64,000 bases of DNA from NCBI RefSeq assembly GCF_021272345.1, contig NZ_JAJSDQ010000004.1:124001-188000 (forward strand). The letters run 5' to 3'. Every line of letters begins with the position of its first letter. The stretch's first letter is position 1. Of this stretch, positions 1 through 64,000 are shown in pieces. The position numbers and the translations under genes are program-made. This DNA comes from Ornithinimicrobium sediminis. Lineage in GTDB: Bacteria; Actinomycetota; Actinomycetes; Actinomycetales; Dermatophilaceae. The notes under the pieces were generated by a model. The model ran no database searches. It was not told where the DNA came from and worked only from the letters and a program-made list of their open reading frames with translations.

Positions 1-204
1 CTCCGGCTGGCTGCCGTCGGTGGCGCGGGTGAAGATCTCGACCTCCGTGCCCCGCCTGGCCAGCCGCCGGGCCGTCTCCACGACATACACGTTGAGCCCA
101 CCGGCGTCGCCGGTGCCCGGTCGCTCCAGCGGCGAGGTGTGCACGCTCAGCATGGCCACCCTGCGGGGACAGCCCACCACCCGTCCGTTGCTCACCGTGC
201 TCAC
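1..204 (-). CDS. mshA: D-inositol-3-phosphate glycosyltransferase MshA, N-terminal part (gene runs off the window)
   Basis: The first 68 codons of a minus-strand gene that continues beyond base 1. They contain [17 protein letters not shown] followed by an [16 protein letters not shown] helix, the start of the GT-B Rossmann fold typical of MshA. MshA joins GlcNAc from UDP-GlcNAc to 1-L-myo-inositol 1-phosphate, the first step of mycothiol synthesis in the cytoplasm. GTG at 204 is the longest sensible start; GTG at 195 is an alternative, since family members often begin close to the RVAMLSVH segment. mshD, the last step of the same pathway, lies at 9628-10575. Only the N-terminus is visible, so catalytic residues cannot be checked. 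Confidence 0.85.
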
Positions 205-300
205 CCGGTCAGTTTCGCACGGCTCCGCGGCCGGCCGGCGTGCGATCCGTGCTCGCCGCGGACGGGCCAGCGGAACGGCGCGCACCGGCCCGGCAGGAGC

Positions 301-855
301 TCACGTGCGGCCGGCCGGCGGTCGTGTCCCGCTGAGCAGGGCACCGAGCACCCCGCCGAGCGTGTTGGCGAGCACGTCGTCGACGTCCGCCACCCGATGG
401 GCGCAGTCGTAGAGGAACCACACCCCGGTGAGCTGGGTGAGCTCGATGCCCAGGGAGGCCAGCGCTGCCACGCCCGCGACCGCGGCCGGGGTCAGACCCC
501 ACCAGTGCCGCAGCAGCACGCCCAACGGCACGAACAGCGCCACGTTGAGCCCCACCTGGAGGAGCACCTCCCCCGCAGCCCCCGTCGCCCCCACCCGGGA
601 GAGGAACGCCAGCGGCACCAGCTGCAGCCACCCGCCGCCGGAAGGACACTCCTGCGCCCCGGGAGCGGGCAGCGGCACCAGGGTCGCCGCCGCCACCGCC
701 GCGACGTAGCCGGTGACGACCGACCAGCGCAGCACCCTGCGCCCGGCCCCCTCGTCGGCCCTGGGGTGCAGGGCCACGAAGGGCACGAGGGTGAGCGCGA
801 CCAGGAGGGCGACGACGACGCCGACCGTCACCGGCACCGCCAGGAGCTCGGCCAC
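301..855 (-). CDS. VanZ-like membrane protein
   Basis: About 184 residues with at least four hydrophobic segments (AVPVTVGVVVALLVALTLV; VVTGYVAAVAAATLV; LNVALFVPLGVLL; AGVAALASLGIELTQL). The pattern LNVALFVPLG...SLGIELTQ...R.ADVDDVLANTLGG is the VanZ-family signature; the family was named from a teicoplanin-resistance accessory protein, but its role here is unknown. GTG at 855 is chosen because it lies 8 bases after the stop of the cupin gene, suggesting one transcript; a longer reading would overlap that gene. A second VanZ-like gene is at 34362-34820. Confidence 0.75.
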   Translation of the reverse strand: MAELLAVPVTVGVVVALLVALTLVPFVALHPRADEGAGRRVLRWSVVTGYVAAVAAATLVPLPAPGAQECPSGGGWLQLVPLAFLSRVGATGAAGEVLLQVGLNVALFVPLGVLLRHWWGLTPAAVAGVAALASLGIELTQLTGVWFLYDCAHRVADVDDVLANTLGGVLGALLSGTRPPAGRT

Positions 856-863
856 GATGCGTC

Positions 864-1238
864 TCAGCTCCGGTGGTAGTCGTCCTCGAGCCGCTCGATG
901 TCGTCCTCGTGGAAGTCGCCGAAGGCGATCTCCAGGATGCGGCCGGGCCCGGCGCCCGAGTTGCCGATGCGGTGCACCGCACCGCAGGTGACCCACACGA
1001 GCTCCCCGGCGGCGGCCGACCAGCTGCGGTCACCGACGGTGATGTCCAGGGGCCCGTCGAGCACCTGCCAGAGCTCCGAGCGGGAGGCATGTCGCTGCAG
1101 GGAGAGCCGACGGCCCGCCTCCACCGTGATGGTCTTGACGGTCACCGGCTCGTTGAGCGTGAACTGCTGGAACCGCCCCCACGGGCGTTCCACGACGAAG
1201 ACGTCGTCGGTGCGGTCTCTGGCGAGGTGGTCGGTCAT
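864..1238 (-). CDS. Mannose-6-phosphate isomerase type II-like cupin
   Basis: A single-domain cupin of 124 residues. VERPWGRFQQF at the start and LSLQRHASRSELWQVLDG, VWVTCGAVHRIGN and ILEIAFGDFHEDDIERLEDDY later match the C-terminal isomerase domain of bifunctional ManC/phosphomannose isomerase type II. The metal-binding histidines and glutamate are present (QRHASRSE; AVHRI). The nucleotidyltransferase half found in full ManC proteins is absent, so this is a stand-alone isomerase-type cupin whose sugar phosphate substrate is only inferred. ATG at 1238 is preferred; an in-frame GTG 21 bases upstream is possible. It sits 25 bases after the hydrolase gene on the same strand. Confidence 0.75.
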   Translation of the reverse strand: MTDHLARDRTDDVFVVERPWGRFQQFTLNEPVTVKTITVEAGRRLSLQRHASRSELWQVLDGPLDITVGDRSWSAAAGELVWVTCGAVHRIGNSGAGPGRILEIAFGDFHEDDIERLEDDYHRS

Positions 1239-1263
1239 CTCACGGCTCCGGTCGGTCACGGCG

Positions 1264-2079
1264 TCAGCGGGCGGGCCGGGCCGACAGGAAGTCCCCCACC
1301 AGGTCACGGACCCGGTCCCGGTGCGCCCACATGATGCCACCAGGAGGGAGCACGTGTAGGTCTGCGCTGGTCAGCGCCTCGGCGAGCTCCTCGGCTGCGG
1401 CCACCGGATGGGCCGGGTCGTCCTCCTGGGCGAGCACCAGCACCTCGGCACTCACGGCGGCCAGGGCCGACCGGTCGGCCAGCGGCACCTCGTGCGGCAC
1501 GGCCGCCAGGGCCTGCGCCACGTCGCTCGTGACGAGCCGCTGCGCCTGCTGCCGGCACCAGGTGCGCACCCCTGGGTCGGCGCGCACGACGTCCGGCTGC
1601 TCGCTCAGCAGGTGTGCACCGACCGCCTCCACGTCGCCCGCCTCCACCAGGCGCCCCAGGGCCCCGAAGCGACGCATGGCCGCGTCGTCCCGCGGCCGGT
1701 CGAGCACCGCCGGGAGCACCAGGACGACCCGGTCGAACCGGTCCGGGTCCTGCACCAGCCCGGCACACAGGGCTCCCGCCCCCATGCTCACCCCGAGCGC
1801 CCCGGTCGCACCCACGTGGTCGGCCACCGCCCACACATCGGCCGCGAGCGCACCGTATGACCAGTCCCGCGCCTGCGCGGTGCTGCGGCCGTGCCCGCGG
1901 AAGTGCAGGAAGGTGCGCGTCCCGGCCACACGCGCGGCATACGGCCGGGTCGTGGGGATCGAGCCGGCGAGGCCGTGGGCGAAGATCGAGGAGGGCGCGG
2001 CACCGGCCCGCCCCGTGGTGAGCGTCTCGATGCGGCCGCCGGCAGGCCCGGGGACGAGCTCGGTGCGGGCTCCCGTCAC
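1264..2079 (-). CDS. Alpha/beta-fold hydrolase
   Basis: About 271 residues. IFAHGLAGS forms the oxyanion loop, FLHFRGHGRS follows, and GALGVSMGAGALCAGL contains the nucleophile elbow G-x-S-x-G (serine near residue 105). EVLVLAQEDDPAHP supplies the acidic residue and a late histidine is plausible at VLPPGGIMWAHRD. The substrate cannot be read from sequence. GTG at 2079 overlaps the DUF2516 stop by GTGA, showing translational coupling; a long reading further upstream would lie inside DUF2516 in another frame. Unlike many Micrococcales hydrolases, it has no membrane or signal segment. Confidence 0.8.
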   Translation of the reverse strand: MTGARTELVPGPAGGRIETLTTGRAGAAPSSIFAHGLAGSIPTTRPYAARVAGTRTFLHFRGHGRSTAQARDWSYGALAADVWAVADHVGATGALGVSMGAGALCAGLVQDPDRFDRVVLVLPAVLDRPRDDAAMRRFGALGRLVEAGDVEAVGAHLLSEQPDVVRADPGVRTWCRQQAQRLVTSDVAQALAAVPHEVPLADRSALAAVSAEVLVLAQEDDPAHPVAAAEELAEALTSADLHVLPPGGIMWAHRDRVRDLVGDFLSARPAR

Positions 2080-2402
2080 CACGGCCCGTAAGGGCCCATG
2101 TGGGTGCCGCCGCTGCTGCCGCCGCGCAGCGATCGCACCGCCGGTCGCACGTCGGTGAGGTAGATCGCTGCGGCGACCAGCGAGATCAGCCCGAAGATGG
2201 ACAGCACGTTGGGGAAGGTCACGAAGACCAGGGCCGCGGCCACCCCGGTGACGGCCACCCAGAAGCCCTTGGTGCGCTTGCCCGCGGCGACGAAGGCGTC
2301 GGCCCGGGTGGTCGCCGCGTCGATGAGCGCCCACACCGTGATGCCCAGGGCCAGCAGCCCCAGGCCGAACAGCACGAAGCCCTGCAGCGATCCGAAGTTC
2401 AT
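2076..2402 (-). CDS. DUF2516 family membrane protein
   Basis: 108 residues with two or three hydrophobic segments (VLFGLGLLALGITVWALID; VAVTGVAAALVFVTF; FGLISLVAAAIYL) and the ending DVRPAVRSLRG...GPYGPW, typical of the actinobacterial DUF2516 family. No function is known for the family. The stop overlaps the GTG of the hydrolase, and the dtd stop lies 9 bases upstream of this start, so these genes are probably co-transcribed. Confidence 0.85.
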   Translation of the reverse strand: MNFGSLQGFVLFGLGLLALGITVWALIDAATTRADAFVAAGKRTKGFWVAVTGVAAALVFVTFPNVLSIFGLISLVAAAIYLTDVRPAVRSLRGGSSGGTHMGPYGPW

Positions 2403-2411
2403 GAGGCCAGC

Positions 2412-2837
2412 CTACGTGTCCACGATGACGGTGAACGGACCGTCGTTGACCAGCTCGACCTGCATCTGCGCGCCGAACGCACCGGTGGCGACCTCGAGCC
2501 CCCGGGCACGCAGGTCGGCCACGACCGCCTCGACCAACGGCTCGGCGACGTGCCCGGGAGCCGCCCGTCCCCAGGAGGGCCGCCGCCCCTTGACGGTCTC
2601 GCCGTACAGCGTGAACTGGCTGACGACGAGCACCGCGGCCCCGGTGTCGGCCACCGAGGTCTCCCCCTCCAGGATGCGCAGCTCGGCGATCTTGCGGGCG
2701 GTCGTGGCCACGTCCTCGGCGCCGTCGTCGGCGGCACAGGCCACGAGCGCCAGCAGACCCGGCCGGTCGATCGACCCGACGGCCGCACCGTCGACCGTGA
2801 CCCGGGCGCGGGTCACCCGCTGCAGGACCGTGCGCAC
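2412..2837 (-). CDS. dtd: D-aminoacyl-tRNA deacylase
   Basis: 141 residues, the normal length for Dtd. It starts VRTVLQRVTRARVTVDG, carries the family SQFTLYGE motif (catalytic pocket) and ends in FGAQMQVELVNDGPFTVIVDT, which contains the NxGPxT segment that screens the D-amino acid. The cytosolic enzyme hydrolyses D-aminoacyl and glycyl-alanyl tRNAs. GTG at 2837 fits the usual M-R-A-V-V-Q-R-V beginning and lies 7 bases after the asparaginase stop. Both family motifs are intact. Confidence 0.95.
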   Translation of the reverse strand: MRTVLQRVTRARVTVDGAAVGSIDRPGLLALVACAADDGAEDVATTARKIAELRILEGETSVADTGAAVLVVSQFTLYGETVKGRRPSWGRAAPGHVAEPLVEAVVADLRARGLEVATGAFGAQMQVELVNDGPFTVIVDT

Positions 2838-2844
2838 GGCCGTC

Positions 2845-3876
2845 TCAGAACCCGAAGGCCTCGACGCCGCCCACCGGCCGTCCGTGCCCGAGCACGGGGG
2901 CCCACTCCATGACCTCGAGAGTCTCCTCGGCCCCGGCGAGACCCATCGCCCGCAGGGCGGCCGCGGCCACGACCGGGCGCGCTCGCTGGGCCCCGTCGGT
3001 GATCTTGAGCGCCAGCCCGCGCCCGTCGGCCAGGCCGATGGCGTAGACGGACTCGGCGCCGTCCTTGGCGATGAGGCCGGGCACCCCGGCGACGAGGGCC
3101 GTGACATCGCGACCGGTGCCGCCCAGCCACTCCGGGTGCATCCGCAGGGCGTTGGCGACGCGACCCTCGGCGGTGTCCGGGTCGGCCGACGCCAGCCGCC
3201 CGAAGGCACGGGCCAGGCCGAGCGTGCTGACTGCCATGACCGGCGCCCCGCACCCGTCGACACCGGTGGCCGCCACCGGCTCCCCCGCGAGCTCGACGAG
3301 CGTCGCGGCGACCGCCTGCTGCAGCGGATGGCTCGGGTCACGGTAGGTCCCGGTGTCCCAGCCGGCCGCCACGCACGTGGCCAGCATCGCCGCGTGCTTG
3401 CCCGAGCAGTTCTGGGCGACCGGCTGCGGGCCCCGGCCCTCGACCAGCCAGCGCTCGCGCTCGGGCTCGTGGACAGGCAGGTCGGGCGTGTTCTGCAGGT
3501 CGGCCTCGGTCAGGCCGGCCGAGGCCAGGATGCGCCGTACCCCGTTGAGGTGGAAGGGCTCGCCGTTGTGGCTCGCGCAGGCGAGGGCGAGCAGCTCGCC
3601 GTCGAGGTCGAGACCGGCCCGGAGCATGGCAACGGCCTGGATCGGCTTGTTGGACGACCGGGGGTAGATCGGCGCGGTGACGTCTCCGCGCTGGAGCACC
3701 GGGTCACCGTCGGAGTCGGTGGCGACCACGATGCCGTGGTGGACCGACTCGACCATGCCCGATCGCGTCGTCGTGGCGACCACCGGGGCGTCGCAGAGCG
3801 CCCGGGTCAGCAGGGGCGCGGGGGGCCCGGGGTCGGTCAGGGGCGGGGCGGGGCTCGTCTCTGGCACGCCCGCCAC
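2845..3876 (-). CDS. Asparaginase (Asparaginase_II / AnsA-like family)
   Basis: 343 residues matching the PF06089 asparaginase family (Rhizobium etli thermolabile-asparaginase type), unrelated to the E. coli AnsA/AnsB fold. Diagnostic segments are VESVHHGIVVATDSDG, YPRSSNKPIQAVAML (serine-lysine pair), ALACASHNGEP, QNCSGKHAAMLATC with the conserved cysteine, GVDGCGAPVMAV and GLIAKDGAESVYA. These supply the serine, lysines and cysteines of the proposed active and zinc sites. It would hydrolyse L-asparagine to aspartate and ammonia. No signal peptide, so cytoplasmic. It is placed tightly between dtd and the BKACE gene. Confidence 0.9.
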   Translation of the reverse strand: MAGVPETSPAPPLTDPGPPAPLLTRALCDAPVVATTTRSGMVESVHHGIVVATDSDGDPVLQRGDVTAPIYPRSSNKPIQAVAMLRAGLDLDGELLALACASHNGEPFHLNGVRRILASAGLTEADLQNTPDLPVHEPERERWLVEGRGPQPVAQNCSGKHAAMLATCVAAGWDTGTYRDPSHPLQQAVAATLVELAGEPVAATGVDGCGAPVMAVSTLGLARAFGRLASADPDTAEGRVANALRMHPEWLGGTGRDVTALVAGVPGLIAKDGAESVYAIGLADGRGLALKITDGAQRARPVVAAAALRAMGLAGAEETLEVMEWAPVLGHGRPVGGVEAFGF

Positions 3877-3882
3877 TGTAGA

Positions 3883-4746
3883 TCAGCGAGCGGACGAGGG
3901 TCGGCCGGCGGTGGGGCGCCTCTCCTTGACCCCCAGGAGCGTCCTGGCCTCGACGGTGCCCATGACGGGTCGCTGCAGGGTCTCGGCCAGCCCGGCGGCC
4001 CGGGACACCAGGTCGGCGTTGTGCTGCACCGGCCGCCCGCGGGCCATCATGAGGTTGTCCTCCATGCCGACCCGCAGGTGCCCGCCCATGGCCAGGGCAG
4101 CAGCGGCGACCGGCAGGTGTGCCCGGCCGATGCCGGTCGCCGACCAGCTGGTCACCTCCGCCGGCAGGGCCTGCACCCCCGCCACGAGAGCAGGGACCGT
4201 GCCCGGCATACCCCCCGGCACACCGGTGACGAAGTCCACGTGCACCGCGCCGCCGTAGGGCAGGCCGTGCTGGTCGAGAAGCCGGTGCAGCGCCGCGACG
4301 TGTCCCAGGTCGAACAGCTCGAACTCGGGCACGACCTCGCGCTCCTGGGCCTGCACGTAGAGCTCGCTCATGAACGGGTAGGGGTTGAGGAAGACCTCGT
4401 CCCCGAAGTTCACGGAGCCGCAGGTCAGGCTGCACGAGTCGGGCTCGGCGTCCAGGACCTGGAGCCGGTGCTCGAGCGGGTCGTGCACCGACCCGCCGGT
4501 CGACAGCTGCACCACGAGGTCGGTCGCCTCGCGCAGCGCCTGCACCGTGTCGCTCAGCCGGACCGGGTCCAGGGAGGGCCGGTGCTCGGCGTCGCGGATG
4601 TGCACGTGGACGAGGCCGGCACCGGCTGCCTCGCAGCGCACCGCCGTCTCCACGAGCTCCTCGAGGGTCGTGGGCAGCTGTGGGAAGTCGGCCTTGGTCG
4701 TCTCCGCGCCGGTCGGCGCCACCGTGATCAACGTCGATGCGGGCAT
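3883..4746 (-). CDS. 3-keto-5-aminohexanoate cleavage (BKACE) family protein
   Basis: 287 residues of the DUF849/BKACE family. TLITVAPTGAE opens the TIM barrel. AGLVHVHIRD holds the two zinc-ligand histidines and the acidic residue, and GGAVHVDFVTGVPGG and GHLRVGMEDNL are further conserved barrel strands. The family condenses a beta-keto acid with acetyl-CoA to give acetoacetate and a new CoA ester; Kce in lysine fermentation is the type member, and substrate differs between subgroups, so it is not assigned here. ATG at 4746 fits the short family N-terminus better than the ATG at 4755. Confidence 0.85.
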   Translation of the reverse strand: MPASTLITVAPTGAETTKADFPQLPTTLEELVETAVRCEAAGAGLVHVHIRDAEHRPSLDPVRLSDTVQALREATDLVVQLSTGGSVHDPLEHRLQVLDAEPDSCSLTCGSVNFGDEVFLNPYPFMSELYVQAQEREVVPEFELFDLGHVAALHRLLDQHGLPYGGAVHVDFVTGVPGGMPGTVPALVAGVQALPAEVTSWSATGIGRAHLPVAAAALAMGGHLRVGMEDNLMMARGRPVQHNADLVSRAAGLAETLQRPVMGTVEARTLLGVKERRPTAGRPSSAR

Positions 4747-4769
4747 GCTCCGCATCCTGCCACCCGGGC

Positions 4770-5795
4770 TCAGGGGTGCACGACCACCGTCTGCGCCGCG
4801 CTCGTGGGACCTGCGCTGAGCAGCGCCTCCGGGTCGGCCGTGCGCTTGACGACCGCCAGGGCGATCGGCCCGTCGGTGTGGTGCCGGGCCACGCTCGTGA
4901 GCCGGCCGACGACCTTGTCCCCGAGGGTCAGCTCCTCACCGGGCTCGGGAAGGGTGTGGCCGGAGCCGTCCAGGTGCAGGAACACGAGCCGGCGGGGAGG
5001 TCGGCCGAGGTTGTGCACCCGGGCCACGGTCTCCTGGCCCCGGTAGCAGCCCTTGTGCAGGTGCACGGCGGTGCGGAGCCAGTCGAGCTCGTGCGGGATG
5101 GTGCGGTGGTCGGTCTCGGCTCCCACGCGCGGCCGCCAGGCCTCGACCCGCAGGGCCTCGGCCGCCCACGTGCCGGCCAGGGGACGCTCGCCGACGTGAG
5201 CGACCAGCTCGTCACGCGGCACCAGCAGCTCCCGCCAGGCACGCCCCGCGGCGGGGTGGTCCTGCGGGCCGTAGGCCGTGCTGTCGCCGACGACCCGGGG
5301 CCACGGGTCCACCCAGGCGGGTGGCTCACCCGGCGCCGACTCGGCGGCGACCGGCTCGCCCAGCACCGCGATGTCTGCGGTGCGGTCGGCCACCTCGACC
5401 CGCAGCATGAACCGCATGGAGTCCAGCCACGTCCGCACCGCCTCGGCGGTGCCCGGCTCGACCGTGACCCAGGTCGTCCCACCGTCGTCCACGATGTGGA
5501 GGGAGTGCTCGATGTGGCCCTTCGGCGACAGGACCAGGCTCTCGACGGAGTGCCGCGGGGACAGGTCGGCCAGGTTTTGGGTCGTCAGGGAGTGCAGCCA
5601 GCTGAGGCGGTCGGGTCCGGTGACGCTCACGACGCCACGGTGAGAGAGGTCGACGCAGGCCAGGCCCTCCTCGAGCAGGCGCTGCTCACGGTGCGGGTCG
5701 CCGTAGTGTGCCGCCACCCCGGCGTCCCGGCCCGTCCCGGCGACCGCCCCGGGGCGCTGGAGCAGGGGGCTGGGCGGGGGGTGCTGCTGGGTCAC
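4770..5795 (-). CDS. ygfZ: YgfZ/GcvT-domain tRNA-modification/Fe-S repair protein
   Basis: 341 residues of the folate-binding YgfZ family, related to the T-protein of glycine cleavage. The diagnostic KGCYRGQE motif (family K-G-C-Y-x-G-Q-E) is intact near residue 250, and CVDLSHRGVVSVTGPDRLSWLHSL is the GcvT-like N-terminus. YgfZ supports Fe-S enzymes such as MiaB through a tetrahydrofolate-dependent reaction. The ATG at 5795 is the natural start. The gene precedes the BKACE gene on the same strand with a 23-base gap. A 118-base gap with no recognisable gene separates it from the Fur-family gene. Confidence 0.9.
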   Translation of the reverse strand: MTQQHPPPSPLLQRPGAVAGTGRDAGVAAHYGDPHREQRLLEEGLACVDLSHRGVVSVTGPDRLSWLHSLTTQNLADLSPRHSVESLVLSPKGHIEHSLHIVDDGGTTWVTVEPGTAEAVRTWLDSMRFMLRVEVADRTADIAVLGEPVAAESAPGEPPAWVDPWPRVVGDSTAYGPQDHPAAGRAWRELLVPRDELVAHVGERPLAGTWAAEALRVEAWRPRVGAETDHRTIPHELDWLRTAVHLHKGCYRGQETVARVHNLGRPPRRLVFLHLDGSGHTLPEPGEELTLGDKVVGRLTSVARHHTDGPIALAVVKRTADPEALLSAGPTSAAQTVVVHP

Positions 5796-5913
5796 GAGTG
5801 GCCTTCCGGGTCATCGGCTGGGTGCGGGGTCTCACCCTGGACAAAGCGGATGCGCCCCCGGAGATTCCCGGGCACCGCCCGCGCATGCTCCACCGCTGGT
5901 CACACGCACCCGC

Positions 5914-6369
5914 TCAGGGCCGAGGGAGGCAGCGCTCACAGTGGCCGTGGATGGCCATGTGGGTCACGTCGGCGGCGAAGCCGTGCAGCGCCCTCAGGCC
6001 GGCGGCCAGGTCGGCGGCCAGCGCGGGGTCGGCCTCGAGGACGGTGCCGCACCCGCGGCAGACGAGGTGGAGGTGGTCGCCGTGCTCGGCGAGGTGGTAG
6101 CTGGGGGCGCCGTGGTCGAGATGGCTGTGCCGCACCACCCCAGCCGAGGCCAGGGACTCGAGGTTGCGGTAGATCGTGGAGGCCGGCAGCCGGCCGCCAC
6201 CGTCCCCCGACACCTCCCCTGCCACCTCCTCCGGCGTGGCGTGCCCCCGCCGGGCGAGCGCGGCCAGGACCCGTCGCCGAGGTGCGGTCAGCCGGAGCCC
6301 GGCGCGCCGGAGGTCGTCCTCCACGCCGGGCGGGACCGCGACAGGCGGCAGCCGGGTGTCGTCATCCAC
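5914..6369 (-). CDS. Fur-family metal-dependent transcriptional repressor
   Basis: About 151 residues. The winged helix LTAPRRRVLAALARRGHATPEEVAGEV...ASTIYRNLESLASAGVV is the Fur DNA-binding domain. The dimer/metal half shows HLHLVCRGCG and HGHCERC, giving the structural zinc CxxC pairs, and DHGAPSYHLAEHGDHLH with histidines for the regulatory metal. Whether it senses iron, zinc or peroxide cannot be decided; the short linker and the C-x-x-C pair are compatible with Zur or FurA. GTG at 6369 is preferred over an ATG at 6399 because it aligns with the family start. It is divergent from the LCP gene across 68 bases. Confidence 0.85.
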   Translation of the reverse strand: MDDDTRLPPVAVPPGVEDDLRRAGLRLTAPRRRVLAALARRGHATPEEVAGEVSGDGGGRLPASTIYRNLESLASAGVVRHSHLDHGAPSYHLAEHGDHLHLVCRGCGTVLEADPALAADLAAGLRALHGFAADVTHMAIHGHCERCLPRP

Positions 6370-6437
6370 CCCTGCACGGTAGCGAGTCGTGCCGCGCACC
6401 CAGGGTGTCCCCAGTGCAGCGGCCCTACACTGCCGCC

Positions 6438-7496
6438 ATGACCTCAGGCGCCGAGCACGACGACCCCTACGACGGTGATGCCGAGCTGCGGCCCCGGCGC
6501 CGTCGCCGGTCGTTCGGGCGTGTGCTCATCGTGGGTGTGGTCGTGCTGGCGCTGGTCGCGGTCGGCACGGTCGCCGGCTACTTCGCCTTCGTCAACTGGC
6601 AGGTCAGCAGCAACCTCGCCTACAGCCGGCTGCTTCCCGACGAGCAGATCATGGGCGAGGACGAGGCCGTCGACCCGGTGCAGGTCGAGCGGCCCGAGAC
6701 CGCCGGGGACGCCCGCAACTTCCTCATCCTCGGCACCGACAGCCGCGACCTGTCCGAGGACCGCGGCCGCTCCGACGTCATGGTGCTCGTGCACGTCTCC
6801 GACGAGCGTGACCGGGTCGACCTCGTCCACATCCCCCGTGACTACTTCGTCGACATCCCGGGCTCGAGCCGCAAGAACAAGATCAACGCGGCCTACGCCT
6901 TCGGCGGCGCCCCGCTGGCCGTCGAGACGCTGCAGTCGATCCTGGGCGTGCCGATCGACGAGGTCGCGATCGTCGACTTCGACAGCTTCGAGGCGATGAC
7001 CGACGCGATCGGCGGGGTGGAGGTCAACGTCGCCGAGGCCAGCCCCGGCTTCCCGGAGGGGGTCATGCAGATGGACGGCGAGACCGGGCTGGAGTTCGTC
7101 CGGGAGCGCTACTCGCTCAGCCAGGGCGACATCTCCCGGGGCCAGCGGCAGCAGGCGTTCATCAAGGGGATCATGGAGAAGGCCCTCTCGCGGGAGACCC
7201 TGACCAACCCGGCCCGCCTGGCCTCGTTCGTCGACGCGGCGACCACCAACCTCACCGTGGACGACGACCTCGACCTGGGCGAGATGCGCTCCCTGGCCCT
7301 GTCGATGCGCAACGTCCGTGGCGACGACATCCACTTCGTCACCGCCCCCTGGAGCGGGATCGGGACCGACTCGTGGGCCGGGTCCATCGTCAACCCCGCG
7401 TGGGAGCAGGTGGAGGCGCTCTCCGAGCACCTGCGCACGGACACGATGGAGGACTACAGCGACCCGGTGTCGCCCACCTCCGGCTTCGGTGGCTGA
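6438..7496 (+). CDS. LCP (LytR-CpsA-Psr) family cell-wall ligase
   Basis: 352 residues. A basic cytoplasmic leader (RPRRRRRSFGR) precedes one transmembrane helix (VLIVGVVVLALVAVGTVAGYF, about residues 32-52), so the catalytic domain faces outward. The LCP core is present: NFLILGTDSRDLSEDRGRSD, VHIPRDYFVDIPG with the catalytic arginine/aspartate, KINAAYAFGG and FVRERYSLSQGDISRGQRQQ. The family transfers polyprenyl-linked glycopolymers such as teichoic acid or arabinogalactan to peptidoglycan. ATG at 6438 is the clear start. It ends 3 bases before the stop of the convergent nitrobindin gene. Confidence 0.9.
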   Translation: MTSGAEHDDPYDGDAELRPRRRRRSFGRVLIVGVVVLALVAVGTVAGYFAFVNWQVSSNLAYSRLLPDEQIMGEDEAVDPVQVERPETAGDARNFLILGTDSRDLSEDRGRSDVMVLVHVSDERDRVDLVHIPRDYFVDIPGSSRKNKINAAYAFGGAPLAVETLQSILGVPIDEVAIVDFDSFEAMTDAIGGVEVNVAEASPGFPEGVMQMDGETGLEFVRERYSLSQGDISRGQRQQAFIKGIMEKALSRETLTNPARLASFVDAATTNLTVDDDLDLGEMRSLALSMRNVRGDDIHFVTAPWSGIGTDSWAGSIVNPAWEQVEALSEHLRTDTMEDYSDPVSPTSGFGG

Positions 7497-7499
7497 CCC

Positions 7500-7997
7500 T
7501 CAGCCGACGCGCTTGAGCTCGGCCGAGACGTGGCTCTGCAGCGACTGGCCCATCGCCGCCATGTCCATGGCCCACATGAGACCGCCGTTGACGTAGCCGT
7601 AGAGCCGGTGCCCCGCGGCATACTCCTTGGCGTGCGGGCTGCGCAGCACCCCGTCGGTGCGCAGCTCCACCTTCGCCGGGCTGGTGGAGCCGTAGTAGAG
7701 CTCGACGATGCCGGTGGGGTGGGTCAGCAGCAGCTCGACCTCACCCTCGGGCAGAGGCCTCCAGAAGCCCAGCTCGACCGCCGAGGGCGCCCTCTGGCCG
7801 CCGTCCTCGTCCAGCAGCCAGGTGCGGGAGCGCCACTGCAGGAAGGGGCGGCCGTCGTGCGTCACCTCGAGCTCCTGGCCGAAGTGGGCCGACTCGATCG
7901 TCGGGTAGCCGACGACGCCGGCTCCCTCCCAGCGGCCGATCATCCAGGCCAGTGGTGCGAGGTCGGGGTGCATGGTGGGGTCGATCTCGATAGGCAC
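7500..7997 (-). CDS. Nitrobindin-like heme-binding beta-barrel protein
   Basis: 165 residues of the FABP-like / THAP4-nitrobindin family. HPDLAPLAWMIGRWEGAGVVGYP is the diagnostic G-x-W-x-G-x-G opening, followed by QELEVTHDGRPFLQWRSRTW, LGFWRPL and VELYYGS strands of the ten-stranded barrel. A late histidine (AGHRLYGYVNGGLMWAMDMAA) lies near the expected heme ligand. Actinobacterial nitrobindins bind ferric heme, isomerise peroxynitrite and react with NO. GTG at 7997 gives the usual N-terminus; an internal ATG would remove the conserved first strand. Confidence 0.85.
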   Translation of the reverse strand: MPIEIDPTMHPDLAPLAWMIGRWEGAGVVGYPTIESAHFGQELEVTHDGRPFLQWRSRTWLLDEDGGQRAPSAVELGFWRPLPEGEVELLLTHPTGIVELYYGSTSPAKVELRTDGVLRSPHAKEYAAGHRLYGYVNGGLMWAMDMAAMGQSLQSHVSAELKRVG

Positions 7998-8061
7998 GGC
8001 CTCATCGTATGCGGTGCGTGCGCCTCGCAGAGGGGTCCGCGAGCGCCGTGGGACCGCACCG

Positions 8062-8841
8062 CTACGCAGGCAGGGCCCGCGACAGCAGGGTGCTCGCCAC
8101 GGCATACGGCACGACACCGACCACGAGCACCGAGGCCAGCGCCGCCACCAGACGGGGCCGCGCGTGCGCCAGGGTCGGCAGCACCTCGAAGACCCGCCGG
8201 GTCGCGTGGCTCACGCCTGCGGAGGCCACCCCCACGAGCAGCAGCGCGCTCCACGGCTGGCCCGCCACCAGCGCGACCAGCGTGCCCACCGCACCCCCGA
8301 CCGCCAGTGCCAGCGGCGCGGTCCACGGACGCAGCGACTCCCAGCGGCCCACCAGGTCGGTGACCGCGGACACCGCGGCGGCGCCGACCCCGGCGACGAT
8401 CAGCATCGACCCGGCGTCCGTGCGGGACAGCGGGATGAGGAAGACCGCGCTGGTCAGCACCGCCAGACCGAGCACGACCGAACTCACCGACTCGGCGACG
8501 CGGGGCCGCCCGTCGCGGCGCAGCAGCTGGTGCAGGAAGGCCGCGATCATCGACACCGCCAGCGCAGCGGGCAGCCAGGTCAGCCACGGCGACTCCTGCC
8601 GCAGGGCCACGCTGAGCAGCACCGCCGTGCCACCGGTGAGCAGCACCGCCAGGGTGCCGCGCGGGGTCGGCAGGCCGAGCGTGCCGGCCCACCCCCAGGC
8701 CACGACCGCGATCGCGCACGCCAGGGCCACCGCCAGCAGGCCGGGCCCCACCAGACCGGTGAGGCCGATCACCCAGGCCGCGCCGAGCACACCGACGACC
8801 ACGTGCGAGGTGGCGGTGGTCAGGGATCGGCGGGACGGCAC
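8062..8841 (-). CDS. Polytopic membrane protein of unknown function
   Basis: About 259 residues, almost wholly hydrophobic, with roughly eight predicted membrane segments (for example HVVVGVLGAAWVIGL, LLAVALACAIAVVAWGW, GTLAVLLTGGTAVLLSVAL, MLIVAGVGAAAVSAV, LVVGVVPYAVAST). I recognise no family signature. It is divergent from glnR across about 90 bases, an arrangement that may share regulatory sequence. GTG at 8841 is chosen because an ATG at 8886 adds a charged stretch without membrane character and comes within 50 bases of the divergent gene; the choice is uncertain. Confidence 0.65.
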   Translation of the reverse strand: MPSRRSLTTATSHVVVGVLGAAWVIGLTGLVGPGLLAVALACAIAVVAWGWAGTLGLPTPRGTLAVLLTGGTAVLLSVALRQESPWLTWLPAALAVSMIAAFLHQLLRRDGRPRVAESVSSVVLGLAVLTSAVFLIPLSRTDAGSMLIVAGVGAAAVSAVTDLVGRWESLRPWTAPLALAVGGAVGTLVALVAGQPWSALLLVGVASAGVSHATRRVFEVLPTLAHARPRLVAALASVLVVGVVPYAVASTLLSRALPA

Positions 8842-8932
8842 GCGCCCATTATCCCGACGCAGGGCAGGCGGGGGCACCGTGGTCACCCGCCCCGGCGCGC
8901 CGCTGCGCCACTATCCTGGCGAGGTGGCCGAG

Positions 8933-9616
8933 ATGGCGCTGCTCACCCCGGGAGGCTCCGACGGAGCCGTCATGCGCGTGCTCCCGGCGCTGGACCTGCT
9001 GCCCCACCGGGTGCGGGTCCTCCCCATGGACGCCGGGGCCCTGCTCAGCGGCACCGAGCCGGAAATCGTGCTGGTCGACGCCACCTCCGACCTGATGGCC
9101 GCCCGCTCCACGCTGCGCACCATCGACACCATGGGCAGCTGGGGCGCGGTGCTGGGCGTCTTCGCCGAGGCCGGGCTCACCGTGGTGGACGACCAGTGGC
9201 CTCTGCACGACGTGCTGCTCACCACCGCCGGGCCCGGGGAGATCGAGGCGCGGCTGCGGCTGGTCCGGCGCCGCGCCGGGGCCGCCGCGGCGGCGGAGGT
9301 GCGCACCGGGCCCATCCGGGTCGCCGACGTCGTCGTCGACGAGTCGAGCTGGACGGTGCGGGCCGGTGGTCGACCGCTCGACCTCACCTTCAAGGAGTTC
9401 GAGCTCCTCAAGTACCTCGTGCAGCACCCCGGGCGCGTGGTCAGCCGCGAACAGCTTCTGCAGGAGGTCTGGGGCATGGACTACTACGGTGGCACCCGCA
9501 CGGTGGACGTGCACGTGCGGCGGCTACGGGCCAAGCTCGGCCCTGAGCGGGAGTCGCTGATCGGCACGATCCGCAACGTGGGGTACCGCTTCGCCGGCGC
9601 CCGCACCACCGACTGA
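8933..9616 (+). CDS. glnR: GlnR-type orphan response regulator (OmpR/PhoB winged helix)
   Basis: 227 residues. The N-terminal receiver-like domain reads [20 protein letters not shown]...[12 protein letters not shown]...[10 protein letters not shown], as in actinobacterial GlnR, where the aspartate supports dimerisation without phosphorylation. The C-terminal winged helix is near-identical in style to Gln[55 protein letters not shown]. GlnR controls nitrogen assimilation genes and in some species links to phosphate control. ATG at 8933 follows GGCGAGG at a suitable distance. The adjacency to mshD is the arrangement known from other actinobacteria. Confidence 0.88.
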
Positions 9617-9627
9617 GAGGACTCCCG

Positions 9628-10575
9628 ATGGACGTCACGATCACGCACACCCTGCCGGCCCGACAGGGGGCCGACGTGCTGGCCCTGTCCGTCCGGGCCT
9701 CCACCCACGACGGCGTCAAGCCACTGTCCGAGCAGACCGTCATCGACGTGCGCCGCCTGGCCGAGCGCCCGGAGCCGGTCGCCGACACCACCCACCTGGT
9801 CGTCGTGGACCGGCCCGGGGAGATCAACGCCAAGGTGCTGGGCTACGCGCATGCCGACCACGGCACGGAGCCGGCCACCATCGAGCTCGTCGTCCACCCG
9901 GACCACCGGCGGGAGGGCGTGGCCACCCTGCTGGTCCAGGAGATCGCGCAGCGGTGGCCGGGGTGCCGGGCCTGGTCGCACGGCCATCTGCCGGCCGCGC
10001 AGGCCCTCGCCGACAAGCTCGGCATGCAGGTCGTCCGCGAGCTGTGGCAGATGTCGCGCCCCCTGCAGGGCGAGTGGTCGGACCTGCCGGAGGTCGACGT
10101 GCCCGAGGGCTTCGCCGTGCGCTCGTTCGAGGTGGGGCGGGACGAGCAGGCATGGCTCGCGGTCAACGCACGCGCCTTCGCCGCGCACGCCGAGCAGGGC
10201 CGGATGACGCTGTCGGACCTGCAGGACCGGCTGGGCGAGCCGTGGTTCGACCCGCACGGCTTCCTGCTGATCGAGGACCTGCGGGACGGCCCGGCACGCC
10301 TGGCCGCCTTCCACTGGACCAAGATCGAGCCGGCCGAGCCCGGGTCGACCCACCAGGCCGCCGGCGAGGTCTACGTCGTCGGGGTCGACCCCGACTACCA
10401 GGGTCAGGGCCTGGGTCGCGTGGCCACGGTGCTGGGGCTGCGCCACCTGCGGGCCTGCGGCCTGCAGAACGCCACGCTCTACGTCGACGGCGACAACGCA
10501 CCCGCCATCGCGACCTACCACCGCCTGGGCTTCGAGCGCTCGGCCGTGGACGTCATGTATGCCGCGCGGTCCTGA
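9628..10575 (+). CDS. mshD: Mycothiol synthase MshD
   Basis: 315 residues, the full length expected for MshD, which has two GNAT domains. The first carries [22 protein letters not shown], the second [27 protein letters not shown], with the acetyl-CoA loop Q-x-x-G-x-G/A in both. [17 protein letters not shown] and [19 protein letters not shown] are strongly MshD-like. It acetylates cysteinyl-GlcN-inositol to give mycothiol, the main actinobacterial thiol. It starts 11 bases after glnR and is probably co-transcribed. mshA begins at the left window edge. Confidence 0.95.
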
Positions 10576-10634
10576 GGCACGGATGCGGGCCGGGGCCTGA
10601 CACCCAGGGCCGCTGCGGTGGCAGGATGGGCGGC

Positions 10635-12899
10635 ATGAGCAGCCCACAGACGTCCACCGGGACCGCCGACGGGACGCCACTGCCGGAGTCGACGGTGCCG
10701 GAGGTCGTGGAGACCAACAGCGTCGTCCCGCTGCCGCAGATCCGCGCCCAGCACCCTCGTGGCGCCAACGGCCGCTTCATCCGCCTGGAGCCCGAGGGCG
10801 AGGAGGCCCCGTCCGACGAGCTGCCGGAGGGTCGCTTCCTCGACCGTGAGGTCTCCTGGCTGCAGTTCAACGAGCGGGTGCTGCAGCTGGCCGCCGACCC
10901 CGACCTGCCGCTGCTGGAGCGCACCCGCTTCCTGGCGATCTTCGCCGGCAACCTCGACGAGTTCTTCATGGTGCGGGTCGCCGGTCTCAAGCGCCGCATC
11001 GCCACCGGCATCGCGGGCCGCTCGGCGGCCGGGCTGGAGCCTCGCGAGGTGCTGGAGGAGATCTCGCTGGGAGCCCACCACCTCATGTCCCGGCACGCGC
11101 AGCTGCTCGCCGACACGGTTGCCCCCGCGCTGGCCGACGAGGGGATCACGATCTTCTCCTGGGACGAGCTGGGCGACAAGGAGCGCGAGGAGCTCGGGGA
11201 GATGTTCCGCAGCACGGTCTACCCGGTGCTGACGCCCCTGGCGGTCGACCCCGCGCACCCCTTCCCCTACATCTCCGGCCTGTCGCTCAACCTCGCGGTG
11301 ATCCTCACCAACCCGCGCACCGGCCGCGAGCACTTCGCCCGGGTCAAGGTGCCACCACTGCTGCCGCGCTTCGTGCGGCTGTCGACCTCTGACGGGCTCT
11401 ACTCCGACCGGTTCGTGCTCCTGGAGCAGATCATCGCGGCTCATCTCGACCAGCTCTTCACCGGCATGGACGTCCAGGAGACCTTCACCTTCCGGGTCAC
11501 CCGCAACGAGGACCTGGAGGTCGAGGAGGACGACGCGGAGAACCTGCTGACCGCCCTCGAGCGGGAGCTCACCCGGCGGCGCTTCGGTCCGCCGGTGCGC
11601 CTGGAGGTGGTCGAGGACATGGACGACCACGTGCTCGACCTGCTGACCCGCGAGCTGCGGGTCAGCCCCGGCGAGGTCTACCGGCTGCCGGCCCCGCTCG
11701 ACCTGACCTCGCTGCATACGCTGGCCGACCTCGACCGCACCGAGCTGCGCTACCCCAACTTCGTGCCGAAGACGCACCCCGACCTGGCGCCGGTCGAGAG
11801 CTCGCAGCCCAGCGACGTGCTGGGCGCCATGCGCCAGCGCGACATCCTGCTGCACCACCCCTACGACTCGTTCAGCACCTCGGTGCAGGCCTTCATCGAG
11901 CAGGCCGCCGCCGACCCGCACGTCCTGGCGATCAAGCAGACGCTCTACCGCACCAGCGGTGACTCCCCCGTCATCGACGCCCTCATCGAGGCCGCAGCCG
12001 TCGGCAAGCAGGTGCTCGCCGTCGTCGAGATCAAGGCGCGCTTCGACGAGGAGAACAACATCACCTGGGCCCGCAAGCTCGAGGAGGCCGGGGTCCACGT
12101 CGTCTACGGCATGGTGGGGCTGAAGACCCACGCCAAGCTCGCGCTGGTCGTGCGGGAGGAGGCCGGCGGGCTGCGACGCTACTGCCACATCGGCACCGGC
12201 AACTACAACCCCAAGACCGCACGGCTCTACGAGGACCTGGGGCTGCTGACCTGCGACGAGACGATCGGCGAAGACCTCACCCGGCTGTTCAACCAGCTGT
12301 CCGGCATGGCACCGAAGGCCAAGTTCAAGCGGCTGCTCGTCGCCCCGAGGTCGGTGCGCAGCGAGCTCATCGCCCTCATCGACGCCGAGGCCGCGCGGGG
12401 CAGCGAGGGCGTCGTCCGGCTCAAGCTCAACTCCATCGTCGACGAGCAGGTCATCGACGCGCTCTACCGTGCCTCGCGCGCCGGGGCCCGGGTGGACATC
12501 TGGGTGCGTGGCATCTGTGCGCTGCGTCCCGGGGTGCCCGGGCTGTCCGAGACGATCACCGTGCGCTCGGTGCTGGGGCGCTTCCTGGAGCACTCCAGGA
12601 TCTTCGCCTTCGGGGCGCAGGGCGAGTCCGGAGTCTTCATCGGCTCGGCCGACATGATGCACCGCAACCTCGACCGCCGGGTCGAGGCGCTCGCCTCGAT
12701 CGCCGACAAGGACCAGGTGCGGCACATCGTCAAGCTGATGGACCGCGGGATGAGCGACGACATCGGCAGCTGGCACCTCGGCTCTGACGGGCAGTGGACC
12801 CGCCATCACCTCGGCGACGACGGGATGCCGCTGCCGGACCTGCAGACGGAGCTGATCGAGAGGTATGCCGCGCGCCGCCGCCCGGGGAGGCGCCGGTGA
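10635..12899 (+). CDS. ppk1: Polyphosphate kinase 1
   Basis: 754 residues. [19 protein letters not shown] and [23 protein letters not shown] are the PPK1 N-terminal domain; [36 protein letters not shown] and [24 protein letters not shown] form the catalytic phospholipase-D-like region, with the phosphorylated histidine of the HIGTGNYN segment near residue 520. An N-terminal extension of about 70 residues (rich in T, S, P and E) precedes the domain, as in other actinobacteria. The enzyme makes polyphosphate from ATP reversibly. ATG at 10635 is preferred over one 9 bases upstream because of AGGATGGG spacing. It overlaps mutT1 by GTGA. Confidence 0.95.
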
Positions 12900-13891
12900 G
12901 CGCCGAGCCCCTGGAGGTCCCCGCCCCTGTGGCCCGGGCCGTCCGGCCGGGGGCACTCGTCGTCCGCGCCTCCGGCGTGGTCATCTGGCGGCGCAAGAAG
13001 CGAAAGCTCCAGGTCGCGATGGTGCACCGGCCGGGCTACGACGACTGGGCGTGGGCCAAGGGCAAGCTCGACCGCGGGGAGGACGTCGCCGCGGCGGCGG
13101 CCCGGGAGGCGCTGGAGGAGACCGGGCTGGTCGTGCGGCTCGGGGTGCCGCTGCCCACCTCCATCTACCCGCTGCCGAAGTCCGGCGACCGCGACGTCAT
13201 CAAGCGGGTGGAGTACTGGGCCGCCACGGTCGTCGGCGGCCACGGCCGGCTCGAGCACGAGATCGACAAGGTCGCCTGGCTCTCCCCGACCAAGGCGCGC
13301 CAGCGGCTGACCTACCCCCGCGACCTGGAGCAGCTGGAGACGATCGTGGGGCTCGACCTCGCCGGACGTCTCGACACCTGGACCCTGCTGGTCGTGCGGC
13401 ACGCCAAGGCGATGGCCCGCAAGGACTGGCACAAGCCGGACCCGCTGCGCCCGCTCACCACGGTGGGCAAGCGCCGTGCCGACAGGATCGTCCCGATCCT
13501 CACGGCATACGCACCGGAGCAGGTGCTCAGCTCCACGTCCACCCGCTGTCACGACACCGTGGCGCCCTTCGCGCAGCACGCCGTCGTGCCGCTGCGGACC
13601 AAGCGCGGGCTCTCCGAGGAGGGCCACGAGGCCGCGCCGGACAAGGTGCACAAGCACCTACGGCTGGCCTTCGAGCGTGGCCGCACCATCGCGATCTGCA
13701 CGCACGGCCCGGTGCTCACCGAGGTGCTCGACGACCTCAAGGCCCGCGCCGACGGCCCCGCGCTGGCGCGGTCGCTGCAGCGGATGACGTCCACCAACAT
13801 GGACAAGGGCGAGGTGCTGGCCTGCACCGTGCTGGGCCGTGGTCCGACCGCCCGCATCGTCGCCGTGCACCGCCACCGCATCCCCCGCTGA
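12896..13891 (+). CDS. mutT1: MutT1-type NUDIX hydrolase with histidine-phosphatase domain
   Basis: 331 residues with two domains, as in mycobacterial MutT1. A NUDIX domain comes first: its box starts at [20 protein letters not shown], with all expected acidic residues, and ends TGLVV. The second is a histidine phosphatase domain: [15 protein letters not shown] holds the R-H-x motif, [13 protein letters not shown] the second arginine, and [11 protein letters not shown] the second histidine. MutT1 hydrolyses 8-oxo-dGTP and diadenosine polyphosphates. The GTG overlaps the ppk1 stop by four bases, so the two are co-translated, consistent with the ppk-mutT1 pairing known from mycobacteria. Confidence 0.9.
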
Positions 13892-13900
13892 CCCTCCCAA

Positions 13901-14156
13901 CCCCGTTGCCAGGGAAATCCCGTGCCTCCCTCCCCGTTGCCAGGGAAATCCCGTGCCTTCCCCTACGTTGCTAGGGGTTCTGGTCCACACCGTGAGGGCC
14001 TCGATGCCCGACCTCCAGGCTCGCGTCGGCGCGCACAGGACCTGGGACAGGGGGGCGACCGGTCCGGAATCTCCCTGGCAACCCGCAGATGTGGCCGGGA
14101 AATCCCTGGCAACCCGCAGATGTGGCCGGGAAATCCCTGGCAACGCGCAGGTCGGG
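13901..14156 (+). repeat. Inverted set of short repeats sharing GTTGCCAGGGA
   Basis: Two exact 26-bp copies lie at 13901-13926 and 13932-13957, beginning CCCCGTTGCCAGGGAAATC. A degenerate third (CGTTGCTAGGGG) is near 13966. About 90 bases later come three tandem 31-bp units on the opposite orientation at 14066-14096, 14097-14127 and 14128-14156 (the last degenerate), each with TCCCTGGCAAC. Both groups contain the same 11-mer in opposite orientation, so long-range pairing is possible. The region fills the gap between the mutT1 stop and the convergent pstB stop. No gene is supported here. Confidence 0.8.
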
Positions 14157-14178
14157 ATGCACAACCCCGGGCACGGGG

Positions 14179-14958
14179 TCAGCCGAAGCGGCCGGAGATG
14201 TAGTCTTCCGTGGACTGCTGCGCGGGGTTGTTGAAGATCTTCTGGGTGTCGTCCATCTCGACCAGCCGGCCCGGTCTGCCGGTGGCCTCGAGGTTGAAGA
14301 ACCCGGTCCGGTCGGAGACCCGCGCCGCCTGTTGCATGTTGTGCGTGACGATGACGACGGTGTAGTCCTCCTTGAGCTGCTCGATGAGGTCCTCGATCGC
14401 CAGCGTGGAGATCGGGTCCAGCGCCGAGCAGGGCTCGTCCATCAGGATCACCTCGGGCTGCACCGCGATGGCCCGGGCGATGCACAGCCGCTGCTGCTGC
14501 CCTCCGGACAGGCCCGAGCCCGGCTTGTCGAGACGGTCCTTGACCTCGTTCCACAGGTTGGCGTCGCGCAGGGCCCGCTCGGCCAGCTCGTCGGCGGCAG
14601 AGTGCGACATGCGCCGGCTGTTGAGCCGCACACCGGCCAGCACGTTCTCCTTGATCGACATCGTCGGGAACGGGTTGGGCCGCTGGAAGACCATGCCGAC
14701 CTCGCGGCGGACGTCGACCGGGTCGACCTCCTTGCTGTAGAGGTCGCGGCCGTCCATGAGCACCTCACCCTCCACGCGGCCCCCGGGGATGACCTCGTGC
14801 ATGCGGTTGAGGGTGCGCAGGAAGGTCGACTTGCCGCAGCCGGAGGGGCCGATGAAGGCGGTGACCGACTTCGGCTCGATGGTCATCGAGACGTTCTGCA
14901 CGGCGTGGAACTTGCCGTAGAAGATGTTGAGGTCGTTGACGTCGATGCGCTTGGACAT
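14179..14958 (-). CDS. pstB: Phosphate ABC transporter ATPase PstB (system 1)
   Basis: 259 residues. Walker A is GPSGCGKST (near residue 37), the signature is [14 protein letters not shown], Walker [13 protein letters not shown], and the H-loop lies in [33 protein letters not shown] and [10 protein letters not shown] at the C-terminus are PstB hallmarks. It powers phosphate import at the inner face of the membrane. It is the last gene of the minus-strand pstSCAB operon, 27 bases after pstA. It and the second PstB at 21517-22392 differ clearly in sequence, for example in the segment following [17 protein letters not shown], so the duplication is not recent. Confidence 0.95.
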
Positions 14959-14985
14959 GTCTGCAGTCGCTCCAGGGGTGCGGGG

Positions 14986-16137
14986 TCAGCGGCCGGTCTT
15001 GGGGGCGAAGAGCTTCGCGATCAGCCGGGCGGTGAGGTTGAGGGCCACGACGAGCAGCACGAGCAGCAGGGCGGCCGCCCAGGCCCGCTCCAGGCTCGGG
15101 TCGCGGAATCCGGGGTTCAGCGGCCGGGTGAACATGTAGTAGGCGTAGACCGCCAGGGAGTTCATCGGCCCCTCGACGGGGTTGAGGTTGAGACCACGGG
15201 CGTAGCCGACCGCGACCAGCAGCGGGGCGGTCTCGCCGATGACGCGGGCGATGGCCAGCGTGACACCCGAGGCCAGCCCCGAGGCGGCCGTGGGCAGCAC
15301 CACCTTGGCCACCGTGCGCCACTTCGGCACGCCGAGCGCCAGCGAGGCCTCGCGCAGGTCGTTGGGCACGATGCGCAGCATCTCCTCGCTGCTGCGCACG
15401 ACCGTCGGGATCATCAGCACGCTGAGGGCGACGGCCCCGGCCAGGGCGTCCTTGGTGCCGATGCCGAAGACCATCGCCCACAGGGCGAAGGCGAACAGGC
15501 CGGCGACGATGGAGGGGATGCCGGTCATGACGTCGACGAGGAACCGGATGACGTGGGACAGCGCGTTCTTGTTGCTGTACTCCACGAGGTAGATCGCCGT
15601 GAACAGACCGATGGGCACGGAGAGCACGGTCGCGATCCCGGTGATGACGAGCGTGCCGACGACGGCGTGGTAGGCACCACCGACCATCGGCGCGCCCTCC
15701 TGCATGGTGGCCTCGTCCTGGACGCCGGTGACACCGTTCATCGTCTGCAGCAGGAAGTCGGGGTGGAAGGCGCGCGGGATCCCCTGGCCGACGACGGTCC
15801 ACAGCAGCGACACGAGCGGGAGCACCGCCAGGATGAACGCGCCGTAGACGAGACCGCGCATGACGTGGTCGGTCGCGACCCGGCGGCCGCCCACCACGCG
15901 GTATGCCGTGTACACCCCGGCGAGGTAGACCAGGAAGCCCACCACCGCGGCCAGGACCACGTTGAGCCCTCCGGCCAGCCACAGCGTGGCGGCCAGTGCG
16001 AGCGCGCCGAGCAGCACGGCATACCCGATGCGGTCGCCGGCGGGACGGACCGTGGACAGCTCGATGCCCTCCATGGGTCCGCGCTTGCGCGGCGGGGGCG
16101 TGACGTCGCTGCCCGTGTGCTGGGTCTGGATGGCCAT
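14986..16137 (-). CDS. pstA: Phosphate ABC transporter permease PstA (system 1)
   Basis: 383 residues, longer than typical PstA because of about 100 extra N-terminal residues that hold two added hydrophobic segments (IGYAVLLGALALAATLWL; VLAAVVGFLVYLAGVYTA). The permease core carries the EAA-type loop LREASLALGVPKWRTVAKVVLP and [15 protein letters not shown]. Others in the actinobacteria show a similar extension. ATG at 16137 shares one base with the pstC stop (TGATG), so translation is coupled. The protein pairs with PstC to form the membrane channel for phosphate. Confidence 0.93.
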   Translation of the reverse strand: MAIQTQHTGSDVTPPPRKRGPMEGIELSTVRPAGDRIGYAVLLGALALAATLWLAGGLNVVLAAVVGFLVYLAGVYTAYRVVGGRRVATDHVMRGLVYGAFILAVLPLVSLLWTVVGQGIPRAFHPDFLLQTMNGVTGVQDEATMQEGAPMVGGAYHAVVGTLVITGIATVLSVPIGLFTAIYLVEYSNKNALSHVIRFLVDVMTGIPSIVAGLFAFALWAMVFGIGTKDALAGAVALSVLMIPTVVRSSEEMLRIVPNDLREASLALGVPKWRTVAKVVLPTAASGLASGVTLAIARVIGETAPLLVAVGYARGLNLNPVEGPMNSLAVYAYYMFTRPLNPGFRDPSLERAWAAALLLVLLVVALNLTARLIAKLFAPKTGR

Positions 16138-17114
16138 CAGTTGGCTCCCGAGAACTCGGAGCGCTTCTCCACGATGTAGCGCGCGACCAGGTTGACGACG
16201 AGGGTGATGACGAAGAGCACCAGCCCGGCGGCGATGAGCTCCGACAGCCGCAGCCCGGCCGCCTCCGGGAAGTTGAGCGCGATCTCGGCCGGGATGGTGG
16301 AGTTCCCGGGTCCGATGATGTTCCAGGTGAAGCCGCCGGTCGACAGGATGATCGCGACGGCCATCGTCTCGCCGAGCGCCCTGCCCAGGCCGAGCATCGT
16401 GCCGCCGATCACCCCGGGCTTGCCGAAGGGCAGCACAGCGGTGCGGATCATCTCCCACTTCGTGGCGCCGAGCGCCAGGGCAGCCTCCTCGTGCAGGCGG
16501 GGGGTCTGCAGGAACACCTCGCGGGAGACCGCGGTGATGATCGGCAGGATCATCACCGCCAGCACGAGGGAGGCGGTGGCGATGGTGCGGCCGGTGTTGG
16601 AGCCCTCCGCGAAGAGGGGCACCCAGCCCAGGTTGGCCTCGAGCCAGGCGAAGGCCGGCACGAGCCGGGGGGCGAGCACCTGCCAGCCCCACATGCCGAA
16701 GACGACGCTGGGCACGGCGGCCAGCAGGTCGATGACGAAGCCGATCGAGGCTCCCAGGCGACGCGGCGCGTAGTGCGAGACGAACAGCGCGATCCCCACC
16801 GCGACCGGGGTGGCCATGGCCATCGCCAGCACGGAGGCCAGCACCGTGCCGACGATGAGCGGCAGCACGTATGCGGCGAAGCCGGCCTCGCCGGTGACCT
16901 CACCGGGGTCGGCGGTCAGGACCGGCAGCGACTGCACGAGGAGGAAGGTGGCCACCCCGGCCAGGATGGCCATGATGAGCAGCCCGGAGGCCAGCGAGGC
17001 CCCGGAGAAGACGAGGTCCCCGGGTCGGCGGACCTGGCCGCGGCGCGGGCTGCGGTCCGGCGCCGGGGCCGGCACCGCGGCCGGCGTCCGGGCGCTGGGA
17101 GGAGTCGTGCTCAT
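16137..17114 (-). CDS. pstC: Phosphate ABC transporter permease PstC (system 1)
   Basis: 325 residues. A proline/alanine-rich cytoplasmic leader (about 30 residues) precedes six hydrophobic segments. The cytoplasmic coupling loop EEAALALGATKWEMIRTAVLP and the following GLGRALGETMAVAIIL are PstC features, and AAVPSVVFGMWGWQVLAP matches the family loop. ATG at 17114 lies 5 bases after the pstS stop, close enough for coupling. Phosphate permease subunit, working with PstA and PstB. Confidence 0.93.
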   Translation of the reverse strand: MSTTPPSARTPAAVPAPAPDRSPRRGQVRRPGDLVFSGASLASGLLIMAILAGVATFLLVQSLPVLTADPGEVTGEAGFAAYVLPLIVGTVLASVLAMAMATPVAVGIALFVSHYAPRRLGASIGFVIDLLAAVPSVVFGMWGWQVLAPRLVPAFAWLEANLGWVPLFAEGSNTGRTIATASLVLAVMILPIITAVSREVFLQTPRLHEEAALALGATKWEMIRTAVLPFGKPGVIGGTMLGLGRALGETMAVAIILSTGGFTWNIIGPGNSTIPAEIALNFPEAAGLRLSELIAAGLVLFVITLVVNLVARYIVEKRSEFSGAN

Positions 17115-17119
17115 GTGGC

Positions 17120-18241
17120 TCACCCGCCCTGGATGGAGTCGATGGTCGTGGTCGCCGCCTCGCGCAGGGTCTGCGAGATGGGGGCGGAGCCGGCGGCGTC
17201 CGCGGCGGCCTGCTGTCCCTGCTCGCTGATGACGTAGCGCAGGTAGTTGGTCACCAGGTCGGCGGTCTGCGCGTCGTCGTAGGCCGAGCACGCGATGAGG
17301 TAGGAGACGAGCACGATGGGGTAGGTGCCCTCCTCCGTGGTGTCCCGGGCCAGCTCCAGCGCCAGGTCGCCCTCGACGCCGGTGTCGACCGGGGTCGAGG
17401 CGTCCACGACGGCCGCGGCGGCCTCCGGGGTGTAGTCGACGAAGTCGCCGCCGACGCCGACCGCGGCCGTCGGCAGCGTGCCCACGGCCGAGGCGTCGGT
17501 GTAGGTGATGGCGCCGACGGTGCTGCCGGTGACCTGCATGACCCCGGTGGTCTGCGCGGCGGACTCGCCGCCGGCCACCGGCCACGCGGCGTCGGGCTCG
17601 TAGGGCCAGGCGTCACCGCCGACGACGTGCAGGTACTCCAGGAAGTTCTCGGTCGTGCCGGAGTCGTCCGACCGGTTGACGACGGTGATCTCGGTCGACG
17701 GCAGGTCGGCACCGGGGTTGATCTCGGCGATGGCCGGGTCGTCCCACGTCTCGATCTCGCGGGAGAAGACCCGGGCCAGGACCTCCGGGGAGAGGTTGAG
17801 CTGCTCCACACCGGGCAGGTTGTAGGGGATGGCGATGGGCGCGATGTAGACCGGCACGTGCAGTGCCCCGCCGTCCCCGCACACGTCGGTGACCCGCTCG
17901 CGCTCCTCCTCGTCCAGGTAGGCGTCGGAGCCCACCACCGGCGAGGCACCGGAGATGAGGTTCTCCCGGCCGCCGCCGGAGCCGATCGCGTCGTAGATGA
18001 GGCGCACGTCGGGCTGCACGCCGCGGTAGCCGGCGATCCAGGCGGTCTGCGCCGACTCCTGGGCGCTGGAGCCGGAGGCGCTCAGCGTGCCGGAGAGCTG
18101 AGGGTCGGCCAGCGGGCCCGCGTCGGTCACCTCGTAGTCGTCACCCTCGAAGGCACCCGTGGGGTTGTCGTCACCGCAGGCGGCCAGGGCCAGCGCGGCC
18201 ACCAGCAGCATGCCGGCGGCTCCGGGACGCAGCACCTTCAC
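17120..18241 (-). CDS. pstS: Phosphate-binding lipoprotein PstS (system 1)
   Basis: 373 residues. A signal peptide with lipobox LALAACG (cysteine at residue 22) makes it a membrane-anchored lipoprotein on the outer face. The ligand-binding core includes SGTLSASGSSAQESAQTAW, YDAIGSGGGRENLISG, VVNRSDDSGTTENFLEYL (the phosphate-contacting S-x-D-S-G-T) and QVTGSTVGAITYTDAS. It captures phosphate for PstC/PstA. It is first in the minus-strand operon and transcribed away from a shared regulatory region containing a candidate PhoP box at 18340-18361. Confidence 0.93.
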   Translation of the reverse strand: MKVLRPGAAGMLLVAALALAACGDDNPTGAFEGDDYEVTDAGPLADPQLSGTLSASGSSAQESAQTAWIAGYRGVQPDVRLIYDAIGSGGGRENLISGASPVVGSDAYLDEEERERVTDVCGDGGALHVPVYIAPIAIPYNLPGVEQLNLSPEVLARVFSREIETWDDPAIAEINPGADLPSTEITVVNRSDDSGTTENFLEYLHVVGGDAWPYEPDAAWPVAGGESAAQTTGVMQVTGSTVGAITYTDASAVGTLPTAAVGVGGDFVDYTPEAAAAVVDASTPVDTGVEGDLALELARDTTEEGTYPIVLVSYLIACSAYDDAQTADLVTNYLRYVISEQGQQAAADAAGSAPISQTLREAATTTIDSIQGG

Positions 18242-18339
18242 GGGCAGGGACCTCTCGGGGTGGGGGGACGGTGGCCTGTCGGACGCGTGCGGCCGGCACC
18301 GATGGCACGCCGGAGCCGCAGCACGTCATTCATAGTCGT

Positions 18340-18361
18340 GCTACGTGAATGACAGGTGAAC
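18340..18361 (-). promoter_or_regulatory. Candidate PhoP (PHO) box facing system-1 pstS
   Basis: Read on the minus strand, two contiguous 11-base units, GTTCACCTGTC and ATTCACGTAGC, fit the direct-repeat PHO box known from Streptomyces PhoP targets (a GTTCA-type core every 11 bases). The box lies about 100 bases upstream of the pstS start at 18241. Recognition by PhoP is inferred from spacing and core sequence only. Confidence 0.6.
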
Positions 18362-18470
18362 TGCGCGGTAACACCACGGTGCCGCGCTGTGGAGACGGTC
18401 ACAGTCGACCCGCCGCAGCGCCGTGACCTCGTCAGATGGTCGACCTTTCGATGACAGGGCGCCACGGTCC

Positions 18471-18492
18471 GTTCACGTCGGCGTCACCTGGG
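18471..18492 (+). promoter_or_regulatory. Candidate PhoP (PHO) box facing system-2 pstS
   Basis: On the plus strand, GTTCACGTCGG is followed directly by CGTCACCTGGG, two 11-base units with the TCAC core in the same register. The box sits about 80 bases upstream of the pstS start at 18571, a normal activator position. The second unit is weaker than the first. Confidence 0.6.
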
Positions 18493-18570
18493 AGGGCTTG
18501 TCTGTGACTGCTGGTCGCAGCGGCCGGCAGCGGAGCCTCAGTGCCCGCACCCCTGACGAAAGGAAGACTC

Positions 18571-19584
18571 GTGTCCCTTCGACACAAGACTCTTGCCGGC
18601 GCCTCCGCCGTGGCCCTCATGGCCGTGCTGGCTGCGTGCGGCAGCGACGACACCGACGACAGCGCCGCCGACAACGGCGGCGAGGCCGCCGCGGAGGAGG
18701 ACGCCGGCGGTGACGACATGGAGGGCGGCGCCCTCAGCGGCACCATCACCATCGACGGCTCCTCCACCGTCGCCCCGCTGAGCGAGCCGGCCGGCGAGCT
18801 CTTCATGGAGGAGAACCCCGACGTGCGCGTCTCGGTCGGCACCTCCGGCACCGGTGGCGGCTTCGAGAAGTTCTGCAACGGCGAGACCGACATCTCCAAC
18901 GCCTCGCGCGAGATCTCCGAGGAGGAGGTCGAGGCGTGCGGCGAGGCCGGCATCGAGTACGAGCAGGTCAACGTCGCCAACGACGGCATCGCGGTCGTGG
19001 TCAACCCGGAGAACGACTGGGCCGAGTGCCTCACCGTCGACGAGCTCTCGTCCGCCTGGACGCGCGACTCCTCGGTGGCCAACTGGTCGGAGATCAACCC
19101 CGACTTCCCCGACCAGGCGCTCACCCTCTACGGCCCGGGCAGCGACTCCGGCACCTTCGACTACTTCACCGAGGCCATCAACGGTGAGGAGGGCGTCATC
19201 CGCACCGACTACAACAACATCGGCGAGGACGACAACGCCGCCGTCACCGGCGTCTCCGGCGACGCGGGGGCCATGGCCTTCATCCCGCTCTCCTACGTGA
19301 TCGAGGCCGGCGACCAGGTCAAGGCCATCCAGGTCGAGAACGAGGCCGGCGAGTGCGTCGCCCCGGACAACGACACCGTGCAGGCCGGCGACTACAACCC
19401 GCTGGGTCGCCAGCTGTACATCTACCCCTCGGCCGACGCCCTGCAGCGCGAGGAGGTCGTGGCGTTCCTCGAGTTCTACATCGACAACGGCGACGCGATC
19501 GCCGAGGCCGCGACCTTCATCCCGCTGACGGACGAGCAGAAGGAAGAGTCGCTGGCCACGGTCGCCGAGCTGGCCGGCAACTGA
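18571..19584 (+). CDS. pstS: Phosphate-binding lipoprotein PstS (system 2)
   Basis: 337 residues. Signal peptide with lipobox VLAACGSDD, then an acidic linker rich in D, E and A typical of actinobacterial lipoproteins. The binding core has [41 protein letters not shown] split over several loops, and [17 protein letters not shown] (S-D-S-G-T phosphate loop). It resembles the PstS/SphX branch and differs markedly from the system-1 PstS. GTG at 18571 follows AAAGGAAG; an ATG-type reading 30 bases upstream would add residues before the signal peptide. First gene of the plus-strand pst operon. Confidence 0.93.
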
Positions 19585-19628
19585 CCGACACCGATGCACC
19601 ATCCACCGCACGAGGACCGGGAGGGCAC

Positions 19629-20597
19629 ATGAGCACCGCAGCGCCCCCGACCGACCGCACCCGGCCGGACCAGATCGACCTGACCGCGAGCAGCCCGCGG
19701 TGGGGGGAGAAGGCCATCGTCGGCTGGCTCTTCCTCTGCGCGGCCTTCTCGGTCCTCGTGACGGTGGGCATCGTCTTCGCCCTCGTCGAGCCCACCCTGG
19801 AGTTCTTCAGCCGGGTCTCCCTCGGCGAGTTCTTCTCCTTCGACGAGTGGGCACCCACCTTCCAGCCGCCCGCGTTCGGTGTCGGCCGGATCGTGGCGGG
19901 CACGCTCAACGTCACCTTCTACGCGCTGCTCATCGCGCTCCCGGCCGGCCTGGGAGCAGCCATCTACCTGAGCGAGTACGCGAGCCCGCGTGCCAAGCGC
20001 ATCCTCAAGCCGGTCCTCGAGGTCCTCGAGGGGGTGCCGACCGTGGCCTACGGCTTCTTCGCGCTCACCTTCATCACCCCGATCATCCGGGAGCTGTGGC
20101 CGACCTTCCTGCCCGGCGCGCTGGGAGACCCACCCGGGATCTTCTCGGCCGCGTCCGCCGGTCTGGTGATGGGCATCATGATCATACCCACCGTGGCCTC
20201 GGTCTCCCAGGACGCCATGAGCGCCGTCCCGGCCTCGCTGCGGGAGGCGGCCTACGGCATCGGCAGCACCCGGATGCAGGTCGCCACCAAGGTGGTCGTG
20301 CCCGCCGCGCTCTCCGGCATCGTGGCCTCGTTCATCCTCGGCATCTCGCGCGCGGTCGGCGAGACGATGATCGTGCTCATCGCCGCCGGTGCCACCCCCA
20401 ACCTGACCCTGCTGCCCAACGAGTCGGTGCTCACCATGACGGCCTTCATCGCCCAGGCCTCCACCGGTGACATCGCCACCGGCACCATCACCTACTACAC
20501 GGTCTTCGCGGTCGGCTCGCTGCTCTTCGTCAGCACGCTCGTGCTCAACATGATCAGCATCGCGCTGGTCCGCAGGTACCGGGAGGCCTACGAATGA
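19629..20597 (+). CDS. pstC: Phosphate ABC transporter permease PstC (system 2)
   Basis: 322 residues with six membrane segments. GLGAAIYLSEYASPRAKRILKP and LEGVPTVAYGFFALTFITP are typical of the PstC subfamily paired with SphX-type binding proteins, and the coupling loop is REAAYGIGSTRMQVATKVVVP followed by ISRAVGETMIVLIA. ATG at 19629 lies behind GGGAGGGC. Its stop overlaps the pstA start by ATGA, which couples translation. Confidence 0.93.
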   Translation: MSTAAPPTDRTRPDQIDLTASSPRWGEKAIVGWLFLCAAFSVLVTVGIVFALVEPTLEFFSRVSLGEFFSFDEWAPTFQPPAFGVGRIVAGTLNVTFYALLIALPAGLGAAIYLSEYASPRAKRILKPVLEVLEGVPTVAYGFFALTFITPIIRELWPTFLPGALGDPPGIFSAASAGLVMGIMIIPTVASVSQDAMSAVPASLREAAYGIGSTRMQVATKVVVPAALSGIVASFILGISRAVGETMIVLIAAGATPNLTLLPNESVLTMTAFIAQASTGDIATGTITYYTVFAVGSLLFVSTLVLNMISIALVRRYREAYE

Positions 20598-21520
20598 CCT
20601 CACGCCGCAACCAGATCGCGACCCAGGCGGCTCGTGACGTGACGCTCGCCCAGCTCGACGGCAGCAACCGTGGTGGGCAGTGGAAGGGCGCCGTGTTCAA
20701 GGCGGTGCTCGTCCTCTGCATCACCGTGGCCATCGTGACCCTCGTCGCCGTGGTCCTCCAGGCCTTCTTCACCGGCCTGCCCCGGCTGGACATGAACCTC
20801 ATCCGCAACATGCCCTCCTCGATCGACCGCAGCACCTCCGGGATGCAGTCGGCCATCTGGGGCACGGTCCGCCTCATGGTCGGAGTGGCTGTCACCGTGG
20901 TGCCGCTGGGGGTGAGCGCCGCGATCTACCTCGAGGAGTTCGCCGACCGGACCAAGTGGTACGTCCGGCTCATCGAGCTCAACATCCAGAACCTGGCCGC
21001 GGTGCCCTCCATCGTCTTCGGCATCCTGGGCCTGGCCTTCATCGTCCGCGGACCGCTCGACCTCGGCTTCGTCGTGTATGCCGGGTCGCTCACGCTGTCG
21101 CTGCTGGTGCTGCCCACGATCATCCTGACGACCCGCGAGGCGATCCGCTCGGTGCCCGGCTCCATCCGCGAGGCCTCGATGGCGCTGGGTGCCACGAAGT
21201 GGAAGACCATCTGGAAGCAGGTGCTGCCCTCGTCGGTGCCCGGCATCATGACCGGCACCATCCTGGCCCTGTCCCGCGCCATCGGTGAGACGGCGCCGCT
21301 GCTGCTGGTGGGCGCCACGGTCTTCGTCACCTACAACCCCGACGGCTTCTTCGAGGGCGCCTTCACCTCCCTGCCCACCCAGATCTTCGCCTGGGCGACC
21401 CGCCCTCAGGAGGAGTTCCGCATCCTGGCGGCCGCCGGGATCATCGTCCTGATGGGCGTGCTCATCGTGATGAACTCGCTCGCCATCTGGATCCGCAACA
21501 AGTTCACCCGGACCTGGTGA
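20594..21520 (+). CDS. pstA: Phosphate ABC transporter permease PstA (system 2)
   Basis: 308 residues, a normal PstA length, without the long N-terminal extension of the system-1 PstA. The core contains [20 protein letters not shown] and [21 protein letters not shown], and [21 protein letters not shown] is the family loop. It overlaps pstC by ATGA upstream and pstB by GTGA downstream, so three subunits are translated in series. Confidence 0.93.
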
Positions 21521-22392
21521 GCGCCGTGACCACCCCCGACCCGCAGGGAGACATCGTGTCCACACCCTCCACCACCCATGCCGACCCGCGCTCGGGCCTG
21601 CCGGACGCCCCCTCCGGGGTCATGGAGACCGTGGGCCTGAACGTCTACTACGGCGGCTTCCACGCCGTCCACGACGTCGACCTGGCCTTCGGGAGGAACG
21701 AGATCACCGCGCTGATCGGCCCGTCGGGGTGCGGCAAGAGCACGGTGCTGCGCTGCCTCAACCGGATGAACGACCTCATCCCCGCGGCCCGGGTCGAAGG
21801 CTCGGTCAACTACCACGGCATCGACATCTACGGCCCCAAGGTCGACCCGATCGAGGTGCGCCGGCGCATCGGCATGGTCTTCCAGAAGCCCAACCCCTTC
21901 CCGAAGTCGATCTACGACAACATCGCCTACGGCCCGCGCGTGATCGGCATGCAGGTCGACAACATGGACGACCACGTCGAGCGGTGCCTGCGCCAGGCGG
22001 CGCTGTGGGACGAGGTGAAGGACAAGCTCAAGGAGTCGGGCTACAGCCTCTCCGGCGGCCAGCAGCAGCGCCTGTGCATCGCGCGGACCATCGCGACCGC
22101 GCCCGACGTCATCCTGATGGACGAGCCGTGCTCGGCCCTGGACCCGATCGCCACCAGTGCGATCGAGGACCTGATGACCGACCTGCGGGAGGACTACACG
22201 ATCATCATCGTCACCCACAACATGCAGCAGGCGGCCCGGGTCTCGGACCGCACGGCGTTCTTCACCGCCCGTCCGGACGAGACGACGGGCAACCGCACCG
22301 GCCTGCTCGTGGAGTACGACAAGACCTCGCAGATCTTCGAGAACCCCAGGGACCAGCGCACCGAGGACTACATCTCGGGCCGGTTCGGCTGA
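21517..22392 (+). CDS. pstB: Phosphate ABC transporter ATPase PstB (system 2)
   Basis: 291 residues, about 30 longer than system-1 PstB because of an N-terminal leader. Walker [10 protein letters not shown], signature [18 protein letters not shown], Walker [14 protein letters not shown]-loop [15 protein letters not shown] and the ending [10 protein letters not shown] are intact. GTG at 21517 overlaps the pstA stop. A GTG at about 21556 ([10 protein letters not shown]) could be an alternative start giving a normal length. It is followed immediately, with no gap, by a winged-helix regulator. Confidence 0.95.
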
Positions 22393-23112
22393 GTGGTCGC
22401 CGTGGGAGGCCTGACGCTGCCGGAGGCGGCCTGGCCGTTGCGCGTGCTCATGGTGGAGTCACCGAGCCTGCCCGCGGGGTCGGTCCAGGTGCGGGTGCAC
22501 GCGCGTGACCTCGAGGTCTGGTCGGTGCCGGACGTGTATGCCGCGCTGCTCGCCCTCGGGGACGACACCCCCGCGGCTGTGGTGCTGCCGACCGACCTCG
22601 TCGGCGCCGACCCGGCCCAGGTCACCGCGAGCATCCTGGCCCGGCACGACCTGTCGGTGCTGGTGGCCCTGGCACCCGAGGAGGGCGCGGCCGACATCGC
22701 CGGCCGCGCGGTCGAGGCGGGCTGCGCCGGCCTGGTGCCCATCCCCCTGGAGGAGTCGCACCTGTGCGCGGCGGTGTCGCGGGCGGCTCGCCTGGAGCGG
22801 GGCGGGCCCGGGGACCGCCTCCTCGTCGGCGGGGTGGTCATCGACCTGGCGGGGCTCACCGTCACCGGTGAGGACGGCACCCGCGTCCAGCTGTCGGGGA
22901 TGCAGTTCACCTGTCTCTACCTGCTCGCGCGAGCGTGGCCGCAGCCCGTCCGGCTCGACCAGCTGGCCACCCAGCTCGGGCTGGCCGGTGACCACGGCGA
23001 CGAGCGGGCCAGGCGGCTGGTGGCCCGGCTGCGGCACCACGTCGCTCCGGCGGCCGGTGGGCGGGACCTCGTCGAGAACGTCCGCGGCGTCGGCTACCGC
23101 CTGCGGGGATGA
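22393..23112 (+). CDS. Winged-helix regulator with degenerate receiver domain
   Basis: 239 residues. The C-terminal 90 residues look like an OmpR/PhoB winged helix (LSGMQFTCLYLLARAWPQPVRLDQLATQLG ... RRLVARLRHHVAPAA ... LVENVRGVGYRLRG). The N-terminal part has the size and strand order of a receiver (LRVLMVESPS; AAVVLPTDLVGADP; LSVLVALAPEEG), but the acidic pocket and phospho-aspartate position are not preserved. It follows the pstB stop directly (TGAGTG) and is probably in the same transcript, so a link to phosphate control is inferred. No sensor kinase is nearby. I cannot assign a named family. Confidence 0.7.
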   Translation: MVAVGGLTLPEAAWPLRVLMVESPSLPAGSVQVRVHARDLEVWSVPDVYAALLALGDDTPAAVVLPTDLVGADPAQVTASILARHDLSVLVALAPEEGAADIAGRAVEAGCAGLVPIPLEESHLCAAVSRAARLERGGPGDRLLVGGVVIDLAGLTVTGEDGTRVQLSGMQFTCLYLLARAWPQPVRLDQLATQLGLAGDHGDERARRLVARLRHHVAPAAGGRDLVENVRGVGYRLRG

Positions 23113-23113
23113 A

Positions 23114-23222
23114 CACGTGCCGGGCCGGGAGCGCCTCTCGGCGCGAGGCCGCTCGTAGCGGCGAAATATGGAGCCCGGGGCTTCCGCGGCCCGGCACGTG
23201 CGACCCAGGATAACCCGGGCTC
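23114..23222. repeat. Nested inverted repeats between convergent genes
   Basis: CACGTGCCGGGCC at 23114-23126 is matched exactly by its reverse complement at 23188-23200. Overlapping this, GAGCCCGGG at 23171-23179 pairs with CCCGGGCTC at 23214-23222. Between them an imperfect hairpin (GAGCGCCTC...GAGGCCGCTC, about 23129-23157) is possible. The set fills the gap between a plus-strand regulator and a minus-strand gene, so a bidirectional terminator is the simplest reading. The two outer pairings partly compete. Confidence 0.6.
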
Positions 23223-23835
23223 ACACCAGGGCCCCACTCCTCCACAGGCGGGCGCAGGCCTGCAGGTCCTCGGCGGTGGACTGCATCCGTGCCCCCTGCT
23301 GCACCTGCTCGCGCGGCACCTCCCCGGCCGCCCCCGGGTCCGCGAGCCCGACCGCCACCACGTGACAGAAGGCCGCTGCGCGCTCCAGCGCGACCGCCAG
23401 GTCGCCGTCGAAGACCCCCTGCAGGATGCGGCGGGTCAGCTCCACCAGGTCGTCGGGGCTGGGCGGCTCGGCGACCCCGGCGATGACCCGGTAGACGTCG
23501 GCGTGCGTGGCACCGGCGGAGAAGGCCCTCCCCACCTCCTGAGGGCTGCGCCGCGCCCACTCGTGCAGCAGGTAGAGCCTCCACAGCGCGCCCGGCAGTG
23601 AGCGGGCCGGGCGCCCGGACCACATCTCGGCGACCGTCGACAGCCCGACCTCGTCGACGAGCCGGACCAGACGGTCGGTCAGCTGCGGGTCGTCACCGGC
23701 CCGCCCACGGCCGACGACGGCCGCAGCGGTGCGGTGCGCCGCCTCGACGATCTCCATCGGGTCCGAGTCCGACGTCGCCCCCTGCAGCTGTGCGGGGTCG
23801 GTGAGCACGGGCCTCTGGTGCTTGGTCACCCCCAC
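23221..23835 (-). CDS. Conserved actinobacterial hypothetical protein
   Basis: 204 residues, soluble, largely helical by composition, rich in arginine and alanine (SLPGALWRLYLLHEWARRSP; VYRVIAGVAEPPSPDDLVELTRRILQGVF; LERAAAFCHVVAVGL). No motif I can name; the style is like conserved small proteins found across actinobacteria. GTG at 23835 is the longest start, with another GTG six bases downstream. It is divergent from the CWB2 protein gene and convergent with the winged-helix regulator. Confidence 0.6.
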   Translation of the reverse strand: MGVTKHQRPVLTDPAQLQGATSDSDPMEIVEAAHRTAAAVVGRGRAGDDPQLTDRLVRLVDEVGLSTVAEMWSGRPARSLPGALWRLYLLHEWARRSPQEVGRAFSAGATHADVYRVIAGVAEPPSPDDLVELTRRILQGVFDGDLAVALERAAAFCHVVAVGLADPGAAGEVPREQVQQGARMQSTAEDLQACARLWRSGALV

Positions 23836-23968
23836 ACGCTACTTTGCGTATCACCACGCGTCCCGCGGCCTCTGCCACACCGGATCGTCCTGTGAGAGAC
23901 CACGGAACGAGCCACCCCGCCCGGGAGGGACCTCCTCCCGGTTCATCGAGGGAACAGAGGAGCACACC

Positions 23969-25384
23969 ATGTCACTGCCACAGAGACACCGTCGCCGAGG
24001 GGTCGCCGTCATCGCGGCACTCGGGGTCACCGGGCTCGTCGCCGCGCCGGCCCTGGCCGCCGACGTCGAGGACGTCGAGATCGTGGGCCAGCAGTTCATC
24101 AACGAGGACTGCGCCCGCAACGAGTACATCGTCACCGGCACCTACACCGGCGACACCGACGACGGCGGAGGGTTCGACGACGTCAAGGTCAACGTCTGGG
24201 ACGACGGCATCCTGAAGGACTCCCGCACCTTCGAGGTGCCGGTCGGCAGCACCGTGGAGGTGTCCAGCTTCCTCACCTTCACCGGCCTCTTCGGCACCGG
24301 CGCCCCGGGCGTCGGCATCGTGATCGAGGACATCGACGCCGGGGGCAGCACGGTCAGCGTCCTGTTCAGCCAGGACCCCTTCTTCCCGGAGGACGTCGAC
24401 GGCTTCTGCGAGGTCGGTGTCGAGCGCATCGGCGGGGCCGACCGCATCGAGACGGCAGCACTCCTGGCTCAGCGCTTCATCGCGGCGGACTCGGTGGTCG
24501 TCGCGACGTCCACCGAGTTCCCGGACGCGCTGTCGGCCACCCCGCTGGCCGACCAGGTGGCCGGTCCGCTCCTGCTCACCCGGCCCGGTGCTCTGCCGGC
24601 CGACACGGCCGCCGAGATGACGCGGCTGAGCCCGACCCAGGTCTACGTGGTCGGTGGCACCACGGCGGTCTCCACCGACGTCGTCGACGAGATCGAGGCG
24701 CTGGTCCCGGGAGCGACGGTCACCCGCATCGGCGGGGACAACCGCTACGAGACCTCGGCGATGCTGGCGAGCATGATCGTCCAGGACAGCAGCGAGGAGG
24801 CCTTCCTCGCCAGTGGTGAGAACTTCCCGGACGCGCTGGTGCTCAGTGCGCTCGCGGCCCGCAACAACGCACCGCTGCTGCTGACCCGAGGGGCGTCGCT
24901 GTCCGGCCCGACCGCCGCCGCCCTGGCGACGTTCGACTACGACGACCTCCACGCCGCCGGGGGCACCGACGTGCTCGCCGACAGCACGGTGGCCGCAGCC
25001 GCGGCCATCGGCGGGGCCACGTCCACGCGCTACGCCGGTGACGACCGCTACGAGACCGCGGCGGAGGTGCTCCAGGAGTTCGAGCCGGAGGGTGACGTCT
25101 ACGTCGCGACCGGTGAGCAGTTCCCCGACGCGCTGACAGCCGTCCCGGTCGCCGGGCGCACCGACGCCGGCATCGCGCTGTCGCGGCCCGCCATGGTGCC
25201 GGCCTCGGTCATGACCGAGATCGAGCGGCTCGTGCAGGGGTCCAGCTCCCCGCAGATCACGGTGGTCGGTGGTGAGACCGCGCTGAGCGCCGACGTCTTC
25301 GCACAGCTGGAGGCGATCTTCGACACGACCTCGTTCACGACGGAGGCGCCGCAGACCGACAGCAACCTGCCCGCCGAGGACTGA
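23969..25384 (+). CDS. Secreted protein with cell wall binding repeat 2 (CWB2) domains
   Basis: 471 residues. A signal peptide (RRRGVAVIAALGVTGLVAAPALAA, cleavage after about residue 30) is followed by a ~130-residue beta-rich segment I do not recognise, ending in DGFCEVGVERIGG. Three CWB2 units follow, each opening with a GxDRxETA-type strand (ERIGGADRIETAALL; TRIGGDNRYETSAML; TRYAGDDRYETAAEVL) and containing FPDALxxxPLA-type loops. CWB2 proteins bind teichoic-type polymers non-covalently at the cell surface. GAGGAG lies 7 bases upstream of the ATG. A strong hairpin follows the stop. A second, larger CWB2 protein is at 45824-47905. Confidence 0.88.
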   Translation: MSLPQRHRRRGVAVIAALGVTGLVAAPALAADVEDVEIVGQQFINEDCARNEYIVTGTYTGDTDDGGGFDDVKVNVWDDGILKDSRTFEVPVGSTVEVSSFLTFTGLFGTGAPGVGIVIEDIDAGGSTVSVLFSQDPFFPEDVDGFCEVGVERIGGADRIETAALLAQRFIAADSVVVATSTEFPDALSATPLADQVAGPLLLTRPGALPADTAAEMTRLSPTQVYVVGGTTAVSTDVVDEIEALVPGATVTRIGGDNRYETSAMLASMIVQDSSEEAFLASGENFPDALVLSALAARNNAPLLLTRGASLSGPTAAALATFDYDDLHAAGGTDVLADSTVAAAAAIGGATSTRYAGDDRYETAAEVLQEFEPEGDVYVATGEQFPDALTAVPVAGRTDAGIALSRPAMVPASVMTEIERLVQGSSSPQITVVGGETALSADVFAQLEAIFDTTSFTTEAPQTDSNLPAED

Positions 25385-25398
25385 GCTGACGCACGCAC

Positions 25399-25433
25399 CC
25401 CGGGGCCCCGTCGAGCCACGACGGGGCCCCGGG
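25399..25433 (+). terminator. Terminator hairpin after the CWB2 gene
   Basis: A perfect 15-bp stem, CCCGGGGCCCCGTCG paired with CGACGGGGCCCCGGG, around a 5-base loop (AGCCA), 15 bases after the stop. No T tract follows, as is usual in this GC-rich group. Confidence 0.85.
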
Positions 25434-25612
25434 CTGTGTGCCCTGCGGTGCTCGGAACCCGGCAGCCGTCGTGCCGGACTTCCCTGTGAGCCAGGTCACA
25501 ACATCACGGTGTATCACCGCCGCCCGGTCGCGCTCCTGTGCCGTGACGAAGGGCGGGAGGCCCCGGGACGCCGCGCAGGGGGCGGGGGCCCGGGGCCTGT
25601 CGGGGCCGGCGC

Positions 25613-27370
25613 TCAGGTGCCGAGGACCGCCACGTCGTGTGCGTCGAGAGCGACCTCGTCGGCCGAGACCTGCGCCTGCCCCCATGCGGCCAGCACCTGC
25701 CGGCCGGCGACGCGCTCGGGCAGCCGCACGGTCCGGGGCTCCGCCGCCAGGTTGGCGACCACGGTGACCCCGCCGCGGCCGACGAGCAGGACCCCGGACT
25801 CCTCGTCGCGCTCCGCCCAGCCCTGCCCGAGCGGGGTGTCGCGCAGCGCCGGCAGCTCACGCCGCAGGCGCAGGAGCGTGCGGTACCACTGCAGCATCCG
25901 GGCGTGGCCAGGTCGTGACGGCTCGGACCAGTCGAGGGTCGAGGCCTCCACGGTGCTCAGCGCCTGCGGGTCCGGCACCGCGTCGGACCAGCCGTGCTTG
26001 GCGAACTCGCGCGCGCGGCCCTCCCGGACCGACTCGGCCAGCCACTCCTCCTCGTGGGAGGTGAAGAACTGCCACGGCGTGCCGGCCGCCCACTCCTCCC
26101 CCATGAAGAGCATCGGCGTGTAGGGCGAGGTCAGCAGCAGGGCCCCCCCGACGGCCGCCAGGCCGGGGGTCGTGAGGTGGCACAGCCGCTCACCGACAGC
26201 ACGGTTGCCGACCTGGTCGTGAGTCTGCAGCGAGGCCACGAAACGCCAGCCCGGCGTGATGTCGGGGTGCACGACCGCCCCGTGCGTGCGCCCGCGGAAG
26301 GAGGAGTAGGTGCCGTCGTGGAAGAACGGGGTGGTCGCGAGCACCTTGGGCAGGGCCTCAGGCACGGCGAAGTCGGCGTAGTAGCCCTGGGCCTCACCGG
26401 TGAGCGCCCCATGCAGCGCGTGGTGCACGTCGTCGACCCACTGGCCGTGCAGCCCCAGACCGCCGGTCCCGCCCGGCCCGCGCGGCGCCACCGTGCTCGG
26501 GTCGTTGCGGTCGGACTCGGCGACGAGATGGCGGGGCACCCCGGTCTCCGCGGCGACCCCGTCCGCCATCGCCGCGAGCTCCTCGAGCAGCGGCACCGCA
26601 CGGTGGTCGTGCAGCTCGTGCACGGCGTCCAGGCGCAGCCCGTCGAGGTGGAAGTCGGCCAGCCACATGCGGGCGTTGTCCAGCACGTAGCGCCGCACCT
26701 CGTCACTGCCGGCGTCGTCCAGGTTGACCGCCTTGCCCCACGGTGTGTGGTGCTTGGCGGTGAAGTAGGGCCCGAAGGTCGCCAGGTAGTTGCCGCTGGG
26801 GCCGAAGTGGTTGTAGACGACGTCGAGCCACACCGCGAGGCCGCGCGCGTGGCAGGCGTCGACGAAGCGGGCGAAGGCCTGCGGGCCTCCGTAGGCCGCG
26901 TGCACGGCATACAGGCTGACCCCGTCGTAGCCCCACCCGTGGTCGCCGGGGAAGGCCGCCACCGGCATCACCTCGACCACCGTGACCCCCAGGTCGACGA
27001 GGTGGTCGAGCCGCTGGACGGCGCTGTCGAAGGTGCGCCCGGGGGTGAAGGTGCCGACGTGCATCTCGTAGACGACGGCCTCGGGCATCGACACTCCCGT
27101 CCAGCCGCCGTCGGTCCAGACGAAGGCCGCCGTGTCGACCAGCTCGGACGCGGCGTGCACGCCGTCGGGCTGGCTGGGCGAACGCGGGTCGGGGCGGGGC
27201 TCGCCACCGTCGACGGAGAAGGCGTAGCGCCCGTCGCCCCGCTCGGCCGCGACGCGCCACCAGCCGTCGTCGGAGCGCTCCATGGCGTGTGCCGTGGGCT
27301 CGCCCGCGCCGACGAGCACGCTCAGGCTGTCGGCCTCGGGGGCCCAGACCTCGTAGGTGTGAGTGCTCAC
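25613..27370 (-). CDS. treZ: Malto-oligosyltrehalose trehalohydrolase TreZ
   Basis: 585 residues. An N-terminal CBM48-like beta domain (THTYEVWAPEADSLSVLV) precedes the GH13 barrel. Conserved regions: VVYNHFGPSGNYL, LDGLRLDAVHELHD with the nucleophile aspartate, HLVAESDRND with the acid glutamate, and ASLQTHDQVGNRAVG with the third catalytic acid. It releases trehalose from maltooligosyl-trehalose made by TreY. GTG at 27370 overlaps the treY stop, so the two are coupled. A 180-base gap separates it from the terminator after the CWB2 gene. Confidence 0.95.
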   Translation of the reverse strand: MSTHTYEVWAPEADSLSVLVGAGEPTAHAMERSDDGWWRVAAERGDGRYAFSVDGGEPRPDPRSPSQPDGVHAASELVDTAAFVWTDGGWTGVSMPEAVVYEMHVGTFTPGRTFDSAVQRLDHLVDLGVTVVEVMPVAAFPGDHGWGYDGVSLYAVHAAYGGPQAFARFVDACHARGLAVWLDVVYNHFGPSGNYLATFGPYFTAKHHTPWGKAVNLDDAGSDEVRRYVLDNARMWLADFHLDGLRLDAVHELHDHRAVPLLEELAAMADGVAAETGVPRHLVAESDRNDPSTVAPRGPGGTGGLGLHGQWVDDVHHALHGALTGEAQGYYADFAVPEALPKVLATTPFFHDGTYSSFRGRTHGAVVHPDITPGWRFVASLQTHDQVGNRAVGERLCHLTTPGLAAVGGALLLTSPYTPMLFMGEEWAAGTPWQFFTSHEEEWLAESVREGRAREFAKHGWSDAVPDPQALSTVEASTLDWSEPSRPGHARMLQWYRTLLRLRRELPALRDTPLGQGWAERDEESGVLLVGRGGVTVVANLAAEPRTVRLPERVAGRQVLAAWGQAQVSADEVALDAHDVAVLGT

Positions 27371-29811
27371 GCCTGCACCTCCCGCACCAGCAGGGCCACC
27401 GGTGCCTCGGTGAACGCCTCGGCCACCGGCAGGCCCGCCTCGTCCACCTCGACGGTGCGCCCCGTGAGCTCGTCGTGCCAGCTGCCGGCGGGGAGGTCGA
27501 CGAGGTGCTCGCCGAAGCCGTCGACGGCCAGGCTGTGCGGGGCGCGGACCGCGAGCGCGGCGACCGTGTCGCCACGCAGGTGCCCGAGCAGGTGTGGCCC
27601 GCCCTGCAGGGGCCGGTAGGACCCTTCGGCACCGAAGGCCTCCGGCATCCGGGCGCGCAGCCGCAGGGTGCGGGCGACGACGAGGAGCTTCTCCTCGTCG
27701 AGGGTCTGCGGGTCGTGGCCCTCGTCGAGCCGCCGCAGCGCCGCCTGCCGTCGCGTGTAGTCGACCGGCCGACGGTTGTCCGGGTCGACCAGGGACAGGT
27801 CCACGACCTCGGTGCCCTGGTAGGTGTCCGGCACCCCGGGGAGGGTGAGCTGCAGGAGCTTCTGGGCCAGCACCACGGTGCGGATGGCCCGGCGGCTGCC
27901 CCACTCGGCGGCGGCGACGGCGTCGTGCAGCGGCCCCGAGGTGCGCGCGGCGTGGGCGACCTCGATGACCTTGGCCTCGTAGTCGGCGTGCGGGTCGACC
28001 CAGGTGGTGTGCAGCTTGGCCTCACGCAGGGCCTTGGTGAGGTAGGCCTCGATGCGCTCCTCGCTGATCTCACCGACCCCCAGCAGGGTCTGCGCCACGA
28101 GCACGGCGGTCTGCGGGTCGGTCCAGTCCGCGGCCTCGACCGCCCGCCGGCTCACCCGCTCCCACGCTTTGCCGTCCCCCGCGATCGCGATGAGCCGGGC
28201 CCGCACGTCCTCCGAGCGCTTGGTGTCGTGGGTGCTGAGCGTCGTCATGCCCCGGGGCCAGTGGGCGGCCTGGTGCCGGGCCCACGCGTGCAGCGGCTCC
28301 ACGGAGGGCTGCAGGCCGGCTGCGGGGTCGGCGCCCACCTCGTTGAGCGCGCTCAGCCGGTGCCAGCGGTAGAACGCCGTGTCCTCGATGCCCTTGGCCA
28401 TCACCGGCCCGGTCGTCTGCTGGAAGCGGACCGCGAGGTCGTAGGCGGCCGCCGGGTCGTGGTTGCCCGCGTCGGGGTCGCCCAGCACCTCGCCCAGGGC
28501 GGTGATGGTGCCGGCGACGTCGGGCGCCGTCCGGCAGGCCCGGTCGACGGCGTCGCGCAGCCGCTGCGCCGCCTCCGGTGCGGGTCGCCGGGCCGGACGG
28601 AGGTAGGCGCGGTAGACGTCGACGGCGACGAGCAGCTCCCGCAGGGCCACCCGCAGGGCGTCCGGGTCCTCACCCGGCAGCACCCGGGAGGCGACCCGGT
28701 GCAGCCGGGTGACCTCCGGCGTCAGCAGCTCCTCGACGGCGTCCCGCTTGGCGGTCTCGACGACGTCGGCGAGGTCGGGGGTCCCCCCCGCCCAGGCCCA
28801 GGCGTCGGTGACCTCCTCGGCACTGGCCGGGTCGAGCAGGGCCGTCATCAGCGCGGCGTTGGCGTCGTAGCCGGTGGTGCCCGCGCAGCGCCAGTCGGCC
28901 GGCAGCTGCTCGCCGTGCTCGAGGATCTTCTCGACCCAGACGGGCGTGCCCGGGCGCAGCCGGTCGGCGAGCATCTCCAGGTAGCCGACCGGGTCGGCCA
29001 GCCCGTCGGGGTGGTCGATGCGCAGCCCGTCGAGGACCCCGCCGTGGTGCAGCTCGAGCAGCGTGCGGTGGGTGGCCTCGAAGACGTCGGTCTCCTCCAC
29101 GCGGACCCCGATGAGCCCGTCCACCTCGAAGAAGCGTCGGTAGTTGAGCACGTCGTCGGCCTCGCGCCACGACGCGAGCCGGTAGTGCTGGCGCGCCAGC
29201 ACCGCCGAGACGTCCTCGCCCTCGGCGCTGCCGGGGGCGACCGGGAAGACGTGCTCGTGGTAACGGACGACGGGCCTGCCCGCGGCGGGGCCCTCGTCGG
29301 CCCGCCCGGTGTCCAGGGTCAGGTCCCCGGCGGCGAGCGCCTCCTCGAACGGCTCACCGAGGACGGGCAGGCCGAAGCACCCGTCGAGGGCGTCCCAGTC
29401 GACGTCGAACCAGTGGGCGCGTGCCGCGGAGCGCCCGTCGCGCAGCACCTCCCAGACGGGGGCGTTGCGCCACAGCGGCGCCACGAGCGCCATGTGGTTG
29501 GGCACGATGTCGACGACGAGCCCCAGACCGTGCTCACGGCACACCGCCGAGAGCCGCAGGAGCCCCTCCCGCCCCCCGAGCTCGGGGTTGACCTGGGTGT
29601 GGTCCACGACGTCGTAGCCGTGCAGCGAGCCCGGCACGGCGGTGAGCACCGGGGAGAGGTAGACGTGGCTCACCCCGAGCTCGGCGAGGTAGGGCACCAC
29701 GGCGGCGGCGTGGTCGAAGGTGAATCCGGAGTGCAGCTGCAGACGGTAGGTCGAGCTGACCGGGTGGGCGTTGCTCGTGGCTGGGGTCACGTCGCCCATT
29801 GTGTCAACCAC
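27367..29811 (-). CDS. treY: Malto-oligosyltrehalose synthase TreY
   Basis: 814 residues, normal TreY length. STYRLQLHSGFTFDHAAAVVPYL is the diagnostic start, followed by VYLSPVLTAVPGSLHGYDVVD, VVDIVPNHMALV, VLDGLRIDHPDGLADP with the nucleophile, VWVEKILEHGE, and TTLSTHDTKRSEDVRARL. It converts the reducing end of maltodextrins into a trehalose linkage. GTG at 29811 has GAGGT just upstream; ATG at 29799 is an alternative. The debranching enzyme TreX, often in the same operon, is not in this window. Confidence 0.95.
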   Translation of the reverse strand: MVDTMGDVTPATSNAHPVSSTYRLQLHSGFTFDHAAAVVPYLAELGVSHVYLSPVLTAVPGSLHGYDVVDHTQVNPELGGREGLLRLSAVCREHGLGLVVDIVPNHMALVAPLWRNAPVWEVLRDGRSAARAHWFDVDWDALDGCFGLPVLGEPFEEALAAGDLTLDTGRADEGPAAGRPVVRYHEHVFPVAPGSAEGEDVSAVLARQHYRLASWREADDVLNYRRFFEVDGLIGVRVEETDVFEATHRTLLELHHGGVLDGLRIDHPDGLADPVGYLEMLADRLRPGTPVWVEKILEHGEQLPADWRCAGTTGYDANAALMTALLDPASAEEVTDAWAWAGGTPDLADVVETAKRDAVEELLTPEVTRLHRVASRVLPGEDPDALRVALRELLVAVDVYRAYLRPARRPAPEAAQRLRDAVDRACRTAPDVAGTITALGEVLGDPDAGNHDPAAAYDLAVRFQQTTGPVMAKGIEDTAFYRWHRLSALNEVGADPAAGLQPSVEPLHAWARHQAAHWPRGMTTLSTHDTKRSEDVRARLIAIAGDGKAWERVSRRAVEAADWTDPQTAVLVAQTLLGVGEISEERIEAYLTKALREAKLHTTWVDPHADYEAKVIEVAHAARTSGPLHDAVAAAEWGSRRAIRTVVLAQKLLQLTLPGVPDTYQGTEVVDLSLVDPDNRRPVDYTRRQAALRRLDEGHDPQTLDEEKLLVVARTLRLRARMPEAFGAEGSYRPLQGGPHLLGHLRGDTVAALAVRAPHSLAVDGFGEHLVDLPAGSWHDELTGRTVEVDEAGLPVAEAFTEAPVALLVREVQA

Positions 29812-29875
29812 GCCACCTCAGGTCCTTCGGTGACACCGGTCCGGCCTGCGCCTCCGGCCGAACTATCCTCGACGG

Positions 29876-33565
<3,690 letters not shown>

Positions 33566-33573
33566 GCAGCACA

Positions 33574-34362
33574 ATGAGCCCCGTGAGCAAGGCCCGGACC
33601 ACCCGCATCTCCGTCGAGCTCGTGCCGCGCAGCGTGCACTCGGTGGCCTCGGAGGTGGCCACCATCCGCGAGCACCTCCCGCACGTCGACACCGTCAACG
33701 TGCCCGACCTGATGAAGTTCTCGCTGCACAGCTGGGACGCCTGCGCGCTCGCCCGGCAGGTCAGCGCCGCCCCCGGGTGCCCGGCATACCGTGCGATCCC
33801 GCACCTGCGCGCCCAGGACCTCAACCCCGAGGCCGCCCTGCCGATGGCGCGGGCCCTCGACGAGGCCGAGATCGACGAGGTGCTCGTCATCACCGGCGAC
33901 GCCCCCACCGGCTTCTCCGTGCGCACCTACGACGTGCACACGGTCGACGCCATCACGCGGCTGCGCAGGGAGCTGCCCGACCTGACGATCTACGCCGGGC
34001 TCGACCCCTACCGGCAGGCCATGGTCACCGAGCTCGACTACGCCCGTCGCAAGCTCGACGCCGGAGCGGTCGGCTTCTTCACCCAGCCGTTCTTCGACAC
34101 CGCCCTGATGCAGACCTGGTCATCGCTGGTCTCCCCCGACATCCCCATGTGGTGGGGGGTCACCACGGTGACCTCCCCCGGGTCGCACGCCTACTGGCGC
34201 CAGCGCAACCAGGTCGTCTTCCCCTCCGACTTCGAGCCCACGCTGGAGTGGCACCGTGCCCTGGCCCGCCGGGCCGTGGACTTCGCCCGGGCCCGCGAGG
34301 ACAACGTCTACCTCATGCCGGTGCGGGTCGACGTGCGCTCCTACCTGGAGGGCATCGTCTGA
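33574..34362 (+). CDS. Methylenetetrahydrofolate reductase family protein
   Basis: 262 residues of the MTHFR-like TIM-barrel family, shorter than the 290-residue MetF. VELVPRSVHSVASEVATIREH, HLRAQDLNPEAALPMARAL, LVITGDAPTGF and AGLDPYRQAMVTELDYARRKLDAGAVGFFTQPFFD in pieces match the MetF fold. The position after metH suggests it supplies or recycles methyl folate, but the second residue set differs from classical MetF, so FAD use and activity are inferred. ATG at 33574; a GTG at 33562 overlaps the metH stop and is also possible. Confidence 0.8.
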   Translation: MSPVSKARTTRISVELVPRSVHSVASEVATIREHLPHVDTVNVPDLMKFSLHSWDACALARQVSAAPGCPAYRAIPHLRAQDLNPEAALPMARALDEAEIDEVLVITGDAPTGFSVRTYDVHTVDAITRLRRELPDLTIYAGLDPYRQAMVTELDYARRKLDAGAVGFFTQPFFDTALMQTWSSLVSPDIPMWWGVTTVTSPGSHAYWRQRNQVVFPSDFEPTLEWHRALARRAVDFARAREDNVYLMPVRVDVRSYLEGIV

Positions 34363-34820
34363 TGCCGCGGCGCGCCCCGCGGCCGTGGTGGGCGTATGCC
34401 GTGCTGGTGGCCTACCTCGCGGGGCTGCTCGTGCTGGTCCTGTGGCCGGAGGGGTCCCTGCTCTTCCGGCTGCAGCTGCAGCTGGGCGAGTGGATGTGGA
34501 CGGTGGTGCCCTACTCCTGGATGCCCTTCGGACGGCTCTCGTTCGTGCTGAACGCCCTGGTGGCGGTGCCGGCCGCCGCCCTGGCCACGGTCCTGCTGCC
34601 GCGCTCCCGATGGTGGCACTGGGCCCTGCTCGCGGGGGTGCTCAGCGTGGGTGTGGAGCTGGTGCAGTGGCGCTACCTGCCGGAGCGCTCGCCGGAGCTG
34701 TCCGACGTCGTGGCCAACACCCTCGGCGCCGGCGCGGGTGCCCTGCTCGGGCGGCGGTGGCGCTCGGGCAGCCACCAGCAGACGGGTGCGTCCGACCCCG
34801 TGAACAGCACAGATCCATAA
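34362..34820 (+). CDS. VanZ-like membrane protein
   Basis: 152 residues with four hydrophobic segments. LSFVLNALVAVPAAALATVLLP, AGVLSVGVELVQWRYLPERSPELSDVVANTLGAGAGALLG in pieces show the VanZ pattern (N-x-L/V...E-x-x-Q...D-x-x-x-N-T-x-G). ATG at 34362 shares a base with the upstream stop, so it is translated with the MTHFR-like gene, an unexpected partner. Function unknown; unlike in sequence to the one at 301-855. Confidence 0.75.
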   Translation: MPRRAPRPWWAYAVLVAYLAGLLVLVLWPEGSLLFRLQLQLGEWMWTVVPYSWMPFGRLSFVLNALVAVPAAALATVLLPRSRWWHWALLAGVLSVGVELVQWRYLPERSPELSDVVANTLGAGAGALLGRRWRSGSHQQTGASDPVNSTDP

Positions 34821-34859
34821 CGATCTGCACAAGAAGGTCGTGGTTCGGGGTCAACAGTT

Positions 34860-34945
34860 GGTAAAGTCAGTGAATGAGACCTCGGCCGTGCCGAGAGCTG
34901 CGGTGCTTTTACCACTGATGACCGGGACGACCCAGATGGTCGTCC
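34860..34945 (+). promoter_or_regulatory. Structured leader region upstream of the glycine-betaine transporter
   Basis: GGTAAA (34860-34865) can pair with TTTACC (34908-34913), enclosing a perfect hairpin CTCGGC-cgt-GCCGAG (34881-34895). CAGTG (34868-34872) can instead pair with CACTG (34913-34917), which excludes the first pairing. A further hairpin GGACGACC-cagat-GGTCGTCC lies at 34925-34945. The ribosome binding site AGGAGAA (34984-34990) is downstream. I do not recognise a known riboswitch. A palindromic CAGATC-N6-GATCTG at 34810-34827 overlaps the end of the preceding gene. Confidence 0.45.
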
Positions 34946-34992
34946 GGAAGTGCTGGGCCGAGGAGCCAACCTGTAGTCGACCCAGGAGAACT

Positions 34993-36194
<1,202 letters not shown>

Positions 36195-36198
<4 letters not shown>

Positions 36199-37196
36199 GC
36201 ACCACGACCTACGTCCCTCGCATCCCGGTCGGCGAGTGGGTCGAGAGCGGCATCGACTGGCTCAAGGCGACCTTCGACCCGGTCTTCGACCTCGTCAGCG
36301 ACGTCCTCGACGTGACCTGGACCGGTCTGTCCGACCTGCTCCTCGCGCCGCCGGCCCTGCTGCTCATCGTGCTGCTCGCCCTGCTGGGCGCCTGGCTGCG
36401 CTCCTGGCAGTTCGGCGTCGGCGCGCTCGTCTCGCTCGCCCTGGTCGCCTCGATGGGCATGTGGGTGCCGGCGATGTACACCCTCGCGCTCGTGCTCATC
36501 GCCACCCTGGTCGGCATCGCCGTCGCGATCCCCGTCGGCATCCTCGCGGCACGCCACCGCTCCGTGAGCAACGTTGTCAAGCCGGTCCTGGACTTCATGC
36601 AGACCATGCCGGCCTTCGTCTACCTCATCCCTGCGGTGGTGTTCTTCAGCATCGGCGTGGTGCCGGGGCTGATCTCCACCATCATCTTCGCCCTGCCCCC
36701 CGGCGTGCGGCTGACCGAGCTGGGCATCCGCCAGGTGGACGCCGAGACCGTGGAGGCCGGGCAGGCCTTCGGTGCCACTCCCCGCCAGATCCTGCGCGGC
36801 ATCCAGCTGCCCCTGGCCACGCCCACGATCATGGCCGGCGTCAACCAGGTCATCATGCTGTCGCTGTCGATGGCGGTCATCGCCGGGCTGGTCGGGGCCG
36901 ACGGCCTGGGCAAGCAGGTCGTCTCCTCCATCGCCACGCTCAACATCGGGCTCGGCGCCGAGGCCGGCCTCTCGGTCGTCATCCTCGCCATCTACCTCGA
37001 CCGGCTCACCGCCGCCGTCGGCGACTCCGGCAGCCACCCGGGTGCCTTGCGCAACCTGCTGCCGGCGCGCTCCGCGAAGAAGCCCGACAGCGCCGAGGCG
37101 ACCGCCACGGCCGACGACGCGGGCGCCGAGCCGCAGGCCGCAGCCGCCCGGGGCCGTTCCGCGACGGAGCGTGAGGTCGAGGACACCCACGCCTGA
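36195..37196 (+). CDS. Glycine betaine/proline ABC transporter permease (OpuAB/ProW)
   Basis: 333 residues with an N-terminal extension ([23 protein letters not shown]) and five to six membrane segments. [42 protein letters not shown] in pieces is the EAA coupling loop of ProW, and [24 protein letters not shown] is highly conserved in betaine permeases. A charged tail of about 55 residues rich in A, D, E ends the protein. It overlaps the ATPase gene by ATGA. Confidence 0.93.
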
Positions 37197-37287
37197 GCAC
37201 CCACCACCCCTACGCGTCCGCACCACCGTTCGAGCAAGGCCGCCCCGAGCCGGGCGGCTCCCAGAAGGAAGAAAGGAACGCATCCAC

Positions 37288-38208
37288 ATGAGGCTTCACC
37301 GCAACCGCACCACCACGACGTTCGCCGGAGTCCTGGCCCTCGGCCTGACCCTCGCCGCCTGCGGCGGGGAGAGCGAGGACACCGCCGACGCCGGTGGCGA
37401 CACCGAGGCCGCTGCCGGCGGCGGAGGCACCGTCACCCTGGGGTTCATCCCCTCGTGGACCGACGGTCTCAGCACGGCATACCTGCTGGAGCACCTGATG
37501 GAGGAGGAGGGCTACGAGGTCGAGATGGAGACCCTCAGCGAGCCCGCCCCGCTCTACGCCGGCCTGGCCGAGGGCGACGTGCACGTCTACCCCTCCGCGT
37601 GGCCCGAGGTCACGCACGCCTCCTACATGGAGGAGTACGGCGACCGCATCGAGGACCTCGGCACCTACTACGGCAACGCCAAGCTGACGCTGGCCGTCCC
37701 GGAGTATGTCGACATCGACTCGATCGAGGAGCTCGCCGACAACGCCGACATGTTCGACGGCCGGGTCGTCGGCATCGAGCCGGGCGCCGGGCTGACCGAG
37801 GCCACCCAGAACAGCGTCTTCCCGACCTACGGTCTGGACGAGGAGTTCGAGCTCGTCACGTCGTCGACGACGGCGATGCTCGCCGAGCTCCAGTCGGCCA
37901 CCGACGCCGAGGAGCCGATCGTGGTGACCCTGTGGCGTCCCTTCTGGGCCAACAGCGCCTTCCCCGTGAAGGACCTGGAGGACCCCGAGGGTGCGCTGGG
38001 CGAGGCCGAGGGCCTGCACTTCCTCGGCACCGACGGCTTCACCGACGAGTTCCCCGAGCTGGCCGAGATGATCGGCGGCATCGAGCTCTCCGACGAGGAG
38101 TACGGCGCGCTCGAGGACATGGTCGTCAACGAGTACGGCGAGGGCCAGGAGGCCGAGGCCATCGACGCGTGGCTGGAGGAGTACCCGGACGCCGTGCCCA
38201 GCCGCTGA
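37288..38208 (+). CDS. Glycine betaine-binding lipoprotein (OpuAC/ProX family)
   Basis: 306 residues. Signal peptide with lipobox TLAACGGES, an acidic/glycine linker, and a single substrate-binding domain: VTLGFIPSWTDGLSTAYLLEHLMEEEGYEVEM in pieces, VHVYPSAWPEVTHASYM, VGIEPGAGLTEATQ and VVTLWRPFWANSAFPVKDLEDPEG. Aromatic residues (W, Y, W) suited to a quaternary-ammonium cage are visible. The order ATPase, permease, binding protein matches OpuA-type operons. GAAAGGAACG is the ribosome binding site. It is 91 bases after the permease and ends before a hairpin terminator. Confidence 0.93.
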   Translation: MRLHRNRTTTTFAGVLALGLTLAACGGESEDTADAGGDTEAAAGGGGTVTLGFIPSWTDGLSTAYLLEHLMEEEGYEVEMETLSEPAPLYAGLAEGDVHVYPSAWPEVTHASYMEEYGDRIEDLGTYYGNAKLTLAVPEYVDIDSIEELADNADMFDGRVVGIEPGAGLTEATQNSVFPTYGLDEEFELVTSSTTAMLAELQSATDAEEPIVVTLWRPFWANSAFPVKDLEDPEGALGEAEGLHFLGTDGFTDEFPELAEMIGGIELSDEEYGALEDMVVNEYGEGQEAEAIDAWLEEYPDAVPSR

Positions 38209-38230
38209 GCAGGCACGCTCCGAGTGACGC

Positions 38231-38269
38231 ACGCCGGGCCCTTCCGCAGCACGCGGGAGGGCCCGGCGT
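38231..38269 (+). terminator. Terminator hairpin after the betaine transporter operon
   Basis: ACGCCGGGCCCTTCCGC pairs with GCGGGAGGGCCCGGCGT around an AGCAC loop, with one T-A/mismatch interruption. No T tract follows. Its position between convergent genes means it may also serve the lipoprotein gene on the minus strand. Confidence 0.8.
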
Positions 38270-38287
38270 CGTCGGGTCCGGGCCGGC

Positions 38288-38716
38288 TCAGACCCCCGAG
38301 CCCTCGAAGCTCTCCTGGGTGGTCGACCCGTCGGGCAGGTAGGCGACGCAGAGCACCTCGCGGTCCCCGGCCTCCCACCCGTCGGGGGTCGGGGTGAGGT
38401 CCCGCACCTCCAGGGACGACTCCTCGTAGGGGACGCCCACGAAGGCCTCGAAACCCTCGAGGCACCCCTCGACCAGGAGCTGCTCCCACTCGGCGTCGTC
38501 GGGGTAGTCGCCCTCGCGCACGTCGAAGACGGCGACGACCTGGGCGTCGTGCTCCTCCTCGCAGGACACCGTCGGCACCGACTCCACCTCGGCCATCTCG
38601 ATCGACTCGCGCTGCAGGCAGTCGCCGAGCTCGGGGGCGGGCTCGGACAGCAGGCCGCAGCCGGCGAGCGGCAGCAGCAGGAGCAGGCCGGCGGCCAGGG
38701 ACGGGCGAGGTGACAC
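38288..38716 (-). CDS. Septum-formation-domain lipoprotein
   Basis: About 142 residues. Signal peptide SLAAGLLLLLPLAGCG with a lipobox cysteine near residue 20, then ELGDCLQRE...VPTVSCEEEHDAQVVAVFDV...GCLEGFEAFVG...CVAYLPDG. The spaced cysteines and the CEEEHDAQVV segment match the actinobacterial 'septum formation' domain (PF13845-like), named from a mycobacterial protein but of uncertain role. GTG at 38716 gives a normal signal peptide; the longer ATG at 38752 would put 12 residues before it. Confidence 0.75.
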   Translation of the reverse strand: MSPRPSLAAGLLLLLPLAGCGLLSEPAPELGDCLQRESIEMAEVESVPTVSCEEEHDAQVVAVFDVREGDYPDDAEWEQLLVEGCLEGFEAFVGVPYEESSLEVRDLTPTPDGWEAGDREVLCVAYLPDGSTTQESFEGSGV

Positions 38717-38840
38717 GGGAGACCCCCAGGTGGTGCGGACAGGTGGGAGCAACCTACGTCACCGGTGGCCGGAGGCGCCCTGCAGGTGCCCCGGTGCCCC
38801 GGCGGGTCTAGCCTGCCGGGAGGTGGAAAGGAGCACACCC

Positions 38841-39269
38841 ATGCCCGACGACCTCGTCACCACCCGCAGCACCGCGCTCTCGCCCGACCAGGTGTGGCAG
38901 GCCTGGACCGACCCCGGGCGCCTGGCCACCTGGTGGTGGCCTCACCTGCCGGACGCGACGTACGAGGTGGACCCGCAGGTGGGCGGGCAGTACCGCTTCG
39001 TGTCCTCCGAGGCCGGCCTGGGCGTGCGCGGCACCTTCACCGAGCTGGTGCCGCCGGAGCGGATCTTCATGACCTGGGAGTGGGTCGGTGAGGGTGCCGG
39101 CCCCATCGAGATCGTCACGGTCGGCATCGAGGAGCACGGCGACGGCTCGCAGGTCACCGTCACGCACTCGGTCGACAGCGTCGCCGGGGACCGCGAGGGT
39201 GCGCGGGAGGGCTGGGAGTCGGTGCTCGACCGCCTGGCCGCCCTGCCCGCGGACACCGCCGGCAGCTAG
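38841..39269 (+). CDS. SRPBCC/AHSA1-like protein
   Basis: 142 residues of the START-like fold. TTRSTALSPDQVWQAWTDPGRLATWWWP, GGQYRFVSSE, ERIFMTWEWVG and EGWESVLDRLAALP are the typical Aha1-domain features. Such proteins bind hydrophobic ligands; no substrate can be deduced. GAAAGGAG sits 8 bases before the ATG. Convergent with the helicase, whose stop lies 10 bases away. Confidence 0.85.
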   Translation: MPDDLVTTRSTALSPDQVWQAWTDPGRLATWWWPHLPDATYEVDPQVGGQYRFVSSEAGLGVRGTFTELVPPERIFMTWEWVGEGAGPIEIVTVGIEEHGDGSQVTVTHSVDSVAGDREGAREGWESVLDRLAALPADTAGS

Positions 39270-39279
39270 ACCGGCGCCC

Positions 39280-41835
39280 TCAGAGCCGGCGCATGGCCGT
39301 GGCGAGCAGCACCGGCTCGCCGACCTCGTCCGAGGCGTCGAGGTCGCACTCGGCCTCGATGACCCAGTCACGGTCACCGGCAGGGTCGAGCAGGGTCTGG
39401 CGCACCCGCCATACCCGCCCCTCCGGCGTCACCGAGAGCAGCTGGGGCCCCCGGGCGTCGGGGCCCAGGCCGATCTCGTCGTGCTCGTCGTAGTAGGAGG
39501 CGAGCGCGGCGTCCCAGTCGTCGGTGGTCATGCGCACCTCCAGCGGGGTGTCCGGGAGGGCAGCCACGGCGGCCTCCAGCTCACCGAGCGTGCGCCACTC
39601 GTCGCGGGCGGCCAGCTCGACGCGGCGGAACATCGCGTTGCGCACCATGACCCGGAACGCCCGCTCGTTGCCGGTGATCGGCCGTGCCGGCGCGACCGGC
39701 GCACCCTCGGCGGCCCGGGCCACGGCCGCCGCCACGGACTCGGGGTCGGTGAGGGCCTCCCACTCCTCCAACAGCGAGGAGTCGGTCTGCCGGATGGTCT
39801 CCCCCAGCCAGTGCACGAGGTCGTCGAAGGCCTCGGAGTGCGCCGACGCCGGCACCGTCTGCCGCAGCGTGCGGTAGCAGTCGGTGAGGTAGCGCAGCAC
39901 CACGCCCTCGGAGCGCGCCAGCTGGTAGAAGCCGACGAACTCAGTGAAGCTCATCGCCCGTTCGTACATGTCGCGCACCACCGACTTGGGGCTCAGCGCG
40001 TCCTCACGCACCCACGGGTGGGTCTGCCGGTAGGTGACCAGCGCCGCCTCCAGCAGCTCGGCGAGCGGCCGCGGCCAGGTGATCTCGTCGAGCACCGCCA
40101 TGCGCTCGTCGTACTCCATGCCGTCGGCCTTCATCTGCGCGACCGCCTCGCCCTTGGCCTTCGACTGCTGGGCGTAGAGCACCTGCCGGGGGTCGTCCAG
40201 CACGGCCTCGACGACCGACACGACGTCGAGGTGGTAGGTCGGCTCGTCAGGGTCCAGCAGGTCCATCGCCGCGAGCGCGAAGGGCGCCAGCGGCTGGTTG
40301 AGCGCGAAGTTGTCCTGCACCTGCGGCGCCATGACGACCCGGCGTCCTGACTCGTCGGGCTCGGGCAGCCGCTGCAGCACGCCCGAGTCCAGCAGCGAGC
40401 GGGAGAGCTCGATCGCCCGGCGGGCCAGACGGGTCTGCTGACGCGGGTCCTCGTGGTTGTCCCGCACGAGGTCGCGCAGGTGGGCGAAGGGGTCACCGCG
40501 GCGGGCGACCACGTTGAGGATCATCGAGTGGTCGACCCGCATCCGGGAGAGCAGCTGCTCGGGCTCGGCGTTGACGAGCTTGTCGTAGGTCTCCTCGGTC
40601 CAGCTCACGAACCCGTCGGGGGCCTTCTTGCGCTGCACCTTGCGCAGCTTCTTGGGGTCGTCGCCGGCCTTGGCCAGGGCCCGCGCGTTCTCGACCGTGT
40701 GCTCCGGGGCCTGCACCACGACATACCCGCTCGTGTCGTAGCCCGCCCGACCCGCCCGGCCGGCGATCTGGTGGAACTCCCGTGCCCGCAGCACCCGCCG
40801 CCGGGTGCCGTCGAACTTGGTCAGCCCGGTGAACAGCACCGTGCGGATCGGCACGTTGATGCCCACGCCGAGGGTGTCGGTGCCGCAGATGACCTTGAGC
40901 AGGCCGTCCTGGGCGAGCTGCTCGACGAGCCGGCGGTACTTCGGGAGCATGCCGGCGTGGTGCACGCCGATGCCGTTGCGCACCAGCTTGGACAGCGTCC
41001 TGCCGAAGCCGGCGGTGAACCGGAAGGCCCCCATCCGCTCGGCGATGCGGTCCTTCTCCTCGCGGGTGGCGATCCTGAGCGACATCAGCGACTGGGCGCG
41101 CTCCAGCGCGTCCTTCTGCGTGAAGTGCACGATGTAGACCGGCGCCTGGTGGGTCTCCAGCAGCTCGGTGATCGTCTCGGTGATGGGCGTCATCGCCCAG
41201 CTGAACGACAGCGGCACGGGGCGCTCGGTGCCGGCGACGACGGCCGTCGGCCGGCCGGTGCGGCGGGTGAGGTCCTCCGTGAACCCGGAGACGTCACCCA
41301 GGGTGGCCGACATCAGCAGGAACTGCGCCTGCGGCAGCGCGAGCAGAGGGACCTGCCAGGCCCAGCCGCGGTCGGGCTCGGAGTAGAAGTGGAACTCGTC
41401 CATGACGACCATGCCGACGTCGGCCCCGTCGCCCTCGCGCAGGGCGATGTTGGCCAGGATCTCGGCGGTGCAGCAGATGATGGGAGCGTCGGCGTTGACC
41501 GAGGCGTCCCCGGTCACCATGCCGACGTTGTCGGCCCCGAAGACCTGGCAGAGCGCGAAGAACTTCTCGCTGACCAGGGCCTTGATCGGCGCGGTGTAGA
41601 AGGAGACGCGGTCCTCGGCGAGCGCCTGGAAGTGCGCAGCCGTGGCCACGAGGCTCTTGCCGGAGCCGGTGGGCGTGGACAGGATCACGTTGGCGCCGCC
41701 CAGCAGCTCGATGACTGCCTCGTCCTGGTGGGGGTAGAGCGTCGTGCCGCGCTCCTGCGCCCAGGTGGTGAAGGCCTCGTAGAGCGCGTCGGGGTCGGGT
41801 GGGCCGTCGGGGATGAGAGCGTCGAGGGTGGGCAT
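39280..41835 (-). CDS. DUF3516-containing superfamily 2 RNA helicase (Ski2/HelY-like)
   Basis: About 851 residues. LYPHQDEAVIELLGGANVILSTPTGSGKS has the Q-motif and Walker A, then VMDEFHFYSEPDRGW (DExH-type motif II), FLLMSATLGD (motif III), ICGTDTLGVGINVPIRTVLF and QIAGRAGRAGYDTSGYVV (motif VI). The C-terminal half (PDGFVSWTEETYDKLVNAEPEQLLSRM onward) is the actinobacterial DUF3516 region. Probable RNA helicase in RNA processing or ribosome assembly. ATG at 41835 matches the short N-terminus of family members; ATGs at 41844 and 41847 are also in frame. Confidence 0.88.
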   Translation of the reverse strand: MPTLDALIPDGPPDPDALYEAFTTWAQERGTTLYPHQDEAVIELLGGANVILSTPTGSGKSLVATAAHFQALAEDRVSFYTAPIKALVSEKFFALCQVFGADNVGMVTGDASVNADAPIICCTAEILANIALREGDGADVGMVVMDEFHFYSEPDRGWAWQVPLLALPQAQFLLMSATLGDVSGFTEDLTRRTGRPTAVVAGTERPVPLSFSWAMTPITETITELLETHQAPVYIVHFTQKDALERAQSLMSLRIATREEKDRIAERMGAFRFTAGFGRTLSKLVRNGIGVHHAGMLPKYRRLVEQLAQDGLLKVICGTDTLGVGINVPIRTVLFTGLTKFDGTRRRVLRAREFHQIAGRAGRAGYDTSGYVVVQAPEHTVENARALAKAGDDPKKLRKVQRKKAPDGFVSWTEETYDKLVNAEPEQLLSRMRVDHSMILNVVARRGDPFAHLRDLVRDNHEDPRQQTRLARRAIELSRSLLDSGVLQRLPEPDESGRRVVMAPQVQDNFALNQPLAPFALAAMDLLDPDEPTYHLDVVSVVEAVLDDPRQVLYAQQSKAKGEAVAQMKADGMEYDERMAVLDEITWPRPLAELLEAALVTYRQTHPWVREDALSPKSVVRDMYERAMSFTEFVGFYQLARSEGVVLRYLTDCYRTLRQTVPASAHSEAFDDLVHWLGETIRQTDSSLLEEWEALTDPESVAAAVARAAEGAPVAPARPITGNERAFRVMVRNAMFRRVELAARDEWRTLGELEAAVAALPDTPLEVRMTTDDWDAALASYYDEHDEIGLGPDARGPQLLSVTPEGRVWRVRQTLLDPAGDRDWVIEAECDLDASDEVGEPVLLATAMRRL

Positions 41836-41881
41836 CACGCCCATCATCGCGTATGCGGTGAGCCGGCCCGTCGGCGCTCGC

Positions 41882-42502
41882 TCAGTGCGCCGTGGTCGGG
41901 TGGTCGGTGGCCTGCGCCGACCGGGCGGCCACCTCGAGGCGCTGACGGTAGGACTGCCACCAGTGCTCGTCCTGCTCGGGCAGGTTGGAGTGGCGGGCAC
42001 TGATCCCCGCCGACCCGTCGACGAGCTCGCGCACGATGTCCGCGTGCCCGGCGTGCCGGTGGGTCTCGGCGACGACGTGCACCAGCAGCAGCCGCACCGT
42101 CGGGCGCGCGTGCTCGGTCCACCACGGCACGTGGCCGGTCGCCTCGAGCCCCAGCGTGCGCACCGACTCGTCGGTGTGCCGCCAGGCTGCGCGGTAGAGG
42201 TCGAGGACCTGCTGCCGCGACTCCTCCGGCGTGGCCCACATGTCCGCGTTGTCCTCGGCGTCCTCGGCCCACCAGGTCAGGTCGTGCCCGTGCGGACGGT
42301 CGAGGCAGTCACCGAAGTAGCCCAGCTCGACCCCCGCCAGGTGCTTGACCAGCCCGAGCAGGTTGGTGCCGGTGGGGGTCATGGGCCGCCGCACGTCGTA
42401 GTCGGACAGCCCCTCGAGCTTCCACACCACCGCGTCCCGGCCGACCTGGAGGTAGTGCAGCAGCTCCTCGCGTGCCGCCTCGTCGGCGGTGTCCTGGCTC
42501 AT
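41882..42502 (-). CDS. DinB-like / DUF664 family protein
   Basis: 206 residues of the DinB/YfiT four-helix fold. TGTNLLGLVKHLAGVELGYFGDCLDRPHG and LLLVHVVAETHRHAGHADIVRELVDG give the metal-binding histidine triad (KHL; HxxxH in the last motif). In actinobacteria this branch includes mycothiol-dependent transferases, plausible here given mshA and mshD, but no substrate is shown. It sits between the alcohol dehydrogenase and helicase genes on the same strand. Confidence 0.85.
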   Translation of the reverse strand: MSQDTADEAAREELLHYLQVGRDAVVWKLEGLSDYDVRRPMTPTGTNLLGLVKHLAGVELGYFGDCLDRPHGHDLTWWAEDAEDNADMWATPEESRQQVLDLYRAAWRHTDESVRTLGLEATGHVPWWTEHARPTVRLLLVHVVAETHRHAGHADIVRELVDGSAGISARHSNLPEQDEHWWQSYRQRLEVAARSAQATDHPTTAH

Positions 42503-42534
42503 GACCTTCACTATGGCACCGGCCACCGACACGC

Positions 42535-43581
42535 TCATCCGCTGCTGGGCGCTCCCACCCGCACGACGGTCATCCCCGCGCTCGTCGGCACGCCGTCCAT
42601 GGCCGCCAGGGCCGCGCCGGCCTCGGCCAGCCCGACGACCTCGCCCACGAGCAGCTCGGGGCGCAGCGTCCCGTCGGCGATGCGGGCGAGCATCTGCGGG
42701 TAGTCCCGCGCCGGCATACCGTGCGAGCCGTAGAGCTCGAGCTCGTGCCCCACCACCCGGTCCATCGGCAGCGGCGGGGTGGACCGCTCCCCCAGCAGCA
42801 GCCCGACCTGGACGTGCCGGCCGCGCCGCCGCAGGCTCCGGACCGACGAGACCGCGGTGACGGGCGACCCGAGCGCGTCCAGCGACACGTGGGCACCCCC
42901 GAGCTGCTGGACGGACCCGACCACGTCCACCTGACCGGCGTCCAGCGCGACCTCGGCTCCGAGCGCACGCGCCTGCTGCAGTGCCGCCGGCGACACGTCG
43001 ACGGCGACCACGCGGGCGCCGAGGGCGGCACCGATGTGCACGGCCGACAGCCCGACCCCGCCGCACCCGTGCACCGCCAGCCACTGGCCCGGGCCGACGC
43101 GGCCGTGCACGACCAGGGCGCGGTATGCCGTGGCGAACCGGCAGCCCAGTGACGCGGCGGTGACCAGGTCGACCTCCTCGGGCAGCGCGACCAGGTTGGT
43201 GTCGGCAGCCGGGACCGCCACCTGCTCGGCGAACGACCCCGGCAGGGTGAACCCCGGCTGCTGCTGGTCGGGGCACACCTGCGCCTCACCGGCGCGGCAC
43301 CAGGAGCAGGTGCCGCAGCCGATGACGAAGGGGACGGTGACCCGGTCGCCGACCCGCCAGCGGGTGACCTCGGGCCCGACCTGTGCGACGGTGCCGGCGA
43401 GCTCGTGCCCGGGCACCATCGGCAGCGGCACCGGGTCGTGCCCGCGCCAGGCGTGCCAGTCCGAACGGCACACCCCGGTGGCGCCCACGGCGACCACCAC
43501 GCCTGCCGCCGGGCAGTGCGGCTCCGGCATCTCGACGAGTGCCGGCAGCACACCGTGCTCGTCGTAGCGGACCGCTCTCAC
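42535..43581 (-). CDS. Zinc-dependent medium-chain alcohol dehydrogenase
   Basis: 348 residues. The catalytic zinc site is TGVCRSDWHAWRG plus MVPGHELAGTV (Cys, His-Glu) and a later cysteine in SLGCRFATAY; the structural zinc cysteines are CGTCSWCRAGEAQVC. The nucleotide fold is VHGCGGVGLSAVHIGAALGARVVAVDVS with an acidic residue that favours NAD. SLGCRF and KSWSS-like segments resemble zinc alcohol dehydrogenases acting on primary alcohols; substrate is not assigned. GTG at 43581 fits the domain start. Ends 32 bases before the DinB-like gene start. Confidence 0.88.
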   Translation of the reverse strand: MRAVRYDEHGVLPALVEMPEPHCPAAGVVVAVGATGVCRSDWHAWRGHDPVPLPMVPGHELAGTVAQVGPEVTRWRVGDRVTVPFVIGCGTCSWCRAGEAQVCPDQQQPGFTLPGSFAEQVAVPAADTNLVALPEEVDLVTAASLGCRFATAYRALVVHGRVGPGQWLAVHGCGGVGLSAVHIGAALGARVVAVDVSPAALQQARALGAEVALDAGQVDVVGSVQQLGGAHVSLDALGSPVTAVSSVRSLRRRGRHVQVGLLLGERSTPPLPMDRVVGHELELYGSHGMPARDYPQMLARIADGTLRPELLVGEVVGLAEAGAALAAMDGVPTSAGMTVVRVGAPSSG

Positions 43582-43673
43582 CGGGCACCCACCCACCGCT
43601 CGCGCATGTGACCGAGTATGCCGTTGCCGCCCCCACCTGCGACGTCGGCCCTGCCGCGCGGGACAATAGGGTG

Positions 43674-44078
43674 ATGATCACCGTCGAGCTCGCCCGTGAC
43701 CTGCACGCCGCCGGCCTGAACTGGTCGCCGATGCCGGGGGACCGTTTCGTGGTGCTCGCCCACGGGCACGCGGTCGAGGACGTGTTCTACCTCGCCGACA
43801 TGACCGTCGAGGTGCACCAGTTCGTCGGCGGCTCGGTCATCGGCTTCAACGGCGTGGCCGAGTGGGCCCTGGACTCGGTGGACCTCGAGGAGACGCTGTG
43901 GCTGCCCCGCGAGGACCAGATGCGCGCGGTCCTGGGCGACACCTTCGCCGGGCTGGCCCGCACCAGCGGCCGGTATGTCGTCGTGGTCAGCCTCGACGGG
44001 CACCGGCAGCAGTTCGACCACGTCGACGCCGAGTGCGCGTATGCCGAGGCGCTCCTGGCCGTGCTGCGCACCTCCTGA
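43674..44078 (+). CDS. Conserved actinobacterial hypothetical protein
   Basis: 134 residues, soluble. LARDLHAAGLNWSPMPGDRFVVL, DMTVEVHQFVGGSVIGFNGVAEWALDSV in pieces, LWLPREDQMRAVLGDTF and AECAYAEALLAVL form a pattern common in actinobacterial genomes. Similar genes are sometimes named pilus assembly protein CpaE, but no ATPase motifs exist here, so that name is not justified. ATG at 43674; divergent from the alcohol dehydrogenase. Confidence 0.75.
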   Translation: MITVELARDLHAAGLNWSPMPGDRFVVLAHGHAVEDVFYLADMTVEVHQFVGGSVIGFNGVAEWALDSVDLEETLWLPREDQMRAVLGDTFAGLARTSGRYVVVVSLDGHRQQFDHVDAECAYAEALLAVLRTS

Positions 44079-44129
44079 CCCCGGTCAGGCGCCCGGCCGC
44101 GGTCGTGCCGCCGGACCCGCCTTCTTCGG

Positions 44130-44151
44130 GTGACACGGGTGTGACACGAGG
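44130..44151 (+). promoter_or_regulatory. Tandem 11-bp direct repeat upstream of the RibD-like gene
   Basis: GTGACACGGGT is followed immediately by GTGACACGAGG, 14 bases before the ATG of the next gene. Such an 11-base tandem arrangement suits a winged-helix regulator bound on one face of the helix, or it may be chance. No regulator is identified. Confidence 0.3.
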
Positions 44152-44164
44152 GACAGACTGAACC

Positions 44165-44686
44165 ATGAGCACCCGCTACTACACGGCCTCGAGCCTGGAC
44201 GGGTTCATCGCCGACCCGGAGGCCACCCTGGCGTGGCTCACCTCGCGCGCGATCGACACCGACGGGCCGATGGGCTACACCGAGCTCATCGCCGGCGTCG
44301 GCGCCGTGGTCATGGGCTCCACGACCTACGAGTGGGTCGTCGAGCACGAGGATGGCCGGTGGCCCTACGACATCCCGTCCTGGGTGCTGACGCACCGCGA
44401 GCTGCCCACGGTCGAGGGCGACGTCCGGTTCAGCGCCGGCCCCGTGGCGCAGGTGCACGCCGAGATGACCGAGGCTGCAGCCGGCGGTGACCTGTGGGTG
44501 GTCGGCGGTGGTGACGTGGCCGGCCAGTTCGCCGACGCGGGGCTGCTGGACGAGGTCTGGGTCAGCTATGCCCCGGTGGCGCTCGGGTCGGGCGCCCCGC
44601 TGCTGCCGCGGCACCTGGAGCTGCACCTGCTCGAGGTGGCCCGCAACGGCGACTTCGCCTGTGCGCGGTGGGAGGTCGTGCGCTGA
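44165..44686 (+). CDS. RibD C-terminal / dihydrofolate reductase-like protein
   Basis: 173 residues of the RibD_C/DHFR-like fold. RYYTASSLDGFIADPEATLAWL is the typical start, GAVVMGSTTYEWV contains the G-R/S-x-T/Y segment, and DLWVVGGGDVAGQFADAGLLDEVWVSYAPVALGSGAPLLP in pieces binds the NADPH pyrophosphate. These small reductases are distinct from true FolA; substrate unknown. It follows the conserved hypothetical gene after 86 bases. Confidence 0.85.
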   Translation: MSTRYYTASSLDGFIADPEATLAWLTSRAIDTDGPMGYTELIAGVGAVVMGSTTYEWVVEHEDGRWPYDIPSWVLTHRELPTVEGDVRFSAGPVAQVHAEMTEAAAGGDLWVVGGGDVAGQFADAGLLDEVWVSYAPVALGSGAPLLPRHLELHLLEVARNGDFACARWEVVR

Positions 44687-44744
44687 GGCCCTGTACGGCA
44701 CGGGCACGGAGGGCTTACCGTCGAGGGCAGTGGAAGGAGGGGCC

Positions 44745-45461
44745 ATGACGACCTCACGAGGGATCGCAGGCGCAGCGGCACTGGTGCTGGCGCTGGGGCT
44801 GGGTGCCTGCGGAGCGGACGACGAGCCGGAGGTGGCCGAGCCGACGGGGTCGACGGTGACGGTCACCGAGACGGTGACCGAGGAGCCCACCGAGTCGGAG
44901 TCGCCGACCGAGGACGAGACCACCGAGGAGTCGACCACCGACGCCACGGAGACCGTGACCGCCACGACGCAGGAGCCGGGCACCGCGGAGCCGACCGAGA
45001 CCGGTGAGGACGGCGACCTCCCGGCATACGGCACCGAGCCGGTGGAGGAGACGGGCAGCGGCGACCCCGACGCGCTGCCCACCACTGTGCGCTTCGGGGA
45101 GCACGACGGCTACGACCGCGTGGTCTTCGACTTCGAGGGCAGCGGGGTGCCAGGCTACCGGGCCGAGTACGTCGACGAGGCGGTGCAGGACGGCAGCGGT
45201 CTGGTCGTCGAGGTGGACGGCGACGCCATCCTGCGCGTGCGGATGGACGGTGTCCGCTACCCCGAACAGGGTGAGACCTACGACGGCGGACCGGGTGTCT
45301 ACGACCCGGGCGCGTCGGAGGTCGTCGAGCAGGTCCGCCTGGAGGGCACCTTCGAGGGCGTGGCGCTGGCCTTCATCGGGATCGACGACGAGGAGCGGGG
45401 CTTCCGTGTCTTCACCCTGACCGACCCTGTACGCCTGGTGGTGGATGTCGCGACCGAGTGA
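44745..45461 (+). CDS. Lipoprotein with AMIN-like C-terminal domain
   Basis: 238 residues. Signal peptide and lipobox LALGLGACG (cysteine near residue 23), then a low-complexity linker of about 70 residues made of E, T, S and P, suited to spanning the wall. The C-terminal domain (PTTVRFGEHDGYDRVVFDFEG...YRAEYVDEAV...VRLEGTFEGVALAFIGIDDEERGFRVFTL...RLVVDVA in pieces) matches the AMIN-like beta-sandwich of actinobacterial lipoproteins. GGAAGGAGG lies 5 bases upstream of the ATG, the strongest ribosome binding site in the window. Confidence 0.8.
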   Translation: MTTSRGIAGAAALVLALGLGACGADDEPEVAEPTGSTVTVTETVTEEPTESESPTEDETTEESTTDATETVTATTQEPGTAEPTETGEDGDLPAYGTEPVEETGSGDPDALPTTVRFGEHDGYDRVVFDFEGSGVPGYRAEYVDEAVQDGSGLVVEVDGDAILRVRMDGVRYPEQGETYDGGPGVYDPGASEVVEQVRLEGTFEGVALAFIGIDDEERGFRVFTLTDPVRLVVDVATE

Positions 45462-45494
45462 GGGAGGTGCCGGCCGAGTGAGGGAGGTGCCGGC
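45455..45494 (+). repeat. 20-bp tandem duplication at a gene end
   Basis: CGAGTGAGGGAGGTGCCGGC occurs twice in direct contact, 45455-45474 and 45475-45494. The first copy contains the stop codon of the AMIN-like lipoprotein (45459-45461), the second repeats the same sequence as non-coding DNA. Confidence 0.8.
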
Positions 45495-45512
45495 CGAGGG
45501 ACCGCGGTGCGG

Positions 45513-45719
45513 TCAGTCGTCGGTCTCCATGCCGCCCGGCCCGACCCCGCCGATCGCCGGGCCCTTCACGTCGTCGACGTCCACGCCGTAGGTCGCCAGC
45601 AGGCCGGCGTCCTGGTCGGTGTCGAGGCGCTCGGGCAGCTCGGCCCGGGCCTGGTCGGCCCGCTCCTCGTCGCCGCGCGCCTTGAGGAACTCGATGACAC
45701 GGTCCTTGGGGATCTCCAT
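45513..45719 (-). CDS. Small conserved protein (68 residues)
   Basis: EIPKDRVIEFLKARGDEERADQARAELPERLDTDQDAGLLATYGVDVDDVKGP in pieces: a short helical acidic protein ending in a glycine-rich tail (AIGGVGPGG). It resembles small actinobacterial proteins of unknown role found as single genes. ATG at 45719 is used; a longer reading to 45749 adds a sequence outside the conserved pattern. Confidence 0.65.
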   Translation of the reverse strand: MEIPKDRVIEFLKARGDEERADQARAELPERLDTDQDAGLLATYGVDVDDVKGPAIGGVGPGGMETDD

Positions 45720-45774
45720 GCACCCGATGCTGTCAGGACTCGCCTTCACTGACTACCCGAGCAGGGTGCACACG

Positions 45775-45807
45775 GGAGCCCCCGGGGACGTGGTCCCCGG
45801 GGGCTCC
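45775..45807 (-). terminator. Terminator hairpin after the second CWB2 gene
   Basis: A perfect 15-bp stem, GGAGCCCCCGGGGAC with GTCCCCGGGGGCTCC, and a 3-base loop. It lies 17 bases beyond the stop of the minus-strand CWB2 gene and upstream of the 68-residue gene. Confidence 0.85.
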
Positions 45808-45823
45808 GGTCCAGCTGCTTGCC

Positions 45824-47905
45824 TCAGCGCATCGCGGCGTACAACGCGTCGACCACGGCATCGGAGATGACCGTGAGGCCACCGTAGACGTCCACCGTGA
45901 CCACCGACTCGTGGTCGCTGATCCACAGACCGGTGTAGACGCTCAGCCGGTCCTGGTAGGTGAGCAGCAGCGGCCACTCCTGCGCCGCCGCGTCAGCACC
46001 ACCGGAGAGGGCGTCCGGGAAGTTCTCGCCCGAGGCCACACCGACCCCGAACGGGTACTCGAAGAACTCCGTCGCCACCTTCGCCGCTGTGTCGTAGCGG
46101 TTGGTCCCGACGATCGCCTGCGCGCCGGGGGACGCGGCTGCTGCCGGGCCACCCAGGGCGTAGGTCGGGACGGCGTTGGATGCCAGGTAGTCGGCCGAGA
46201 CGGCCGGCATGACACCGTCCTTGGTGAGGATGATGACGCCGTTCATGCGAGCGGCTGCCGGTCCACCGGAGAGGGCGTCGGGGTAGTTGACCCCGGTCGC
46301 CAGCATGATGGACGCAGGTGTGCCGATGGCTTCGGCGACCTTGACAGCCGTGTCGTACCGGTCGGTGCCCGCGTGGCGCACCACCTCGAAGCCGGCGGCC
46401 TCGAACGTCGTCTCGATGGAGGCGGGGAGCGCTGCCTCGCCGCCGACCAGGACGACCTTGCCGTCGTCGGGCAGCACCCGCTCGACCTCGTCCAGCACCT
46501 TGCCACTGTTGTGGATGGTGTTGGTGAGCAGCAGCGGGGCGTCCAGCTTCTTGCTCAGCGGGATGGCCGCCAGCCCGTCGGGGAACTCGTCCGCGCGGAC
46601 GATGACGGCAGCACCCGCAGTGTCCGGCTCGAACCGCTCCTGCGAGAGCAGGATCGAGGTGTCGATGCGGTCCTGGCCCGCCGTGCGGACCACCGTGTCA
46701 CTGGTCCCGAGCTTGGCGATCTGCTCCTCGGTCGTGTCCTCACCGATGACGTCGAAGTAGAAGCCCTCGATGACCTCGTTCTCGTGGTAGTAGAGGATCG
46801 CGGAGCGGACGTCGTCGGCGAGCTGGGCGTAGCCCAGCACCCCGGTGAGCTCGACGTCGTCGATGTCCTCCGTCGCCGTGAGGTTCTGGAAGTCCACCAC
46901 GTCCAGGATCCGGCTGACCTTCCACGTCAGCGTCGGGACGTCCAGCCAGGTCACGCTGCCCTTGAAGAAGTCGGCGCGCGTGTAGCTGAAGTCGCTGAAG
47001 TCGACGAACTGCTCCTCCGGCGCGGGGACCGCGTCGGTGGCGTCGGGGTCTGCCGACTGCACGAAGTACATCGGCCAGCCAGTGGGCCTCGTGTAGTCGT
47101 CGGTGGGGAAGGGGATGATGCGGTGGTAGTACTGCACCGCATCGACCGTGATCGGCACCTCCTTGCCGGAGGCTGTGCCCATGGACGCGGCAGCCAGCTT
47201 CCAGGCGTCGAACACGCTGATCTGGGCGGGAGGCCCGGGGTCGACGTCAGTCCTGCCGCTGAGTCCGGCCAGCGTGCCGTCCCTCATCAGGGTCTGGTAG
47301 ATCGCGGCGTGCTCGGGCGAGGCGTCGATCGGCGTGCCGTCCGTGGTGATGCGCCCGGCACCGTCGAGCGTGATGGTGCCTGCGGCAGCCAGCCGCGCGT
47401 TGACGACGTCGAGCTTGCTGGCGATGACGTCAGGAGACGTCCGGGCGAGGTTGAGCCGTTCCAGCTCCACCTCCGCGACGTATGCCGCATACTCCAGCTG
47501 TGGGTCGCAGGGTCCCTCTTCCTCCACCTCCTCGGCGGACGGCGCGTACGCGTCCGTCCCCATGGTCTCGCCGACCAGCGGGACCAGCCAGACCTCACGT
47601 CCGTCCACGGGGTTCGTGGTGGGCACGAGGCCCGGGATCTCGGCGTAGGAGATCGGCTGCACGCAGTACTCGTTCGTGAACGTCCCCTCCTCCTCGCCGG
47701 GCACCTCGAAGCTGGCGAGGATCGGCGTGCCGTCCTCGGCGCGCAGGTTGACGACCAGGTCGGCGTAGATGTCACCCTCGCCACCTCCGCCACCCCCTCC
47801 TCCACCGCCGCCTCCGCCGCCCCCTTGGGCGAGTGCGGCCGACGGCACGACCAAGAGGGCCGCCGCCACCGCAGCGACCACTCTGGCACCTCGACGGGTT
47901 TCCAT
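45824..47905 (-). CDS. Secreted CWB2 protein with N-terminal polyglycine tract
   Basis: 693 residues. A signal peptide (RVVAAVAAALLVVPSAALAQ) is followed at once by 15 glycines (residues 28-42), then about 350 residues with no family I recognise (ADLVVNLRAEDGTPILASFEV; EYAAYVAEVELERLNLARTSPDVIASKLDVV in pieces). The C-terminal 300 residues hold CWB2 units (VRTAGQDRIDTSILL; VRHAGTDRYDTAVKV; GTNRYDTAAKVATEF) with FPDGLA/YPDALSGG loops. This architecture suggests wall anchoring of an unknown N-terminal domain. GGAG is visible 8 bases before the ATG. Divergent from a LuxR-type regulator. Confidence 0.85.
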   Translation of the reverse strand: METRRGARVVAAVAAALLVVPSAALAQGGGGGGGGGGGGGGGEGDIYADLVVNLRAEDGTPILASFEVPGEEEGTFTNEYCVQPISYAEIPGLVPTTNPVDGREVWLVPLVGETMGTDAYAPSAEEVEEEGPCDPQLEYAAYVAEVELERLNLARTSPDVIASKLDVVNARLAAAGTITLDGAGRITTDGTPIDASPEHAAIYQTLMRDGTLAGLSGRTDVDPGPPAQISVFDAWKLAAASMGTASGKEVPITVDAVQYYHRIIPFPTDDYTRPTGWPMYFVQSADPDATDAVPAPEEQFVDFSDFSYTRADFFKGSVTWLDVPTLTWKVSRILDVVDFQNLTATEDIDDVELTGVLGYAQLADDVRSAILYYHENEVIEGFYFDVIGEDTTEEQIAKLGTSDTVVRTAGQDRIDTSILLSQERFEPDTAGAAVIVRADEFPDGLAAIPLSKKLDAPLLLTNTIHNSGKVLDEVERVLPDDGKVVLVGGEAALPASIETTFEAAGFEVVRHAGTDRYDTAVKVAEAIGTPASIMLATGVNYPDALSGGPAAARMNGVIILTKDGVMPAVSADYLASNAVPTYALGGPAAAASPGAQAIVGTNRYDTAAKVATEFFEYPFGVGVASGENFPDALSGGADAAAQEWPLLLTYQDRLSVYTGLWISDHESVVTVDVYGGLTVISDAVVDALYAAMR

Positions 47906-48261
47906 GACGACTCCATTTCCGCGTCCTCGCGGACGCTTCTTAACGGCGCGGGATCGGCGGGATGCTCATCCGGGGCCCCCGTTGCGCGGTCTCGCGTCAC
48001 TTCCAACGTAAGGAGCGATGACCCTGCCAGGCAGGGCCTTTGGGTAGCCCGGAGTCATGCCGAAGGTCCCGACAAGAGGGGACCGAAGACACTGTTGTCC
48101 GGACAGGCGCTGAGGGCATCCTTTGCCCTCGCCCCTCCCTGCCCCTGGGACCGGTGCCGGCCCCCCGATGCGACGGCGGGAGAAAACCCCTCGCCCTCGA
48201 GCACCGCCCGGGGGCACACTGGAGAGACAGCCGTGTCGTCCCGTGGAAGAAGGTGGACGCG
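47906..48261. other. Intergenic region between CWB2 and LuxR genes
   Basis: 356 bases with no supported gene. It contains a small hairpin GCGTCC-tcgc-GGACGC at 47921-47936 in the leader of the CWB2 gene and a separate palindrome at 48022-48036. A conflicting long reading on the plus strand lacks a plausible product. Promoters for both divergent genes must lie here, but hexamers cannot be placed with confidence. Confidence 0.6.
48022..48036. promoter_or_regulatory. Palindromic candidate operator
   Basis: CCCTGCC-A-GGCAGGG, a perfect 7-bp inverted repeat with one-base spacer, in the divergent region between the CWB2 gene and the LuxR-type gene. It has the size expected for a dimeric HTH regulator; which protein binds is unknown. 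Confidence 0.4.
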
Positions 48262-49032
48262 GTGCGAGGGACTCTCTCCAGCGAGCCGACGCTGCGTGCC
48301 GTCCGAGACCTGCTGCGCATCGACGGGCCGGGCCACGCACTCCCCGACGCGTTCCTGAAGGAGCTCAACCTGCTCCTGGGCTGCGACGGCATCGGCTTCA
48401 ACCACCTCGACTCCACCGCAGAGACGCAGTACTTCGCCCAGGGGTACGAGGCGGACGAAGGGTTCTGGCTGTTCCGGGGCCCGGACTTCCTCGAGCCCGA
48501 GGACTGGAGGGAGTGGTGGGGGCGCTACTGGGACAGCCCGTGCAGCTTCCCCGAGCGCACCGGCACCTACCACCAGGTGATGATGCTCTCCGACTTCATG
48601 ACCGACCGTCAGCGCCGGTCGTCCTTCCCGGCCGACGAGCAGTTCCACGAGATGATGCTGGTCCTGCCGGACGGACCGGGGCGGACCCTGCGCCTCCTCG
48701 TGAGCCGCGAGTCCGGGGCCGAGTTCACCGAAGACGACCGGTTCCTGCTGACCTTGCTCATGCCGCACATCGAGCGGATGTACCGCGCCCGGGAGCACCA
48801 CCCGACGGTGACGCTCACCCCACGACAGCGCCAGCTCCTGCATCTGTTGCAGCATGGCTACACCAACGCCCAGATCGCCCGCCGTCTCAGCATCTCAGAG
48901 GGGACGGTGCGCACCCACCTCGAGCACGTGTACTCCCGTCTCGGTGTGAACAACCGCGTCGCCGCGGTGGTGCGCGCCGACGCGGTCCTGCAGGAGGGCA
49001 CCCCCGACCTCTCCACGACTCGCATGGCCTGA
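48262..49032 (+). CDS. LuxR-family transcriptional regulator
   Basis: 256 residues. The C-terminal HTH is clear: LTPRQRQLLHLLQHGYTNAQIARRLSISEGTVRTHLEHVYSRLGVNNRVAAV in pieces, with the conserved T-x-R-E-like start, A-x-x-L and G-T-V-x-x-H. The N-terminal 170 residues form an autoinducer/GAF-like region with no certain ligand (CDGIGFNHLD; FWLFRGPDFLEPEDW). GTG at 48262 follows AGAAGG; an alternative GTG is 9 bases upstream. Divergent to the CWB2 protein and a likely regulator of it; the tRNA-Lys follows 74 bases on. Confidence 0.85.
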   Translation: MRGTLSSEPTLRAVRDLLRIDGPGHALPDAFLKELNLLLGCDGIGFNHLDSTAETQYFAQGYEADEGFWLFRGPDFLEPEDWREWWGRYWDSPCSFPERTGTYHQVMMLSDFMTDRQRRSSFPADEQFHEMMLVLPDGPGRTLRLLVSRESGAEFTEDDRFLLTLLMPHIERMYRAREHHPTVTLTPRQRQLLHLLQHGYTNAQIARRLSISEGTVRTHLEHVYSRLGVNNRVAAVVRADAVLQEGTPDLSTTRMA

Positions 49033-49105
49033 GCGGACTCCCGCCCCACCCCGTCGCTGTCGTAGTCTGACCACTCGCACGGGGTGACAGCTGTCGCCCC
49101 CCTGC

Positions 49106-49178
49106 GGGCCTCTAGCTCAATGGTTAGAGCTGCGGACTTTTAATCCGTAGGTTGTGGGTTCGAGTCCCACGGGGCCCA
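49106..49178 (+). tRNA. tRNA-Lys (TTT anticodon)
   Basis: A 73-base cloverleaf. Acceptor strands GGGCCTC and GGGGCCC pair with one G-T, followed by discriminator A. The D arm (TAGCTCAATGGTTAGAGC), the anticodon loop CTTTTAA with TTT, and the T arm (GTGGGTTCGAGTCCCAC) are all intact. CCA is not encoded. The 3' part (from 49137) is shared with the integrated element, so the functional tRNA is now built from the chromosomal 5' part plus element-end sequence. Confidence 0.97.
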
Positions 49179-50475
49179 CCGTCTGACCAGCACTTTCGCT
49201 AGCCACACGCTCGGTCAGTAGGGCGACCTTGGGCAGGTTGGTCACGCTTTGGTCACGAGGGACCAGGGCGGCCGCCCTACTTGCCGCTTCGCGACCGACA
49301 CCCTCGAACAGATGCGAGTACGTGTCGGCTGTGATGGACACGCTGGAGTGCCCCAGACGCTTGCTGACGACGGCGAGGTCTACGTTCGCAGCCAGCAGGA
49401 GCGAAGCGGCACCGTGCCTGAGGTCGTGGAGGCGCACTGGCCGCAGCCCGCACTCAACTCCCAGTTGTGCGAACACCTTGGTGAGCCTATCGGGGGAAAG
49501 CGGCATCCCATCGCTGCGACAGAAGACCAGGTCGTGATCGCTGTAGGCTCCCCCGAAGGCGTCTCGGTCCTTGGCCTGTCGGTCCTGCTGGCCGAGAAGT
49601 GCATCGATTGAGCGATCGTCCAGCTCGAGAACTCGTCCCGTCCCGCTGTGAGTCTTCGGTTCCCCAAACGAGACGCGCGTGTGCAAACTCCCGCACGCCG
49701 TGCAGGCAGAGGTCATCGGTGCCTGCACCAACTGCTGACGAACGACGAGCACACCCCTGCTCAGGTCGACATCGGACCAGCGCAGTCCAAGGGCTTCACC
49801 TCTACGCAAACCAGTCATGGCCAGCACTTCGAAAAGGTGTCCCCACTCTGTTGTCGCCGCATGGTCCAAGAAGCGTCCCAGTTCGGACGGCTCCCAGGGA
49901 ACGACCTTGGGACGCTGCGCTGCGGGGACTTCGATGTCCACAGCAGCGTTGAGCGCCACAAGCCGGCTGCGCTTTGCCGCGGCGAGCGCGGATCGCAGCG
50001 TTGCACGGACCCGCTGTACCGTGGCGGGACTCACCGAAGGGCCGCCTGCGTCGAGGAGGCCTACGAGGAAGCGCTCGACCTGATCGGGCCTCAGATCTCG
50101 CAGACGGATGTGGCCCAGAGATGGCTTGATGTGTCCACGGATGTGCTGCTCATACGACCGGACCGTGGTCGGACGCAGACCTCCCAGCGCCTTTCGCGCC
50201 AACCACGCATCCAGGTACGTCCCCAAGGTGAGGCCCTCGTCGTAGGCGTGGCCACCACCCTCCAGTCCTGCCAACCTCTCCGCCAGCGCCTCCTCCGCAC
50301 GCCTCTTGGATCGGAACCCTCCTCGCCTCTCCTGGCGGCGTGCCCGCCAGGTCCCACCCTTGCCAGGGCCAGGCCCGAGGTCCATGACGTAGACCCAGGA
50401 ACCATGATCCTTTCGACACGACCCCTGCCGCCCTTCCTTGGGGCACCCGCATCGCTTGTAGACACGACCTCTCAC
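49117..50475 (-). CDS. int: Tyrosine-family site-specific integrase
   Basis: 452 residues. An N-terminal cysteine segment (CGCPKEGRQGSC) and an AP2-like region precede a SAM-like core-binding domain (LTLGTYLDAWLARKALGGLRPTTVRSYEQHIRGHI in pieces). The catalytic domain has ALTGLRR-type arginine in MTGLRRGEALGLRWSDVD, HDLRHGAASLLLAANVD, and RLGHSSVSITADTYSHLFE with the tyrosine nucleophile. GTG at 50475 follows AAAGGAAAG and overlaps the upstream stop by GTGA. The frame ends within the tRNA gene, so the C-terminus (about the last 20 residues, GLEPTTYGLKVRSSNH) is antisense to the tRNA. Confidence 0.95.
   Translation of the reverse strand: MRGRVYKRCGCPKEGRQGSCRKDHGSWVYVMDLGPGPGKGGTWRARRQERRGGFRSKRRAEEALAERLAGLEGGGHAYDEGLTLGTYLDAWLARKALGGLRPTTVRSYEQHIRGHIKPSLGHIRLRDLRPDQVERFLVGLLDAGGPSVSPATVQRVRATLRSALAAAKRSRLVALNAAVDIEVPAAQRPKVVPWEPSELGRFLDHAATTEWGHLFEVLAMTGLRRGEALGLRWSDVDLSRGVLVVRQQLVQAPMTSACTACGSLHTRVSFGEPKTHSGTGRVLELDDRSIDALLGQQDRQAKDRDAFGGAYSDHDLVFCRSDGMPLSPDRLTKVFAQLGVECGLRPVRLHDLRHGAASLLLAANVDLAVVSKRLGHSSVSITADTYSHLFEGVGREAASRAAALVPRDQSVTNLPKVALLTERVASESAGQTVGPVGLEPTTYGLKVRSSNH
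49137..49179 (+). repeat. attL core (43 bp, 3' part of tRNA-Lys)
   Basis: The 43 bases from the anticodon loop to just past the discriminator base, starting CTTTTAATCCGTAGG, recur identically at 58115-58157. The exact length, tRNA position and adjacent integrase are the pattern left by site-specific integration. Confidence 0.95.
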
Positions 50476-51212
50476 GGCATCTTTCCTTTGTCTGTTAGGT
50501 AGCGGGGTCCCGGGGCGATGACTCCGCGTCGGCCCGGCTGACCCGGGGCTAGCCATTCCTCTCGACGGGCCGCCTTGAGCCAGGTCCTGACGGTCTCAAC
50601 TGGCCAGTCCAGCTCCTGCGATATCAGTTCGTGGGAGCCACCCAGGTGCAGCGCAGTCTCAACGAACCTCCTGAACTCGCGCGGACTCCGACGCGGGCGC
50701 CCCGGTCGGGGCTGACGCGACTCCGAGATTCGCTCGAGACGTGCCGCGCCGACCGGACCAGCAAACTCCAGCACGTCCTCGAACGTGAATCGTGGGTCCG
50801 CTGGTAAGCCGCGCGCTATGGCCGACATCGCGGAGTAGATGAGCCCAAGTCGTACCTCGCGAAGGACGTGCGCCGTGATGGCGGTGGCTGGCATCGGCGG
50901 CAAGCCAGGCAGAGAGTCACGGTCGGCCCGGATGCTGAGCTCCGTGATGATCCACGAGGGCTCGCGCCACAGCAAGCGGCCGGTGATGACCCAGCCGATC
51001 CAGTCGTCCGTCCAACGACGTTCCTCAGGGTAGGTCCGCATCTCGAACGCGTGCTCCCCCTCCGGCTCTTCCGGCAACCACAAAGTGAAAGACGCGTCGG
51101 GATCGATGCTGTCCGACGGATCCGCGTCTCGGGCCACGAAGATGCGCGCTTCCTCCCCGACCAGTGAGATCGACTCAGCGCCGACCGACGAAACTTCCCA
51201 GTGCACAGCCAC
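50472..51212 (-). CDS. HTH-containing protein of unknown function, coupled to integrase
   Basis: 246 residues. The first 170 are acidic and of no recognised family (SVGAESISLVGEEARIFVARD; TLWLPEEPEGEHAFEMRTY). The C-terminal 60 look like a helix-turn-helix (SPREFRRFVETALHLGGSHELISQELDWPVETVRTWLKAARREEWL in pieces). The stop overlaps the integrase GTG. GTG at 51212 is used, with another 6 bases on. Coupling to int suggests a role in integration control. It is divergent from the HTH gene at 51339. Confidence 0.7.
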   Translation of the reverse strand: MAVHWEVSSVGAESISLVGEEARIFVARDADPSDSIDPDASFTLWLPEEPEGEHAFEMRTYPEERRWTDDWIGWVITGRLLWREPSWIITELSIRADRDSLPGLPPMPATAITAHVLREVRLGLIYSAMSAIARGLPADPRFTFEDVLEFAGPVGAARLERISESRQPRPGRPRRSPREFRRFVETALHLGGSHELISQELDWPVETVRTWLKAARREEWLAPGQPGRRGVIAPGPRYLTDKGKMP

Positions 51213-51234
51213 ACCGGAAGCGTCCCGCCCTGGC

Positions 51235-51254
51235 CACAGGTTGTCAACCCTGTG
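51235..51254. promoter_or_regulatory. Candidate operator in the element's divergent control region
   Basis: CACAGG and CCTGTG are 8 bases apart, and inside them GTTG-T-CAAC forms an offset palindrome. The site lies in the 126-base gap between the divergent HTH genes and is a plausible binding site of one of them. Confidence 0.45.
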
Positions 51255-51338
51255 CGCTCACCCGGTTCAGAAGGTCGGTATGTCGCGCCCGCCTTCTAGG
51301 CCGTTGTGCTGTTTCAGCCCGTATGCGCTCATAGGGTC

Positions 51339-51584
51339 ATGTTCACATCACGGCAAGGCCCATCCTCCCCACCCCCCTTCCTGCTGTCACTCAGTGAGGC
51401 GCTTGGCTCTGACGCCAAGGACCTGCGTCGCGCGGCTGGACTGTCCCTGCGAGACGTTGGGCGGTACTGCGGCGTCTCACACTCGGCAGTGAGTGCCTGG
51501 GAGGAAGGTCGCTACGCACCTCGGGGGCTCCACCTCGTGGCGTATGTCCAGCTGCTCGGTGTCCTTGCAAGGGGGCACCGGTGA
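51339..51584 (+). CDS. XRE-like helix-turn-helix protein
   Basis: 81 residues. LRRAAGLSLRDVGRYCGVSHSAVSAWEEGRYAPRG is an XRE/Cro-type HTH near residues 30-65, close to the C-terminus. Its length and location in a divergent control region fit an element repressor. ATG at 51339 is chosen because the added upstream residues of a longer reading are not HTH-like. The stop overlaps the next GTG. Confidence 0.75.
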   Translation: MFTSRQGPSSPPPFLLSLSEALGSDAKDLRRAAGLSLRDVGRYCGVSHSAVSAWEEGRYAPRGLHLVAYVQLLGVLARGHR

Positions 51585-51817
51585 CCGCTCCGACCCTCGC
51601 CGAAACGCGCGACCTGCCCGCTGTCCTGGACCTGCTCACCGCATGCTCCATCCTCGGGATCGGCAGGACAGTGGGGTACCGACTGGCCCAAGAGGGCAGT
51701 TTCCCGTGCCCCGTCCTGCGCGTTGGGCACCAGTACAGAGTGCCCACTGCGGGCCTCCTTGCCGCCATCGGTCTGAACGGCGACCTCTCGAGGGGGGTGC
51801 CGGACTCCGGTGCTTGA
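51581..51817 (+). CDS. Excisionase-like helix-turn-helix protein
   Basis: 78 residues with a MerR/HTH_17-type fold: VLDLLTACSILGIGRTVGYRLAQEGSFPCPVLRVGHQYRVPTAGLLAAIG in pieces, a motif common in excisionases. The start overlaps the upstream gene by GTGA and its stop overlaps the Rep-like gene. Together with the integrase it would control excision; the name is inferred from length, fold and place. Confidence 0.75.
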   Translation: MTAPTLAETRDLPAVLDLLTACSILGIGRTVGYRLAQEGSFPCPVLRVGHQYRVPTAGLLAAIGLNGDLSRGVPDSGA

Positions 51818-52499
51818 TCCCCTGCACGTGCTTGCTCAGTACGGCAGTGCTGATTCACCCGTTCGCTGGCCGCGATGTCCGAAGAAGGGCCACCTGATCC
51901 TCAGCGATCAGCGAGGACGGCGCATCCCAGCGCGGTGCGGCAACATCGGGTGCTGGGCCTGCATCATCCCCCGCGCCTTGGACTTCGGTTCCGCCATTGG
52001 GTTGGCGCGACCAAGCAGCCTCATCACGTGGACAGGCACCCCCGGGACGTGGGGGACCATCAACGCCACGCTCCGACGCCTCCGCCAGACCCTGGTGAGA
52101 CACCGCACCTCCTTCGAGTGGGCTTATCACGTCGAACAGAACCCTGGGCAAACCGGCACCCACGTTCACGCGTGGACCCACGGTGACGTGCCACCACGAG
52201 CCGAACTCAACGAGCTGGCGTCTTCGAACGGGCTCGGCCTCGTGTTCACTCGGCGGCTGTCACTGCCGGTAGGGGTGACCACGCTCGCGTACGGGATGAA
52301 GACCTGCATGAGTGGCCTCGAGGATGATCCCGCCCGCGATCGATACCTCGCGCTTAACGGCGGCCGGCTAGTCCATACCAGCCACAAGTTCTGGAGGGAG
52401 GCCACTGGCGAGCCCCTGGCCGACGCCCGCGAAGCCGTTCGTCACGCCCGCCGAAGCAAGGGACTCACGCAAGACTGGCGGTTGGAGATGCCCGCATGA
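51810..52499 (+). CDS. Rolling-circle replication initiator-like protein
   Basis: 229 residues. An N-terminal cysteine cluster (CPKKG...RCGNIGCWACIIPRA) resembles the zinc ribbon of actinobacterial plasmid Rep proteins. GTHVHAWTHG near residue 118 supplies an H-x-H of the HUH nuclease, and tyrosines follow in TLAYGMKTCMSG. GGRLVHTSHKFWREATG is a motif I associate with such Reps. The catalytic tyrosine cannot be fixed, so activity is inferred. It suggests a circular replicating stage. It overlaps the excisionase-like gene by 8 bases. Confidence 0.6.
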   Translation: MLDPLHVLAQYGSADSPVRWPRCPKKGHLILSDQRGRRIPARCGNIGCWACIIPRALDFGSAIGLARPSSLITWTGTPGTWGTINATLRRLRQTLVRHRTSFEWAYHVEQNPGQTGTHVHAWTHGDVPPRAELNELASSNGLGLVFTRRLSLPVGVTTLAYGMKTCMSGLEDDPARDRYLALNGGRLVHTSHKFWREATGEPLADAREAVRHARRSKGLTQDWRLEMPA

Positions 52500-52708
52500 C
52501 CCGCTTTGCTGCGTTTGCTGCACCCCTCCACGCGTGCGCACGCGAGCCAGGTGGGACTCCTGGTACCCCACCACCGGTCCGCGGGTCACAGGGTTCCCGA
52601 TCCGCCCCAGATGACGAGGAGCTGTGGATCGGAGGCCTCGGTCACGCACGTGCGTCGCATGGCCGACCTTCGGCATGCAACTCACCGTCGACGAGCAAAG
52701 TATCGTGA
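52496..52708 (+). CDS. Possible small protein after the Rep-like gene (weak)
   Basis: A 70-residue reading whose ATG overlaps the Rep-like stop by ATGA, which suggests coupling. The product (TRFAAFAAPLHACAREPGG onward) has no structure or family I can see, and the gap before the next gene could equally be non-coding. Listed because the overlap pattern matches the preceding genes. Confidence 0.25.
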   Translation: MTRFAAFAAPLHACAREPGGTPGTPPPVRGSQGSRSAPDDEELWIGGLGHARASHGRPSACNSPSTSKVS

Positions 52709-52743
52709 CGTGAGACAGCCACGATCGACCGGGGGCAGAAGTT

Positions 52744-53535
52744 GTGGAGCCGCGCACGGGCCTGCTGGACGTTAAGCGACGCCGTGAACGTGCCCAATTG
52801 ACACGCCAGGAGCTGGCCGATCTGGCAGACGTTTCCTACTCCACAGTTCGCCGTCTTGAAGTTGACCCAGGACATAGGGCGTCGCAGCGCACCGTGGAGC
52901 GAGTGAACCGAGTGCTGACTCGCGCGGAGGACCCCGCAATGGCCTACAAGCCGGACGACTCGTCCCAGCCGTTAGCGACCGCCCCAGCGATCACCAGCCT
53001 GGCCCGTGCCATGGGCGAGATAGACACCAGCTCGATCCTCGCCCGAGGCCGAGCCTTCACCACCGCCGACGCCACCACCAGCCTGGCCCGTGCCATGGGC
53101 GAGATAGACACCAGCTCGATCCTCGCCCGAGCCTTCACCACCGCCGACGCCACCACCAGCCTGGCCCGTGCCATGGGCGAGATAGACACCAGCTCGATCC
53201 TCGCCCGAGCCTTCACCACCGCCGACGCGATGAGACTGGCCGAGGCTGACCTCAGCGCTGAACAGGAAGAACAGGTGGAGGCGTGGGGCGCACTGAAGCT
53301 CCTACTTCTCCTGCAGCGCCCCGACTTGCGAGATGACCCAGCGGCGGTACAACTTGCCGCTCACGCGGCCGCTGTCGTGATCGTGTCTCTGGGCCTCACG
53401 CTCATGGTCGTTGCTCCCGAGATCTTTGCTCTGGCGACTGGACTCCTGGCTCTGGGGCAGGGAGGGCGCTGGGTCAAGAGCAAGTCGTCCCGCCTCTTGG
53501 TCCCGGAAGGGACAGATGCAGTGGAACCAGACTGA
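52744..53535 (+). CDS. HTH / tandem-repeat / membrane protein of unknown function
   Basis: 263 residues with three parts. Residues 8-57 form an XRE-type HTH (LTRQELADLADVSYSTVRRLEVDPG). Residues 84-162 hold three near-identical 26-residue repeats (SLARAMGEIDTSSILAR followed by AFTTADA), the first with two extra residues. Residues 203-247 contain two hydrophobic stretches (AAAVVIVSLGLTLMVVAPE; FALATGLLALGQ), so the protein may be membrane-bound. The design resembles no family I can name. It is the only plus-strand gene next to the defence cargo. Confidence 0.75.
   Translation: MEPRTGLLDVKRRRERAQLTRQELADLADVSYSTVRRLEVDPGHRASQRTVERVNRVLTRAEDPAMAYKPDDSSQPLATAPAITSLARAMGEIDTSSILARGRAFTTADATTSLARAMGEIDTSSILARAFTTADATTSLARAMGEIDTSSILARAFTTADAMRLAEADLSAEQEEQVEAWGALKLLLLLQRPDLRDDPAAVQLAAHAAAVVIVSLGLTLMVVAPEIFALATGLLALGQGGRWVKSKSSRLLVPEGTDAVEPD
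52993..53232 (+). repeat. Three near-identical 78-bp in-frame repeats
   Basis: Copies begin at 52993, 53077 and 53155 with ACCAGCCTGGCCCGTGCCAT. Copies 2 and 3 are in tandem; the first is 6 bases longer owing to an inserted GGCCGA. The repeats are close to identical at DNA level, including synonymous positions, so they arose recently by duplication or are kept uniform by recombination. Confidence 0.9.
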
Positions 53536-53688
53536 GACCGACCCTTGTGACCAACCCGTGACCACATCACCTCTGACCAGCAGAAACACGGTAGTCATCG
53601 GATATGGAATCCGTAGCGGCGAGACTGTCATGCAGCTCCCCAGGGCGGCAAGTGGGATCATCACGGCCGACCGCTGTCCGTGAACCCC

Positions 53689-56535
53689 CTACAGTTCAGG
53701 CGCCGGGAATGCCCAGTTGGAGAACGTGCAGTTGCAGTTCACTGCTCCCGGTCGCGTCACCGCCTCGCCCGCCCTCTCACGCTCTGCCACCAAGTGGTTA
53801 AGCGCAAGGAGCTGCGTCAGCACATCAATGGCCGGGTCAAGGCCGTAGGCCTCGAGCACAGCGCTGTCCAACTCGGTGTGCAGATCACGAAGAGTGCTCC
53901 GGCCAGGACGGCGCAACACGTCGTACTGCTGCGCCAGCGTTCGTCCATCGCCGAACGCTGCCGCGCGATGATCAACGATGGCCGCAGCGGCGCGCGCCAC
54001 TCGCTCCGCTGCGTCTGGATGTGGGTCCTGGGGCCAGGGGAAGTGTCCGCCGACATTCTTCGCTGTGTAGGTCAAGCGGGTTTCCAGAGTCGTGCACTTC
54101 TCGCGAAACCACTCTGTGTGCAAGTTGCTCTGCAAGATACCGAGCGAGTAGTCGTCGGCAAAGGGGAAGGCTACCGCCGAGTCCGAGATGTGCCATCCAG
54201 GGTCCACGAACGTGAAGACCGGACCGCGCAATTCACTTGACGTGCGCGTGAGGGCGATGTACCGAGGAAATCCGTCCAGCGCCTCCAGCATATCCGCGCG
54301 CCGATACCCCAACATCCACCAATGATCTGCAAAACGGATGTGGTGAACGTTCACACGTGCCCTTGGATTGGCCTGCAAGATCTCTCGGTTGACTGCCGCC
54401 TGCTTTTGTGCCTTGAATTGCCTGTCCTGCATCGCTGTGGGCTCGAGGAACGTGAGCAGCTTTGGGTACTTTGCCCACACTTGGTCGGAGTCATATTCAG
54501 GAATGTCAATGACCCAGTCATCGATGTTCAACTTATGGAGCATCTCTCGCCCGCCCAAGACCGGGTGGAGTACTTCCGCCGCTGATGGCTCCGCCCTGAC
54601 TAGTTCCCTAGCCTGTGCCCCGTCGACCTTGAAGGCATCCGCCACACCGAAGGTCTGTCCTTGGAAGAATGAGTCTTCGCTGGCTCTGAGGGTGACCGTG
54701 GTCCGCAGGTCTTTCAGGGGAGAGAGGGAACCCGAGATCTCCGCGACTTCTACGGGACGTTCGCCGTCATCCATCCAGAGCGTACGAACCGCCGGGAGCT
54801 GCCCACCCTTTTGCCAATTCACAATGGACACCGTGACTTGGGCTTCACCGGACCAAGGCATTTGTGAGACGGCGTCGAAGATCACTCCGTCGTTATCCAC
54901 GATGTAATCTAACGAAGCCCTACGACCATCACCTTGCTTGATCGACTTTGTACCTACGAAGCCGGCTCGACCGCCAGGGCGGAGGTGATCGTGCGCCCGC
55001 GGAAACCAATAGGTCACGAAGTCGGCCACGCCTTGCGGGCCGTACTTCGCATCGAGTTTTGCCACGTACGCAGCACCAAGGTCGCGAACCATGGACCGAC
55101 GACCGAGATATGGGGGGTTGCCGATGATGGTGTCTGCCCTGGGCCAAGGAGTGAAAAGTGCGTCTGAGCAGCTGATGATCCCGTCTAAGTTGTCGAGGGG
55201 CAGGACGTTGCGGTCCTCGTCTAGCTCGTCAGCGGCGAGCTTCTTACCCAACTGCATCGTCACCTTCGCAATCTCGACGGCGAAGGGGTTCGTATCAATG
55301 CCAAGGAAATTCTCGGGGTCCACATACGTGAGGCTGGTTTGTCCTGTCAGGACACCCCGCCGCCTTGCCATGAGCTTCTCGACAACCGCATGCTCCAATC
55401 GGCGCATCTCTCGATAGGCGACGTAGAGGAAGTTCCCTGATCCGCAGGCAGGATCGAGGACCCGATATGACAACATACTGTGAAGAAGAGCCTCAAGTTC
55501 GGGCACCGTCGTGGCTGCGTCGATCCGCTCGCGCCAAGGTTCCACGACGCACGGGCCCACAATCTTCGCGATATCGGCTTGCGATGTGAAGTGTGCACCC
55601 TGCGCGTGCCTTTCTCCCTTATCCATCGAACCCTCGAACAACGTCCCAAAAATCTCAGGACGCACGTCCGCCCAGTTCGTGATTGCAGCCTCCCGCAGAA
55701 GATTAATCTCATCCCGCGTGAGCTCTTGCGGCGAAACGTGTGAGAACAAGCCGCCGTTGAAGTAGGGTGTTCCGGCGAACCGGCCCCCCGCAGTCACCCC
55801 TGGAGTATTCATTTCACGGAACAGGCCGCCTATGAGATCATATGCTTCGGAGCCATTTCGTGAATCGCTCAGGGCTTCCGAGTACGAGTGACGAGGAAGG
55901 AGTCCAATATCCTCCGAGAACATGGCCATGACCCCTTGAAGGACAAACCGCTGCGCCACGACTGTCGGCACGCCTCGCGTCTTGAGCGATGAGAATACCT
56001 GTGCAACCTGGGATGCAGCCTCCCGCGTCACCTTGACTAGGTCGTTGCCGAATACCGGCTCTTCCGCAGTAGGGAACAGAAAACTAAGCGTCTCCCATCG
56101 CTTCTCTAATTCGTCTAGCGCGACGGTGTCTATAGGCTCGTCTAGTTGATTCTCGAAGTCGTATATCCAAAAATCGTCAAAGTTGCATAACACAACGTAC
56201 CTGGGGCGGTTAGGAACTGCCCTAACCCAGTAATCAAAGGCTTGCCGATAGTGCTGACGTAGTGGGGTGCCTGCCTTTTTCATCTCAATGAGGACACGAG
56301 GCTTCCAAAGCAAATCAGCGAAGCCCGTTCCCCGGTCATCCCTCCGCCTTAACCGCGATTCAAATTCTGCACCAGCATCTTGGACGCCCTCGTGCCCGAG
56401 GGCACGGAACAGGCGGTCTAAGAACGGTTGCGCCTCACCCTTCTCATCTCCGCGCAGCCGCGCTTTGCGCCACAAGGCGAACTCGGCCAAGTTCTGCTGA
56501 AGCTGAGGCATGGGAAGGTTGGCTGAGGAGGGCAT
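53689..56535 (-). CDS. MmeI-type single-chain restriction-modification enzyme (type IIL/IIG)
   Basis: 948 residues with nuclease, methylase and specificity in one chain. The D...E-x-K nuclease site is GFADLLWKPRVLIEMKKAG (residues 71-89). The methyltransferase has DPACGSGNFLYVAY (361, motif I) and NPPYLG (473, motif IV, adenine type). The last ~300 residues would be the target recognition domain (HHIRFADHWWMLGYRRADML). MmeI-like enzymes methylate one strand of their site and cut at a distance. No separate methylase or specificity subunit is needed or seen. Codon use is less GC-rich than in neighbours, a sign of transfer. Confidence 0.85.
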   Translation of the reverse strand: MPSSANLPMPQLQQNLAEFALWRKARLRGDEKGEAQPFLDRLFRALGHEGVQDAGAEFESRLRRRDDRGTGFADLLWKPRVLIEMKKAGTPLRQHYRQAFDYWVRAVPNRPRYVVLCNFDDFWIYDFENQLDEPIDTVALDELEKRWETLSFLFPTAEEPVFGNDLVKVTREAASQVAQVFSSLKTRGVPTVVAQRFVLQGVMAMFSEDIGLLPRHSYSEALSDSRNGSEAYDLIGGLFREMNTPGVTAGGRFAGTPYFNGGLFSHVSPQELTRDEINLLREAAITNWADVRPEIFGTLFEGSMDKGERHAQGAHFTSQADIAKIVGPCVVEPWRERIDAATTVPELEALLHSMLSYRVLDPACGSGNFLYVAYREMRRLEHAVVEKLMARRRGVLTGQTSLTYVDPENFLGIDTNPFAVEIAKVTMQLGKKLAADELDEDRNVLPLDNLDGIISCSDALFTPWPRADTIIGNPPYLGRRSMVRDLGAAYVAKLDAKYGPQGVADFVTYWFPRAHDHLRPGGRAGFVGTKSIKQGDGRRASLDYIVDNDGVIFDAVSQMPWSGEAQVTVSIVNWQKGGQLPAVRTLWMDDGERPVEVAEISGSLSPLKDLRTTVTLRASEDSFFQGQTFGVADAFKVDGAQARELVRAEPSAAEVLHPVLGGREMLHKLNIDDWVIDIPEYDSDQVWAKYPKLLTFLEPTAMQDRQFKAQKQAAVNREILQANPRARVNVHHIRFADHWWMLGYRRADMLEALDGFPRYIALTRTSSELRGPVFTFVDPGWHISDSAVAFPFADDYSLGILQSNLHTEWFREKCTTLETRLTYTAKNVGGHFPWPQDPHPDAAERVARAAAAIVDHRAAAFGDGRTLAQQYDVLRRPGRSTLRDLHTELDSAVLEAYGLDPAIDVLTQLLALNHLVAERERAGEAVTRPGAVNCNCTFSNWAFPAPEL

Positions 56536-56781
56536 AGTGAGAGCCTAAGGCTCCAGAGGGTCAACGTGCGCCATGACGCACGATCGTGCCGCAGGAGGTC
56601 CAGTCGCAGTCGCAACTACCGACGACTCCGATACGGACCACTCTTGTAGCTCCCCGAGGGTCGCTCCGTCGGCCGTCTTCCACTCCGTGTCCCTATTCCT
56701 GGCCCCCCGTCAGGACACTCGATGCAGCAGCACTTGCCCTGGTCAGCGGGCCTTGGACCGTTCCAGTCGCGCCGATCCGAG

Positions 56782-57840
56782 TCAGCCCTCCTGCGTCTCT
56801 ACCGGGGACAACTGCCCCGCAACGGACTCTCCAGGCGCTGGCTCGACCAGCTGATGCGACGCCTCGTCCTCTCCCACTTCGGCGTCATCCGGCGCGCCAG
56901 CAGACGAGGGAGGTGCGGCCACCGACTGGGCCTGGAGTTCCTTCAGGGTCGTGCCGTCGCTCGTTCTCCACTCAGTGCGGCCGTTCCGTGAGGCTCCGGT
57001 CAGAACGCTTGCCGCAGCGGAGGGAGACTCGAAGACATACGTCCTCGTCAGGACGAATTCATCGTCCGCAACGGGAGCCAACACGCCATTTGAGAGCAAC
57101 TGATCCCTCAGCCGTTGGTAAGACGACGCCATGGTGACGGCCCGCTTGCGCGCCGTTGCGCCCTTGTACACGACAAACCCCTTGGACTCATCACGCGCGC
57201 TGGCCATGATCCCGGTTGTCTTGAGGAACAGGAGGGGGCGATCCTTCTCGTCCGTCACCGAAGGCTCCTCGGGCTGCGCTTGGGCCTGAGGAGCTTCATT
57301 CGCGACCTCCACCGTCTCCTCGACAGCCTCGAAAATGTCGACTCCAAGCAGTGGCAGCAGATCCAGCCAGTACTCAAGGTAGGTATCCATGAGAGCGGCA
57401 TCTGCCTCGCTCAAGAACGGCAGTTCCGGGGCAGTACGGTTGTCGATCGATGCAACGCCCGCCTCCTGGGCGAGGATCAACAGGTGCGCTTCCAGACGCC
57501 GAACCTCTGCCTTGTTCAGTGAGCTGTCGTTCGTGGTAAGCACGTAGGCGTCCGTCCAGAAGTCCTTGGAGCGATGGTGCTCGTCCAACCGAGTGCGGAC
57601 TGAGTCTGCCTCTCCCACATACACACGCACGTCGTTCGACCCCTCTACATCGGGACCGGTCAGGATGTAGACACCAGTGCGTTGCAGTTCCTCCCGCGTC
57701 CTGACCTTCTGGTAGTCCGGTCGTGCGAATGCGAAGCAGACGCCCGTCCACCCAGCTCGAGTGACTATCCGCAGTCCTTGCGGCGTACCGTCCGCCAGGA
57801 AGATGCGGATGGACACACCGCGGGCTCTTGGTGCTGGCAT
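56782..57840 (-). CDS. GIY-YIG nuclease-domain protein with DUF4357
   Basis: 352 residues. TGVYILTGPD and VRVYVGEADSVRTRLDEH give the GIY-YIG motif (G-V-Y...Y-V-G, arginine in SVRTR). The C-terminal third, SARDESKGFVVYKGATARKRAV and TLKELQAQS, matches DUF4357. The joint architecture is known in prokaryotes and often near restriction systems, but its function is not established. ATG at 57840 matches the family start (GVSIRIFLADGTPQGLRIV); a longer reading to 57903 adds unlike sequence. It lies upstream of the MmeI-type gene on the same strand, 246 bases apart, and could share its promoter. Confidence 0.8.
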   Translation of the reverse strand: MPAPRARGVSIRIFLADGTPQGLRIVTRAGWTGVCFAFARPDYQKVRTREELQRTGVYILTGPDVEGSNDVRVYVGEADSVRTRLDEHHRSKDFWTDAYVLTTNDSSLNKAEVRRLEAHLLILAQEAGVASIDNRTAPELPFLSEADAALMDTYLEYWLDLLPLLGVDIFEAVEETVEVANEAPQAQAQPEEPSVTDEKDRPLLFLKTTGIMASARDESKGFVVYKGATARKRAVTMASSYQRLRDQLLSNGVLAPVADDEFVLTRTYVFESPSAAASVLTGASRNGRTEWRTSDGTTLKELQAQSVAAPPSSAGAPDDAEVGEDEASHQLVEPAPGESVAGQLSPVETQEG

Positions 57841-58114
57841 GCCGTCATTATGCCCCGGGCAACCCACGGCTGACGCCCAGCCCAGCAGTGCAGACTTGGC
57901 CACGAGCGCCGAGCCTGACCATCGTTGAGCTTCTCGCAGCGGCCCCTTGGCTACGTTGGGCCTGTGTGAGGCGGAGTGGTCACCTGGTTGGTCACGGATG
58001 CCGCGTCACTCTCCGACAATGCGCGTCACAGACGGGCACTCCGAAACCCCCTGACCTGTACAGACTCACATTCACCGGCACAGGACGACACAACTCAGGC
58101 TCGCTCCCCGCGTT

Positions 58115-58157
58115 CTTTTAATCCGTAGGTTGTGGGTTCGAGTCCCACGGGGCCCAC
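58115..58157 (+). repeat. attR core (43 bp)
   Basis: Exact second copy of the tRNA-Lys 3' sequence at 49137-49179. Upstream bases differ (GTT instead of GGA), so no second tRNA is formed. It marks the right end of the integrated element. Confidence 0.95.
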
Positions 58158-58380
58158 TTATGAGTTTCCACTGGTCAGGACCCTGACGCGGCTGGAGTTC
58201 GGTCACGGCCCTACCTCTGCGGGGTGCCCTTGGCCACCATGCGGCCACCGGCCCGCAGGCCAGGCCTGCGCGAGGCCGGAGGATGCCACGGACATCGTGA
58301 CTGGTCACAAGCCCGACGGGCCACCCTGACCTGCGGATTGTGCACCCGCGCTCCTCACCCCCGGCCCCAGGTCCTGGGCC

Positions 58381-58658
58381 AGCTGGCCCAGGACCTGCGC
58401 GACATCTACACCGCGCTGACCGTCGACGCGGCGTGGGCTGCGTTCCAGGAGCTCGAGGTGAAGTGGGGAAAGCCCAACTCGCGTGTCCAGAGGGTGGCGA
58501 GCGGCGTGGGAAGAGAGCATGGGCGTTTCTGGTCACGACGTGTGGATCCGCCGGATGCTGTCATGCACCAACTCCATCGAGTCCATCCCCGCCCGGGAGT
58601 CTTGCCAGAGCGCGCGGGTCCTCCCAGGCGCAGCACGCCTGCGTGGTTGGATTGTGTA
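58381..58658 (+). pseudogene. Remnant of an IS256 (mutator)-family transposase
   Basis: Pieces of an IS256-type transposase C-terminal region in three frames. One frame gives LAQDLRDIYTALTVDAAWAAFQELEVKWGK in pieces, a second gives KRAWAFL, and a third gives VWIRRMLSCTNSIESIPAR, the conserved (I/V)-R-R-...-T-N-x-I-E-S segment. At least two frameshifts are needed, and the catalytic D and the N-terminus are missing. It is a decayed insertion sequence between the element and the sugar genes. The flanking 58158-58380 holds nothing I recognise. Confidence 0.75.
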
Positions 58659-58659
58659 G

Positions 58660-59646
58660 ATGACGGACCTGTGCTCCCGCGCCGCAGCCGTGTCGGCCTA
58701 TGGGCCACTCGGTCTGGGATCGGCCAACGCCGGCAACCTGTACTCCGCGATCAGCGACGAGCAGGCGCACGACCTTTTCGCGGCTGCCTGGGCCGGCGGG
58801 ATCCGCCACTTCGACACAGCCCCGCACTATGGGCTGGGTCTGGCCGAGGAGCGGCTCGGCGCCTTCCTGCAGACGGTGCCCCGGGAGGAGTTCGTTGTCT
58901 CGACCAAGGTCGGCCGCCGGCTGGAGGACAACCCGGACTTTGCCGGGGAGCGGGACCCGTGCGACCAGTTCGACGCGCCGGCGACCCGCCGCCGGGTGGT
59001 GGACTACTCCGCAGGCGGGATCGGGCGGTCCCTGGATGAGTCACTGGCCCGGATGGGCCTGGACCGGGTCGACACGCTCTACGTCCACGACCCCGAGCAG
59101 CACGGTCCGGAGAACACCGTGCCGATCCTGGAGTCGGCCATGCCTGCGGTGTGCGCGCTGCGCGACGAGGGTGTGGTCGCCTGCGTCGGGGTCGGGACCG
59201 GCTCCGTAGAGGCCGCCCGGCACGCGGTAGCCATCGGCGGGATCGACGTGCTCATGCTGGCCGGTCGCTACACGCTGCTCGAGCAGCCGGCCCACCCCGA
59301 GCTGCTGGAGGCGTGCCGTGACCAGGGCGTCGGCATCGTCAACACCGCTCAGTTCAACTCCGGGCTGCTGGCCACGCCCCGGCCCGGCGAGAACGCGCAC
59401 TACGAGTACTCGGCGGCGCCGGCCGAGAAGCTGGAGCGGGCGGTCCGGCTCGCCGAGGTCTGCGAGCGTCACGGGGTGGAGCTGCCGACCGCGGCGCTCC
59501 AGTTCGGCCTGCAGAACCCGCAAGTGGTCGCCGTCGTCATGGGCGCCGCCACCGCCGAGCAGGTCCGGGAGAACATCGCGCGCATCCACCAGCCGGTGCC
59601 GGCCGCGCTGTGGGCAGAACTGCGGCAGGAGGGCCTCATCCCGTGA
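58660..59646 (+). CDS. Aldo/keto reductase (sugar dehydrogenase type)
   Basis: 328 residues of the AKR barrel. The catalytic tetrad is FDTAPHYG (Asp, Tyr), VVSTKVGRR (Lys) and LYVHDPEQH (His). LGLGSANAGNLYSAISDEQ at the start and AALQFGLQNPQVVAVVMGAAT near the end match the L-fucose/D-threo-aldose dehydrogenase branch, which oxidises sugars to lactones. It would generate the substrate for the lactonase-type gene next to it, whose GTG overlaps its stop. It begins just after the decayed transposase. Confidence 0.85.
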   Translation: MTDLCSRAAAVSAYGPLGLGSANAGNLYSAISDEQAHDLFAAAWAGGIRHFDTAPHYGLGLAEERLGAFLQTVPREEFVVSTKVGRRLEDNPDFAGERDPCDQFDAPATRRRVVDYSAGGIGRSLDESLARMGLDRVDTLYVHDPEQHGPENTVPILESAMPAVCALRDEGVVACVGVGTGSVEAARHAVAIGGIDVLMLAGRYTLLEQPAHPELLEACRDQGVGIVNTAQFNSGLLATPRPGENAHYEYSAAPAEKLERAVRLAEVCERHGVELPTAALQFGLQNPQVVAVVMGAATAEQVRENIARIHQPVPAALWAELRQEGLIP

Positions 59647-60503
59647 TCATCGACAGCCATATGCACGTCTGGGACCGGTCGGTCAGCGCCTACGACTGGA
59701 TCACGCCCGACCTCGGCGTCCTCAATGAGGTGCACACCCCGAGCCGGGTCGCCGACGCGCTCGCCACGTGCGGCGTCGACCAGGTGGTGCTGGTGCAGGC
59801 CGAGGACAGCTTCACCGACACCGACTACATGCTTGCCACGGCGCACGCCCGGCTCGACGGAGGGCTGCCGGAGGGGCACCCGACGGGCATCACCGGCGTC
59901 GTCGGATGGGTGCCGCTGGACGACCCTGACATCGCCCGGGCGCACCTGGAGCCGCTCGCTGAGGAGCCGCTGTTCAAGGGGGTGCGCCACCTCATCCACC
60001 GCGACCCGCGGGCCAGCGAGTTCCTCCGCCTGGACGCGGTCCACGCCGGGCTCAGCGTCCTGGCCGACGCCGGGCTGGTGCTCGACCTCCCCGACGCCTG
60101 GCCGTGGTTCGCCCAGGACATCGCCGCCACGGCCGCCCGGCACCCGGGCCTGACCATCGTCATCGACCACCTGGCCAAGCCGCCGGCCGATCCGGACGCG
60201 TGGCGGGAGTGGGCGGAGGCGATGCGGCGGGCGGCCGCGCAGCCCAACACCGTCACCAAGCTGTCCGGGCTGCACCTTGATGGCATCCCCCACACCGCGC
60301 CGGCGCTGCGGCCCTCCGTCGACGTGGTGCTCGAGGCGTTCGGGCCGGCGCGGATCATGTACGGCGGGGACTGGCCAATGACCCGGCTCACCGACGGCTA
60401 CGTCGCCACCTTCGAGGTGCTGGCCGAGCTGGTCGGCACCCTCAGCCCGGACGAGGCCGAGCAGGTCTGGTGCGGCACCGCGACTCGCACCTACCGCCTC
60501 TGA
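59643..60503 (+). CDS. Amidohydrolase-2 family lactonase-like protein
   Basis: 286 residues of the amidohydrolase_2 TIM barrel. IIDSHMHVWDRS has the metal H-x-H, GVRHLIHRDPRASEFL and LTIVIDHLAKPPADP are the later histidine segments, and RIMYGGDWPMTRL carries the terminal aspartate. This branch includes L-fuconolactonase-type enzymes, consistent with lactone opening after the aldo/keto reductase. GTG at 59643 overlaps the upstream stop (GTGA). Its 3' end faces the convergent isomerase, 43 bases away. Confidence 0.85.
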   Translation: MIIDSHMHVWDRSVSAYDWITPDLGVLNEVHTPSRVADALATCGVDQVVLVQAEDSFTDTDYMLATAHARLDGGLPEGHPTGITGVVGWVPLDDPDIARAHLEPLAEEPLFKGVRHLIHRDPRASEFLRLDAVHAGLSVLADAGLVLDLPDAWPWFAQDIAATAARHPGLTIVIDHLAKPPADPDAWREWAEAMRRAAAQPNTVTKLSGLHLDGIPHTAPALRPSVDVVLEAFGPARIMYGGDWPMTRLTDGYVATFEVLAELVGTLSPDEAEQVWCGTATRTYRL

Positions 60504-60546
60504 GGGCGGCTACGCCGGGCCTCGGTGCCGAACAGGTGAGCGAGTC

Positions 60547-62190
60547 TCAGCCGGCGTCGACGCTGACGTCACCGCACAGGTGCACCTGCAGGCCCAGGCG
60601 CTGGAACAGCGCGGCCTTGGCGACCAGGGCCGCGTCGGCGCTGGCGGCGTCGTCGCCGTAGGCGACCTGGACGTGGTTGGCCTGGTGCCGGGCCATGAAC
60701 TGGTCCCGGCTCACCCCGTGCAGCACGACGTGGGAGATCGGCCACTCAGGGTTGGTGGCTTCCTTGCGCCGGCGGGTCTCCTCCTCGGGCAGCTCCACGA
60801 CCGAGGCGCGGCCGAGGTCGACGTGCAGGCCGCCCTCGGCGATGTAGACCCGGGACCACACGATCTCCCCCGGCTTGGAGACGCCGTTGATGGTCGCGCC
60901 GCCGGCGGGGAAGAACACGTTGCCCTGGCGCCACCCCTCGGCGTCGGCGTAGCCGTTCTCGAAGTGCGAGGGCGGCACCGACCCGGAGATCTCGTACACC
61001 CAGACGAACTGACCGTCATACTCCTCGCCCCACCGCACGTCATGCAGCGTGGTGGCCGGGTCCAGCCCCATCGCGGTCCACACCCGGTTGGTCACCAGGG
61101 CGTCGACGGCCACCCCCTCGTCGACCTCGTTGAAGTGCGGCAGCGGAGCCCCGGCGTACAGCTCGCGGGAGTTGTCGCGGCTGCGGACCGGCGGCCGGCT
61201 GACGTTGTTAAGCAGCCCCTCGACCAGGTCGGAGGCGGGCGTGAGGTCCTTCAGGCCCTGCTGGTACTGGATGCCGACGGCGTCCAGGCCGAAGTCGTCG
61301 CTCATCCGCAGCGCGGCGACGTACATCTTGCACTGCCACAGCAGCTGCCGCTCGGTCAGCTCGGTGTGCTCGTCGGTGCCCAGCCGGAAGGTCATGCCAG
61401 CGTCGGTGAGCCACTGCTGCACCGCCTTGGCCTCCTCGTCGGGGACCTGCTGCATCTCGGCCCACAGCGCGCTCTGGGACAGCCGCTCCTTGTAGATGCC
61501 GATCGGGTTAAGCAGCTCGTCGTCGATGATCGCGTTGTACATGCCCATGCAGCCCTCGTCGAAGACGCCGATGATCGCCTTCTCGGTGAGCAGCTGCTCG
61601 GCCAGCGCCTTCCCCAGGTCCCGCTCAGCGGAGGCCGCCAGCTCGGGCAGGCCCCGTACGTGGGACAGGTCGTGGGTGACGCTGCCGGTCTCCAGCCACT
61701 GCCGTATGCCGGCGTGGAACCACTCGTCGGTGCCGTCCACCGTCCACAGCGTCGAGTAGTCCCGGCGCATCTTCGTCATGCCGGCGTTGAGGCCGAGCAG
61801 GCCGACCAGGCCGGGCCACTGACCGGCGAAGTTGGCCACGGTCAGGATCGGGCCGCGGTGGCTGCGCAGGCCGGCGAGCACGTGGTGGCTGTACTGCCAG
61901 ATCGCGGTGGCGACGATGAGAGGGGCGTCGGCAGGGATGCCGCGGAAGACCTCCAGGCCCATCCGCTGGCTGGTGACGAAGCCGTGGCCGGTCCCGGGGT
62001 CGACGTCGAGGGCGCGCCGGACCGTCCAGCCGTGCTCGGCCAGGGCGTCGGCGACGACCCGCTCCAGCTCGACCTGCACAGGCCAGCCGGCCAGGTTGGC
62101 CGACTCCCGCGAGTCGCCGCTGGGCACCAGGTAGGCGGTGCGCTCCGGCGCGCTCGGCGGGGTGGACAGCTCGGGCATGCGGTAGGTCAT
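60547..62190 (-). CDS. L-fucose isomerase-like (FucI/AraA C-terminal) protein
   Basis: 547 residues of the fucose/arabinose isomerase fold. IGVFDEGCMGMYNAIIDDELL resembles the metal-site glutamate region, and EEGVAVDALVT-like and GNVFFPAGGATINGVSKPGEIVWSR segments the C-terminal barrel. Sequence is divergent from classical FucI; substrate is inferred from context. ATG at 62190 overlaps the kinase stop by ATGA, and AAGGAGCC is its ribosome binding site. It follows the FGGY kinase in one operon. Confidence 0.75.
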   Translation of the reverse strand: MTYRMPELSTPPSAPERTAYLVPSGDSRESANLAGWPVQVELERVVADALAEHGWTVRRALDVDPGTGHGFVTSQRMGLEVFRGIPADAPLIVATAIWQYSHHVLAGLRSHRGPILTVANFAGQWPGLVGLLGLNAGMTKMRRDYSTLWTVDGTDEWFHAGIRQWLETGSVTHDLSHVRGLPELAASAERDLGKALAEQLLTEKAIIGVFDEGCMGMYNAIIDDELLNPIGIYKERLSQSALWAEMQQVPDEEAKAVQQWLTDAGMTFRLGTDEHTELTERQLLWQCKMYVAALRMSDDFGLDAVGIQYQQGLKDLTPASDLVEGLLNNVSRPPVRSRDNSRELYAGAPLPHFNEVDEGVAVDALVTNRVWTAMGLDPATTLHDVRWGEEYDGQFVWVYEISGSVPPSHFENGYADAEGWRQGNVFFPAGGATINGVSKPGEIVWSRVYIAEGGLHVDLGRASVVELPEEETRRRKEATNPEWPISHVVLHGVSRDQFMARHQANHVQVAYGDDAASADAALVAKAALFQRLGLQVHLCGDVSVDAG

Positions 62191-63698
62191 GCGGGCTCCT
62201 TGTTCTCGGTCGGGTCCTCGGTCAGGTCGGCGAGCGCGTGCATGGTCTCGGCGGTCGCCGGGTACAGCGCGCGGTAGTGCCGGTAGAGCTCGTCGTAGCG
62301 GCGCTGCCGCGCCGGGTCCGGGCCGGTGGTGCGCTGCGGAGGGTTCCAGTCGTCGACGTGGGCCTCTCCCAGGGCGGTGGCGGCCAGTCGCGCCATGCCG
62401 TAGCTGGCGCCGACGGTGACGGTGGGGATGACCTGCTCCAGACCGGTGACGTCGGAGACGACCTGCGGCCACAGTGGGTGCTGGACCCCGCCGCCGACGG
62501 CGACGACGCGACGCACCTGCACGCCCTCGTCGCGGAACGCCTCGACGTTGTGCCGGACCCCGAACGCGGTGGCCTCCAGCGCCGCCCGGTAGACGTCGCC
62601 ACGGGTGTGCGACAGCGTCAGGCCCGCGATGACACCACGGGCCCTAGGGTCGGAGATGGGGGTGCGCTCGCCGTCGAAGTAGGGCAACAGCAGCAGCCCG
62701 CGGGCCCCGACACCGCTGGTCTCGGCCTCGGTGAGCAGGTCCTCGTAGGGTGCGCCTCCGGTGAGGTCGCGCACCCACGCGGTGACCGACCCGGAGGAGG
62801 CCATCCCGCCGGCCAGGTTGTAGGTGCCCGGGTAGGCGCCGATGGTCCCCCACATCACCTCGCTGGTCCGGGGTTGGTCGGCGGTGGCGATGAGGAACAT
62901 CGTCGTGCCGTACATCAGCATCAGGTCACCAGGGCTCTGCGCGGCCACGCTGACCGCCTCGGCCCAGGCGTCGATGGTGCCGGCGACGACTGGGGTGCCG
63001 GCCGCGACCCCGCCCAGCGGCGCCGCAGTGTGGCCGACGACCTCGCCGGGCCAGGCCAGCTCGGGCAGCTCCAGCCCCGGAGTGATCTGCTCGGCCCACG
63101 GCCGGTGCCACTCGCCGGTGTGCAGGTCCAGCATCGGGGTGCACTGGCTGGCCGAGTGCCGGTCCATCCGGTAGGCACCGGTCAGCCCGTGCACCAGCCA
63201 GGAGGACACCATGAACAGCCGCCGCGCCTTGGCATAGGCCTCCGGCTCGTGCTCGGCGACCCAGGCGACCTTCGGCCCGACGGCCTGGCTGGAGAGCACG
63301 GAGCCGGTACGCGCCCGGATCTCCTGCCGACCCAGCCGCTCCTCCAGCGCCGCGATCTGCTTCCCCGCCCGGCTGTCGACGCCGTAGAGGATCGCCGGGC
63401 GCACCGGGGTGCCGTCCTCCTCGGTCAGCACCACGCACGGGCCCATGCCGCTGACGCCGACGGCAGCCACGGCATACGCGCCGTCGCCGGTGAGCTCCTC
63501 GGCGAGAGAGACCAGCTCCTCCCACCAGGTGGCTGGGTCGGACTCGACGAACCCGGGCGCAGGGCGGGAGACCGTATGCGGTCGGCTGGCCGAGCGGGCC
63601 ACCGTCCCGTCGTCGACCACGAGCACCCCTTTGGTGCTGGACGTGCCGATGTCGACGCCGAGGTAGGCACGGGGCAGGTCGGTGGCCGGTGTCGTCAT
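62187..63698 (-). CDS. FGGY-family carbohydrate kinase
   Basis: 503 residues. YLGVDIGTSSTKGVLVVDDG is the N-terminal phosphate-binding motif and FVESDPATWWEELVSL the conserved following helix. VAVGGGVQHPLWPQVVSDVTG is the C-terminal FGGY signature region, with GTIDAWAEAVSVAAQSPGDLMLMYGTTMF carrying the catalytic aspartate. The family phosphorylates xylulose, rhamnulose, fuculose and similar sugars; the isomerase downstream points to a ketose. Starts by ATGA overlap with the SDR gene. Confidence 0.9.
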   Translation of the reverse strand: MTTPATDLPRAYLGVDIGTSSTKGVLVVDDGTVARSASRPHTVSRPAPGFVESDPATWWEELVSLAEELTGDGAYAVAAVGVSGMGPCVVLTEEDGTPVRPAILYGVDSRAGKQIAALEERLGRQEIRARTGSVLSSQAVGPKVAWVAEHEPEAYAKARRLFMVSSWLVHGLTGAYRMDRHSASQCTPMLDLHTGEWHRPWAEQITPGLELPELAWPGEVVGHTAAPLGGVAAGTPVVAGTIDAWAEAVSVAAQSPGDLMLMYGTTMFLIATADQPRTSEVMWGTIGAYPGTYNLAGGMASSGSVTAWVRDLTGGAPYEDLLTEAETSGVGARGLLLLPYFDGERTPISDPRARGVIAGLTLSHTRGDVYRAALEATAFGVRHNVEAFRDEGVQVRRVVAVGGGVQHPLWPQVVSDVTGLEQVIPTVTVGASYGMARLAATALGEAHVDDWNPPQRTTGPDPARQRRYDELYRHYRALYPATAETMHALADLTEDPTENKEPA

Positions 63699-64000
63699 GA
63701 CGTCCTCTCCGCGGGGCGCATCCGCAGCCCCTGCATCCCCCCGTCGACGGCCAGCGCGGTGCCGGTCGTCGAGCCCGACAGCGGGGAGGCCAGGTAGGCG
63801 ATGGCGCCGGCGACCTCCGCGGCGGTGACGAGCCGGCCGTGCGGCTGCCGAGCCTCCAGGGCCGCGCGCTCGGCGCCGGGGTCCTCGGCCTTCTCCAGCA
63901 GACGGCCCACCCAGGGCGTGTCGGCGGTGCCGGGGTTGACGCAGTTGAACCGGATGCCCTCTCGCAGGTGGTCGGCGGCCATCGCCAGCGTCATCGACAG
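63695..64000 (-). CDS. SDR-family dehydrogenase, C-terminal part (gene runs off the window)
   Basis: The last 101 residues of a short-chain dehydrogenase. IRFNCVNPGTADTPWVGRLLE is the segment after the catalytic lysine, followed by GRLVTAAEVAGAIAYLASPLSG and GTALAVDGGMQGLRM, the classical SDR ending. The N-terminal Rossmann motif and catalytic tyrosine lie beyond the window. First gene known of the minus-strand operon with the kinase and isomerase; role in sugar oxidation is inferred. Confidence 0.85.
   Translation of the reverse strand: MSMTLAMAADHLREGIRFNCVNPGTADTPWVGRLLEKAEDPGAERAALEARQPHGRLVTAAEVAGAIAYLASPLSGSTTGTALAVDGGMQGLRMRPAERTS

What the first reader, a model, noticed from the sequence alone, without database searches (positions are those of the whole stretch)
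49137..58157. Compact restriction-bearing integrative element in tRNA-Lys, with both ends exact
A 43-bp direct repeat (49137-49179 and 58115-58157) brackets about 9 kb holding an integrase, regulators, an excisionase-like protein, a Rep-like protein, an unusual repeat protein, an MmeI-type enzyme and a GIY-YIG/DUF4357 protein. No transfer or virion genes are present. It looks like a small satellite or plasmid-like element whose main cargo is defence, and I do not recognise it as a described family.
Basis: partly seen in the sequence, partly recalled or inferred. Interest (0 to 1): 0.75.

Follow-up and report, generated by a model that had tools for sequence, protein, structure and literature searches.

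The report
Small restriction-carrying mobile element in tRNA
A 9-kb stretch of DNA appears to have inserted itself into a tRNA gene of an actinobacterium, carrying genes to move, a probable plasmid-style replication starter and a restriction enzyme; a few relatives elsewhere share the plan with different defence cargo, so it looks like a rare but recurring carrier of bacterial immunity that would have to borrow its means of transfer.

Summary
Exact 43-bp repeats (49137-49179 in tRNA-Lys; 58115-58157) bound a 9-kb element with two divergent short operons (orf246-int; HTH-xis-Rep), a repeat protein, an MmeI-like type IIG enzyme with intact motifs and a GIY-YIG/DUF4357 protein (PADLOC PDC-S14). 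No conjugation, relaxase or virion family hits its eight main ORFs. Best reading: an integrative, probably rolling-circle-replicating, helper-dependent element with restriction as cargo. Its hallmark is an unnamed Rep with Cys and HUH motifs. Three more elements with defined tRNA ends share int-xis-Rep and carry MTase-based defence: type ISP/IIG (tRNA-Gly, 7.4 kb), type I (tRNA-Gly, 17 kb), Hma-like (tRNA-Met, 24 kb). Three other Rep loci show none; one is contig-cut, one resembles a capsid-forming satellite. The plan is already described in E. coli (PMC12458937), so this is an actinobacterial variant of a known kind. Empty-site support is modest: one of 28 informative relatives aligns well past the joined junction. 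New context: the element heads a tandem array of tRNA-Lys scars whose next two segments lack an evident integrase but keep arm-like repeats. Excision, replication, transfer and restriction are inferred.

The parts
49106..49180 (+). tRNA-Lys(TTT), integration target
   Evidence: ARAGORN; Rfam RF00005
49137..49179 (+). attL core, 43 bp, 3' end of tRNA-Lys
   Evidence: exact repeat
49239..49256 (+). left arm candidate TGGTCAC-N4-TGGTCAC (putative integrase arm site)
   Evidence: exact match, (window mean of shuffles 0.61 with up to 2 mismatches); function inferred
49117..50556 (-). int, tyrosine recombinase; ORF runs through attL; likely start GTG 50475
   Evidence: Pfam PF00589 2.5e-22, PHROG integrase 1.6e-72, GTGA overlap
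50472..51212 (-). orf246, putative DNA-binding protein, probably translationally coupled to int
   Evidence: sigma70_r4-like C-terminus only at E 0.017, below cut-off; GTGA overlap
51306..51584 (+). HTH_3 regulator
   Evidence: PF01381 7e-11
51581..51817 (+). xis-like wHTH; start overlaps the HTH stop as GTGA
   Evidence: PF12728 1.5e-4, TIGR01764 excise 0.0019, both below curated cut-off; sequence
51810..52499 (+). Rep, HUH-type initiator family (C43-C48-C51, GTHVHAWTHG, AYGMK)
   Evidence: alignments; relatives; fold
52744..53535 (+). HTH + 26-aa tandem repeats + hydrophobic C-terminal segment
   Evidence: PF01381 2.6e-6; repeats D1; hydropathy peak from residue about 205
53547..53564 (-). 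third arm-like site at the junction of backbone and cargo
   Evidence: exact match
53689..56535 (-). MmeI-like type IIG restriction-methylation enzyme, 948 aa
   Evidence: PADLOC REase_MTase_IIG 1064 bits over residues 13-935; MmeI_N/hel/Mtase/TRD Pfam domains over cut-off, MmeI_C below it; D74-X9-E.K, DPACGSG, NPPY
56782..57903 (-). GIY-YIG-like + DUF4357 protein (PADLOC candidate PDC-S14)
   Evidence: PDC-S14 3.4e-97; DUF4357 1.9e-19; GVY..YVG..R and EVRRLE present
57977..57995 (+). right arm candidate TGGTCAC-N5-TGGTCAC
   Evidence: exact match; 50 of 100 shuffles hold at least one match with up to 2 mismatches
58115..58157 (+). attR core, 43 bp; also the left scar of the next tandem segment

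Best explanation
This is a helper-dependent integrative element. Int recombines an attP core with the 3' end of tRNA-Lys, and the core restores the tRNA end. The xis-like protein directs excision. The excised circle is replicated by the HUH Rep, probably by rolling circle. The HTH protein between the two divergent operons probably controls the switch. No apparatus to leave the cell was recognised, so it must spread in particles of a helper phage, through a co-resident conjugative element, or as free DNA. Its cargo, a one-protein MmeI-like restriction-methylation enzyme plus a GIY-YIG/DUF4357 candidate defence protein, protects the host from phage and makes loss of the element costly. Shown: both ends, gene content, intact enzyme motifs, relatives with the same backbone. 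Inferred: integration by this Int, excision, rolling-circle replication, helper transfer, active restriction.
For: Exact att cores and tRNA target. Int, xis and HTH profiles. Rep motifs: C43, C48, C51, H118 and H120 invariant in a 6-sequence alignment, the window included, and kept in a seventh, G579. Rep model pLDDT 72.8; best PDB match SIRV1 ORF119 (a Rep by recall), E 0.015. The L041 Rep hits PHROG 'replication initiation protein' at 3.6e-4. Same int-xis-Rep backbone with tRNA-end repeats and MTase-based defence in G679, G579 and G265. Rep is 38-42% identical to the window in G679, G579 and URHB0013 while int is 25-29%. Empty-site-like junction in G027. MmeI motifs intact.
Against: No test of excision or circular form. 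The fold search has 0 matches at E<=0.001, and ranks 2-5 are unrelated phosphoglycerate dehydrogenases; no PDB sequence matches. Own C9 and L041 show no PADLOC hit for the 6 and 5 proteins scanned, and URHB0013 is cut by the contig end. The MTase association is small-number: within 4 kb of int 3 of 7 Rep loci against 0 of 20 control integrase loci, Fisher p 0.012; within 6 kb 3 of 7 against 2 of 20, p 0.09, with a motif filter I wrote after seeing the positives. In G265 the MTase lies 13.6 kb from int. Arm sites are only modestly rarer than chance. No exact empty site: matched flank stretches are 69-80% identical in the genus relatives compared at length (8 genomes). G265 also holds a resolvase, so its 24 kb may be composite.
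Confidence: 0.72

Rival explanations
1. A phage satellite proper: the element is induced by a specific helper phage and packaged in its capsids, with the HUH Rep amplifying it and restriction hitting competing phages.
For: A Rep relative (31% identical) sits in L041, a 12.2-kb IMG/VR contig with int, xis-like gene, head-tail adaptor, HNH, terminase large subunit, head morphogenesis, scaffold and major head protein, a cf-PICI-like content by recall. Size is in the satellite range by recall. PMC12458937 proposes the same for the E. coli counterparts.
Against: No PHROG head or packaging family in the window's 8 main ORFs. No DNA match of 49180-53690 to 50,697 phage records and no Rep match there. 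L041 is open at both ends, so tails may only be out of view.
Confidence: 0.35
2. A degenerate AICE or integrated rolling-circle plasmid that lost its FtsK/TraB gene and is now stranded.
For: Int-xis-Rep is the non-transfer half of an AICE. PMC3218068 lists Frankia elements lacking tra or rep as possible remnants or mobilizable elements.
Against: Rep matches no Pfam family at E<=0.1; the PF20199 (RepSA) genome search was also negative, but its controls rang nowhere. The scanned ORFs of G679, G579 and G265 also show no FtsK/SpoIIIE or relaxase Pfam match (not every small ORF was scanned), so loss would have to be repeated.
Confidence: 0.2
3. An element mobilised by conjugation of a co-resident plasmid or ICE, with Rep doubling as relaxase.
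For: HUH Reps can act as relaxases in other systems (recalled, not tested). No phage structural family in the window element.
Against: No relaxase or mobilisation family among the 8 main ORFs; no plasmid record of 72,556 matches the Rep or the backbone DNA.
Confidence: 0.25

Closest known systems
tRNA-integrated HUH-Rep defence islands of E. coli (PMC12458937, section 11 read whole; preprint 2025)
   Same: integrase, AlpA-like excisionase, HUH rolling-circle Rep, direct repeat in a tRNA 3' end, defence cargo, few phage genes, serial integration in one tRNA
   Different: actinobacterial hosts; 40-47 nt repeats instead of 16-20 nt; an unnamed Rep family whose kinship to the E. coli Rep was not tested; no moron module recognised
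Actinomycete integrative and conjugative elements (pSAM2-type AICE; PMC3218068, passages seen)
   Same: tyrosine integrase in tRNA, xis, replication initiator, small size
   Different: no FtsK/SpoIIIE transfer protein recognised; Rep not RepSA/RepAM/Prim-Pol by hmmscan
Capsid-forming PICIs (recalled), as possibly in L041
   Same: int, xis, Rep backbone; the Rep family is shared with L041
   Different: window element has no head or packaging family
MmeI-like single-chain type IIG/IIL restriction enzymes
   Same: domain order, nuclease and MTase motifs
   Different: the 20 best-listed of 428 plasmid records matched are 27-45% identical; recognition site unknown

Membership tests
HUH-Rep defence MGE (PMC12458937) | site-specific integrase and excisionase | tested here: met
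   (xis profiles below curated cut-off)
HUH-Rep defence MGE (PMC12458937) | HUH-family Rep endonuclease | tested here: inconclusive
   HxH and Cys columns invariant in 6 sequences, Y..K in most; weak fold match; no activity test
HUH-Rep defence MGE (PMC12458937) | direct repeats, one in a tRNA 3' end | tested here: met
HUH-Rep defence MGE (PMC12458937) | defence cargo | tested here: met
   (by profile, not by activity)
HUH-Rep defence MGE (PMC12458937) | homology of Rep to the E. coli elements' Rep | not tested
   no E. coli sequence of those elements was fetched
AICE | FtsK/SpoIIIE-type Tra protein | tested here: not met
   no such Pfam match in 8 main ORFs
AICE | RepSA, RepAM or Prim-Pol replication protein | tested here: not met
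   no Pfam match for Rep at E<=0.1; PF20199 none in genome, controls silent
PICI or P4-like phage satellite | packaging or capsid-interference genes | tested here: not met
   no PHROG head/packaging match in the 8 main ORFs at E<=0.01
PICI or P4-like phage satellite | helper-phage induction and packaging | not testable with these tools
   needs an experiment
Integrative and mobilizable element (IME) | relaxase gene or oriT | tested here: inconclusive
   no relaxase family; oriT cannot be recognised here
MmeI-like type IIG/IIL R-M | fused nuclease, MTase and target-recognition domains with catalytic motifs | tested here: met
   (motif definitions recalled)
MmeI-like type IIG/IIL R-M | restriction and methylation activity | not testable with these tools
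   needs methylome or plating assay

The most novel reading that the evidence does not exclude
A Rep-defined actinobacterial lineage of satellites has specialised in DNA-methyltransferase-based immunity: the Cys/HUH Rep backbone exchanges integrases (so it enters tRNA-Lys, -Gly, -Met) and exchanges whole R-M systems as cargo. A capsid-bearing sister (L041) hints how such elements are packaged, and R-M serves both as weapon against the helper's rivals and as addiction module.
Probability: 0.28. Interest if true: 0.72.

Novelty: new variant of a known kind. Interest (0 to 1): 0.5.

Why it matters
It suggests that the integrase-excisionase-HUH Rep plan recently noticed behind E. coli defence islands also occurs in actinobacteria with an unnamed, rare Rep family and near-minimal size, and gives four elements with defined ends on which the open question of how defence islands move can be tested. 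The tandem scars show how such elements and metabolic islands may accumulate in one tRNA gene.

Tried and rejected
Aldo/keto-reductase synteny search for an empty site: no tRNA lay within the nine best-matching short loci scanned, so it was dropped. Weak single-sequence Rep hits G113 and G204 did not look like Rep on ORF reading and were absent from the profile hits of the class; dropped before any count. The orf246 hit G465 (E 2e-4, 73 aa) was treated as HTH noise. The RepSA genome search is uninformative because its controls rang nowhere. The right-flank search for an empty tRNA-Gly site of the G579 element hit mostly a repeated csbD-like region or the tRNA end alone; no empty site claimed. 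No phage or viral relatives: orf246, window Rep in phage records, backbone DNA; int found 5 viral-contig integrases at 26-31%. Two actinobacterial mobilome papers read by passages showed ICEs, plasmids, phages and IS elements, not this plan. Chance as the source of the repeat is rejected by length and genome-wide count. Weaknesses: the genome search scores few candidates per genome (up to 6 or 14), so Rep may be under-counted; the genome contigs pattern search gave 2 loci and listed neither G579 nor G679. Control loci for the MTase test were 20 integrase hits from the upper part of the list, chosen for contig length and one per genome, not checked for tRNA ends; in L135, L141 and L143 one side is shorter than 8 kb.
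Full report
Ends. The 43-bp repeat is exact and occurs twice in the held genome. The left copy is the 3' end of tRNA-Lys(TTT). GC is 63.0% inside (65.8% in the backbone, 60.3% in the cargo) and 72.0% in the rest of the window.

Anatomy. Leftward operon: orf246 then int, overlapping as GTGA. Rightward operon: HTH, xis-like, Rep, with overlapping ends. About 90 bp separate the operons. Next come an HTH/repeat/hydrophobic protein, and on the other strand the MmeI-like enzyme and the GIY-YIG/DUF4357 protein. Profiles: int PF00589 2.5e-22; xis PF12728 1.5e-4 (below cut-off); MmeI-like enzyme PADLOC REase_MTase_IIG 1064 bits; last gene PADLOC PDC-S14 3.4e-97. The nuclease motif D-X9-ExK and MTase motifs DPACGSG and NPPY are present, as are GIY-YIG signatures (motif definitions recalled). 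No family for conjugation, relaxase or virion was hit in the 8 main ORFs.

Candidate arms. TGGTCAC pairs lie just inside both ends, at 49239-49256 and 57977-57995, and a third at the backbone/cargo border, 53547-53564; all three are exact. With up to two mismatches the shuffled window gives 0.61 and 0.68 on average; 4 of 100 shuffles reached the 3 matches seen for the first spacing and 50 of 100 the single match of the second. Their role as integrase arm sites is inferred from position.

Rep. No library family matches the window protein. Relatives: own genome C9 and G265, URHB0013 (the same locus as G572), L041, G679, G579. Alignments share Cys residues, HxH and, in most, a Y..K motif; L041 lacks a clear Y motif and G679 has changed residues after HxH. 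The model (pLDDT 72.8, pTM 0.73) has as best PDB match SIRV1 ORF119, E 0.015; ranks 2-5 are phosphoglycerate dehydrogenases and ranks 6 and 8 parvovirus NS1 nuclease domains; none passes 0.001. The HUH assignment rests mainly on motif. The profile finds Rep in 3 of 396 genomes of the order, 3 of 186 of the family and 2 of 394 of the class, each count including the window's own genome; no plasmid of 72,556 and no phage of 50,697 records matched.

Sister elements. G679: tRNA-Gly, int, xis, Rep, single-chain type ISP/IIG enzyme, exact 47-bp repeat, 7.4 kb. G579: tRNA-Gly, int, xis, Rep, HsdM, HsdS, Mrr-like, HsdR, 40-nt core with one mismatch, 17.3 kb, plus a TPR protein and others. G265: tRNA-Met, 45-bp exact repeat, 24.2 kb, Hma/DUF499-DUF1156-helicase genes, a resolvase, with Rep, xis and int at the far end. 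URHB0013: tRNA-Gly, int, xis, Rep, then the contig end within 1 kb of Rep. Own C9: int, Rep, xis and a second recombinase, no tRNA within the roughly 59 kb held, no PADLOC hit in 6 proteins. L041: head and packaging genes, no PADLOC hit in 5 proteins. Thus 4 of 4 elements with both ends defined carry MTase-based defence; the 3 other Rep loci do not or cannot show it. Between the window element and six Rep loci (923 ORFs) blastp at E<=0.01 links only Rep (6 of 6 loci) and int (5 of 6); xis is shared by profile only.

Control. Twenty integrase loci taken from the upper part of the list, chosen for contig length, were scanned with an MTase motif filter: 0 of 20 within 4 kb and 2 of 20 within 6 kb; Rep loci 3 of 7 within 4 kb. 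Fisher 0.012 and 0.09. The filter was written after the positives were known, and the sample is small.

Backbone exchange. Rep is 38-42% identical between the window and G679, G579 and URHB0013; int is 25-29% and xis 12-21%. Rep is thus the better-conserved mark of the group.

Empty site and array. In the genus, 31 of 31 genomes match the tRNA-Lys query; loci of 29 of 30 relatives were compared, 28 of them with enough sequence after the tRNA. The joined junction aligns over 178 bp in G027; G018, G002 and G019 extend 21-29 bp past it; the occupied sequence stops within 7 bp of the core in all 29. The sequence matching G027 is itself arm-like, so G027 may hold another element there. The result shows that tRNA-Lys can be followed directly by what follows attR here; it does not show a virgin chromosome. 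In the window's genome the scars continue at C11:207324 and 214557; the segments between (25 kb with sugar uptake and catabolism genes by eye; 7.2 kb) show no integrase by eye among the called ORFs but have TGGCCACC repeats at their ends, shared with tRNA-Lys loci of G004 and G027.

Literature. PMC12458937 section 11 was read whole: E. coli defence islands as elements with integrase, excisionase, HUH Rep and tRNA repeats (other passages). PMC3218068 passages: AICE definition and elements lacking tra or rep. PMC11389934 passages on hitcher elements. PMC5644110 and PMC6579920 passages, not matching. Searches for an actinobacterial description listed none that I recognised from titles and abstract starts; apart from the five papers just named, the listed papers were not opened, and several listings were capped.

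Verdict. A real, well-bounded element; an actinobacterial variant of a recently described kind, with a rare unnamed Rep. Mechanism beyond the integrated state is inference.

Noticed in passing
G000:C11:182158-214556 (window 58158 onward): Two segments (25 kb with sugar uptake/catabolism genes, 7.2 kb) bounded by tRNA-Lys 3' scars show no integrase by eye among called ORFs but have TGGCCACC-repeat arms at their ends, also seen at tRNA-Lys loci of G027 and G004: they look like cis-mobilizable (CIME-like) islands.
   Followed up: partly
L041:1-12191 (IMG/VR): Viral-collection contig with int, xis-like gene, terminase, head proteins and a Rep of this family: a possible actinobacterial capsid-forming satellite.
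   Followed up: partly
L029:10901-12312: A HigBA-like toxin-antitoxin pair (by eye; no PADLOC hit) between two exact tRNA-Met 3' scars, 1.37 kb, no integrase seen.
   Followed up: partly
L109:8219-9619: Tyrosine integrase with an internal Lsr2-like DNA-binding stretch (PF23359 1.3e-9); the G579 integrase has it too, just below cut-off (6.6e-6).
   Followed up: no
L028:5379-12441 (own genome C9): A second, divergent Rep with its own int and xis beside another tyrosine recombinase and lipoprotein-like genes; ends not found.
   Followed up: partly
L040:3226-4626: PD-Lambda-1-like defence gene just outside the tRNA-Met scars of G265.
   Followed up: no
window 53049-53204: Two 78-nt copies coding the 26-aa repeat of the HTH protein are identical in DNA, hence probably a recent duplication.
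   Followed up: no
L047 and L059: 529 bp after tRNA-Lys are 99.6% identical between two species of the genus, probably a recent transfer at the same tRNA.
   Followed up: no
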